NCBI RefSeq assembly: GCF_047663525.1
Contig: NC_092602.1
Span: 10,351,501 to 10,415,500 of the forward strand
Reading direction: 5' to 3'
Source: Anas platyrhynchos
Lineage: Eukaryota; Chordata; Aves; Anseriformes; Anatidae
DNA: 64,000 nt
In this document: piece after piece, positions 1 through 64,000 of the stretch
Numbering within the stretch: the first letter of the stretch is position 1
Layout: each line of letters opens with the position of its first letter
Notes under the pieces: model-generated
What the model saw: the letters and a program-made list of their open reading frames with translations, nothing else
Databases searched by the model: none
Told to the model about the DNA's origin: nothing
Translations under genes and position numbers: made by a program

Positions 1-425
1 TGTTAAACTCTTAGCTCAGTGCTTCTTTATGGAGACTTTTTGCTGGTAAATGTAAATATTGTTCATGTTCTTGGCTAATGTCCCATTTTGACTGGCCACC
101 GTGTATGCATGTATCTGCTTACTCATCTGTTCCACTATCTGCAAATAACCAATAGATGTTTCCTTTTTAAAGAAGGTTTCTTCTCTGAACCTTTCAAAGA
201 TAGCAATGCTGTACATGGCTCCAAGAGCACTGCACTGACTTGGCAGAAACTACTTCAGAATTGCTACTCCTCCTCCCTGCTTACAGCCCTTAAGAAAAAA
301 ATGTGATGACCCCTCATTTTTTTGTTATTCAGCACATTTTTGTGGTCTTTTATTTCATTAAATTTCAAACTGTTTTAATTTTCTCCTTCCCTCACCTTCT
401 CTCTTCAGCAAAGCTGATGTTAGAA
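1..425. other. Gene-free flank left of the hairpin
   Basis: AT-rich DNA with only short chance reading frames. I recognise no exon, repeat family or RNA gene. A pyrimidine-rich stretch occupies about 359-410, just before the inverted repeat. Confidence 0.5.
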
Positions 426-513
426 AGACTGCCTCTGATTCAAACGGACAGGGAGACCCAAAAGGACATTAGTCCTTTTGGGTCTCCCTGTCCGTTTGAA
501 TCAGAGGCAGTCT
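426..513. repeat. Perfect 42-bp inverted repeat with 4-nt loop
   Basis: The left arm at 426-467 is the exact reverse complement of the right arm at 472-513, with no mismatch over 42 bp. The spacer at 468-471 is ATTA. The next outer pair (425 A against 514 G) does not match, so the symmetry ends sharply. The arms are of mixed sequence, not low complexity. As RNA it would form a 42-bp stem with a tetraloop, and as DNA it could extrude a cruciform. I infer a recent origin, because old inverted repeats accumulate mismatches. A template-switch mutation or an assembly or sequencing fold-back artefact would both give this shape. I do not recognise it as a known transposon. Confidence 0.95.
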
Positions 514-558
514 GTGACAAATTAATGAGTAATAGGTGTAATTCTTAATGTAATTTGT

Positions 559-594
559 AATCACTAATTTGTAGTGATTATATTCACTACAAAT
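559..594. repeat. Small AT-rich hairpin with two alternative pairings
   Basis: The 11-bp arms at 567-577 and 584-594 are perfect reverse complements around a 6-nt spacer. The segment 559-566 can also pair with 572-579, giving two mutually exclusive folds. It lies about 45 bp beyond the 42-bp inverted repeat. This AT-rich composition produces such pairings by chance more often than the larger repeat does. Confidence 0.75.
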
Positions 595-2469
595 AACTAC
601 GAAATAAGATTACGAAACTTTATTAACTGTTAGGGAGAAAAAGCTTTATGAGCCATTTTACCTCCTTCTCCCACTCTGCCTTTGCTGTGGACTTGTTTTC
701 TACCCACCAGTGGAGCTCAACACTAGCATTGCAAACAACCAAAGGGCCATTTCTATAAGACTATGGATATATTTTCCAGGTGGTAATCAAATGAAATCAA
801 TAATCTTGTGTGAAAGTCAAGAAACAAAGGTATTGTTGTTCCCACCACTGATGATCAGCCTGGAGGACAGGTGGCAGAATCTGTTTTGGAGCACAAAATG
901 CAGGTTAAAAAGAATGTAATCAGCGCTGAAGGAATTTGGGCGGATGCCATAGATAATAGCTTTCCTTTTAGGAGGGACAATAAGAATGATATGGATGTCT
1001 TGAATAGCTGTGGTCATTAATAACCCTGAGTAGGCGAGAGGGCTCTTCTCCCATCTTACCCAAACAGCGGTGTGATGCTGGCTTCTGGGAAAAGCCAATA
1101 GCTGTTATTGCAGAGCAACTGTTTCAACAAGGCCTTTGTTGTTTCCTTTCTCGCTATACCACCCAGTGGGACTCATCCTTTCTCTGAAATGATGCTCAAT
1201 CCATGTTGTTATGTTGTTACAGTAGACTAAGATTATACTTACGGGGAAGGTATTTCCGTATATCTGTTGAGCTACTCTTATTCATGTTTCTTAAAACTTC
1301 TTGAATTGTTGAAGTTCCTCTTCCACAGTGCACACTGCATATAAAATCTGTGGAAGTTATCATCAATTGTCATTTAATGAGACAAGTAGACCTTCCCAGA
1401 TGGATAATACAATAAAATCAGGAGAAAAATAATTTGGGGGTCCAAGAACATAGTGGAATTCAGAGTAGATACAAGATCTGAAAATCCTCAGTCTTGCATG
1501 TCAACATTTTTAAACGTCAACAGTGTAACAAAAATAAAGTAGATGTAAACAATTTCAGAAATAAGCACAGTGACATGTATTATGTTGCTTGGATCTTGGC
1601 AGTCATCCCCAGTGAAATAATAGCAGGAAATTATAGAGAAAAAAAATAGTGAAATCATTCAGCAGTCATTGGGTATTCATGTGAGTCTTCTGTGTTGAGA
1701 TAACACTTAGGTTTATTTGTATTATAGAATGAAAGATTGCTGTTATAAATGGAAACTGTTAAAGGTTTTGTAGCTCAGGCTAAAGGTTATCCAGGCTGCT
1801 GCAACAGATATCCTAATTCTAACAAAAGATATACAGTAAGGACAGAACATTATAACTGGAAGTAATCTAAAAATATACATAAGAAGAATTTTGCCGTGCT
1901 AGGCACTTGTTAGAGCTGATAAGAATTGTGACTGTGGTTTTTAACTTGTTCCTTCAAATATGTGAAGCTATATCGAAACCAAATCATGCCATTTTTGAGA
2001 TTTCACATGGGCTCTTGTTAAGGACTGTCTATTTTTCTTTCCAGAGTGAACTCTTTTGTGCCCACATATAAATTCACTGAAGGTTTAACCTTCTTTGGAA
2101 GTGTTCTGATTGTGAATGCTGTTAATGAGTTTTTTAGGAGTATAATGGGGGAATCGATTCAGGTCAGTGTGTGTGTGAGTGGGAACAGAGCTCAAGGATA
2201 CTGACATATAGTCTGATTAATTGCTCTAGTACCTGGAATGAGTTTGAGATGAGTGTTACTTAGACCTCTGTTAGCTTACCTGGGTGCCTGAAACTTTAGG
2301 AAAATACGCAGATGAAATCTAAAATGCTTTTAACCTTGCAAACTGTTTTCGCTACCAGACTAAAAATGTCATTGTGGGATCTGGTTTTGTTCATCTCCTA
2401 GCTTTTGGTGCATTTGTCTAAACTATTAAAATCCTCTGTTATTTTACAAAAATAATTTAAAAAAAACGA

Positions 2470-2514
2470 AACAACAACAACAACAACAACAACAAAAAAA
2501 AAAAAAAAAAAAAA
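2470..2514 (+). repeat. ACA-trinucleotide repeat followed by poly-A
   Basis: About eight ACA units at 2470-2493 run directly into about 20 A at 2494-2514. This could be a microsatellite grown from a retroposon tail, but I recognise no retroposon body upstream. Confidence 0.85.
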
Positions 2515-4620
2515 CATAGCCATTTCAGTATGATGCTAAGACCTGAAATTTGTCCATGTGTAATATACCATGTTGTGGAACCAGGCCAGCTACAACTGGT
2601 ACAAAGTTCATGGCTTGCAATTTGGATCAGGGTCCCTTTTGAAAGGGTTATCCGTTGTTTAAAATAGCTGATTTTTACAGGCGAGTGTTTACTTTTGTCC
2701 TCAACTGTAAATAAACATGGATTGGCTTGTCTGATCTGTTATGCTTGTGTATGCCAGAGCACCTCCCTGCATCATGCAGATGCTCAGCCTGGCCAGTGCA
2801 GCCTGCAGCACCCAGCAGCAGACATCCTCCCTGGACTTGGAGGTGAGGTGTCGAAAGGACTGGATCCGCCACTATTGCTGTACCTAATAGCACCAAGGCA
2901 CTGTAAGCCTGCTCAACCAAGCATCTTTTTCCCCAAAGAGGTAGTGATTCATGTGAATGACATCTCAGCTGGGCTTGAGGAATATCTTGTAACTGCTATG
3001 AACTTTCTGCCAGCTGCTGCCAGGCCTTTGGTGATTGGCCTTTGCCAACCAAACTGCACCAAGGACTGGAGTACAAGATGCAAATTTTTATTTTTTGACT
3101 GATTTTCTAGTTGGCCAAAGTCCTTTTGTACTGTTCTGTCTTGGGTGTTGGAGGTCTTCTCTTAATTTAATCTCCTATAATAACTTTATGAGATTGCTGT
3201 TTCTCATTGACAACGCTGTTGGTAAGGGTGAGGTTCTTTCTCTTCCTCTTGTAGATTGAAATCAGAATAGTTGCACAGTGGTTGCAAGGTTCACCCTTCT
3301 TTTGCTTTAAGGATATCAGTGCTGTATTTACAGTTCCCCATGCTGTAGGACCCCACTGACATCAAAGCAGAAAGCTAAAGTCAGTAGTTCAGTAAACGCA
3401 GCAGCTATTTATATTCAGGCTACTTAGTGCCCAAGTTCATTGATATACTCATTTTGCTAGAGAACTTTCAAGACAGCCTCCTACTGATGAATATTTTCTC
3501 ATTTTGGTTACATTCTAAGTGGTAAAGTTTGTGTGTTGATTCCCCATTATCTTGAGCTTATTTACATGGTACTGGTGAGAGTGACTGTAAGATGTGCCAG
3601 TTCAGGTGCCTGTCAGAATAGAGGTGCACAATGCTGTATTTATTTTACAAATGTGTAAAGGATTATATGAATTTGTCTGTACATGTATAAATAGGAGGCA
3701 GAGAGGATGTTGTGACTGGGTGTTGCAGTAATCAAGACCATAACGTGTGTAATCAGTTGTGACAATTCCTTGCTGTTCGCATGGGACAGGCTTAGTGCAC
3801 ATTCTGGGCCCCGAGTATCTCGGGGTGATCAGCAACCCAAACAGGAGGGGCCAGTTTCAGTGAAACAAAGCTGTACTGTGGGACAACGTAAGAGTGGCTG
3901 AGGTGCAGCTGGAAAGATGTGTGATGAGAAGATTGGCACAAGCCCTGAGCAGATGCCTTAGATGTAACACACGTGCTTCCATGTTAAGACCTACTACTCC
4001 TCAACTTCCTTTGCCAGAATTTGTTCTGAAGCTACGTGGTGAGCTTTGGGAAGAGGGGGAAGTTCAGAGTTGTAAACAAAAACCCCAAAATGTCACAGAC
4101 AAAAGACACTGTTAAATTGATTCATGGCAGAATGTCTCAATCTGTGTTTAAGAAAAAGAAAAGGTGAAGCAAGACTTGTGTATCCAAGCAACTCTAAAGC
4201 CTTTACTGTTGCCATGGGAGGTTTTATCAATGACGCATTGGTTGAAATTGTCCTTTTCTTGTAACTGAAGTCTGTGGTAGGAAGAAGAGGAGGTTTTCTA
4301 GGCAGATAGCCCCCCTCCTGCAGAGAATCAGCAAGGAACAGATTGGAGCAGAGTCACGCACACAGAGATATGCAGAAGGGTCTGATCAAAATAAGAATGA
4401 TAGAGCTTGGTCATCTCCAAACTATAAATACAAGATCCTCCCTGAGGCTCTGCTTTTGGAACCATTTGTTCCTCCACAATCAGTGTACAGGTAAAACAAA
4501 TACAATATTTGCCATGAAAATAGAATTCACCTGCTGTCTCTTGATTAGTCTAAGCAGAAATATTTGTGGTGTCTTACCAAGTGGACTCAGAAAATCAAAT
4601 CCTCAAACATGTACTTAACC

Positions 4621-4658
4621 TTTTTTTTTTTTTTAGTACACACACACACACACACACA
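4621..4658 (+). repeat. T14 tract plus AC dinucleotide repeat
   Basis: Fourteen T at 4621-4634 are followed by a four-base interruption and an AC repeat of about ten units at 4638-4658. It is a simple microsatellite. Confidence 0.85.
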
Positions 4659-5953
4659 AAGATGCATTGTAGGTATCACCTGATGCTGAATATTGCACGA
4701 ATGTATTGCTGAATATATGCAGGAACGTGGCATTTTCGTGTGGCGCATGGCTTTTGGTAGGCAGGATTCTCATTTAGCATTATTGATGCATGGATCTTTC
4801 TCAGACCAAGGAAAGTAGGTTTAAGAAAATACTTACCTGCATCTGTGGCTTGAAAGATGGCCAAAGAAAGAGAATAAACATGTTGTGTGGTATTTGACCA
4901 AGGAATAGATTTATAAATGAAAATCTGGAGTTACACCTACTTCTCACTCCCAGAGTAAAGCTTTTCAGTCAGTTCCAGAGAGCAGATGCCCAACAAACAT
5001 CTTTGTGCAGGAAAAGGAAATATTTCCTTAAACATCCTGCAGCAAACGTGACTGATTGAGCTTCCCTTTCTTTCTGCCTGGTGCATTTCCCTTCTTTGCA
5101 CAGACAGGATCTAACCAGATTTGCAGAGTATGAACTGCAGGATACTTTCAAATTCATAACTATGAAATGGTTCGTTTAGCAGGACAAAGGCCAAGCCGGC
5201 AGACACCCTTTTTCCAGCTCAGCATGTGCATAGCAATGGGAGGGTGGCAAGGAGCTTTTGTTAATCTCAACCGAGCTGGCAAGAATGCTGCAAAATGAAG
5301 TCTTTGAAGATGTTTTTTTTTTTTTTTCTTCATTTTTAAAGCAACAGCTAGTTCAAGAAAGCTTGGAAATCTTGCAAAAAAAAAATCCACAGAATATTGC
5401 AAGACCTCCCTGGCAGTCATGTAACTTAGGCAAATTTCCCCAGTATCAATTAGCCTCTACATTTTCCTTTAAGAGCTATTTTTTCACAGGTTCTGTTCTG
5501 ATGCAACTGTGAAAATGTTTTTCCTCCAGCTTGAATGCACTTTTTGAAAAAAAAGCAGAGTGGCAGAAAGGATTAGGGTATCAGGTCAGGTTGGGGCTGA
5601 TCCAAGCAGCAGTGGTTTTTTGTTTTATTTTTTTGTTTTCCTTTTATTTTAAACTTGTAGAAATTGAAAGCTTAAAGGGCTTCACGCTTAGAGCTGTTCC
5701 CAAAATAGCTGGGACTCATAGTCCATTTCCTAACGGGCTCACATCACAAGACCAACCGCTGCCACTTGCTCTTTTGTCTGAGTCTCCAGTGGAGTGCTGG
5801 GCTGCTGACTCCTTCACTAGGGAGGTTCCCACTTCCCCAGAGGTGACCCTCTCCACGAGCTCTCTCCCCCGAAGTGACCTAGGTAAAGGTTGCCCTGTGG
5901 CCACCAACATCACACCCCATCTTCTTGAGCCCAAACAATCCCGTGCCTTTCAC

Positions 5954-5977
5954 AAAAAAAAAAAAAAAAAAAAAAAA
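5954..5977 (+). repeat. Poly-A tract (24 A)
   Basis: A homopolymer of 24 A. Read on the minus strand it is a T-run about 30 bp beyond a candidate CLDN5 polyadenylation signal. Confidence 0.85.
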
Positions 5978-5984
5978 GTGACCA

Positions 5985-8900
5985 ACCAGAGATGGATTTA
6001 GGTGGTTTTTATTTTTATGCGAAATCATAAATACAAAATAAAAATAGTAAACAAGTGCTGTAGATTTTTGTTTTCACTGGGATGAGGTTCAGGCCTGATC
6101 CTGAGCACTTCTGATTTTTAAGCTCCAGGAGTGTGTTTTGGTCTTGGAAAACAAAACAGAGCAAAAAAACAATTTACACCCTGAAGCCAGTGACGTCAGT
6201 AACAGCATTCAATTGGGTTGTTTGTTTGGTTTTCTTTTAAAGCACGGCAACAAGTACATTGAAGGATGAGATTAAACATATATTTATTTTTTTTAAATGA
6301 GGCCCCCTTCCTGCTAGTATTGTTGGGTGCTGCCCCCCTGGCCTCAGCGAAACTTCCTTACATCAGCAAGGAGCTGTGGTTTTGTTTGGGCGATGCTGTG
6401 CTTACCGGTACATACACAGCACTGGCTTCTTCCAAGAGGTTTTCATATGCAATTGTTGGATTTTAGCTATAAATGGACCCAGCCCTGCCATGGCATGAAG
6501 CTGTCTATCAGGAATTTTGGCTTGTTAAAAAAAAAAATAAATCCCTTCAAAGGTGTGAGTTTTCCTCCCCCCCCCCCAGGATAGCCGTTCTGATGGGGTT
6601 CTAAATGTTAGCAACCAACTCCTCAGAAAGATTTCACCTTCTGGTAGACCCCAAATCCTGCAGCACTTCTGTAGGCTCTAGAGTAATGATACATGCTGGC
6701 ATGTCTGCAAGGTTGGGACTTTTTTCTTTTAATTCTTTAATTTGAGACAAATTCCCATTAAATTGATGAGATCTGTAAAAAACACAAAGTGAAGTCTGCA
6801 GGAGTTGAGCTAATATCCATTGACTCTTTTTGCTAGACACCAGAGGTCTGAGTGATGGTGTAACATGTCAGTAGGAACGGGCTGGGTGACAAAAACAGCT
6901 GGACGTTACCATTTAAAATACAAATAAAATAACCATGAAAGAAATAAAGGCACCAAACCATATAACAAGCCAACTTTGGTATTTTCCTGCAAAACACATG
7001 CATTTAAATACATTTACAGTTTACAAGGTTATACTGCTTTTAAAAAAGAAGTTGCAATGATGAAATAGAGAATATTTCATTCTTGTACCAAAACTATATA
7101 TCACATCACAACAATATTATAGCTTTCATGTAAATGTAGACAGTATAAGAACTGCACCTCTTTATAGAACAGAACTAGTTCTCGACATATTGCTCTGCTT
7201 TTGTACTGTCTGACGGGTTCGGACCCTGCAGTGTATGCGTTTGAAATGAAGGTAACCTTTCAAGGGGTGAAATTTGTGCTCAGTATTTGACATCTATATA
7301 TGCAGGGGCAACGCTTTAGTCTCTCCTTCAGGTCTGTGTATGTACTGATGCTGTTGGGGTGTTAATTTTGCTAAGCAAAGCCAAAACGCAGCCAATATGA
7401 ATCTGTCACGCCCCCCGGTAATGGTTAGTCTGTAAGTCTCGGCATCATCAGAAACTTGTAGGAGTTAATACCCAGTTTAGGTGGTGCTGTATTGCTGTGT
7501 GTTTGTGCGGGCCCCACGAGGTTGTAGCGTTGTGCTCTGAGGAGTACTCACAGCACGTTTCCTCCCTAGCTGTTGGCAGAAAGCCCCTTGTGACGGTACA
7601 GATGCTGCCAGTCTGCAGCAGAAATCTGTGTTGATTTAAAGGTACAAGATTTTTTTTTCCCCTCTTCACAATTTGTGCGAGAGAGCATCACACCACCCCT
7701 TAGCCCCTTCTTTAAGAAACATTTGTCTCTACAGTGTAAAAAGGAAAGGTGTGTTAATATTCCAGGCTGTGGTGAAGTTTAACAGGTGCTGAGCTCAGAA
7801 GAGTTATGGTGCCCAGAGCATCTTCCTTCCAGTCTGCAGGTACCAGGACGCTATGGAGGAGCTACAAGGGCTGTGAGAGCCATAACTTCACATCTCCCAA
7901 TTACCATGCATAAAGGCTCAGTCAAAATAATTGGAGAAAGTTTTCTAGCACTTAATTTCTGTCTGATTAGGTAAATGAAGGAAAGCATACATTAACAAAG
8001 TTACAGTGGGGAGTCAAGCAACTGCATGTCCAACTGAACATGCGTGATTCAAAACGGGCAGCAAGTAGTGCTCATCAGCAAGGCCACAGAAGCCTCCCAT
8101 AACCTAACCATCAATATCAGGGGCAATATTTATGTTTCCAGCCTCCTGTAGTGCAGATAAGAGGACGCAGAGGGTCGCCCTGCTGGAGCCACGACATGCA
8201 AAGGTCTCCTAGGTCTCTGAACCTAGTCCTGCAGTAATTCTGGCAACCTGCAACAAGTTCATATTCAAGTAAAAACAGAACAGAAGCTGACAAAGGAGAA
8301 GGGATGGAGAACCTAGGATAATCTCTGTACTCTGCTAAACAGCCAACTGTCTGAAATCGCTTTCAAAAGTCTCAAAGGCACACAGAGCAATGCACTCCTT
8401 TGAGGGACAAACACAACTGAAGAAAATCAATCACGTGCCTTTCTCCAAACAGTTTCTTGCTGCAGGATTAAGGACCAAGGCTAATGTCATGCTTTAGACA
8501 GGAACTCTAGTTTAGTTGCCCAAACTGAAGAAGAACAAAAGAAAAAAACCTTAACCAGTTAAAGCCACAGCAGAACTCAGTCAGACGAAGGTTTTCAGGA
8601 GAGAAAACGAAGCAGGGAAGCTTCTCCTCCATGCCAGTGCGCAGCCGATGGCCTGTCCCAGCAGCCAGGCAGTGCCCTGAGAGGCACCAGCAGCAGGAGC
8701 AGGCGCCGAAGTGCTCCCAAAGCCTCCCACGGTAACACCGGCCGGGGCCAGAGCTGCAGCGGGGGCCATCAGGCAGATGGAGGCAGCGACAGCAGCCAGG
8801 CTTGGCCCTGGCGGACTTGGCCACGGCTCTCCCGGGCTCCTCGGTGCCCGCTGCCACCCCAGGGAGGTGGGTGCCAGTGCCGGCACGGCGGGCAGGTGGT

Positions 8901-9192
8901 AGCAGGGCCCAGAGTGGTGCTCCAATGGCCCGACGGGAGGCTGGGCTGGCAGGCAGAGAGGCGCTGCCCTGCCTAGGGCCGCCGCTTGCCGGGGTGCCCC
9001 GTTAAGACAGCCTCTAGGCAGGGGAGCGCTGCAGCGCCCGGCGGCCGAGCTGGCCGCAGATGCTCCCGGCGCAGCGGGCGAGCAGCCCAGGACTGGTCCC
9101 TGCCTGTGCCCCTGGGCAACAGAGCCCGGCAGCGCCAGCTCAGAGCCGTCCATCTGCGGCCCTGCAGGGCCGGGGGAGCCGAGCAGCCCCGC
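5985..9192 (-). other. CLDN5: Probable CLDN5 3' UTR and downstream DNA
   Basis: This lies downstream of the CLDN5 stop codon on the minus strand. It is GC-rich at 8600-9192 and becomes AT-rich towards 6000. Long frames in the GC-rich part (for example minus 9153-8581) lack known domains and look like compositional artefacts. On the minus strand the segment near 6000-6060 has the AT-rich character and hexamers of a transcript end. A C11 run lies at 6567-6577. The UTR extent is inferred. Confidence 0.35.
6008..6013 (-). terminator. CLDN5: Candidate CLDN5 polyadenylation signal AATAAA
   Basis: Plus-strand TTTATT is AATAAA on the minus strand. It sits in an AT-rich run about 3.2 kb past the CLDN5 stop. 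Other hexamers exist, such as AATAAA around 6281 and ATTAAA around 6727, so the site actually used is uncertain. Confidence 0.3.
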
Positions 9193-9843
9193 TCAGACGT
9201 AGTTCTTCTTGTCGTACTCGCCGTTGGAGGTGGGCCGCCGCGGTGCCGAGTACTTGACGGGGAAGGAGGTCTCGTCGCGCTGTGAGCAGGAGCAGCAGCA
9301 GATGAGGCAGCCCCCGAAGAGCAGCAGGGCCGTGGCCGCCCAGCCAATGTAGAGCGCGGCCCCCATCTCCCGCTTCTGGGATGGCGGCACGGAGGGGTCG
9401 TAGAAGTCGCTGATGACAATGTTGGCGAACCAGCAGAGCGGGACGAGGACCAGGATCCCGCAGAGGATGTAGATGGCCCCGCCGGCGATCACGATGCGGG
9501 ATTTCATCTTGCCGGGCCGGATGCAGTTGGTGCACTGGGCGCCCACCACGGTCACCATGAGCGCCACCAGCCCCAGCAGCGCCACGATGACCGTGAGCGC
9601 CCGGCCCGCCTGCACCTCGGGCTTCAGCGCCAGGATGGAGTCGTACACCTTGCACTGCATCTGCCCCGTGCTCTGCACCACGCAGTTCATCCACAGCCCT
9701 TCCCAGATGGTCTGCGCCACCACGATGTTCACGTCGATGAAGGCTGACACCTGCCACATGGGCAGCCCGCAGGCCAGGATCACCCCCACCCAGCCCAGGA
9801 TGCCCAGCCCCAGCCCCAAAATCTCCAGCGCCGCCGAAGTCAT
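9193..9843 (-). CDS. CLDN5: Claudin-5, tight-junction tetraspan protein
   Basis: A single-exon 216-residue claudin, the usual length for CLDN5 (about 218). Claudins polymerise into tight-junction strands that seal paracellular space, and claudin-5 dominates in endothelium, including the blood-brain barrier. Visible are four hydrophobic segments (about residues 8-27, 82-102, 117-137 and 161-182) and the extracellular-loop signature W30, GLW at 49-51, C54 and C64. Arg81 precedes the second segment. The juxtamembrane cysteine cluster at about 169-176 is a likely palmitoylation region. The tail contains KYSAPRRPT and ends in DKKNYV, the PDZ-binding end typical of claudin-5. The start at 9843 is chosen because it begins [10 protein letters not shown] as claudin-5 does; the same frame stays open 50 codons further upstream but that part is GC-rich and unlike claudin. 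The gene is intronless, and its neighbour on the right is transcribed away from it. Confidence 0.96.
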
Positions 9844-10290
9844 GCTGCTGCTGCCGCTGCTCAGCCCCAGCCTCCGCAGAAGGGACGGCGGTGGCTGCCG
9901 CGCACCTCTCGCCCCCGGGCAGCTGCCGAGCCGGCTCTGAGCGCCGCCGGCCCCGGGCAGCGCTATTTGAGGAGCCGCGGGGCGCCCTCCCACCGCCCTC
10001 CGGCCCTCCCCCGGCCCGGCCCTTTTTCCGCGGGGGGGCTCGAAGCAGCCCTGGCCGCCGCAGAACCGCCCGCCCCGGGGGGAGCCGAGCGGGGCCGAGG
10101 CTGGGGGCGCGGAGCTCCCCCCCTGCTCCCCTGCTGCTCCCCCGCTGCTCCCCCGCTGCTCCCGGCCGCCGGCTGCCGGGGGGCTCCCGCCTGAGCTGGG
10201 GAAGGGTCCCTCGGCTCACGGCACCCTGCTGCCCGCCCGAGCCCCGAGGAGCTCCCGAGGAAGTTTTCACGCTCCTGGGAAAGTGTGGGG
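9844..10290 (-). promoter_or_regulatory. CLDN5: CpG-rich CLDN5 5' UTR and promoter
   Basis: Very GC- and CpG-rich DNA directly upstream of the claudin start, ending abruptly near 10290 where composition turns AT-rich. The minus strand has a weak TATA-like element (CAAATAG) around 9963-9969. No clear TATA box was seen. Several open frames on both strands here reflect GC bias. The exact start site cannot be read from sequence. Confidence 0.55.
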
Positions 10291-13200
10291 ATGGAGAAAT
10301 CGCACGGATTTTGCCCCCTCAGGTTTCCTCCTTTGAGTGCGTTTATTCTTCTATTGCCTATTTGCTAGTAAAGCCCACAGCTAAACCCGTGGAGAGGACC
10401 TGTCAATGCAGGCGGACAGCAGTATGGGCGATCCAATTATCAGAGCCTAATTAATAATGTTTCAGCAGATTGACCGACCAGCACGTGCCAGCACATCTCC
10501 TGGGGACTGTGACAGGCAAAAGTGCAAGCAAGCACCACCAAAGGCCTTAGGAACCACCCAGGAGTGACAGAATTTTATACAATGGGCTCTGCACGTCATC
10601 TGTCGGTACCAAGCAGTGCTTTAATGCTTTCAGCAAGAAGGTTGTGCCAGCCAGGAAACTCTGCTTGGTTTGATAGTGGAGCACAGAGCAAGGCACCCCA
10701 TTAAGATATGTTGCCGGAAGGATTTCAAGCTTCACTTTGCTGTTTTAATTGTTCAAGTACATTTCAAATCTTCACAGTGTCTCAACAAGCTAAGTGCCCA
10801 TGTCAAAAAGAGTGGTTTTGCAAGTGGTTTCGTCATCAGGCCACACAGGTTGTGATTGATAGAGCCTCTTCATGGCCTGCTGGCATCCTGGATTGTTCCT
10901 GCAAACCAGCCTTGGTTCAAACCCTTGGTTCAGGCCAACAGCCCGGCTGCCAAGCAGTGCAAACCTGCAGGCTGGCAGATGCAGCAAGTGGTCGTGGTGT
11001 AAATGCTGCTGTTACAGAGGCAGTAGAGACAGATCCCACCAGCTGCCTCACTGCACTGGCAAGGAGCTGTACTCCGGTGGCTTTCCGCTGGGTGCCCTGA
11101 GAAAGGCTTGTTTTGATTTAAACTGGGATTGTTTGGGTTTGTCTTAATTAAGTTAAAATGTTTTAGACAAAAATGAGAGCTATGTTCACAATGACTTTTG
11201 AACTGGTTTGGAAAGATTTGGTTTTATTTAGTCCAAAGTATCCTTCTGGTACAGAGCAGATCGCAGAGAGGAAAATAATGCATTCCTGCCCCTGTGTAAG
11301 CATTTTTCTCTGCTGGGCAGTGATTTACAGCATGTATTACGGCATGCAGAGCTCTGTGATGGAAATAATAAGACTGGTATGAGTAAGGTATGAATGGAAA
11401 AGCCCATGTGTGAAGCAGAAGCACAAGACATGACAGAACAAAGGTTAAAGGGATGCATTGACATGCATCAACAGCCAAGGACATGACAATGAGTTAACAC
11501 TGAGCAACGCCCTGCTTGCGTCCTGACAGCAGCACTGGTGACTCCTGCAGAGGACTCAAGTGCTGGTAACAGGAAGGCGGCAATGAGGTCACAGCACATG
11601 GGACGTGGCCCTTTGCTTCTTCTTATTCCAACAAGAAGACGGAATTTATCCCAAAGACACCCCAAAAAAATCAAACCAAAGAACATCAGCAGCTTGTGGA
11701 CCATCATATTGTGGACATGATAACACGTGACAACTGCAGCCTCTCATTGATTATCTCTGCCGGGGGAGCTGTAAACATTTCTAGCATGGAAAATATCTTC
11801 CGAACAGAGGCTGCCTGGTATAAGGAGTTAAGAGGAGTTATCTCCTCTTCCAGCTGTATATGAAATACATACAGTTTACTTCAATTATTTAAAACTGTAC
11901 ATTCCAATGTGCAAGTCCAGGAGGAATGTGTGACTGGGGCTGTGCATCTGTCAAACTGTGGCTGCTTACATAAGTCAGAAAAGTCCCTGGTGTCAGGGAG
12001 AGGAGAATGTGTACCAGAACCAGCCACGGAGACAGAGATATCTCAGAGGTGAACAGGAAGAAACCCAGAACGCAGGTTGAAACTGAATAACATCTGTATT
12101 TATGATGATAATAATGATTATATAGAAAACACCACAGAAGAACAATTAAAAATGGGGTGAAGAAATGCCAGTTATCTTAGCCCGTAAGCACAGGAAAGCC
12201 CCACCCTTGCCACTTGCCCAAGAGCACGGAACTCTGAGTTTCCTCCGATAAACAGCCTGTGTGTGCTCCTGCGCCAGGCAGGAGGCATTCGTGGGGCCTG
12301 TGCGGCTGCCCAGGGCTTCACGCTGAGAAGGGAAACCAGCACGTGGCTTGTTTTACCTCGGCAGCCCTCACCCCACCTTCCCTTGCTACCTGTTACCGAG
12401 CAACTGATTCCTTCAAATCACTTAATCCAGGACAATTATTACCCTGGGGAAATGCATGCTTAATAATCAGAGAGGAAACCAACCTTTATGCTTAAAGAGG
12501 AATTGCCATTCTTGGCGTTTCAGCTTCTTGTGTTTGTTACTTCTCCTTACCCAAATACTGTCTGTTATCCTGGCCACTGGCAATAACATCCATCTTTAAT
12601 TACTCTGTTCCCTGATCCTGACGGTGAGCATGAGCACATGGACTGCCATAGCTCTCCGGCCTGGTTACTTACAGGTAACTCGACTGACACAGCTGCTGGG
12701 GGGGGGGCTGAGGACCCCGCCAGCCTCCGCAAGCACATTGTGGCTTCTGATGGTGTTCACGTCACAACACTGGGAAATAATTTCAACTTCCAAAAATTAA
12801 GAGGTTAGAACTTCTTAAAAGTGAATGTGAATCAGCATGGTGCTTTGCGTGAGATATTAATTAAATCACTCACCACTTATAACTGAAATCCTTGCTGGTA
12901 AAGTTTGTATTCCTTTCAGTTCAAAGGCGTGATGTTCTTGAAGCAAAGTAAGTCATTAACAAATGACCATTTATGTCATTACGTCTATTACTGCTCCAGC
13001 TATGCATTTATTAAATCATCCTGGGGGAGGATATATAGAGGACTTGGAGACTTGTGAAAATGGGCGGAAGCGGTATTCAAGCTGAGAACAATTGCACAGA
13101 AACCATACTATAGCTAGAGGGGCTTTGGGATTAGAAGTGATTGTGTTTTCACGCTTTTCCTGACATAATCAGGACAAATACCAGGCACATTCACTGGAAG

Positions 13201-16200
13201 GGCTGCTAAGGGGGGGATTGTCCAGGCTCTTAGCAGCATTGCTTGTCCTGGTATACGAGCCCTGCACCATGGCAAGAACTGCGGTGCCCAGCCCTCCAGT
13301 CTGACCAGGGCTTTGCTAAACCCCAAAGCATCCCACCAGCAATGTTTAGATAGATTTGCCTTTTGGGACCTGAAAGATAGTCTGCTGAGCCTGCTTGGTT
13401 TATAACTTGTAGAGTGTCTCATACATAAGTGTTTCTGCTCCTTCTCACCCCTAAAATGTTAAGCATCTGGAAGATAGGAAAGTGCCATTTGGTATCAAGC
13501 TTATGCACAAACATGGTATTGTTTGTGTGAATGAGACAGATCATGAGTCAAAAGATAAATTCAAAGCCCAGTGATCTCAAGGGAGCTTACCAATAGCTTT
13601 TGGATCAGACAGAAGCAAAAGTAAAGAATCAGGAATCCTATTACAGATAAATTTTGAGCCATATTTTGTCTCCTAATGGATGCTGAAATAAAGGCAAAGA
13701 AATTTACAAATACAGAAACGTTAGTCTAGCTGTTCTTTACTTAGAAAGCTTCAGTTTTCTCCATCAGGATCATTCCTTACCGAATTGTCCTTTCAAATGC
13801 AACTGTTTTTCCCAAAAGAAGAGATTCAGTTGGAGCTTGAGTTCACATACTACATTTCACAGAAAAGTGAGCCTCCATGAAGCTCCTGTACATCAGCAGT
13901 GCCAACACGTCCTCAAATCAATGTGACACATCAGGAGATTGACATGTAAGGATGAATCCTTGTCAACTGAGCAGGTTATTACAAAATGAAAGTACGTAAT
14001 TCCACCATAAGATTTATCTCAAGATCGTTTATTTTGGGAACAAGTCAAAGTGGTTGCCCAATACCTTTTTTTAGCACAAGTGTTGCTGCTACCCTTCAGG
14101 ATTGAGAAATGAATGCCCAAGCTATTCTTCCTCCTCAGTAGTGATGGGACAAGACTTGCGTGGAAGAAAGGGAAGAAACAGATACAGTTGGAAAAAAAAG
14201 GTGAAAGAGGTTACAGATCTGCTTTGAGCTTTCATGTATTTGCTGCTGCACTTCCCTTTTTAAACAAAACTGTCCTGACCCTGTATCAATCTGTGCACTT
14301 TACAGGCACTCCCTGCCTGGACTTTTTCTTGTGTACTGCCCACGGGCACTACCAGGGAGCCAGGAGAAGGGGATTCTGGCTGGGCTGCACATCACGTCAC
14401 ATTGAGACAGTATTATGAGCCCTTTCCTGACAAAATGTGGAAATTAATTGTGCAAAACCATCATTAGGACTGAGTTCCACACCTCCCTGCTCTAATTCCT
14501 CTACATGCAAACCTCTAGATCAGTGTTTGAAACTTCTCCTTGGTCTGAGCTATCTCCGTATCTCTGTGTCTAACTAAAGCAGATCCCTGATTGAAGCATT
14601 TCCCAGACACCCTGTCAGCACCAGCTGTGCTGCCCTGGAGACTTGGGGTGCACCTAGCTGTTCGGCAACTTATTGTCTGAACTGGACTTTCCAGAGGACA
14701 CTGTGGTGCAATTGGACAGCTGTAACTGCACGTTAAAGATGTTTCAGGGCAGTAAATACAATGAATGGTGAAGGCCCCTTTCCCAAAGATCTTTCATAGA
14801 TCAGTACCCGTCCCTTCTGTAGATCAATATCTAAATAGCCTGCATGTATGCCTAGGTCGTGCTGGTTCAAATACTTCTCATGTATGCTATAGACAGCTCT
14901 TGGGAATGTATTAAAGCTTGGACACGCAGGGGGAAAAAGCTATAGGAAATATACATTGTTTCATGCCCAAGAGTCTATTCTATGTAGTGTTTCCTATCGG
15001 GAGAACTGTAGTTTAATTTTGTCCTCTTCCAAAGTTAGCCTCCTTCCACGGATTGTGGTGTACCAGGCTTCTGGTAGATCTCTTTCCCATGTAATTGTTG
15101 GGAAATCACATCAGATGTCATTTTGTAAAGAACAGCGTCAGCAAGGACAAATGCCATTGTTTTAAATATACATTGCAGATGTTGAAAGTAATTAGTAAAA
15201 ACATGACCATGGAGTTAACTGAAAAATCTTCAAGGCTAGTGATGGGAAACATGATACATTTCTCCAGTGTCCCAGGAAATTAGAGTTCCTGAGAACATGT
15301 CAGAGGTTTGGGACTCTTATTATAAGAGTGATTAACTCTGAGCGGCGCTGTCCCTGTTCTCAATGAGATACGTGTGAGACAAACCTTGCCGTTAAGAATA
15401 GCCCGTATCTGTTTCATCAGTCCCGATTCCCTTAAATGTGAAGTTGGCTTCCAGTAATATAAAAAAATTGGAAGAGCAAAGGATAAAATGTTCATTTCTA
15501 CTTAGAAATGTTACCTCAGGAATAACTTTCATTTTGCACTAGGGTTTCATTCTTAGCAGTATGAGCAGGAAACATCTCTGTGATACAGAAAAAATAGATA
15601 AGGAAATGAAGCCATCAGCAAATAAATTCCGCTAGTTCTTCAGATGTTTGGGAAGCACTTTAAAGGATGGCTGTTACTGGTGAAAGGATGTGAAATGTCT
15701 CTTATTCCAGAGAACATTTTTAGGTAAAATATTGTTTCTTTGTTGCCATAATTAGCATCTTGAAGACGTAGGCTTGTGTGTGCTTATAAACACAACAGTA
15801 ACAATTCTATTCCTCTGAGACTGGTATAATTCATGCACAATCTTCATTTCCTGTAGCACAATACTAAAAATGTATTTCTCTCTTTTGTAGTAAGGGAAAA
15901 TATTTATTTGCTGCACATTTATCTCGATTATTAAATAACTTGCAAATTAGCTTCCATCAATAATTCCTGGTACATCCCCAGACACTGGCTTAATATTTGT
16001 ATACAGCCAGTGCTCCAGCTCTGCGCTGCACACTTTAAAGGGGCTCAGAAGTGAGAACAGCTTTCAGGAGACCTGAGACTTCCAGTTCCCAGTGCAGCAT
16101 GTCTGCAAAATCACAGGTGAAAACAGAAAAGGTTGAGATGTTAAAATAGTGTACCCCATTAGTTATTCAATAGATAAATCACTACTCAAAATAGGATTTT

Positions 16201-16346
16201 GATCAAATCACCGATTTACCAAATGCTTACAGAAAATTGGAAGTTCCCTGTCACAAGTATGTGAAACCATGCCCAAGGACTTTCAATTAGCCCAAGAAAT
16301 ATCTAAGTTACAGTATCTGACATCCTGTATAGCTATTTTCAAAGTA

Positions 16347-16348
<2 letters not shown>

Positions 16349-16379
<31 letters not shown>
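16349..16379 (+). repeat. Interrupted poly-T tract
   Basis: T12, one C, then T18. Confidence 0.85.
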
Positions 16380-16995
16380 CCCTGCTAATGCCTTGAAAGA
16401 GGATGTCACTCACAGTATGCAACTGCTATGTATTTGTTCCTAATGGTCCTGGAACCGTGGACTCTAATTTAGCAAAGTACACACAGACGTTCTGAGTCTT
16501 AAACACAACCTTAAATCTCATGGAAATGAGAAGGATTTATAAATATGCTTAAGAATAAGTAGTTAAATCAGGACTTGAGTAATTTTATCTCCAGGGGAGA
16601 CTGAGAGAATTCAGTATGGTTGGTGTCTTATGGTAGTCAGTAACTATCTGCATGAATTGCCCTTATAACAAAATACATAACAACGGCACAGCCAGTGCAG
16701 CAATACACATAATTTTAGGCTTAAATCCCAAGTATTCAACTTTGTGAGGAGCAGACACAATTGAAAGGAAATAAAGCTAAAAGGGATCTTATAACTGAAA
16801 AGAAACCATTTTATTACATCTAAGCAGCATATCTTCTAATTTGTTTTGATTTAACAGAAATCATAACAAGGAACATGGGGCTGTTTTATCTATTAAAGCG
16901 CAATCCAGTCTTCAAGCAAAAAAGAAATGGTGGCATTTGCTTTATTATAATCAGTATCATAGCATTTTCTACATTAAAAAGCAAAACAAAATATG

Positions 16996-17025
16996 TTTTT
17001 GTTTTTGTTTTGTTTTGTTTTGTTT
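16996..17025 (+). repeat. TTTTG pentanucleotide repeat
   Basis: About five units of TTTTG or TTTTTG make a short imperfect microsatellite. Confidence 0.8.
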
Positions 17026-17540
17026 TCTGGTGGTATGAGGAATTTCTAACTTGCTAAGACGTGACTCCACACAAAGTTAAGATTTGAATTCAAGGAAGGA
17101 CTCTGTGCTTTTGATAATATAAACCTAGATATAGCAGGAACTTTTATAAAAGGCATTTGAGATTCCAAGGGAAGAATAAAACAAAATTCATTCAGAAATA
17201 ATAATTATGGGAACAAGTGATTGATTCACAGTCAGACTGCCATTGACTGCATTAGCATTTCTAGACTAACTAGCAATTTGGGAGGAACAATGTTGTTTAA
17301 TACAAGGATTTCTTGTATTTGCACCTCTGCTAATACCAGTGTGAGAAACAACAAATGTGCAGAATATGTTCTGTGGTCACGCATTATATGTAGATTTCTC
17401 CCATGCAGCATTTCTTGATTACTTGCACCAAATAGTTCCAGTTCTGCTGCTCGGGGGTCCTGCGTGCTGCAGTTTCATAACAAGTCTCATAACAGGTTTC
17501 AAAAGTGACAAAAATACATTTTCACAAACTGCGTAACTAA

Positions 17541-17810
17541 ACTGTAGAACTCATTGTCACAGGATGCTCTTAATGCCAAAAGTTGAGATGGGTTCAAAAA
17601 GCAGCAAGAAAAATTCATGGAAGAGAAAACCATCAAGATAAAGCTCTTGGCTCAGGAAGTCGCTGAGCTCCAGATTGCCGGAAGCTGGGAGGATACACAG
17701 CCCCAGGGCTACTTTTATCTTTTCCGAAGCATCTGCTACTGGGCACTGCAGAGGTAGGGCACTGACTACAGCTGATCTTTGCTCTCACCCAGACTGCCCC
17801 TCACGTTACA
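17541..17810 (+). mobile_element. Old CR1 LINE fragment (3'-end region)
   Basis: From GTAGAACTCATTGTCACAGG through ATGGGTTCAAAAAGC to CATCTGCTACTGGGCACTG and the closing CACCCAG, this follows the order of landmarks seen in the 3' region of CR1 LINEs of birds, turtles and crocodilians. The terminal octamer repeats are missing. It is diverged and non-coding. Family assignment rests on recall of these landmarks; a repeat-library search would settle it. Confidence 0.6.
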
Positions 17811-18331
17811 CGCTGGCACAACTGGATGGTTTTGGGAGGATTGCGACTTAGATGAACACTTTGTACAACAGTTGGTCAGCATCGGATTCACCCATGACTT
17901 GGGGAAATGATTTATATGCCTTGGTATTGAGGCATTTTAAGTGGCTTGAGAATTTTTCACCATTGCAGTAAATCCTGCAAAATCAAAGGAGTGACAATCA
18001 TGGGAAAGCACTAATTTCCGCTAGACTTTGTGTTCGTGCCAGTCTGTAATCTGGCATTGTCCACGCTAATCTCTTCTGGTTTATTCAGGTGGTAAATATT
18101 TATTTGTAGTGCCTATTTATGTGTGTGAAATACTTTAGGCAGCACAGTGGTCATGTTCAGTGAAAGAATAAAAATTGCCACTGCTGTTCCATTGGTGATA
18201 GTAAAAACACCTATAGGGGTATCCATGCAATAATCTAAGAGAAGACCTTGATTTCTAAAGAAGGCTGAAATGCCATCTTCTAACTTGTAGTGCCCAACAG
18301 TACTTCGTGTAATAACATTACACGTTGTCCT
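17811..18331. other. Spacer before the endogenous retrovirus
   Basis: No recognised feature. It may hide an unrecognised decayed piece of the provirus, since retroviral reading begins just to its right with no 5' LTR. Confidence 0.4.
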
Positions 18332-18979
18332 AGGAAACGGAACAAAAAGGATAGAAAATTAATCGAAAGTCAGAAGGGAAAATATAACCAAGAGGGATGG
18401 GCTCTTACCAAAGAAGGGAAGGGAAGCTAGTCATCCCCTCCAATTTATTGTGGTCACTGGTAAAGAAAGAACACGGGAAAACACATTGGGGAGTAGATGC
18501 TTTGTATAACTATCTAATTGGAAAAAATATTGCCAGGAACTTATATGTCACCATCACTCAAATAACAATGTGATCTTTGTCTCCAGACTAACCCCGAAAA
18601 TGCCCCCAGACCAAAACTGTGTCAAACTGGAAAAGGCCATAGGCCCAGGCAACAGTGGCAAATTGACTTTTTTGAACTTCCAAGAAAAGGGGGTTGTCGA
18701 TATTTACTGGTGTTAACAGATACCTTTTCAGGATGTCCAGAGGCTTTCCCCACTAGGGCTGCCAAAGCCTGAGAGGTAACTAAGTCTCTTGTAGAAAAAA
18801 CTTTGAAACCACAGTGGGAAGGACTATACCAGGTGCTCCTTACAACCTTCACCGCAATTAAGATCAAGGAACAGAGTGCCTGGATTCACCATTCTCAAGT
18901 GAAGAAAGCTCCAGAAGCCCCCTGGAAAGTAACGCCAGGTGATGGTGAACTGAAACTAAAGCTCAGTCGAGCAAAATGA
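18332..18979 (+). pseudogene. ERV pol remnant: end of RNase H region and integrase with internal deletion
   Basis: The integrase zinc domain is recognisable: two His codons (18472-18474 and 18484-18486) and a C-x2-C pair at 18569-18571 and 18578-18580. The His pair and Cys pair are in different frames, showing a frameshift. The first catalytic Asp is in WQIDF (18665-18667). After PTRAAKA comes a TGA at 18770-18772. A short spacer then leads straight into the integrase C-terminal segment, which stays in the same frame to its stop at 18977-18979. The core portion carrying the second Asp and the Glu of the DDE triad is absent, so this is a dead integrase. Confidence 0.8.
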
Positions 18980-20639
18980 GGACATCACGGTCAGGAGTAT
19001 TGAGTAATACAGTTAGCAGGAATTTAGTTAACAGAATTGTTTTATTTCTATGGTTTATAAGTTGTAATTGTGATTCAGGAAGGTGCCTCTATGATAATAG
19101 AGAATGGTGAGTGGCCTTGGTCTGAAGCCGTAACAACAGAGGATAAGAGCATTAATGGAAAGTTAGCAGTTATGGGTGTTTGGTGAACAAATGGTGACCA
19201 TTTATATACATTATAAAAAAGTCAAAAATCAGGGGAAGAGTGGACACACCAAAGAACTGTAGGGGACAAAATTAAAATAGGGTGCTGAATGACTAATGGA
19301 ATGACCGACAAGAAAGTTATGGGGATTTCAGTAAAACCGATTTCCAAAAGTAGCCAACGAGAAGGTTGTATCTGCCCAGGTAAATCAGATTGCTGGTATA
19401 ATTTTATATTAACACAGACTGTAGTAATTAGCTGGTTTTGGCTGTACTTCCTACAACAGTGGGACAAAACTAAAACAGCCCCTAAAATCATCCTTATTGG
19501 CATTGGGAACTAGCCAATGGCAAGTTTCAAAGGTGTTACCGAGATGGGAAAAGGCTGAAGACCAAGACCACAAACTAATAATAGATGCACTTAGTATGGT
19601 GCAAGATAATGTATCTTTAACTCTTAGTTGTGTACAAGCACAGTTATGGATGCAGGCAACGGCTGCCTTGATCATTAGGGAAGGAAGTGAAGGCATTTTT
19701 CCGGCTGAAGTCCCAAAGACTGTTTGGGACAATGCCAATGATTTTGAGAAGTTCCAGTCTTGGTGGACTCTGGTTAACAATGGACCTATGATCCCATTGT
19801 TAACATGGTTACTGCCTTTGTGCTTACTGTAAGTAATGCCAGTTTGTTATCCACCCCATCATTGCACTAGGATTAAACCATGAGGAGACAGTGCTCTATC
19901 CTTCGGAGCATAGAACATGGGCACGGATGGAGAATGGGAAATGGCAGTCTGTAAATCTAGAATCATGTGTTACCTGGGAACAACAAGGATTTATTTGTGA
20001 AAGCAACACAGTTGATGCTCAGGATGTATGTCTTGACACAGAGCAAGGTGTTTGCCACTTTGAAATTCATCCAAATACTCGTCAAAAGACTGTGCTTGTA
20101 TGTATTGGTCAAGGCTGTGTGTGTTTAAGAACTGCTTGTGCTTTTGTAGAAGTAGATAAGGAGAACATAACTCTCCCTAGCGAAAATCATTGTATTTGTA
20201 ACTTCTGTATTTTTAACTTTGTTAGAATCGTCAGGTGTGATTTTCTCTATTTGGCACCAGTGGTATCCCACCAGTTGATCAAGTCTAACAACACAATGAT
20301 CACAAGTTATTACTTACACCTATTGGGATGAACCTCACATTAGTGGAGCAACTAGTTAAACACCAAGACCTGATCAAAATTTTAAAAAGCATTCAGGAAA
20401 ATGGAGAGAAGACTCCAATCACTGTCCATCATGATACAAAGGAAATAAGCAGAGTTTTGCAAAGAGTAAAACAAGACAAAAATCACAACTGGTGGGACAC
20501 AGTCTTTGGATGGTCGCCAACTGCAACTGGGATTTTGAAAACATTGTGTCACCCAATTATTGTTTTACTGATATTAGTTGGTACAAGTTTAATATTATCT
20601 TTTGTAATACTTGTTTGGAATTGGAAATTGTTACAATGA
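18976..20639 (+). pseudogene. ERV envelope glycoprotein pseudogene
   Basis: A start codon at 18976 overlaps the pol stop (ATGA), the usual retroviral arrangement, and opens a leader with a hydrophobic stretch (IVLFLWFI) that stops after about 40 codons. Env-like reading continues in pieces at 19289-19513, 19497-19832, 19891-20331 and 20328-20639, which lie in three different frames. The cysteine-rich piece at 19891-20331 and the last piece, with a helical stretch, WW pair and a membrane anchor at about 20545-20625, look like the transmembrane subunit side. The last two pieces overlap as ATGA at 20328-20331. The gene is broken and not expected to make a functional glycoprotein. Confidence 0.7.
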
Positions 20640-20753
20640 ATGGCTATATTAGCTCCCTTGATAAAAGTACATGGCAAGGCATTGAGGGGTACATATCATA
20701 GAGACAGGGAAGAAGAATTTTTGTATAAACTAAAAGAATTTACTATATTTTCC

Positions 20754-20766
20754 AGAAAAGGGGGGA
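20754..20766 (+). other. ERV polypurine tract
   Basis: AGAAAAGGGGGGA lies immediately before a TG dinucleotide that starts the LTR. This is the plus-strand priming site of retroviruses. Confidence 0.7.
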
Positions 20767-20767
20767 C

Positions 20768-21426
20768 TGAAACAGGAGATTAGCAATTAGAAAGCGATTG
20801 ATTAGGAATGAATATGTAGGCAACACTCATTGCTTAATATGTGCTACATTTGTGATGTGCCTGTGCTGCGCTTAGGCCTCTCTGGGACTCCAAGAACCAG
20901 ATTGAACCAACCATATGGTTCGGGCTGTGACCACAGGCTCAGAGATAAGGACTGTTCTTAAAAAAGGATATCAAACATGCAAGGCCTCGAGGTAACAGGG
21001 GCCCCTCAGATCCAGAGAACCGGAGCAAAGCAACCTTATGGCCCAAATTGTGACCAGGGGCTCAGAGAGCATGTGCAAGGAGACAATGAGAAAAGTTCAA
21101 CCCCGATGAAGACATCTTACTTCATCCTCACGACCCTCAGCGCCCACCACCAGAAGGCACCGTGCAAGCGCAGAGGGGAGGAGTTTATGGAAATGACTTC
21201 TTGGAACTAATTTTAATACTATGTGGGAACAGGTTATGAATATGTATAGGCATACTGGGAAACCTCATGCATATATAAGTCTTTACTGCATATAACCAAA
21301 GCAAGTTGCCGTGTTAGGGGCGCACGACTTTGGTGGGGCTGCCCCCCGTGCTGCCCAGTGCTGCATAAACAGACCTACTGTACAATCTGGCTGATTGTGG
21401 AGCCAGCTTGCCGTGAGTACGAGCAC
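20768..21426 (+). mobile_element. ERV 3' LTR
   Basis: It starts TGAAACAGGAG right after the polypurine tract. U3 carries a duplicated-looking segment (two related copies of GACCANNGGCTCAGAGA at about 20930-20946 and 21052-21068). A TATA box lies at 21271-21278 (ATATATAA). A weak polyadenylation-like CATAAA is at about 21363. The right edge at a CA near 21426 is a guess, as no second LTR is available to compare and no target-site duplication was identified. Confidence 0.6.
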
Positions 21427-22090
21427 AATGTGAATTAGCACATAATGCCAGTCTGCCTTCTGTAGCATTTGTCTCACTTCCACATTTTCCTGTTGTGAAC
21501 TGCGACCCTGTTTGCTTAATGGATGGAAATGCAAACAGAGCAGAGCCGTGCTCCTTGGTATTCAAAATTGCAAGGCCAAAGATCTGCTGGTAGATCACAC
21601 ACACAAACTCTGCAAAATGTTTGGATGGATTGCAAAGTATTTTCCTCAATCCAGTCCTTGCAGCTACTAGGTGGGAATGAGCCTTTCCCAAACTTCTGCT
21701 GTTTTAACTTTGCCGGTGTTGTACTGAATGCGTGAGCCATGTAGGCCCGTTTCACCGTCAGGGGATGCCGTGGTTGTGTCACCTGCCTGCGGTATCCCCG
21801 GCACTCCGGGTTCCCGGGTGCTGGAGACCTCCATACCTCAGGGGGGTTGCCTGCTGTAACGCTACTTGTCCTTTCTGCAATGGTGACACCAAGGCAGAAC
21901 GGCTCTCCTGAACAGAGGGAAATGCAGAGATCGAAGGGAAAATAACAACAGTGTGGGTAAAAACGGCGCGTTTTTATTATGTTTTGGGCAGAAATTGCTT
22001 CACGTGTGGAAGAGCCTTTGCAAACCAAGCAGGTTTCCATTGCATGGTTACAGCCAAACGCCACCAAGCCTCAGCTCGGCGTCCCGTCCC
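21427..22090. other. Spacer between LTR and septin CpG island
   Basis: Becomes progressively more GC-rich towards the right. The 183-codon minus-strand frame at 22067-21516 has no recognised domain. No gene is supported. Confidence 0.4.
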
Positions 22091-22250
22091 CGTGTCTATC
22101 AATTAACCAGTAATTAGCTGAGCGCGGGGAGCCCGCTGAGGGCCCTGGAGGACCGCGGCCGGGCGGGCGGGGAGGCGCTCTAGCCCGCCTGTAGCCCGCC
22201 TCTAGCTGGTCCCTCAGCCGCGCCTCGCTGCCGCCCCGGGAGGGGCGCGA

Positions 22251-22284
22251 ACCATAGAGCGGCGCGGACCATAGAGCGGCGCGG
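22251..22284 (+). repeat. Two perfect tandem 17-bp copies in the promoter
   Basis: ACCATAGAGCGGCGCGG occurs at 22251-22267 and again at 22268-22284. Just to the left, TAGCCCGCCTG/C also occurs twice (about 22182-22203). Confidence 0.9.
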
Positions 22285-22383
22285 GAGGTAGGCGGGCACT
22301 CTGCCGCGGGGGCCCGTGGGATGCTGGAGGACCGCGCGGGTGGAGGTGGCGGCTCGCGGCCTGGCAGCCCGGCGGCGGCGGAG
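22285..22383 (+). other. SEPTIN2L: Probable non-coding first exon of SEPTIN2-like gene
   Basis: The right edge is set by the donor GAG|GTGAGC at 22384. The left edge is unknown. It contains an ATG at 22321 with G at -3 that stays open to the donor. If spliced directly to the exon at 28395, this frame would run 34 codons and stop after overlapping the septin start codon out of frame. The exon is inferred from position, composition and the donor; no transcript evidence is available. Confidence 0.45.
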
Positions 22384-25300
22384 GTGAGCGGCGGGGGCCG
22401 GGAGGGGCCGGGAGGGGCCGGGCCCGGCCCGCAGCCGCCGGGGGGGCGGGGGGGAGGCTCCAGGCCGGCCCCGGGGCCCCGCCGCTCACGGCCCGGCCAG
22501 AGGCGGCCCGCCCGGGGGGGCCCCGGGCCTACCCCGGCCGCAGGGTGGGGGCGGCCTGAGGAGGGGGCTGGGGAGCGACCCCCAGGGCTGGGCCAGCAGC
22601 GGGTAACGGAGCACAGCGCTGCGCTGGGGGCTCCTTAAGGGGCCGAATTAATTGAAATAGCAATAAGAAAGTGAGTTGTCGACAGTAATGTGTTAACGTT
22701 GAAGCGCACCCCTAAGTAATTTTTTTAGGATTGCAGCTCTGGATTCATGTGTTGTGTTTTGTAAGGCCGGAGCTGTTGCATCGCGCTTTCCGCCTATTTG
22801 CTTAATTTGGGGCTGTGTGTGCTGTGGGGTCACAGCAGTGCACCAGGCTGAATTGTCAGTGTGAAACGTGCTACAGTGCTTGTTTGAACATCAAGAGGAC
22901 TTTAAAGACACGTAAATGTTACCAGTTGTAATGAACAGTGCTGCGTTCCTAACAACAAAGATAAACTATTGTGTGTCATTGGTTCAAAAGTTACCATAAA
23001 TAAAAGTCTGTAGAACTTCTGAACACTGAATCTGAATTGACAGGCAAAGCAGTGGCAGACACTGAAGTTGGTCTACCTGCAAGTGCTGTAGTTGGGTTTT
23101 TGGTTATTTTTCCATCTGCTGTTACATTGTGAACTCCGTGGTTGGCGGAAGTGATACAGTCATTTTCCTGAGTAAGGGTAAAGCGGAATGTAATTACATT
23201 GTCACTGTGTAAAAGAAGATTGATTCAGTGGGTAGCAACTGTTTCGGATGAGGAAAATGGCATTGGCTGGGGTTGCTGGCAGAGAGGGAGTGAGCACTTA
23301 TTCCAGCTTCTGGGGGGGGGGGGGGGTTTAGCCACAGAGGTGAGGATGTGCTGCAAACAAAGCATGACAGCGTGTGGGTTCTGCTGGACCCACAGTTGTT
23401 TGATAGAATTGGGCAATTCATGCAAGACTGGTAACTTAAGTGACAAAAAAAAATAACTGTTCTGTATTTGAATACCCCTGTTTGCAGTTTAGAAGACAGA
23501 GATAGTTTTTAACTTTTGCATAACTTCTGTTTCTATGTAAGACACTTTGAGAAGTTTGAGGTCTTTTATTTATTTTAAATGTGCCTCAGGAGTTGGCTGT
23601 GCCATTTCTTTTGTGGGCTTTGGTGATAAGAGAGAAACCACCCTGTGATATTTTATTGAGATATTCCTCTTTTCCTCTGTCTGCTTTAAGTCTGAAAATG
23701 TGGCTTCAGAAGGCTGGTGGTGTTGAAGCTGTTTTCAGCACTCAGAAACCCACTGAAGTCCTTACTGCTTTCTGTGGTTCCGTATTAGGTTATTTTATAC
23801 TTCCTTTTAAAAGAGAATTGAAGTTATGTAATCTCGGATGAAAAGAAAGTTGACTCATTGGATGAATCAGAAAGGCTGTTCTGGTTGTGGAGATGGTTGG
23901 GGTCACTGCAGAGCGATTACTTTCAAATGTTGTTAAATAGCCTTATATGGAAGCACGCCTTGTACGGTTTTCATAGCATTTTCTTTGTGCTCCCTACTGT
24001 TAAGAAACTCCCAGACTGCCTGTTCCTAAGAGTTTACTTCTTGCATCCTGACAGGAACAAAGGAAATGACCCATTTTCCTTCCCCTTTCTTTCTCTCCCG
24101 CTGGAATATTTTTTCCTAGCAGAAGATGGTAGGAAGGCATGGCCCGGGCCTCTGTGCTTGTAGGGGGGGCAGCTGCAGCTGCACTTAGTGGCCATCTGCT
24201 TGCCCTTACTGTTGAACAACACAGTATTTAGGATAAGAACTCATTGATCTCCAAACTGAAATGTCACTGCGATATCTGTTTAAAAATTGAATTTGTTGAA
24301 CATTCCTGTACTCCAGCTTGGCTTTTTTTTTTTTTTTTCCTGCTAGAGCCGCTAAAATGGGACCTACAAGTATTTACAAACAAGTTTCACTGGTGATGAA
24401 TTTGTTAATAACATTTATCTTATCTTTGCCTTTCTTTTTGAAATACTTTGTATGTGTTGCTTTGTTCTTCTTGTAGCAGTTGGGATAGTCCTTTGAAAAT
24501 CTAAAAAAAGGTGAACAACTGTGACTTGTATTCCCTTAATCATTATTTTTTAGTTATCACGGAGAATTGATGAAGTATCAACCACCACAATTTATCTATC
24601 CAGAGCGTTGTCAGACACTGAACTTCCAATATTATTTTAATACTTGACTGAGCTGTGTGTGGACAGATTTCAGCGGTCATTGATGCGTTGTGCAGTGTGA
24701 TTCCTTAGAAGTTAGAACTTGTAAGTGGTGTTTTAAGTGCTGCAGGTATTTCAAGCTGCAAGAAGATGTAACGTAAAACATTTAATGGCTAATTCTAAGA
24801 TTTGGATTTGTAATGATACAATAAGGCTGCAGAAAGACAGCTCATGGGTTTTCAGGGAAGTTGCTTGATTGAATAATATTCTAGGAAACCTCATGAGGGC
24901 AGTATTATGAATTAGAAAATGTGTTGAGGCTGAAGGATTGAGGATTCGTCCGAACTCGTTTAAGCATTGTGGTACAGGTCTTTTTTTTTTTTTTTTTTTC
25001 TTCAGAATGATAGGTACTTACGGCAGTTGAATTTTTGTTCAACTTGAACTATCCTAGCCCTTTGGGTAGAAAAGTTATGCCTAGAAAGGTGGAAAGAATA
25101 AGAAGATGAGGAAAAAGACTTTTTTGAAGCTGATTCTCTGACTACAGGGAGAGCATTTCACTTTTAGTTCTGTTGATTGATGTTCAGTGCAAGCATTAAT
25201 CACGAGGAAATAGACCTTCTAACCTAAATTACTAATCAGGAAAAGTGTCCGGTGCAACAGATTATGATCTCCCAGAAGACTCTGGAGGTTCATAACATGA

Positions 25301-28300
25301 CACAAGTTCATTCTAAATCCTTTGTTGATAAAGCAGCAGCACACACAGGTGTCACGTTGCATTTGTAGGAAAGGACCTGAATTGAAAATTGCTTCAATTG
25401 CCTTAAACTAATAAGTACCATCTATACTTTAAGCTCTCTTTAATAATAGAGCCATGTAAAAGAGGATGTGAAAACCTTTGAAGGGAACTTGGTAATTCCT
25501 ACTTTTACAGATTATTATTATTTTTTTTTGATTCAAGTTATTTTATAGCTATTTTAAAAAACACCTGTAAATTTAATTTCCAAAAGTCCTGTATGCTCAT
25601 CAGATTGCAGTATCTTAAAATTAGGAGTTGATGAAACGTGATTATAAATGCCTCTGCATTTTGTACTTTAATTGATTCCAGAGCACTTTATGAAAGGTTA
25701 GGTAGATACCATGAGGGATAGAAATTCTATTGGCAGCTGGTGGCCAGAGGGATGTGAGGTGAATGCAACTTGTCTGGTGGGATCTGGGAAACGGCAGAGC
25801 CTCGGTAATATGGGTGCCTGGGGCAGTTTTAAGATTAAATCATTCTTGTAGGTGACTGAGTTCATGTTTTAACTATTTATTCCATTAATAATATTTATGC
25901 AAGTAAGGGCAATAGCTCATTTCATAGCTTAGGCTGTTACGTGAGGCCTATGGTTGGTAGTTTGTGGGAAAATTGATCATTTGGAAAACCAAAGGTTCGT
26001 GTGGGTTCAATTTTCAAGTATATTTATTACTTGACTTCTCTGTTTTGACTACTTCCAGAAGTGCCAGTTGCATGAAGGCTACTTTATGACGTTGATAATT
26101 GCTCTCAGAAAGGCAAACTGAGTCCATCAACTCACTGATCTTTCCCTTACTACATAATTAGGCCACGTTTGTAACAGGGGTGCACTTTATTAGTGAGACG
26201 AGGGAGCCTCGGATGGCTTTCAGCCATAGTTTTCAAAGGTTTAGAAAACGTAGGTAAGCCTTCTAAGCTGGAAGGAAAACAGGCAGCTGGCAAGGGGTGG
26301 AAGGGAGGAGCCTGAGGTTGCCGTGCCCAGGGGCAAGCAGCAGCTACAAGTGCCAAAGCTGGCATTGGGTGGAGCAGCTTTGTTCAGGGCTCACGTAGTA
26401 CTAGGTAGGGGGTGGTTCAACCACAAGGCACAAAGCCCACAGGAAACGGGCTTTGTAAGTTGTTTGTGGAATAATTTCTCGTACATCTAGTGTTTGGGGA
26501 GATGACAGATGAATTTTGAAGCCAGGTGTTTCAAATGCAGTTGTCAATTTTGACTCTTCTTTCTAATTGTGTATCTTGGGTTAATGCTTCAGGGGATGTG
26601 ACCGCTGTCAGCTTAAAACTGGAGTTGTCAGAGGATACATACCCAAATCTGAGTTGCTCCCCTCCTTCCTTTTACCGCCGGCAGCTGCTCTGGGTGGCTC
26701 CTCTGCTTCCATTGCTGTGAGCAAACCGGCCAGGTCTGCCCATGTCAGCGCTCGGTGACACCTTGGGAGCTTTTCTGAGGCTTTTGAATTACGCTGCTGA
26801 TTTTTTGGACAGAGGCGGGAACAGTGGGTTCCAAATGTGGAAACAAAACTTGGACAAAGCGATGAGTTGCATCTGTCAGTGAAGCTGTGAAGCCTTCAGG
26901 GATCTGCATCACAGGTTGGCCGCAGGCCTGCACGAGCCTTACGTCATGGCCAAAGAAAAATAAACTTTTTTTTTTTAAAAAGTTATTCTTACAGGGTGTT
27001 TGAGGCTGTTTTGAGGAACGCCTGATTAGAGGCAGTCAAAAGGTGATTAGGATCGAGACCTCCTGTTTTCCCAGTGGTGGATGTCTTAGGCTTTTGCTAG
27101 CAAGCAAATGAACTGGGAATATGGAGAAAGGAGTTGGAGGGAAAAAAAATCCTTGCTTGCATAGTTGCAGGTGTCTACACACGGGCAAGATTTGAAATGC
27201 CTACTTCAGGGTGAATTAAATGTGTGTGAGCTGAAGACGAGCTTTCTTTAAAACTCCAAGTAGCAATTTTGCTAACTTTGACTCTTCCTTTAGTCCAAAG
27301 CCTGGTATTTCTGTACGAGGGTTTGCCTGTCAAGCGGCCGTTGTCAGAGCCCGCACCATATCCTGCTCCAGTGACTGCTGCTGCCCAACAGGAAAGCATT
27401 TATGTCTGAACACACAGGTGCCTGCATAGGTCACTTCCCTGCTTTCCAGGCCAAGAGCTGTGTTGTCAACAAAGCAAGCTGTGAAGTGCTCCTTCCACTT
27501 CTTCGTTTCCTGTCAGTGTTCTCTGGCTACTCTAAATAAAAGGGCCTCACTATTGCCGTGATAACTAATCTATAGCACAACTAACAGCCTCGAATGAAAA
27601 GATAAAGGCTTGCCAAAACCCAGCTTTTCTTGATGTCTGAAACTAAAGCACAAATAGCTTTGGTGGCCCTTCAGATCGGCGTGAATTGGTGTGTCCCGTG
27701 CGGATATGCCAAGGTTCTACAGCATTCGGCTAAAAGTTAGAGAAAGTAATTTGAAGCGACCGAAAGTAACGTTACAACCTTCACCTGGAAAGCCAGTAGG
27801 TGTCCTGTTCTCCGGACAGTTTTTATACGTGGTTGCAATTTCCAAATGTTACTTTTTGGACAACAGTTCCATTAAGCTATTTGTAAACCAAACAAACTTG
27901 AAGGAAAAATATAATTCATATGTAGAAAGGGTGAAAATAAAAGGAAGAAGAACCCCTGCATAGAGGGTTGGGAGCAGAATATTTGAATTAAGTTGAATTA
28001 GCTTCACCACGGTGAACTTACAAACCAAACATCGGTAGGATGAATGCATATTCAGCATTAGCTTTCAGTAGATGGTTTTCCTTTAAAGACAGGATGGATG
28101 AAAGATCTTTAAGGATACTGAATTTTAATATTTTGAGTTTTTGAGGGGACTTTTTGCCCCTAAAGGAAGTATTTAAATGAAGTATTCTGGTTCTGATAAT
28201 CCTGAGTAGTTTCTTTTGTCTGAGTAGCTTCACGGAAGCAGCCATTTTGATTTTGGCTTACTCTGCAGCATATCTTTCACAGCGTAACAACTCATTCCAC

Positions 28301-28394
28301 TGAAATAAAATGCGGTGATTATATGCAATTAATCAGTTTAAAATTAAAGTAATCTTCAAGTCGCCTAACATGTACTCTGAATTTTATTTTCCAG
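22384..28394 (+). other. SEPTIN2L: Intron 1 of the SEPTIN2-like gene (presumed)
   Basis: About 6 kb, with no coding exon recognised. Contains a 15-G run at 23312-23326 and poly-T tracts around 24325 and 24980. The 90-codon frame at 27691-27963 has no recognised motif. Confidence 0.45.
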
Positions 28395-28446
28395 TGTCTG
28401 AAACTTGGAGTGACGAAACATGTCTCAGTCAGGTGAAAAAGTAAAG
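28395..28446 (+). CDS. SEPTIN2L: SEPTIN2-like exon 2, start codon (coding 28420-28446)
   Basis: Acceptor TTTTCCAG ends at 28394. A 25-nt leader precedes the ATG at 28420. It encodes MSQSGEKVK up to donor AAG|GTAAAG at 28447. A second in-phase donor (GTAAAG at 28441) would remove two residues. Confidence 0.8.
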
Positions 28447-31400
28447 GTAAAGAGATGACTGCATAGCCAAAATTCTGTGTTTTGAATCTATTCGACTTCT
28501 GAAAATACTTGTGGTTTTACTGAAGAGTTAAATTATAAATAGATGATACATTAATGCTTCAGATCCATTTTGTAAAAATAACTACTTAATGAAAACTGTG
28601 CTTATATGTGATTCTAGCAGTATGCTTTTAGATATTTGCCATACATTCAGTGCTTGATTGCATATTTAAAATGATGCCTTTACCTCAAGAAATTTCATTT
28701 TACAATCCTTTATTTCTAGTATTTTTGCTCGTCTGAGTGGGTTTTAAAAGGATTGCTAGAAAAAACTAATTGGCTTTTAAGTGACTTCCCCTCCACCCCA
28801 ATTGGACGTATGGCATTGCATAAGAATTGTTTTCCTCCTAAGCTCATTTATGAAGAAACATTTGGTTACAGCTAGCTCGTATGTCCTTAAATCAAGTGGC
28901 TGTGGTTCTTTTTTAGGCTCGTATTAGATATTCAGTCAATTTATAACAGATGGTGAAACAGACTGCCATTTTTATGGCTCAGATCTCTTATTTGATAAGT
29001 TTTTTCAGGCACATTTCTTTTTCCTGCTTTTGTGTTAGAAGTTAAGCGTTATGAAGATAGGTGAACAGGTTAACAAGCAGAAGGTGGATGTATGATTGTA
29101 TCTTGGTTATTTCTGTGTTACTACAGTGTTCTTGTTTTTCTACATGAGTGTACGCGTTATTTATTATAGGTGATAGCAGCAGATAACAAATTTGAACAGG
29201 CATTTTTTTGCCCTCTGGCTTAAAATGTTTGTGTCATGGTTTGTTTGTTCCTTTGTTTGTTTACAGTTCTAGATTATAGAAGTATGCTCTTGCAAATTTG
29301 TGTGTGTGTGTATTTATATTTTGCCTATATATACTTTTTTTTTTTTTTTTTTAACCCAAGGGGAGACTTCTGCTTATGGGTGGCCCAAAGTTCTTTATCA
29401 AATTTCTAACTGTGTCAGACTACTTGGTAAATGAATCTGTTTTATGGTCTGCTTTGCTACAACGGCAAAAAAATATTTTGTTTCTGTTTTTCTGTGTGCT
29501 TTACTCCTGTGCAATTTATGGTATAGAATCACATGAACTCTGTTTCAACTTTTTGGAGGGGAAGAGAGTCTCATTTGTATTCAACTTCTCTTTGTCTTGT
29601 CAGTTTTCTGATGGAGCAGGCTATGTGGGATTTGCTAATCTGCCCAACCAGGTCCACAGGAAATCTGTGAAGAAGGGCTTTGAGTTCACACTGATGGTGG
29701 TTGGTAAGTCACTTGTTTAGATTTTTTTTTTTTTGACTGTTAAACCAGTAGGAAAAAAAAAAACACATAGACAAGTATGTGTTCCTAGGTAGCAATTTGT
29801 TGGCATACAGAATTAAAAAGCTTCAAACCTCTGTACTCTATCTAGTTAACTCTCTATTTAGTAATGTTAAAGGGAATATTTGTAGTGATTAAAGAGGATG
29901 ACTTTGAGCCAGCAGGACATTCTTGTGTTCTTGACTCATCATCAGATGTTAGGGGTAGTTGCTTAGTCTTTATTTGACTCCCATTTCCACACTGAAGACA
30001 TGAATGCCTTTCCGTTGACATGGTGATACTGCTTTTGTGTTTTCCACTGTTCTATACTGACTCATTCTGATATCATAAATAAACTTTTAATTTGCCTTTT
30101 CCATGAATGTGCACCTGTAGGAGGAGTCTTTGACGAAAGGACCCTTAGACACAAAGCCGATTTAAGTTGTGTGCTTGCACAGAATCTGTTTAGTGTTATA
30201 TAAATGCAAAGGGAGTACAATATGCTACCTTTTTTTTGTAGTAGTAGTTACCTTGGAATTGCATGTTATTGAAAAATGAAAATGAGATGCATAATGCTTC
30301 CTTCTTATTCTGCATGCTCTGTTGTACTGTTTGGGATTACTTGGTGACAGAGCGTTTAGCAATGTCTGTAAGATAAATAGGTAATTTGAGATGAGTGGAG
30401 GTTTTTTATTTAATGCAGTCTGATGTTAATTACAGACAATTTCTCCACCTCTAAGATTAGGTCAGTAGAATCTAAAATAACATGGCCAATTGTTCTAAAT
30501 GCTGATTCCTCTGATTCCTTGGGTTAGGAAAGATAAAGAAACTTTTTGAAATTCAGATTAAGTGATTACATTTACAGGTTTAACTTTATTACTTTGATGT
30601 AGGGCAAAAATTATATGACCTGAAATTATAGAATGATGGAACTTCTCAAGAGAAATTTGAGTGATTTTCTTTGTTTCGTATTTCGTAGGATGTATTTAGC
30701 CTAACTATGAGGGAGCAAAGCTCTATTGTTAATTTGGTATTGCTTTATTTATTTGCCTTCCTAACAATGTTTCATCTTCAATTTCTAGGTTAGGAAAACC
30801 TTAAATATCACAGAAACTTCCAACAGAAAAGCTACAGGTCCTGATTTCTTAAGTTTAAACAAACAAACAAAAAACAGCCTTTATTTCCATGAAGTAAGCT
30901 ATCTCTAGATCTATATAGTTAAAGTGCTGTATGACTTTTCAGATTTTATTATGAAATCTATTGCAGTAAGCTTAGCATTTTCATGTAATATTTATAAAAA
31001 CACTAAAGGCTTGTTTTTCCTGTGTTTTAAATACTGCTTAGCTGAACCTTTGATATTTTTATCTCAAAGCTAGGGTGGATCTTGATGAACAAATTATTTT
31101 TCCTCTCTAATGTGGGTTTGGGAAAGAGGAGGTACTTAAAAAAGCCTGGAGTAAAAGCTGTATATGCTTAATAACCTGAATTATTTTGTTTACAGGTGAG
31201 TCTGGTTTGGGAAAATCCACTTTAATTAATAGTCTGTTCCTGACTGATCTTTATCCAGAACGTTATATTCCTGGAGCAGCAGGTAAATGTGGTTTTGCAG
31301 TTTGTCCAACACATACATCTAATCCTATGAAATTTCATGTTCTTCCAGCTAGCACTGCTTCCTTCTGATAGTATTCACCCACGAGACCCTTTCTTCACAC

Positions 31401-34400
31401 TATCTTAATGTGTTTTAATTCTCCCACTTGTAGCCTTTTGATATGTCACTTTCTCATTTTAATTTCCTTTCAAAGACTTATTTTTATTGTTTCTTCATCA
31501 ATTTGTTTTGTTGTTTTTTCTTAATAAGAACACGTGTAGGTGTCAATATACCTAAACATGGTTTTACTTTGATCCCTATTTCCTCTCTTTTTCACCTGTA
31601 ATGTCTAAAAATCCCAATTAGAGGTGCACATGCCTTTTGACAAAGAAGCTAGCATGCTTCTGAGTATTTAAGTTTGCATTTTATCATGAATAAATTGATT
31701 TGTGTTCACTTTTTTTTTTTTAACAAAGAAATGGTGTTAAATTTTGATTAACCTTTTTCTTTAAGATATTCTATGTTGTGTAGGTTACAATATAGGAATT
31801 GCATTTTCTCCTCTATTATTCTCTCCTGCAAGGGTTTCTGCAGCATTGATAGACATAATAACAATTAAAATGTTCCTTTATTTTAGAGAAAATAGAGAGA
31901 ACAGTTCAAATCGAAGCTTCTACAGTAGAGATAGAGGAGCGAGGGGTGAAACTGCGTTTAACAGTAGTAGACACACCAGGATATGGAGATGCCATTAACA
32001 GCCAGGACTGGTATGTGTGTAAATACTGCTTTGCTCGGTAGTTTGTATCTTACACAAACACTTCTCTACTCTGTCTGTCCATCTGTACTTAAGTGATTCA
32101 AGGTGGTCTTGGGGAACTGTGATGTACTGAAAGGAAGCAACAGGTTCATTGTTCTTAATGTTAATGCAGTGTTACCTTGAATTCATAGCTGAGTATCTCT
32201 TTAGAGACACTGAATGCTCTGACACTCTGGATGTTCAACTTCATATAATAAGTGACACGATCGTTTAATTTGAGAGAGCTTTCAAACCAAGTTTCTCTTT
32301 TTTGTTGTTGTGGCATCAAGTACAGATCTAGGAAAACTGTAGTACTTAGTAGAACTTCCTGTTTTAATTTTGTACCCACTTTTTAAAAAAGGTTTTGTTA
32401 ATGTTCCCTAGACTATATAGGATTCTCCCTTCAAAATTTATGGTTTTCTTCCAGTAAGGTTCTCTGTGAGAGCTGCAGTTAACTTTGTCTCTGTAGCCTC
32501 TCTGGTTGGACAGAATTCTGCTGGAGAGAAACTTTTTCTTTGTCTTTTACTTCCTGTGTAAGGAAGATAAGTACTTTTCCCTCATTTTTTTTTGTGTTGT
32601 ATTTCTAGCAATTTAGGTAGAACTGAATTTTATTTATGATGCAGTTACTACTTAGCTCTCTCTAGCCTAAATGTTACTGATGGTCTTTAATGGCTGAACT
32701 AAATGTGGGCAGATGCATTGGATGATGTACCCAATTGCTTTAGTATAATTATTATGAAGAGAGAAAATGGTAAAGTAGCAATGAAGGAGCCAGGCAGTTT
32801 GTAACATATGTTAGAATTAGTAAGTTTGTTCACAAATCTAAGTTCCAAATCATCATACGCTTTTTAATAGAAAACTGATTTTGTAGTAATATTTTTTTCA
32901 AATAAAATGAGATGTATTAATGCACTTACTGGGAAGCCTGAATTATTTCAGTGCAACTAGAAGCTAAGCTTTGAATTGCCATGTGTTTGTCTTTGAGGAA
33001 GTTCTAATAATAATTATTTTGCATAGCCTTTTATTTTTGTTGACATTTATTTTGGTGGTTGGAATACTAAGGCAAACAGTGTTGCTATGTATAGAAAAGG
33101 AGTGTAAAGTTAACAGTGGTATGATTAGAGTTTTTCAATTTAAGTTAAGGACTGGAAAAGAGGCATATAGGTGATTATGAAACATTTTATTAGCATTGTA
33201 GGTGCTTGGTTTTTTAGCCTTTTTTTTGACAGGATACGGCAGTAACCAGAGCAGAGTGCAGAACATGTTTATCAGACATGAGTTTTCATTTCTTTCTATG
33301 GCATACGGTAGAAACACAGCAAAAATGAAGGAAATAAAATTATTTAATGGTATTTGCATTAGTGTGAAATAAATCACAGTTTGAAAGTGAAGCTATAGTG
33401 TGGGATCTTTATTTTTCTTCCACTTTTCCAATGTTACTAAGTTAAAAATAATCGAACTTTTAGAGTAACAGTGAGACATCTTTCTGGACTGTAATATGGT
33501 CTTACTTCTTTTGTGCACTGTCGACTAGAGCTTCCTTCCGCTGGAGCTAAGAGCTCAGCAGCCCGTGCATTGTGTTACATAGAGCTCTTCCTGTTGATTG
33601 TGCTCTAATGCCCTTTGTTTATTCTGGTAAGATGTTTCTTGGAGACGTACGTGTTCAGAGTTTTTCTTTTTGGAGGCTTGTTAAGTAGAAGTCATTCTGT
33701 GATGATTCAGACCCAGTAGAATAACTTGGTGTTTTATGCGTATTTTCTGTAACAATTCTTAATCATCAAAATATATTACGGGAACAAGCATTACTTACAG
33801 AATGCAAAAGAGAAATATGCAGTTAATTTTGGATTTCTCTCTCTAGTCCCATATTCTTGTGTCACATATAGAGACTTCACCTGTGCTGTGGTGCATGTCA
33901 TTTTGACAAAGTCTGTTCTTTACAGCATGTCAGAGGAACTTGGCTGGATAGACTCTTTGTTTCAAACTTTGATCAAGACTAACCCTATGCAGCTACCTTC
34001 TTTCAGAGGAAGCAGCAGGCTTGTGTTCCTGAACTTGTGTTTTTGTTTAGGAACATTTGCTGCGGTTGTTAACCAGTAGGTGGTGCTGATCCTAGTTCAA
34101 ATTTCATAAAACTTATTTTCTGAAAGCTGCAATTTATGCAGACTACCCGTTTGTTAGGGTGATGAATTTTCTTGATTTTTTTTTTTTTTGAACTGGCAAA
34201 TCAAACTGGCACAATGCCTGTAGCAGGCAGCAATAAACTAACACAGCTTCAAAATATTTTTCTTCTGAGTAAGTTTCCTACTAGGGTTTGGCTTTCAAGG
34301 GTGGGAGCTGGAGGTTAGTTTTTATGTGCTCTTCATCACAGAAGAAATGCTGGTAATGGTTGGGACATTATTGGATGGGTGGCCTGGATTGGAAGCATAG

Positions 34401-37400
34401 CAGTATTGGATTGGAGAATGAGTTACTAGTGAATGTGTTATACCAAATCCATAAAATAGGCTTAAAAAATGTCTGGAGAAGTGCAAAATTCTTAATGGTG
34501 GGAGGATTGAAGCATAGAATGGGTATTCCATGTACTTTGGGATCATAAGAGAAATATGTTCTTGAAGTAATTTCTTTCATCAGACTGGAGAGAAATGATT
34601 TAAGGTGGGGAGGGAGAAGCTTCATGCACAGATTTGGGATTAAATCTGCCATCAAAATGATGGCTGACAAAAAAAAAATAAATCTGCAGATCAACTTATT
34701 AGATACTGGTGATGATATGCCTTGTTTTGTCTTTGTTACAGCATCCCAGGTCATTTTTGATACTGCTTTCTGGCTGCTGCTAACTATTTATTTATCTTTT
34801 TTCCTTTTCACTGGCTTATGTTAAATTGTATTTTGTGGGCTTTGGCAGCTTGGTAATATTGTTCATTTTCCCCCAATGGGCTTCTTAAATGCAATGGTTA
34901 CGTTGTTTGCTGTTATAATACAGGATGTGCTATCTCTGAAGTAATGATAGCACAGTGGTATAAGCCAGGTGTTTCCCGGAAGCCAGGAGGTACAGGACAC
35001 TGACACCACATTTATAGGGAAAATTATGGCTGTTAGAACTAGAAAACTGCACGTAAACTGATTACATTGCCAGAGAAATGTGTGATAGTTGCTTTCCCAT
35101 TGTTTGTACTTGGTTTCTGTCCTAATATTTGTAAGTCTTCAGTCTTGTTACCTTTCACCAGCTAAAAGGAGTGTATCTAAAGATCAACAGGAACATAAAA
35201 CACGTTGTCCTTTTCCAACACACACAAATATTAAGATGCTAGTTCTTAAAGGCTCAAGTAGCACAAAGGTCAAAAAACGATTCCATGTTTTGCTGTGTTG
35301 TCTTCTTTTGTGGCAATGAATTAAAACGGTGCAAATTTTGCAAAGATACAGACGTGTCTGGGTATAAATCCATAGTAGAATAAATATATATATTCCTCCC
35401 AGATCCAAAAGCTTACTCAGATTTGGAAAATCAATTTCCCTTCAGGATCATTTCCATCATTCCTAGTAGTTTATTTCATTATATTCAGTAGTGCTGCATA
35501 CCCCAGGGTTGGACTTCTCTGCCTGTCTCAGTAATTGCCAACATTGTGTGTTTGTTTTCCTGATTAATAATTATTTCTGTGCTCTCTTGTTTGTTTCCTT
35601 CTTAAATTTCTTGACTCAAATTCACAGTTTCTCAACAACACTAAGCTTATTTTTCAATATAAACTTTCTGCTCACTTCCCCCCCCAAGTAGTTTAAGATA
35701 TGCTCATGACACACAGTTATCTGCCTAATCTTATCTGCATCAGTGTGTTCATTTTCCTTCCCCTGCAGTACTTTATATTAAGTGTCCTTTTGTATTAATG
35801 TTGTTTGCAGGTGTCTACATGCTCTGGAATATCTTAAAACAAGCCTCTTAGTACTGCATCATATTTTCTTTTCTGTCTCTAGTTGCTGTTCTTTGTATCT
35901 GATTAATCTATATGATCAAATTTTGTGTTCCTTTACTTCTTTGCAGAGCATATTTTAATTTGCTTTGAACTAAGTAGGAATTATGTTTCTTTGCCAACAG
36001 AAAAGGGTTCTATTAGGTAATAAAAATAGCCTAGATCATGTGATACTTTGGTGCCTGACTTTCAAATGTAATCTATTTGAATTAAACACAAATAGAATGT
36101 TAGAATTTTCATAAGTAACTGTAGAAACCTAGCTCTAGGTCAGGGTTGTAAAGCAAGAGGATATCCAGGATATGTCAGTTTTCAGATGGTTTAAAAACAA
36201 ATACTCACCCCCTATTCCCAGAAAAAAAGTAGACAGTCCTTTGTTACTGTCTGTTGGCTCACCACTGAGTGCTTTTTTCTGAGTTTACACTTGACATTTT
36301 TTGTCCAGGTGGACTGAGTAACACCTGAAAGTAGCTTTAGGTATAAATAAGCATTTGGTGGCTACTATGAAAATACCTTTTTGTTTTATCAAAATACTTT
36401 TACTCTGTAGTATATACAATAGTACAAAGTTGAACTTCTGCAACAGGAAAGGTCTTAAAAGCATAATCATGCTCTCCTGTCTGTTCTTATCTTTGCATAA
36501 TTCATTTTTTGTTATTTTAAACCTGATTTAAGATTATTCTTTTTTTCCCCTTCCATACCACAGCTTCAAAACAATTATCCAGTACATTGACAACCAGTTT
36601 GAAAGATACCTTCATGATGAGAGTGGTCTAAACAGACGACACATTGTAGACAACAGGGTCCACTGCTGTTTTTACTTCATCTCTCCCTTTGGGCATGGGT
36701 AAGAAAAAGCTCTTGTATTTTAGAGTGTTAATGTTCATAAGTGTTCATTACTTGAAATGGAAACTTAACTTTTATGTTAACTGAGTTACTTCCCCCACTG
36801 TCAGTTAGCCAATGCAATTAAAATGGTCTTTGAGGATTAACACTCTCCTCTGCTTTGTCCCCTTTTTGGCATTTAATATGGTTTTGAAGCAGCCAGCATT
36901 ACATTGCTTATCACCCAGAAACATAAGAGCTTACAGTACTGAATTTATCTTACAGTGGTAATATTAATTGCAATTCAGCCAACCTAATAACCAAGTGCTC
37001 TGGTTTAATTTATTCTGGACATACTATTTATGTAGATAGTTTGAAATAAATAATTTTTAATATATTACTTGATTTTTATAAATCCAAAGCAAACAAACTC
37101 CACTGCAGTTTATGTTACATGTGGTTGTTTTTTTTTTCACTTGTTGGCAGGCTGAAACCATTAGATGTAGAATTCATGAAGGCTCTTCATGGAAAAGTCA
37201 ACATTGTCCCTGTGATCGCCAAGGCCGACACACTGACACTGAAGGAGAGAGAAAGGCTGAAGAGAAGAGTAGGTCTAACACTTCATCCTGGAAACACTGT
37301 GACCCATACAATGTTAAAGCCAAATATAAAGTAAATTCACACTAAAGAGGGGTGAATGATACTGGCCAAGGAACTAATCTTCAAGAAGCATGGGGTGGGA

Positions 37401-40039
37401 AATCTTTTCTGAAGTTGGATGCACTTTACCAGTTACACAAGATAAGAATCTGGACATTCTTGACTTTGTCTGTCTTAGCAAGCAGTGCACCCCAGTAGAG
37501 AAGGCTTTTTGTATGAAACTATTTGTAGTGAGGACTTGAATCTTTTTGAAATATTTGTAGTGCAGATGTTGTTTCAGACTAGTCCTAAATTAGTGTAGGG
37601 GACTGAATGCCCTTTAGTGATGGGAGTGTGATAAGGATGTTCTAACAGTGTATCTTCAGATTTAATTTTATCCAAAAGAAACTTGCTTTGTGTGCTCTAA
37701 CTGTGCTGTATGGTTTGTACTAAAACATGGTTAAATTGGGGCATCTGGAAATTTTCTTAGTAAGTGCACCCATGATGCAAATGAGAACAGTAATACAGAG
37801 GTAGGGTAGTTGGCTGATTTACTAGCAGGATGCTATCTATAGCTTCATTACTATCAAAATGTGGGTGTTCTTATGTGCATTTTTTCTAGTAGGCTATCTG
37901 TTCACATAAGGTGGATCAGTAAAATTTATTGATCATGAGCATTTTTCAGGTTTATTGACTAAAAAGCAGAGCAATCAGTTGTAAAGTGTGACAGACTTGA
38001 AACCTACAAAGCAAAATGATACCTTATGAGTTTTTACATATTTAGTAACTTATGCCGTGGGTATAAAGATAATCAGTACTTCTAAAATGCCTTTTGCGTT
38101 TTGTATCAGATTATGCAAACTTTTTTTAATGGTAAGATTGCCTTAATCTTTTATATTATTTTTTAATGCATTTTTGTACTACCGCTTTTTGGTTCTGATG
38201 GGGGCCATGGCTAATATTTAGATTGTGATCCTCTGGCTTCCGATAGTTCTTTAGAATGGTTGTTTGATCTTTACTCCAAGTGCTTTTGTATGTATTTTTC
38301 TGGTTTGTGTTTTGTTTATTTTTATTTTTATTTTATTTTTTTGAGGAAGTACAGCTTTATTTTAACTGAGAAAATAATATAGTTAGATATCCTTACAAAA
38401 GAGCACACTAGTTGAACTGATTTCAGCTTAAATTTAGAGGGCTTTTCTTTTTGGAGAAGACCAGTGCCCCACAGTGAAAGGTGTGACTATGGTTTGTGTA
38501 GACTTGTAAGCAACCATAATTTAGCAAAGTAAGGTACTACTAACATTCCTGTTGTGTTTCTATAAAGCTTGGTGATGTAACAGAACTTGCCCAAAAAAAT
38601 GAATGTATCTGCTGTCTTTGAGAGAATTCAAAGTGGGGTCAGCTGTGGCTGCATGGACCTTGAACCTTGTCTGCAGCATAGACAAACATCCACTGAAGGG
38701 ACAGAGGTGTTTATATGAAAGCAACCAGCTTTATGATGAACTAGGTGGAAGGAAGGAAAAAAAACAACAGCAACAACAAAAAACGGACATTCACAGACTT
38801 AAAAAGGAGCTCTAGATCTTGCTGGAAGAAATTCTGCCCAGGCTCTTGAGCTTTTATTTCATTCTTCTACAAATGCCATGGGGAGGTAACAGGTACTATG
38901 GGCAAATTGAAAGAACTCTATAGGGACATCACTCATAGGGAAATAACAAAGCAGATGTGTGGCTGCTTATTCCGTCTTTTTTTCTTTTTTTTTTTTTTTT
39001 CTGTGGTTGTACTGAGTTGGTGAAAGATTATCATCTGATACCAATACTGTTCATGGAGCTGCTGCTACTTATAAAATTGTATTTGATCTTTCAGCAGCGT
39101 ACTTCAAGCTCAGTTTTCATAGGTACTGATTTTCTGGTTCAGCATTCGGTAACAGAATGATGTTGAGAGAATTGAAGCAGGCATTTAAATGGAACATTAA
39201 AGAAATATTTGACAATGTATTTCACTGGGAATGCTGAATGTTCTGCTTTGTGCCAGTTCAAATGCCTAAAATAAGTTGATATAAAATGGCTTCTAGCTGC
39301 ATTCATCTTTCACAAAAACAGTTCTTAGGTGAAATGAAGAGGAACGTAATCTTAGTAGGTTTTGTTGCTTGCTGTAATTATCTCAAGTTTTTCTTCTGTG
39401 CTCCTTTTATCTGCTGCTTGTTGGTCTCAGGGTCATGCACAGTAGAGTGCCCATGCTGTTAGACATTTGCTTCTGTGGGTTGTTAACACAGGGTTTTAGC
39501 TACAATATGTCAGTCGTGCAGGCAAATGCATTTCCTGATGTGAATGTGGAATTGGTACAGTTAGATTTGAGGGCTTTCAGTACTTGTTTATTGTGGAATA
39601 TGGAGGTGAATTACAATTTACATCCTTTGATGAACAGATTAATTTAAAAGCAGCCTCTCTTGAATGTATTGCTAATCCATGTTGAGTTCATTCCAGTTTA
39701 AAGCAAAGTTACTTTTAGTTACTCAGTCTAGTCTTTAAAACTGCCTCTGCTTACACCAAGCCACACTTACGCATGGGCTAGATCTAATGAAATCAACAGC
39801 AGTTGCGCTGTAGTCTGAGGGAGCGGTTAGGAAACAGGTAAACAACAGTCTTCGTTATTTTTGTTCTGCTGGTAAAGGTCATTCAACAAACTGAGTTTAT
39901 ACTAAGTCAAATGTGTAATGTGGTTCCAAAGCTTTGAAAGCCTAGCTACTGTATATTGTTCTAACTCAAAGTGTCTCTGCTAACAGAATCTCTAATCAAG
40001 AATAAGAATCTAAATCCTGCTTTGCTGACGCAGCTTGAA

Positions 40040-40075
<36 letters not shown>

Positions 40076-43000
40076 CTCTCTGCCATTTGGCCGTCAATCT
40101 AAAGTAAAATGTTTTTGTTTTGCTGCTTTGGACTAAGCAGCAAAATCAGTTCGTGGTGCTCGCAAAGGAAACCCAGCTTGGAGTAATTCCTGTTTGGTCT
40201 TTCTGGAATTCAAAGTTATTTTTTAAAACTCTCAAGTGGGAAGAAATGCAAGGGAGTTTCACAAGCTGTGCCATGCAAGGCTGCTAAGGAAACATGCTCA
40301 AAAGAATGACTTCATGAGAGGGGAACTAATATTTTGACTTTTTTTTTTAATTTCCCATGGGAAGGCTAATCTTTAAGAACACAGAATCCTCTGAGGCCAA
40401 TAAAATTGAGATTTGAAGAAGCAAAATGCTGTTTCATTGTTAGGACCATAAAATACAGTTTGTTTTTATTGCATTTCTTTTTCCTTTCAGGAAAGCACTA
40501 GGTTTAACAGCTGTAATATATTATTCTAGCACCCCTTGTTGTTGGCTTTCCCGCTATTGTTTCACTTGCATTTTATCTTCAAGATCTCAGTCAGGTTAAA
40601 TGTGCTTTCTTATTTTATGCAGATACTTAAAGGCATCGCACTGCAGCAGTGCCCAACCTATTCCAGATTTGTGTTTTACTATCATTTGGTGACAATTTAG
40701 TTATCTTCCATTTTGCAAAGCAATAATAACATGTATTGATTTAAATGTAACGGAGCTAACATAACTGTTAATTGCTTATTGGCAGGACTTATTCGCAATT
40801 CTCTCTTTTTTTAAAGTATTACTCTGTTTAGGAATGGGCTAATAATATATTGTATGTGCGCATGTGTGATTGTGGGGGATGTTTATATACCTGCCAAGAA
40901 AGCATTGTCATGGAAATAGCTGTGGTTCATACATGGTCAATTCTAATCTAATGGTGTGAGGGATTGTTTTGTTTTCAACAGCTGTTTAATAACCAAGGTC
41001 TACTTGGACAGTTTCATTTATACTGTAGCTGTCAGTTGCTATCACAGCAGAGGATCAAGGAACCCAACAATGCTATGTGAAGGTTCATTAAGACCTCTCA
41101 TGCATTTGAAATCTAGTTTTAATTGTAATATCAAGATGGTGTGTGTTGTTTTTTTTTAACAGATGCAGCTATATATGTTGTAATGACAGTACAAGTCCTT
41201 ACATAGGCTTTAAAAAATGTTTTTTATCACTATCTAAAAAAAAAAAAGTGGGAAAAAAGAAAACCCTATGCCCAAACTTCACTGCAGTAGTGAGTCCTGC
41301 ATCCAGGTCATTTATGAAGACACTGAAGATAACTGGCCCTATAATGGAGCCCTGGGGTACCCCACTAGTGACTGGCCACCAACCTGATGTAACCCCATTT
41401 GCTGTAACACTTTGAGCCTGACCCACCATCCAGCTGTTCACCCATCTCATTGTGTACTTGTCTAGCTGTATGCTGGACATTTTATCTAGAAGGATACTGT
41501 GAGAAACGGTATCAAAAGCTTTGCTGAAATCCAAAAAGGGTTTAAGATCTTTATCTCTATTACAGAACAGAAATACGCTAGTTAAGGTCATATGCAAACA
41601 CACATACTTTAGAAGTGTCACAAAATGTATTTATTTAGTCGGTGAGTCTGTTTTCCTTTGAGTAGACCAGCGAGTTGTTCGTGTTTAGCCATTTCTGATT
41701 CTGTAGATTGTATCACAAATGGATTAGTGTAGTGCAGAGGTAATCTCAGCAAATGCTTTGGCATTTTAAATGCCTGTTAGTAAGCTGTTTTTGAAGAGAG
41801 AACCTCTACGTTAGCAAATCTCAGCGATGTTCTTAAGATACGTTTTTTATAGTAGCAGAATAAAATCTTTAAAATCCAAGCATGTAGTGTGGGTTTCTGT
41901 GCTCATTTTATGACTGATTATTTTCCCACTTAGTATTTGTTTCTTAAGTCTCAGAACGTGTAGGTTGCTGGGTGGGTGTTTTTATAACTTGAGCTGTTCT
42001 TCTTAAGGTATTTATGGATTTGAGGTCTAAATCTGTCTGAATGAAGAAAAACAAAAAATGGTATTTTTTCTTCATAGGCAGGATGAAATTAATGGAATGT
42101 AATATAGTCAAAGAGTAAGTAATGATAATTTCTGTTAATGGATTTTTAAATCATTTTCAAACTACTTAGAGCAGAAAAACATGCTTTGAGACTTCTATAC
42201 TTAACAGTCTAGTAGATCTATTGCATATATCTTTAACCTAAAAATATCTTTTCAATAAAATAAGATGTTATTATTTTCCTTCCTATTTTTTTTGTAAACT
42301 CCCTAGGTTCTGGATGAGATTTCTGAACATGGCATTAGAATTTACCAGCTCCCTGATGCAGATTCTGATGAAGATGAGGAATTTAAAGAACAAACCAGAG
42401 TTTTAAAGGCAAGTATCACTATTTCTCAATTTATTATTTTGCTGCAATAACTATGCAGGCCTACTGTGTGCTAAAAATACTTCATTCCTTTATAATATGT
42501 ATTGAAAAGTTTTCTTCATGTTTGCTGTGTGAACTATAATCCTTTTTAGTCCATTTGCTTTGTCAGAGTTCCAAATGTAGTGTTACGACTTTTCTTTTTT
42601 AAATGTAAGCAACTGTTCACCAAGAACTGTGAGTTGCTGTCTGTTTTCTGACTCAAACGTTTTAACATGTAAGCAAAAGAGAATGTGCAGTTACTATACT
42701 AATTAACAACTTTCCTCTTGTTAGAATCGATAATAAGGGTTTTAATGAAGTCATTTCCTCTTCGTGTTGTGATACTTACAAAGATGCTTGAAGAACATAT
42801 CTGAAATTCTCAGTCTCTAGATACTTTAATCTGAATCTGAAGTATGTTTCTGTTGGCTGTTTTCCATGCATGATGTTATGTCAGATGACACATTATGCCC
42901 AAACTGTATTTCAACAACAGTCAAGTGTTCCTAAAGCAAAGCGTCATTTCCTTTTCAAGTTCTGTTAAGACAAACTGATCCTAACAAGACTGCAGGTATT

Positions 43001-46000
43001 AATAATGAGAGGTTGCATTGTTCAGAATAGGATTTGTTGTTTTTTTCACATAGAAGGGTTTTAGTAAAATACATTTGTCAACACTTCCTTTCCCTGTCTC
43101 CTGTCTGTTACTTATAATACTTCTGCACTTTCCTCAAAAGAAAAAAGCAAACAACTAAACCCACAAAAAAACCCATAGCCAATCAGAACTCAACACAGTA
43201 ACTTGTTTTGCTTTGTCTCAACTAGGCTAGCATTCCCTTTGCTGTTATTGGATCCAATCAACTTATTGAGGTGAAAGGGAAGAAAATCAGAGGCCGTCTG
43301 TATCCCTGGGGAGTTGTTGAAGTTGAAAATCCAGAGCACAATGATTTCCTTAAATTACGCACAATGCTGGTGTGAGTAATGGTAAAATTATCCCATCTCC
43401 TGTGGTGATGTAATTCTGTTACAATGACTAGAGAGTCATAAGAACCTATATTCTTGAATTCAGTGGTTGTCCTGGTGACAGTGTAGATTGACTTTTTTTT
43501 TTGCATACTCCTGCAGCTTGATTTACTTCTATGATCCTCTGATCTGACTTAATGCAAAATATAGAAAATATTTTCTTGTAAGATGCATGTAATAGCTTTT
43601 ATATCTTATGTTAACTGCTTTTATGGCTTTACATGTACATTGAAATTTTCTTATAGTGCAGTGGGTGGGGCAGATAGGCTTTTAAAATACAAAAATGATT
43701 GATTAATTCATGAAGATGAGTATTCTAAAGGCAAAGCTCAGATTTCCTGCCAGCATGGGAAATCCTTTGTTAAATGTGATACCTTTCACCCTTTATGACT
43801 TTAGCTGATACAAATATTCTGCCAGTGTAGATAGCTTTAAGTAATTTAAGTAATTTAAGACATCTCGCTGTTGTTGCAAATTGAATTTTGTTGTGAATTT
43901 TGAGTTTTACTCTCTGCTGGGCAGGGATTGCCCTCTACTGGTCATCATTTCTAGCAAGCGTTTTCTTCTCTTTTGACAATTGAAAGTTATGCCATGTCAG
44001 CTGTTCTGTTAGCCAAGGAACTCTGACTAGTTTTCAGTTACAAATTATAGCTAACAACACTTAAGTGTCAAAAAATATTTTAGTAATTAATCTACCTTTT
44101 TAGATAACGGTCTTCACAAGGTTCTTGTGCTTCAGGCTCATGTAAAAAAATTCCTATAAAGTAATAAGTGAACAATAAAAGGACAGCACACTTTCTGTGT
44201 TTTAATAATATTGGTAGGATACCAAACTATGAATTCAAAGACCAGTGAACATGAAAGCAGTATTCTGGTTAGCTTTATGGCAGACGTGGTGTAAAATGAA
44301 AATGGAAGATAAAAGGGTGTTTCTCTTCCCTTTGACAAGAAGGACAAAATGTTCAATAGCCCTTTGCTCGTTCTAGAACGCACATGCAGGACCTGCAGGA
44401 GGTGACCCAAGATTTGCACTATGAGAACTTCCGTTCAGAGAGGCTAAAACGAACTGGCAAGTAAGTATGTGCGTCCCTCTGGGCTCTGTTACTGGTGAGT
44501 CTCTTCTTTTCCTCTGTGGTGTCTGACACACTCATCCTCCTAACTAATCCTCCCCTGTATCTCATTATTTCTCATGAGATTTCAGTCTGTGGAGTTAGTG
44601 AAACATGTGATTATTTTCTTGAAGAGTTATAACTTGCAAAGTGCCCTGCTAACAAACAGCTGGTCTTGTTTTGATATCCATTCCCTTTTCACTATGCTTT
44701 CAGATGGAATTATGCATAGAGAAGCAATGGACTTCCAAGCAAGATAGGTTTTTATTTAATGATGTCTACCTGGAAAAACAATATGCCTCCTAGAGTTTGT
44801 TTTTATATAGGACACAGTCTATCTGATTAAGTAGAATGTTGCTTCTCTAATAATTTCAAGACTGCCATGCTGGCTTTTTTCCTTATTCCTTCATACTTCA
44901 TGTATAGCTACAGAGAGAAGTTGAGCCCAATTTTATGGTAGTCTTTTTTTTTTTTTTAATTGTAAAGCTTCTGTCCTTGGCAGATTTGACGCAAAAAAAA
45001 ATCCACAACTACTCATGCTACATCTTTCTTGATAGCAACTATTTCTTCTCCCTGTTTTACTTGTTAAGTATTCAGCTAAGCTTTTTGATCCTAGAGGAAA
45101 GGAAATAGCTTAAGCAGTTATTTCACAGCTGCTTTTATGAATGATTTTCTAGTATTGACAGGTGGCAGAGGGAATCTTGTGACTTCTTCATTGCTATAGG
45201 ATTTTTTTGCTGTTTAATCCCATTTTAAGAAACTGAAGAAGAAAATTAGAGGGTGGAAATAACAGAATGCAAAGTAAGCAAAGAACAGATAGAAGGTGGC
45301 ATTTTTACAAAAGGGATGCAAATGAGTTTAACAATGTCTTCTGTTCCCTGTAAGAAGGCATGCATGCTGTTTCATTGCTATATTAACTGAAATATGAGCC
45401 TTCAATCTGTTCTTGGAGACTTTTTCTTCTGTATCTTAGACCATCAATGCATTCTTTTGTCCAACAGGCCTGTTGAAGAAGAAGTTGTAGACAAGGATAG
45501 AATCCTCCAGCAGAAAGAGGCTGAGGTAAGGCAAAGCTTCTAAAACTTCTTGTTCTCTTATATAATATGCCATGCTCCAGTTTCAGTGTTCTGCATCAAC
45601 TACTGCCCAGAGAGTGTAAGATGAGAGTTGTGAAAAATAAGACCTAATCTGAACATACAGGCTGCCCATCCAAAGTTAATTGCATAGTATGGATAGTAGG
45701 TAGTGTGTGGACTCTTGGTTGTGTAGGCAGGGTATTTTTCTTTTTCAGTACATATGCTGATTTCTTCAAAGCATAATTTCTATTTTTTGTTAAGCAAAGA
45801 AGTCAATTTATATTTGTCAGTTACATGTGTTTTTTTTGAACATATGTTGGGGTAGACTGGTAAACTAATGTCATTTCTGATGTGCATGATTTAGTACAAC
45901 CATGTTAGCAATAAATTTCTCCATGCATTAAGTGGCTACAGAGTAGAAAAAGGTTACCAAGTCTTAAAAATCCCGTGATACAATTAATGTGCATGTCTTT

Positions 46001-49000
46001 TCATTTCAATCTCAGCTTGCAGCAGAAAACTCCTAATATTTCTTTTGTATCAGTCAATTTATGGATTTGATCTTTTCAGTCCCTGATTTCTTACTCTGCT
46101 TTCAAGTTATTGCTAAGCCTTTCAACCTAATATTTTTATTCTGAAGTTCTAAAGATTCAGAGATTGTTAGTTTAGTATTTAAATTCAAGTAGTACACTGC
46201 CAAGGCTTATGACTGCTTTCATTGTGGCAACACTTTCTGCCAACTGGAAGATAGTTTTTTGTTGTTGATGTTGTTTTTTTTTTTTTTCTTTTTCCTATTT
46301 ATCCTTCTTTTATCCAATTCAGCTTGGATCCAAGTCCATAAATGGAGGACTCATGATTTGAAAGGCCGATGCATACATGCAGTGATTTAGAGTAAGAAGT
46401 TATAAATAAAAATACAGGCAATTTTGTGTGTTTCTGAGATGAAACATTCAGACTCCAGTACACGCAAGCTAATGGAACATAGTTACTTCAGTCTATGTAT
46501 TTCCTTTTTCCTTTGTAGCATCCACATTTAAAAATAGCTAACCCTGGTTACCTGGCATGTTGACATAATCAGCTGCTTCTGCATTTCCTTTTAGGATTTT
46601 TTTTTGGTATTTATCACCATAACTAGTAGCGAATAATATGAATTATCAGAGAATAAATAAGACAAACTTGAAATAGTGCAGTGATAAAAATGCAGCTATA
46701 TTGTTGAAATGTGTTTAGGGCAGTGGAGCTTCTGCAAGTGTTCTGTACACAAATTGACTGCTTTGGATTCACTGACCTATGTGCAAAACAACAGCAGACC
46801 ATCAGTTGACAGCAGAGAGTACTAGATGCTTTGGAAAGGTCAAGAGCAGGGCTTGGAAATACTTTTTTATAATCCAGTGTTTCAAAGTTTCATGTGACAC
46901 ACTTAAAGAGTTTAAGTGATAACTGTTTCTCCTTATTTAAACTGAATTATACTTGCCTAGCAGTTAAGTAGAAACTTAAGTATCTTTTTAGAACTATTTG
47001 TCTTAAGGTTTACACCTGAAAAAAACTGCTGTAACTGTTTCTGCTGGAAACTGTTGATACAGTAAGCACATCATCATATACTGTTCTATGCTGACCGCTC
47101 CACGTGAACGAGTATGTAGTATTTACATGCATGTATGTAATGTAGTTCTTATATGTTATGGCTAAGCAGGGGAAGTCTTGAATTTCTTGGAGGATGATCT
47201 CTGCAAGTTCCCTCTGGGAGTAATCATCTCTGAATAACTGCTGCTGAAGTTGCAGAGGATTAGGATAGAACTTGAAAAAACAAGTAGATTTTTTAAGCTC
47301 TGCGTTCTATTGTCTTGAAGAGATCAAGAGGCTTTGCTGAATCTTCTGTAGATAAGCTGGTATGAAATCCCTTCATCTCTGTATCGTCCCGATGGTTCGG
47401 ACTGGGAAAAGTCTGTGGAGGAAAGAGGCACAGAGGAAATGGGTTTGCATTCCATGGCCTTTGCAGAGAAAACAAATATCCATTTCCCCTCCTGTTTTGC
47501 ATTCCCATCAGTAACGGTGCTTGAAGTTCTATTTACAGTTTTTTAAGGTTTATATAACCTTGGAAGGAATGAATGCTTGGGTTAGTGCCAGGATCATCAT
47601 TATCAAGGCATCACTTTTAAATGATCTTTTATTATGCCAAAGGAAGTGGTCCCCAGTTCAGCAATTTGGAATAGCTAATCTGTCATTTTGGATTTATTGC
47701 TCAGTCTGGTTGTGCTTTTTCTTCATCTGCAAGTGATGATCTGTTTTTCTGAGCTGGGAAGTGAAAATGAGACTAAAGGTATCCACATTCCTTCCTGTAA
47801 ACACGCTGTAGTTCAGATTATTTTGACATTGTGGTGTAAATGGGCGCCCAAACTTAGGAAAGTTTATAGTGTTGTGCAATACTTCTACCCTGAAAATATC
47901 TTGTAATGAAAATCTTTCAAATTTTTTTGAGAAGGAATACTTCCAGAAAAATGTTACGGCTGTGATTGTATGAAAACAGCACGGAACAAGGTTTTTCTCT
48001 TTCTTCCCCTCCAGTGAGCTACTCAGAGACTTCAGGCTCCAGTGTCTTCAGAGGGGTTGGTCGACAATTGGTTGAATATGAGAGAATTAATCGCCATGTT
48101 AACATTTTCTTTGTCCTAGTTCCTAAATTGTTTTTAGCCCTTTGGCAGTTGAGATCAAGAACTCTGCCATAGGTTTAGTATGGGAGCCCTCGCGGGGGCA
48201 GCCTGCAGTGCCAGGGTCTCGCAGCAGCCCCGTGGGCAGGTGAGGGCGTGCCAAATGCTTCCATGTGTCGGTAGCTGGCTGGAATTGCAGGTATTTGCGT
48301 AAGTATTTTCATGAAAGATAAGGTGAAAACTTTCATGTGGGGAGGCAGCGTGACTGCTGATAAAGGCCTCCAGACCTGACAGAAATAGAAACAGCTCTAA
48401 TGTTTAATTTGGTTTTGTCGACCGTTATTACCCAACGTAGGGGGAAGGAGGTGCACCTTATGCAGAACTCTGTGAAGTGAGTCCTGGGAGCACATCATGA
48501 GAAGATGGCCCTTAGCAGATGATTAGCAGTGGGAATCCCTTGGAGGCTGGAGTGAAGAAGATTTTTTTTTGAGTAACTGCGTTTTTTGTCCTTTTGAGTT
48601 GTTCTTTGAAAGAACAGTCCTTGCTGCCCATGTAGCATGACAGCTGTGACCATAGTGACTTCTGTTATTTGTAGTGTTAGCACATGCTATGAAAGCATAC
48701 GTTTAGCTTTCTGTTAGCCGCTTTTCCAATGTGGCAACCTTATCAGGAGTATTTTTCTTGTCCTCAGTTAACAAGTTTAGTTCTACTCTTTGGTACTGAA
48801 AGTATTTTAAACCAACAGCAGCTATTGTGGGAACATCCTGGTGTATTAGAAAATTCACTGTCTGCAGCTTCATTTTTCCATCTGGTCCTATTCTCACAGC
48901 CTCTTCTGTTAGGAGCTTTTTATGTAAAAGCATGGACAGAAATAGTCATACTTGGTGTGGGGAGGAGAGGCGTGTCAGTGGGAAGTAAATAGTGTTCAGT

Positions 49001-51946
49001 TCTTAACATTGCTTTTCCTGTGATACCTGTGGGGTTGTCACTGAAGAGACACCTTGTTCAGACAGGAGCAGTACTTGTCTGTATTCTGGGCAAAACATTA
49101 CAGATGAAATCTTGTTGGCTAAGCTGTTTATCTGTGATTTGTATTAATGGTATGGAATCCATTAGGAAGCCATGTGATTCACTTTTAACTCAGTAACTTT
49201 CACTCTCATTTTAGAAGCTGGTGTCCTTTCTGTGTTGCTACAGCAGTTGCAAGTAATAGATACCCAGTAGTTACACAATATATTACACTAAGCTTTAGTC
49301 CTGGCATAAAGAGTAAAGAAGGAAGGCACAGAAGAGCCAGATTGTGAATTTTACAGTTGAGCTGCCAGGATTCATATAGTGCAAATGATTTTCTTAAGAT
49401 ATTTACGTGCATTCTCTCTAAACTCAGTTATTACTTCAAACTTCAGCACGGTCAGGTTTTAGTGTGCGGTATCAAGCATTACTCATAGGTTGCCTGTTAA
49501 GCATGCTGTTACGAAACGCATAGTTGTTTGATAAGGGCTCTTGAGAAGCTCCAGTTTAAGAACAAGAAACCATTCTGGACTGTTTGCATATCAAATGCTC
49601 AACAAAAGCCAAAACACAACGCAGTGAAATACACTGGTTGTCTCTCGTAGATAGATATGCTTAAATGTCTTTTTATTTTTCTTTATTTTTGGGCCAACTT
49701 TCTCTTATTAAAAGGAAACATTAATGTCTTGCTATGAACTAACAGCCATGGGATACAACAACGTGCTTAGTTTAACAGGTTTGTGTGTGCCTGAAGGTCT
49801 TCCTACTGAATTATGCTGAAAGCTTCAGCAACCTGCCATTATTTAACTAAGGGATAGGACTAACTCTTCACCAGTAGATCTCAAAAGCTCTACGTAAAAA
49901 TGTAAAAATAAAATCTTACTCAATGGTGGAGCAGAGCAGATCTAATTTTTTTGTCCTGTCTTAGATTTGAGTCTTCCAGGGTATGATTTCTTTCATGGTG
50001 TGGGCATGTTTGTGTCAATTAAGGTTAAGAACATGTGAGACTCAGTGATGTAATCAAGTCTAAAAATATGATGTTGATTATTAGCAGAATGCTGTGTTTG
50101 AGCAAATCTCCATAATACATGTGCAGCAGTATCTTTCCCTGTGATTACTGAATGGCTGCTATTTTGGGAATATTTCAGGGCTCAGTTTCAAGTGCTCTTG
50201 GGAAGGAAAGTAGGCGAGCTTCCAATAGGCTGGTTTTATTCTGATGGTAAAGCTGCAGAGGGGAAATGCAAAAGACCAGGTGTCTTACATTTGTACAGGT
50301 TCATCTATGAAACTTTATTTTCCTGAACCAGGGAATCAACGCAACCCTTTATTTCTGAGACTTTCTGCTTTTCTTCCTTCCTTCAACAGTGTCATCTTTT
50401 TGATCAGAGGCCTTCTGACTGTTTAGCAGAAAGAGGTAGACAGATATATAATAATCACTACAGACTTAACTGTACCACACTGTTCCTGTGTGAATCTCCT
50501 TCTGTCAGGGTTTATCTGTGCTGTAGTCACAGGAACCTGAATTAGCCTTTCTCTGTGCTGCTGCAGCAAGAGATGTGTCCCAGTCTGAAGCCAGCTAGTT
50601 CTAGGCAAGCTCTGCTACCTCCAGCTATGCTCCGATCCCTGCACGTCTTTTCTCTCACTCTTTCCCAAACCCGCATCTGAAGTAAGGCAAGAAAAAGTGA
50701 TAGAGGCACCTTTAGCTTATTCTACCCCTGTTCCATAATGTTTCTTTGTGTTTAAAACAATCAAGACAGCTCAATGCTGCATAGATTTACTTGCACGCAC
50801 ACTGCAGATAATTCTGGATTGAATGTAATGAAGTAACTGGTATCTCTGTGGCTAATATGATTGCCTGGATGAAAATACAGTGTAGTTGTTTACACGGTGC
50901 TTTGTGAGTTGAAAAGTTTTTCATCTTCCTCCCCACCTCCCCCCCCCCCCAAGAAGGTTATCCTCTAAGTATATATTCCTGAAGAATAAAGCTTAATGGC
51001 AGAGTATTAAAACAATACAATTATTATTAGAATAATAAACATTTGCTATGCAAGCAGCAGATCCATTATGTGATCTCCAGTTTGAAATGGTATCATTTTA
51101 TACAGCGTGCATGGAAATTGCAGCCTATTTTTTCCACTTTGTATGACAGAACACATGTTTATTTGTATACCAAATTAGAGGTATTTGCATATGCATTTTT
51201 AAAATCTGCCTTAGTGTTTCTTTTTCTTTCTTAGGAGTGTTAAGAAAGAAAAAATGGAAAAAAAAAAAAAAAAAAAAGCATGATACATGTAAAAAAAAGG
51301 ATAAAAGAGGCATGATACATAACAAGCATTTTTTTGTCAGATGGAAATTAACTTGTCAGCATCCTAAGAAAATGTCTTTACGAAAAACAGTTATTTCCAA
51401 GAAAATGTCATCATTTAGATACTAAAAAAAAAAAAAAAAGTTTAATATGTTTATCCTGTCTTTCCAAATTTTATAAGCATCTTTCTATTTTGTCTTTGAA
51501 GAAGTTTTTAAATTCTGTCAGCAATTTTGGCTGTTACTGTTTCTAAAAACTTGTGTAATTATCTGGTTAGCCACAAGATGAGTATTCATGAAGGATAGCG
51601 TGCTTTGAGTGCTTGTATCAGAGCAAAGCTTCTTTGCCTCACTCAAGCATTGTATCTCTGTACATACATGACGAGAATGTTTTTTCTTTATCCTAGAATA
51701 AATATTAATTCACAGGTGCAAACAGCTGCAAACATTGCTAGCTTCAAAAGATCTGGATTTTATTGACTAATTCTCTTAAGTATTTTTACAAAACTCTTGT
51801 GAAAGTTGGATGTAATGCTCTAAAGAATCTGGGATAGGAGAAATTGTCCTAAACATGTGGGTGTTTTTCTCTTACAGCTGCGCCGCATGCAGGAGATGAT
51901 TGCACAGATGCAAGCCCAAATGAGGATGAAGCCCAGTGATGATTAA
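28420..51946 (+). CDS. SEPTIN2L: SEPTIN2-like septin GTPase, complete 11 coding exons
   Basis: Septins are GTP-binding proteins that form hetero-oligomeric filaments at the plasma membrane and cytoskeleton and act in cytokinesis, ciliary barriers and exocytosis. Coding exons: 28420-28446, 29604-29703, 31196-31282, 31887-32010, 36564-36698, 37151-37268, 42307-42408, 43226-43371, 44377-44460, 45468-45525 and 51878-51946. These sum to 1050 nt, giving 349 residues with every junction in phase. Landmarks are the polybasic helix RKSVKKG (29-34), G1 GESGLGKST (43-51), switch Thr77 (needed for hydrolysis in the SEPT2 group), G3 DTPGYG (100-105), G4 AKAD (181-184), the septin unique element with GRLYPWG (254-260) and a short C-terminal coiled coil (about 323-344). 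It resembles SEPTIN2 far more than SEPTIN5 throughout. The C-terminus ends MKPSDD and lacks the longer glycine-rich tail of human SEPTIN2 (361 residues). The start has A at -3. The symbol is descriptive; orthology to true SEPTIN2 needs a tree. Confidence 0.93.
28447..29603 (+). other. SEPTIN2L: Intron 2 of SEPTIN2-like gene
   Basis: 1.16 kb, phase 0, AT-rich, with a short TG repeat near 29300 and poly-T near 29335-29352. Nothing else seen. Confidence 0.75.
29604..29703 (+). CDS. SEPTIN2L: SEPTIN2-like exon 3 (N-terminus and polybasic helix)
   Basis: 100 nt after acceptor TTGTCAG and before donor TTG|GTAAGT. Encodes [19 protein letters not shown] and the first beta strand FTLMVV. The polybasic stretch binds phosphoinositides in the family. 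Confidence 0.95.
29704..31195 (+). other. SEPTIN2L: Intron 3 of SEPTIN2-like gene
   Basis: 1.49 kb, phase 1. No repeat family or RNA gene recognised. Confidence 0.8.
31196..31282 (+). CDS. SEPTIN2L: SEPTIN2-like exon 4 (P-loop)
   Basis: 87 nt. Completes the G1 motif GESGLGKST and encodes [20 protein letters not shown]. Donor CAG|GTAAAT. Confidence 0.96.
31283..31886 (+). other. SEPTIN2L: Intron 4 of SEPTIN2-like gene
   Basis: 604 bp, AT-rich, nothing recognised. Confidence 0.8.
31887..32010 (+). CDS. SEPTIN2L: SEPTIN2-like exon 5 (switch I and G3)
   Basis: 124 nt. Encodes [12 protein letters not shown], with the catalytic-type Thr, and [12 protein letters not shown], the G3 motif. Donor CTG|GTATGT. 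Confidence 0.96.
32011..36563 (+). other. SEPTIN2L: Intron 5 of SEPTIN2-like gene
   Basis: 4.55 kb, AT-rich, with short poly-T tracts. No exon, RNA gene or transposon recognised. The 128-codon minus frame at 34754-34368 has no known motif. Confidence 0.7.
36564..36698 (+). CDS. SEPTIN2L: SEPTIN2-like exon 6
   Basis: 135 nt. Encodes [19 protein letters not shown] and [14 protein letters not shown], the most conserved septin core block. Donor TGG|GTAAGA. Confidence 0.96.
36699..37150 (+). other. SEPTIN2L: Intron 6 of SEPTIN2-like gene
   Basis: 452 bp, AT-rich, nothing recognised. Acceptor TTGGCAG. Confidence 0.8.
37151..37268 (+). CDS. SEPTIN2L: SEPTIN2-like exon 7 (G4)
   Basis: 118 nt. Encodes [19 protein letters not shown] and the G4 motif AKAD, then a charged helix KERERLKRR. 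Donor AGA|GTAGGT is a weaker match than its neighbours. The open frame continues 25 codons into the intron. Confidence 0.95.
40043..40070 (+). repeat. Poly-T tract (28 T)
   Basis: Homopolymer inside intron 7. Confidence 0.85.
41262..41545 (-). mobile_element. CR1 LINE fragment (reverse-transcriptase core)
   Basis: On the minus strand the reading [17 protein letters not shown], then [15 protein letters not shown] and INDLDAGL, are reverse-transcriptase landmarks of CR1/Jockey-type LINEs. The frame is open over the fragment but ends in unrelated intron sequence on both sides, so both the 5' part and the usual CR1 3' tail are missing. The catalytic YADD box that would follow is not present. Confidence 0.88.
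42307..42408 (+). CDS. SEPTIN2L: SEPTIN2-like exon 8 (before a GC donor)
   Basis: 102 nt. Encodes [19 protein letters not shown] and [15 protein letters not shown]. The donor is AAG|GCAAGT, a GC donor with otherwise perfect consensus. Using the GT four bases further on would break the frame. Confidence 0.93.
42409..43225 (+). other. SEPTIN2L: Intron 8, GC-AG type
   Basis: 817 bp, starting GCAAGT and ending CAACTAG. GC-AG introns are a minor class of U2-type introns. Nothing else recognised. Confidence 0.85.
43226..43371 (+). CDS. SEPTIN2L: SEPTIN2-like exon 9 (septin unique element)
   Basis: 146 nt. Encodes [20 protein letters not shown] and [19 protein letters not shown], the start of the septin unique element used in filament interfaces. 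Donor GGT|GTGAGT. Confidence 0.96.
43372..44376 (+). other. SEPTIN2L: Intron 9 of SEPTIN2-like gene
   Basis: About 1.0 kb. A short tandem TTTAAGTAA-type repeat lies around 43834-43860. Nothing else recognised. Confidence 0.75.
44377..44460 (+). CDS. SEPTIN2L: SEPTIN2-like exon 10
   Basis: 84 nt. Encodes [19 protein letters not shown] and SERLKRTG. Donor CAA|GTAAGT. Confidence 0.96.
44461..45467 (+). other. SEPTIN2L: Intron 10 of SEPTIN2-like gene
   Basis: About 1.0 kb, AT-rich, nothing recognised. Confidence 0.75.
45468..45525 (+). CDS. SEPTIN2L: SEPTIN2-like exon 11 (linker and coiled-coil start)
   Basis: 58 nt. Encodes [19 protein letters not shown]. This linker is the part most unlike human SEPTIN2. 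Donor GAG|GTAAGG. Confidence 0.93.
45526..51877 (+). other. SEPTIN2L: Intron 11 of SEPTIN2-like gene
   Basis: 6.35 kb. A 12-C run lies at about 50939-50950, and poly-A tracts at 51258-51277 and about 51424-51439. A GC-richer patch lies at 48180-48260. No exon recognised. Confidence 0.7.
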
Positions 51947-51971
51947 GATGTTTAACATCTGGATGCATCAG
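51878..51971 (+). CDS. SEPTIN2L: SEPTIN2-like last coding exon (coding to 51946)
   Basis: Acceptor TCTTACAG. Encodes [17 protein letters not shown] and ends KPSDD, stop TAA at 51944-51946. A good donor (CAG|GTATGA) at 51972 raises the possibility that the 3' UTR is split; otherwise the exon continues to the polyadenylation signals near 52.14-52.37 kb. Confidence 0.9.
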
Positions 51972-52142
51972 GTATGACTTTTCTGACATTTTACTCCTCC
52001 TACATAAGATTTTTGTAGTGACTGTTGTCAGTTTTGCACTTCTGTGGCACATCAGAGTGAAGAAATCTTGTAGCAAATACGGTTTCTTCAGAAATTCTGC
52101 TTTCTACAGCTTTTCTGGCATAATTTCTCTTTTAAATGCAAG

Positions 52143-52148
52143 AATAAA
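52143..52148 (+). terminator. SEPTIN2L: Candidate proximal poly(A) signal of SEPTIN2-like gene
   Basis: AATAAA 197 nt past the stop codon. Further copies lie at 52236-52241 and in an overlapping AAATAAATAAATAAA cluster at 52351-52365. Which is used cannot be read from sequence. Confidence 0.4.
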
Positions 52149-55100
52149 ACATAGAATATGAGGAATCTTGTTGCTCAATATTTCGGTGTTTAATACTCCA
52201 GTTGTGATTGCTGGTCTTCTGGAATGTAAAGCTTGAATAAAATGGATTATATTATCCCGTATGACCTTGTGGCAGCTGCCAACATTCCAAGCCTAAAATA
52301 AGGAGATTTTTGTTGCCTTTATTTGAACCTTCAGTCTTCCTGTTTATATTAAATAAATAAATAAAGAATCTCCTAAGGAACAAGATTACTTACTGGATTC
52401 CTGTTTAAGCAGAAGTTGATGGTTTTAATGGTATGTGTACTGTGATCTTTCAGTGAAGTAGTTAAGGGAAAGAAGTGATTCAGACTTAGGTTTCTTACTC
52501 TTACAATTCCAAATCTTGTGGGCAGGGGAGTCTTCGCATCAAGTCTTCCAACTTTCATACTAAGATATATATTCCCACAGCTGGAAATTTAAACCCTGAG
52601 GTTAATTTGTGGCTGACCGTGCACCGTATGTGATATCAGTGTCTGACATAAAGCTCTCATTTCCTCAGACAGGAGCTGGTAATTATGCAGACTGTTAAAT
52701 ATTTTAGCTTGAACTGAAGGTCCCAAGATTTCATGCTGACATTATCATAAGGCCAGACTCCGGCGTCTTGTGAAAAAAGCTGTTTGATGCAGGAAACCTT
52801 ATATAGTATAAATTACTATTGCTATTTGCAAGCAAGCTCAATTATTTATGTGACTTACAAATCACGTTTAATAACATGCATCCTTTAAACTTATATTTGG
52901 TAAGAAAAAAGCACCCTAAGTCTAATTGCCTTGTTTATAGTTGCTTGCAGAGCATAGGATGTCTGAAATTGGCATCTGAGGGCTCACAGTAAGGGTTAGC
53001 CGGCAGTGGCACCAGATTCCATGTGTTTCACAGCTTCTGGCAATACTGAATATGGTATTTATGAAAACAAATTGCAGCGTGGTGTGTCCCAAACTGAATT
53101 CGCAGCTATGGCTACATAAGAAAACAAAGTTCTGAGCGTGCTTATGTGTGTCCAAGTGAAATGTGATTTTTTAGATAGTTTACAAATCTGAAATACATCT
53201 TGGATCACGAAACGTATTAAGCAGGAAATCTTTCCAGGTTAGGCTATGTGATCTTGTAGTGATTTAGTTTGAACCAAATAATAAGTTTCCTGATCTGAAA
53301 TAGTCAATATGAAAAAAGTTGAGAAGGATTTGAGTGAGATCTTCATGTGCAAAGGTCCTCCTGTTTGTTTTGGAATCTGCTAAGCTAGATTTCTGCAGCT
53401 GCTAGGGAAATTGTATTGTTTGATAGATTGCTTTCAGGAAAATGTTTTGAAAACTTCTTTTAACCTTTCAGATATTGATTGATAGAATTTAGTATAACTC
53501 ATTGGCTAATATGCACAGTCAGAACTGCAGCTGCAGTCCTGCTAAACTGGAGTGTTGCTGTATGAGCCCATCAGTACGCTGAAGTGAATCCTCATCCAGA
53601 ACTTATCCCTAGGGAAGTTTCTCTCATGTATGTTAACTGGCTTCAGATAAGGAGGAATGATGATTTCAACCTCCACTATTCCCATCAAATTTATTTGTGC
53701 TGTTTTATTGAATACATTATTTCCAGAGAAAGCAGGAAACTTGTAATTAACACAGTAGTTAACAGAAATGTCAACACGTATCAAAATATATTTGGTATCT
53801 TTTTGTTCTATCGCAGCTTATCTCAAGCATCTCTTAGGCTCTAGTTCTACAAGAATTTAAGTATTAGCCTCTGACAGCACTGCTACTGAAAGCATTCTCT
53901 CTCTTCCTGTTGCTTTTTTGCACTTATCTTTACACTGAGAAAAATAAGTAACTTCGTGGACAACATGTGAAGTCACTGTTATTATTTTGGGCGAATACGT
54001 ATTTATACATTTTCTTCAGAAATCCTTTAAATCTCTGTAAAGCTTGCACAAAGGTGTTTTCAGGTATTTTTGGAAAAAGACCAGAACATTGTGGTCTAAG
54101 TGACTTCATGGGTAAGAGTTGGGGAGTGAACAGCTGGAAAATTAAATGTGGTGATGTCCGAATATGTGAAATACCCACCCACTTCTGGCCTTCAGATGTA
54201 CTTTGGGATGGGGTGGGGAAGATTGCTGAATGTTTTGGGGCTTTCCGTAGAGTCTGGGATTGCATGATGATAAAGGTGAAATCAGATCTTCGCCCCGAAG
54301 ACCAGCAAGTCTGTATAGCATGAAATGCTGTAAAGAAGGGATGACTGGAAGGAAGGTCTGGTTTATCTGGTCCCCTTTGAATAGAGGTGTCTTTAAAGGT
54401 TTATGGAAGGAGTGAAAGGAGAATTGACTACAAGCAGTTTCCTTTGGTTTCCTTTGCTTTCAGGCTAGTGTAAGAGAAGCATGGGCGAGTGACATAGGTG
54501 AAGGTTGTACACAGTGGGCTGTTTTTTGTTTTTGTTTTTTTTTTAAAGTAGACATCTGTGGGGAAGTGAAGAAAAGCACTGGTGGAGACTGAGGAAAGGA
54601 AGATGATTTTGTGGACAGTAGCAACCATAGTGCCAAGTGCAGTTTTTGACACAAGTCTGAGAGTACTTAGTCTACATGATAGTGGTTTTCAGAGCTTTTC
54701 AGAGCAGTTTTCCACCTAAATATTTTCTACAAATCGTGCACGTAGAGTTTGTAGCAGGCAGTGAGAGCACAGACAGACGTGAAAATAAAGGTAGAATAAG
54801 CAGGAACCATTTTTCCCCTAACTTTTGATATGTTAGTCTTATGAGTCCATGTGAAGTACAATAAAGACTTCAAGACAAGTTTAATTTCCACATTTCTTGC
54901 TTCCAAAATGCAAGACTGCTGTAAAGTGGAGGGGTTTATTGCTTCTTACATTAGGCAGCTCAAATGAATGCTCAGAGAGAAAGGAGGTGGAGATCTGAAG
55001 TTACCAGAAACTAAAACAAATGCAGTTTTATTTGTTGGTTCCAATATGAAATGCTTCTTGCCTGTTGAAGTAAGTCTGCAGTAACCCTAACAGCATATTT

Positions 55101-56984
55101 ACTAGTTTCTGAACCTATCTCAGATGAGCAACTGTTATGAAAAGCTGCAGTTATTTTTGTAAAGTGAGATGTTTATTGATGCTTTTTTTTCCCCTTCCTT
55201 TTCTGTTTCTGAAAGTGTGGGTCTTTGCAATCTGTTTTCCTCTTGTTATTCTTACAAATCTGAATCGTCTGTCTGGTACACAGCTTCAACATCACAGTGG
55301 GACAGAGCAGTAACAGAAACCAGGCAATGGAAAACAAATATAACCAGCTGGAAATACAGTTATGGTTAGGGAAATGTATTTTTGGGGAAGAAAAGGCATT
55401 TTAAAATATCTGTAGGATGTTAATTCTTTAGTAAAGCTCGTGATTTCCATGAGTACTTTAAAGTGTTCTGAGCTCCCTAACGCTGTTCTGATTCTAGATA
55501 AGAACTGCTCTGAAGGCCCCAAACAGCCAGTTCTTTAGTTCTTTCTACCAATGAATTGACAGCATTTAACAGAGCTCCACAAAGCATTGTCATAGCAACC
55601 AGCCTTCTAAAATGATGCTGCTGAATGCCGAATTGATCTGATGAGAAATGTCATTTGAGGAAGTAAAGATCATGTTGTAGTTTTTGGCAGCTGAAATTGA
55701 AAGCCTAGAGAATGTGGAGCTTTGGCAAAGTTGTACTATTTGGAACAAGCACCTGGCACTGCCGGGGGATGTTTCTCTAGCCAAAAACTGGCCTAGCAGA
55801 GCGCTGTCATTCTCCAGCACTTTCCAGCTCTCTGAACTTAGGAGTTGTTCAACAAACCCTGCATTGATGGATGAGCATAAATTTTAGTTTCCTTTAGACT
55901 TGACTTCTGATTTAAAATCAACATTTTCCCCTTGCTACTGTACAGCAGGGTTGCACAGCACTGAATTGGTGTGGCTCTGCAGGACCTTGATGTTAACTCA
56001 GATACAGAAATCTCAGCAGTGTCCGTAAGAGCTGCCTTGGGGCTGGTGCCTGCCCACTTGGAGTTGGTGCCTGCCTGCCCTTGTGCATAATGCGGAGACA
56101 GCTAGGCATACTTACAGGTGATGGACATTATATGGCTTTTAATCCTCATCACAGAGAACGACAAACTCCATTTGAACTCTTTCATCTAAAAATATCTTAC
56201 ACCTCTCTATTAGCCCATACTGCTCTCAACTGGTAGATCAGTCGTCTTCCACTTGCAATCCAGGAACTTAAGAAGAGGTAATGTTGTGCTTGGATTGTGA
56301 CCTGGGCTGTTCTACACTATCTCTGCTTGTGGATTTTGACAGAAAATAATCTGTTCAGCTCTTCCCAGTAGGAAATCAGGTAGCACTTCATTGAAGTGGT
56401 AGTCTTCAAAACACTATACAGAAAAAATACATATTGTTAATATGGTAAGACTGAGGAGTTAGGTCGGTAAACCTGTACCTAAATATGGTCTATTTAAAGA
56501 ACCTTGCTTGGATTTTCTTCTCTGTACAATTTCTGTATGCAAAACTTCCTGGAATTTGTCAAGACCTATTTCAATAAGGAACAGAAATGATGTCTCATTT
56601 CTAACTCTTAGGATAGATGCATCTTGAAAATTGCATTCCCATTGAGACCAATTTCCAGAACTGCTCTGTTCCCTCTAGAGGAGAGCAGAGAGAGAAACGA
56701 CCCTCCCACCTCCCCAGAACAAAAACAGTCTCCATTTTGCAGACTTAAAAGCTTTCCAAGGAATACGATGAGTTTGCAAAATGTAAAATGAAAACAATTG
56801 AAACACCCAAAAGCAAATTTTCTGATAATTTCACATAATTACACAAAAATAGAAGTAAATAGATTAATGCAAATTGCCTTGATTTTTGCCAAGTGATCCC
56901 TGAATAGAGAGCGGTTCAAATCAAATTCCTAACGGGTCCCTGCAGAAATCCTGTTTTTGTGGGGAAATGTCAGAGTGAGTGGAA

Positions 56985-56989
<5 letters not shown>

Positions 56990-57015
<26 letters not shown>
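56990..57015 (+). repeat. Poly-T tract (26 T)
   Basis: Homopolymer in the inter-septin interval. Confidence 0.85.
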
Positions 57016-59625
57016 ACTAATATGTAGATGCCTTGGGAAGGATTAAGGCCACAGTGCAGTGACATGCACAGTTCCTGTAAATATGCAGTGGTACCTTGCA
57101 TTCCTGCCTCTGAAAGGCTTGATTTCTCAGGAATTATACAATTTAAGTATTTCCACCTTTTATTATATCTCAGTGACACTCTGCACTGGATGCAGAGGGT
57201 GAAGGGAAGCATTCACTGCTGGAGTTTTGTAGGCACTAGCAGGCCAAGGAGGGGAGCACAGATCTTTTAGGGCTGTGCCAAGGCCTGACGTGTTATCGTG
57301 GTGGGCCTCTAAATGCTTCAGGCAGCTTTTTACTCCATAAGCATTTTCAGAGAAACTTTTGTAATAGTTGTGGAGCTTGGAGCCTCATATATATGTGACT
57401 CAGTGCACATTAAGCCTATTAGCACATTAAATTAACTGATAAATGTTGGAAAACAGTTCAAAAGCCAGTTTTGTAACTGTATAGTTGGCTGATGGCATTT
57501 ATTATGGAGAAATAAAAGGTGTTGCTACAGACTAGCAAAAGGAAATGGAACAAACTTGAAGCATGGGACTCACCAGAGAATGACAAATTTAACTGTAACC
57601 TAAACCGAGGTTGTAACAACATAAATCAAAAGTAGCAAACAACAGGACATTGGTTTTATCTAGTATTTAATGGTTTTGTTTTTCCAGGAGTTCTAATAAA
57701 GTTTCCAGATGTTTTTTTTTTTCCTGATACAGAAGCTCCAGGGTTTAACTATAAAGCAAGCCTTGTGGAAAGACTCAATTTCTAAAAGCTCTTGCTAGGG
57801 GTTGGAAAGCAAAATGGTTGTAGCTGCAACATAAAATGGGTGATACTTGAAGAAAAAGAATTTAGGTCAGTAAGAAAATGTAACTGGTTATAAAACTTCC
57901 CTCCCTGGGAACTGAGGACTCTAGGGGGAGATGTGTCAAGCTGCCCTGTGTTACAGTGGTGTCCTTTAAAGCAACCGAAGGGGGCAAAACAAGCCTGTTC
58001 CTTCCAAAGTCTTCTGAAACCTTTACAAATGTAGGATAATTGGTGTTCTGAAGACGTGCATCAGGGTGCATGTGTATGTAGTGCTAGCTAGGCTCCTTTC
58101 TGGTTCTGTTTTAGTGGCATACTGCAGAAACGTGTTTAGTGCGTTACATCAAATAACGGTGGGGCTTCATGTTGCAGGTGGAGGCATTTAATAAAGACAC
58201 GTATGGGGGAGTCTTAATGCATAAAAGTGGAGATAAAATCTGTAATGAACAATACCAACCTAATGTCTCATAAGGTATTGCATCATGAGGAGATTAGGAA
58301 GAAAGCAGTGAAGTGAATCCACACTGAAAACACACAAGCATACTTTGCCCAGTGATGTTCTACAAGCATAATAACAAAAACAGATGCTGCATTGCTGATG
58401 TTGGTAACACAAGCACACTTGTGCTTATAACCAGAGCCTTCACGTTTATTGGGAACTCCCGTCTTTTTGTGAAATCAGTTACCACCTCCTCTTGATATGC
58501 CTTCCATATCAGGAATTTAGTTTCTTTTTCATATTTGACCTAACAGTGTAGCATGAGGGTAGTTTTGCATTTGAATATTGAATATGGTTAGCAATGCATG
58601 GACTCTGGCTTTAAAGCTTACTGCTGCCTTGCTTGTTCTGGTTACGTGAAGTGATGGCCTACTTGAGATGTTAGGTAACTGCCATTCTCACAGTGGGAAT
58701 TTTTTTCAATACATGAACAGCAAAGGACCCCGATTGTCAGCTTCCTTTCCTTGTTATCCCAACTGTAATCAGCAAGTGCAGTCTGGATGGGTGTTGCACC
58801 GTACTTTTCTTGGCACAGCAATGTTTTCTAGGGTATTTCTTTATTTCCATCCAGATGAATGTTTCAATTAAGCTGTTTTTTCCTCTTGTGAATAAGTACT
58901 TTTGGGACTAGAGAACCAGAGGGGTCTCCCAACTTCTAAACCTGCCACGGCTTTTTTAAGCAGGGCTTAATTTTCAGGAGAAGCTGGAATTCTGCTTTCT
59001 TGGTAGCAGCCTTTTCAATTGGCAAGTGACTACAAAGACATCCAGAACTGGTCATTTCTGAAGTGATAGCTCAATATCCCTGCCTCCAGCCATGTCAATC
59101 AGTGCTGCTGTATGAAGCCTTGGGAAAATGTTTGCTTTCCTGTTTTACCTAAGCAGTGTCATAAGAGTGTTCATACGTAATATTAATCTTGCTGCTTATT
59201 TTTAGCCATGTTTAGATGATATTTTTTTCAATTCAGTTTTTGTCATCACGAGTAATGCTTCACATAACAGGCGGCAGGGGCTGATCTCTTGTGTTACTGT
59301 TTGGATGAGCCCTAACAGTGCTCGTGTTCTCACAGGCTAGAAGGAGTGTGGGTGCCTAAGAAAGTATGCGACTAAAAATAGATTCTTGTTTATGCTTTTA
59401 TTAGACATTTGTGATAAATATCTGGGGCCAAACTGCGTCAGGAACTTGCCGTAGTCATCAGCCAGCTCAGTTGATCCAGTCCTAGCGCAGGTCTCTGCGG
59501 CAGCAACTTGGTGCCCTGCTCCCTGCGTTACGCTGCTTGCTTGGAGGGGTCAGAATGCCAAAAATGCTCCAGTGCTGAGAATTTGTCCGTTCTAATGCTC
59601 TTTGTTTTCCACTTTTGTTCACAGC

Positions 59626-60410
59626 AGTATACACTTCTCTAAGTGGATGGGTGCTCTGTTTTCTTTGACCAAGTGGTAACGTTCAAATGCAAGATGCCGC
59701 AGATCAAGACCTGCGTTAAAACAAACACAAAGTCTGAAGATTGTGTTGTAAAACTGCTTGTTTTATATATTCAATGTTAATCAAGTTATATTGTATCTTT
59801 TTTGAGTACTTTGGTAACACTGTCTTCATACTTATCAATGTGTTTTTATTATCCTTCCTATACCTTTTGATACAGAAATGCATAGAGTATGCTGTTTGGG
59901 CTAGTCATTGTGCTGGGTTTAAGGAGTTAATCGTGTATCTGCTAGATTCTTCTGAACCGTTTTGTGATTAATTCTAAAAGACTTTGTGGCCTGTTTACAG
60001 TAAATGTATGTGTTTGCACAGTATCGTAACTTTCACTTGCTATTTTAAGCCATTCTGTATTGTATCAGTTTCTTCATAACTTTCTCTCTGATCCAATTAC
60101 TTTTTAAGCTTCCTCTCTGGTGACTTGTGTTTGTGTGATGTATGAGAAAATATACAAACACGGACAATACACCAGTGATGCAGAGAAGCTGGCTCTTCTA
60201 AATCATCGTGCCTTAAAATATTGTGAACACTATGCATGCCAGAGATTTCTGTGGATGCCTCTGAAGATGTCTTCAGGTCTCAAGTATTGCTTGCAAGAAT
60301 TCCTGCCACAGGCATTTTTCTCTCAGCTGAGTAATGGCATGTACCGAACCTTTTATATACCATGACACTAATTTTCATTGAGGTTTTGTAATAAATGTAT
60401 GGATGTGGAA
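59626..60410 (+). other. SEPTIN2L: Possible distal 3' UTR exon of SEPTIN2-like gene
   Basis: An acceptor-like TTGTTCACAG ends at about 59625. It is followed by a U-rich, stop-rich segment and AATAAA near 60390. Together with the donor at 51972 this would make a spliced 3' UTR. This is inference only. Confidence 0.25.
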
Positions 60411-62520
60411 AAAGTTGAATTTTTGGGGTGTTTCTTGTTGTTTTTAGCTGTTTTTGCAAAGTCCATTAGGCATCTTCTGACATTGCTTAGGTCAGTAAAT
60501 ACGTTGGAAAATCTGATCATGCACCTTGGTGTAGAAATTCATGAATGTTGCTGTTTCCTGTATGTCGTTATAGCTCTTTTGCATGCTTCTGTAGTCTTGT
60601 GTGTATTATATACACGTAAGTGCAAATTATCTTGCAAATGTGGGATTAAGATACTTTGTCTTCTGTACTAAATTGGAGCGCCTTTCATGTAGGTATTAGC
60701 CCTAATTCTGCTGTCTAGCGATGACTGTTTCATCAGGATAGACTTAAAGTTTGCATCACAGGGAAGTGTATCTGGCCTGTGTTCAGAGTTAAACTGCATA
60801 AAATGGACGTAATGTTGTTATCTTGGCTACTGTATTAAGTTGAAAGAAGAACTGAGGTGACAGCTTTGTTGTGAGATGCAAAGCCTCTGCAGGACTTACG
60901 GAGATTTGAATTTTAAGCATGTCTGTCAAGAGGGCCAAGGTGAGAGATTTAATTGTGAATTTTTTTTCTCATTAATTGTGCACAATTATGTTTGCCTTTC
61001 TTGGTTTTCTTCCAGAGTTCTGCATCATATTTTGCAACCTTCTTAAAATGATGCTGTCCATTTGTACTTGTGAAAGCCAGGACAGCCACACCCTTCCTGA
61101 GAAACCAAGACTTTTAGTTGCAGACTGCAGTAGTTTTTTAAGCAAAGGTAACATGAAAGGTTCTTCTTTCAAGAGAAACTGGCACAGTAAGGAAGCAGGC
61201 TTTCAAAAGCATCTTGTCTTTAATTTTATTAAAAATTGAGCTTTTTTTTCCCCCCTCTCTTTTCAAAGCAAGGCACCTAGGATCAGTGTCACAATTCAGG
61301 TGTGGGAAGCCTTACTGACCAGTAGCAGCCACTGATCCTGATCAGTCTGTGCCTCCTTCTGGATTGTCCATTCCAGCTGGAGCATTTTGTCTCCAAACCA
61401 GACTCAATATTACTGATACCTTACCTGAGTGTTTTCCTTTCTACATGGACTTAATTCTTATGTCACTTCTTTGATACTGTCTGATGTTAATCTTCAGTTA
61501 CTTTTGAACTTGGTTTTGTTAAAATACTTCAGAGCTGAAAGGGGGATGTGTTTGTTAAGCTGTCTGCTGCTGTGAAGATCTCTGGAGAGATGGCTCTGAC
61601 GAGAGCCTAATTTTGGACCTTCCATTTGCACTCTGTTGGCGTTGGCAGTGCCCCGGCTGTGGAAGACAATCCCTTCTTCTCTGTGAATTCCACCCAGGCC
61701 TTCTCCAGGCAAATATTTGCCAGCAGTGGGACAAAGTACCCGCAGGTAACTGTTTTAATGACTCTGTTTAGGAGGATCAAGAAGCAGGCAACTGCAGTCC
61801 TTTCAGTCTTCATTAGTTTTAAAGCACTGTGGCAGACTATTATACAACTCATGAAAGGCCCATTGGATTGTTGGTGCCTTTAATTGTGGTGTGGAGTCTC
61901 TAATGGTCTGTGGCTGTCTAGTATTTAAAATAGAGGAAATATGCTAACAGCTACATGAAATATTTTCTCTGATGCTTTGAATCAATGGCTAAAAGCAAGC
62001 TGGGAACAAACTAATGGGTTTTTAAAATATCCATGCCTCGGACTGCCAACTTCTGCTTTGGGATGTGAGGTGTGCTTTCAGTGAGCAGGTGGAAGACATG
62101 ACAAGATAGATGCTGGGGTGGCCATAGGGGTGTGAACAGTTAGTGTTGTGGCATCGGTGTCAGTTTTGTGTTAAGGCAGGGCCCTGTCCTAGTGCTTGTG
62201 CGGCCATCACCGTGCCAGGGCTGTCCTGTCCTCTATTTAGAAGTTTCAAGCCTGACTATTTACCTGACCTCAAAGGTGGAAGAGATGAGCCCTCCTGCAG
62301 CCGTGGCAGCTGGTGGAAGGCGCTGGGTTTCCTGAGCCTTCCCCTCCCCACATTTGCCCCCTCACAGTTCAGCTGAGGTCCCTTGGAGCTGTTAAACCGT
62401 GGGCTAGTCCCGCTTTTGGAGCATTTTAGGTTCACTCCAGCTCTCTCCTGCCTCCTCTTAAAGCAGTACCGACAGCTTTCACCTAAAATAACTCCCAGCC
62501 TTATTCTTACAAGGGCTCAG

Positions 62521-62820
62521 CAGAGAGGGGCCGCGCGTTGTGCATCTGGTGCGCATCGCCCCGGCTGCGCTGCGGGAGGTTCGCGGCGGGAGCCAGGACT
62601 TCCCCCGGCCCTGGGCAGACGCCGGCTGCGGCGCCGCCTCCCCTCCGCCCCCAGCAGCTCCTCTCGCTGCTTTTCTCCTCTTCCCCGGTGCCCGGGAGCC
62701 GGCACCGTTCCCGGGGGGGCCGGGCGCGGGGCGTTCACCCGGGGCGGGGCCGTGCCGAGCCGAGCCGGGCTGTGCCGGCCCCATCCGCGGCAGCCCCGCG
62801 CTGGTGGCGCTCCCGGCACC
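62521..62820 (+). promoter_or_regulatory. SEPTIN5: CpG-island promoter and 5' UTR of SEPTIN5
   Basis: Composition turns sharply GC- and CpG-rich at about 62520 and stays so through the start codon. There is no TATA box. The context at the ATG is CACCATGA, a good initiation match. Confidence 0.65.
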
Positions 62821-63010
62821 ATGAGCACCGGCATGCGCTACAAGAGCAAGCTGCTCAACCCAGGTGAGGCGCCGGGGCCGGAGGGGGGGGGGACACACGA
62901 AGCCATCCCTCACCTCACGGCCCCTTCTCTCTTCTTTTCTCTCCCCGCTGCCGGGCATCCCGCCCTCGCCTGCCCCGCTCGCATCGATGCGCCCCGCAGA
63001 GGAGAAGCAG
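62821..63010 (+). CDS. SEPTIN5: Septin-5, first two coding exons (partial gene)
   Basis: Exon 1 (62821-62863) encodes MSTGMRYKSKLLNP, the N-terminus characteristic of SEPTIN5, whose human form begins MSTGLRYKSKL. It ends CCCAG|GTGAGG. Exon 2 is only 11 nt (63000-63010, AGGAGAAGCAG) between a CCCGCAG acceptor and a GTAGGT donor, and reads E-E-K-Q in phase, matching the E-D-K-Q of human SEPTIN5. The remaining exons, with the GTPase domain, lie beyond the window. Septin-5 is a SEPT2-group septin enriched in neurons and platelets, binds syntaxin and modulates exocytosis. Its place downstream of CLDN5 fits the 22q11.2-type gene order, with GP1BB and TBX1 expected next. Identification rests on about 18 residues plus synteny. 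Confidence 0.85.
62864..62999 (+). other. SEPTIN5: SEPTIN5 intron 1 (136 bp)
   Basis: Short, GC-rich, pyrimidine-rich before its acceptor. A G-run lies at about 62883-62891. Confidence 0.8.
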
Positions 63011-64000
63011 GTAGGTGAGCTGGGTCCATCCGGGGAACGCGCCTTTGCTTCGCTTCATCCCCCTCCCCTGCTTTGGATGGGGTCTCCTTTCTTCCCTTTC
63101 TCTCCTTTGGGTGCGCCCAGGAGGTTCGGATGCAGAAAGGCAGCGCAGGGGCTGGAGGAGGCTCCTCAGCATGAGGCGCACGTCGCCCATCGCTCCCTGT
63201 CCCCTCCGCAGCACAGATGCGCAGGCACTGACCCAGCCGCTCCTCGCTGGCGCAGCACATCACCGCCTTGCTGGGCGTTAGGGAACATCTGCTTCGCTTT
63301 GCAGGCATGTCTCTGAGTCCCCGAGAGATAGAGGGGGTGATGCAATCAGATGACATCGGTTGTTTTTTGGTTCATCGTTTTGTATTTGGAGGGGTCTAGA
63401 GTGTTTCACAGGGAGAATTTTTCTCTGCTGGGCTTGAATGTCTGTGTAAGGGGTAAGCAGCAGAGTACCATGTGCTCCTTAGCACCCGTCATCATGACTG
63501 TAGGCAGCGTCTGCTGTAAATGAGCTTGGAAAAGCTTTTGTGCCTCACAAAGGTAGGGATGGAGGCGATGCTTGACACAGCAGGGCAGTGCGGTGGGGCT
63601 ATGCAGCAGGAAGAAATCCACCCATTCCCAGCCTGGCTTGCACTTGTTTTGGGGTCTGCTTTATTTCTGTCTGGGGCTGTAATTCCTCATGAAGCAAACA
63701 CCTTACCTGCCAAGGCAGTGGTACTGCACAGCCTTTCTGGAGCACAAAGAAGCAGACTGATTTTGTAGCAGCTTAGGCGTTCACCCAGGCGCTGCAAGAA
63801 ATGGTGTTTCCCTGTAGCGCAGGCTGGGGCGCTTGTCTGTGAAAAGACACGTGTGTGGTTTTGTGAGCTGCTGATTGCAGTGGTGAGAGGAACAAAGTAA
63901 ATCTAGCGGTAATGGGATAATGGGGTCTTATCAGGCATGTTTTTCTCAAGCTACTGGAGCTTTACTAGCATCTTGTAGCTATTTGTTAGTATTTTAGTAT
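63011..64000 (+). other. SEPTIN5: SEPTIN5 intron 2, start (open at window end)
   Basis: Begins GTAGGTGAGC. No further septin exon (expected to begin near DIDKQYVGF-type coding) was found before the window ends. Overlapping GC-rich frames at 62910-63356 are chance. Confidence 0.7.

Follow-up and report, generated by a model that had tools for sequence, protein, structure and literature searches.

The 64-kb window, i.e. the whole stretch of DNA that was analysed, carries close to its beginning a perfect hairpin that has most probably arisen by a recent, one-step fold-back template switch in a bird lineage, in which, as we infer, one of the arms served as the template for its partner. Its left arm (positions 426–467, + strand) and its right arm (positions 472–513, + strand), both 42 nt long, are separated by a loop of just 4 nt, read from the sequence as ATTA (positions 468–471), and each arm is the exact reverse complement of the other, with all 42 of the 42 positions in agreement. 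When 60 positions were compared outward from the arms, the very first one was already mismatched and the remainder matched irregularly; the symmetry of the arms ends abruptly at both ends, the flanks being unrelated to each other. The first-pass annotation had described both the perfect 42-bp inverted repeat with its 4-nt loop and the sudden end of its symmetry, and both descriptions are thus borne out. At the level of DNA, too, such a sequence is expected to form a hairpin or a cruciform.

The inverted-repeat scan of the 64 kb, covering perfect arms of at least 9 bp with loops of up to 20 nt and counting overlapping registers separately, yielded 23 rows, the longest one being the hairpin with its arms of 42 bp, followed by a runner-up of 13 bp (positions 51221–51253). 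When the window was simulated eight times with an order-3 Markov model, the longest arms were 10–12 bp, and arms of at least 42 bp with loops of 0–20 nt would be expected, from the base composition alone, about 2e-19 times per 64 kb; with a simulated maximum of 12 bp and an expectation of this size per window, the earlier statement that chance cannot produce the hairpin stands. Further perfect inverted repeats, with 11–13-bp arms and 6–10-nt loops, were observed at the site of the runner-up as well as at positions 19773–19804 and 40118–40145. With the 42-bp hairpin excluded, arms of at least 11 bp account for 8 rows, or approximately 6 distinct sites, versus 0.4 per simulated window; template switches of smaller size may have left these other inverted repeats with arms of 11–13 bp. 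From the same scan, a pair of short inverted repeats that overlap each other—one with 9-bp arms at positions 558–580 and the other with 11-bp arms at positions 567–594—starts 44 nt past the hairpin; the cause may be a local tendency to switch templates, or no more than a high AT content.

According to the mechanism proposed for the origin of the hairpin, the growing 3' end would have folded back over the 4-nt loop during DNA synthesis, whether this took place at a replication fork or at a broken strand end, and would have formed a few base pairs with the newly synthesised strand to which it belongs. The folded end would then have copied about 40 nt as the reverse complement, after which the new strand would have returned, or been joined, to the downstream sequence. 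The fork and the break are not distinguished by sequence alone, and function need not be invoked for the hairpin. Three causes had been put forward by the first-pass annotation, and the template switch among them fits best because of the short loop, the perfect copy, the sharp ends and the size within the published range; the hairpin RNA is left with its fold and sub-threshold scores, and the artefact is less likely.

A template-switch mutation requires one segment to be exactly reverse-complementary to a nearby one, and this is what was found here, at 42 of 42 positions. In great apes, for which one study gives 1503 gold-standard template switches, the copied pieces have a median of 12 and a maximum of 128 nt (PMC7954356); the copied length of 42 nt lies inside this range, but it is long relative to the median, which speaks against the template switch. 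The same study states that 65.0% of the great-ape switches lengthened the sequence and that the patterns making up the majority result in one inverted repeat (PMC7954356). Concerning yeast, breaks are described in PMC11724301 as gaining templated inverted duplications via fold-back priming; most of these measure about 5–34 bp and the local ones 10 to more than 150 bp, the junction with the other end having 0–5 bp of microhomology. Loops of 4 nt are enriched in those rRNA hairpins that underwent instantaneous compensatory changes (56.0% vs 42.1%; PMC8794818); the largest switch-like pattern of that study, 59 bp, failed its quality control, and this counts against a switch of 42 nt. The same has to be said of the pure-insertion ancestor: as read from the sequence, the return point would share no microhomology with the terminus of the copied arm, and a double copying of two bases would have to be assumed. 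Among the papers listed by the literature searches, none reports this locus or surveys birds for short-range template switches.

With regard to the direction of copying, removal of the right arm leaves the join GGAC-ATTA-GT on the + strand, offering a 2-bp fold-back primer (GT on AC) and the same loop as the present one, whereas the mirror case, with the left arm removed, gives a primer of 0 bp. The left arm is tentatively regarded as the original—and would therefore be the older one—with the right arm as its putative templated inverted copy, because of this difference in the primer and because the left arm starts 17 nt past a strong splice-acceptor-like site; both hints are weak, a 2-bp primer being likely to occur by luck in about 1 of 16 cases. 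With 0 differences among the 84 arm sites, the 95% upper age is about 9 million years at an assumed rate of 4e-9 per site per year and about 24 million years at an assumed 1.5e-9, provided that the arms were not homogenised later; the event is presumably recent. The earlier argument that age would erode the hairpin holds only if later template switches did not keep the arms identical.

The acceptor-like site just mentioned is a pyrimidine-rich tract ending in CAG (positions 373–408, + strand), the AG of which, ending at position 408, ranks 9th of the 8856 AG sites that the two strands of the window contain, by a weight matrix that is approximate and not fitted. One frame from position 411 is open for 31 codons with the right arm omitted and is also open with the right arm in place (positions 294–545, 84 codons), and its openness is therefore uninformative on the ancestral state. 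A coding exon starting at 408/409 and running into the left arm, the idea of which was prompted by the acceptor-like site and the open frames, was rejected: the best + strand donor candidate within positions 395–760 ranks 905th of 6753, i.e. it is poor, and the open frames that connect the acceptor-like site with the left arm have no relative in Pfam or the Protein Data Bank. The search of the open frames of the same stretch in a large protein database—admitting only proteins of about 240–760 residues, with a query region that stopped four residues before the end of the stretch—returned 39 candidates, 0 of them at E up to 1, and a conserved coding exon is therefore unsupported.

An artefact of sequencing or assembly, by which a fold-back molecule or a mis-joined contig would have added a false second arm, is considered unlikely. 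According to PMC12870357, fold-back artefact reads occur in long-read data, can recur at one place and reportedly can tangle an assembly graph, and library artefacts from structure-specific sequences are the subject of PMC10908179. The two example reads of PMC12870357 are, however, near-perfectly palindromic over their whole length, whereas here only the 42 bp are symmetric; from these examples, a simple fold-back artefact would be predicted to have reverse-complementary flanks, and the 60 positions compared do not show them. Since the unrelated flanks on both sides would need a second false join, the artefact becomes less likely, a compound artefact made by two such joins being possible. A small, recently inserted mobile element that carries terminal inverted repeats might likewise be palindromic and sharply bounded, as the hairpin is, but this origin is hardly credible. 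The arms meet at the 4-nt loop and leave no space for the interior of an element, and a target-site duplication is not seen by eye at 425/514, where the left flank ...GATGTTAGAA and the right flank GTGACAAATT... share no common end repeat. Moreover, a second copy is absent from the 64-kb window down to the level of 12-mers, none of the arm 12-mers recurring outside the hairpin on either strand; the earlier designation of the surroundings as unique DNA is valid within the window. As for a foreign source of the arm, a phage, virus or prokaryote was rejected after 0 exact matches of a 27-mer to viral contigs and of a 22-mer to prokaryotic genome contigs.

The hairpin could, alternatively, be a functional hairpin-RNA locus, a young microRNA or siRNA precursor, the perfection of which would reflect the use of its stem; this is judged very improbable. 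The RNA of positions 396–543 folds with −96.2 kcal/mol as compared with a shuffle mean of −35.6 (z of −14.4, 200 shuffles), and scores from several microRNA models fall on the hairpin, all below the respective cut-offs, with mir-2300 having the top bits (41.7 of the 90 required) and MIR474 being the nearest to its cut-off (37.0 of 48). A 42-bp perfect stem would, however, be expected to fold in this way and to score on hairpin models. Over positions 396–560, the predicted fold amounts to about −102 kcal/mol with the hairpin intact versus about −22 with either arm removed. Over positions 350–620, Rfam gave 14 matches with E values of at most 5, each below its own cut-off, while in the whole window 0 matches reached the gathering score; a known RNA family was ruled out on the latter ground, and sub-threshold microRNA matches would be expected of any perfect stem. 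There is a published route from a template switch to a microRNA, and for human microRNA loci, MIR633 being one, PMC8794818 infers that template switches gave rise to the perfect stems. In the microRNA cases published there, the bulges came after the perfect phase (PMC8794818), which makes perfection favour youth over selection. Equally doubtful, in our estimation, is the idea of a hairpin-RNA gene caught at birth, in which a lineage-specific switch a short way downstream of the strong acceptor-like site, within a putatively transcribed stretch, would have produced a perfect 42-bp stem, one that would already be transcribed and processed to small RNAs ahead of the first bulges.

The genomic setting of the hairpin is best defined by the claudin ORF at positions 9193–10215 (− strand), which matches the Pfam family PMP22_Claudin and lies about 8.7 kb from the hairpin. 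Among the best 120 of the 2072 matches of its translation, a claudin-5 cluster of 238 members that takes its name from the bird Acridotheres tristis exhibits 96% identity over the full length, followed by 84–87% identity to turkey and chicken entries and 79–84% to those from crocodile, turtle and tuatara, the first match by E-value being a longer fish claudin with 57% identity. Since this ORF matches the bird claudin-5, the window is avian, in agreement with the bird origin assumed by the first-pass annotation, and holds CLDN5; the hairpin itself is in DNA with no apparent evidence of coding. Farther along the + strand, the exons at about 29.6, 31.2, 32.0, 43.3 and 51.9 kb are taken by us to be septin-2-like from their resemblance, and the first exon at about 62.8 kb (+ strand) is on the same grounds presumed to be SEPT5-like. 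The 29.6-kb ORF, which is the sole septin-like piece searched in this manner, gave no match in Pfam. The septin-2-like exons (29600–52000, + strand) thus precede the SEPT5-like first exon (62800, + strand), which is distinct from them, and this arrangement suggests that in this bird CLDN5 and SEPT5 have a septin-2-like gene between them. The left neighbour is presumably CDC45, as in the human gene order; three short motifs of its C-terminus were not found in the window, this being a weak test. In addition, the window contains a reverse-transcriptase fragment at positions 41199–41630 (− strand; Pfam RVT_1, E of 1.7e-14), which is presumably CR1-like, and consecutive open frames at positions 19428–20639 (+ strand), by eye resembling the remains of an endogenous retroviral envelope, the three pieces of which had no match in Pfam.

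By itself, the hairpin is one further instance of a known process. If real, it would represent a clean and young bird example of a one-step mutation that looks in a standard alignment like several clustered changes, and it would allow one to ask how long a perfect 42-bp palindrome with a 4-nt loop survives in a vertebrate chromosome, as well as whether such events, as possible raw material, seed new small-RNA genes.

Among the systems known, the correction of a quasipalindrome to a palindrome (the Ripley model, as cited in PMC7954356) also ends as a perfect inverted repeat, but, unlike the event proposed here, it requires a pre-existing near-perfect repeat. The yeast fold-back insertions at double-strand breaks share with the hairpin a local inverted copy beside its source and a similar size range; the yeast site described in PMC11724301 has, however, a 10-bp imperfect inverted microhomology and a loop of 41 nt, whereas here the loop has 4 nt and the primer possibly only 2 bp. 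The RNA hairpins born by template switch, represented by MIR633 (PMC8794818), have in common with the present one a perfect stem, the length of tens of bases and the one-event kind of origin; they differ by transcription, processing and later bulges, for none of which the present hairpin gives evidence. Finally, although the copy of 42 nt contrasts with the median of 12, the hairpin resembles the short-range template switches of great apes, as treated by the four-point model in PMC7954356, in being a perfect local inverted repeat with a short distance between the source and the copy and a size below 128 nt.
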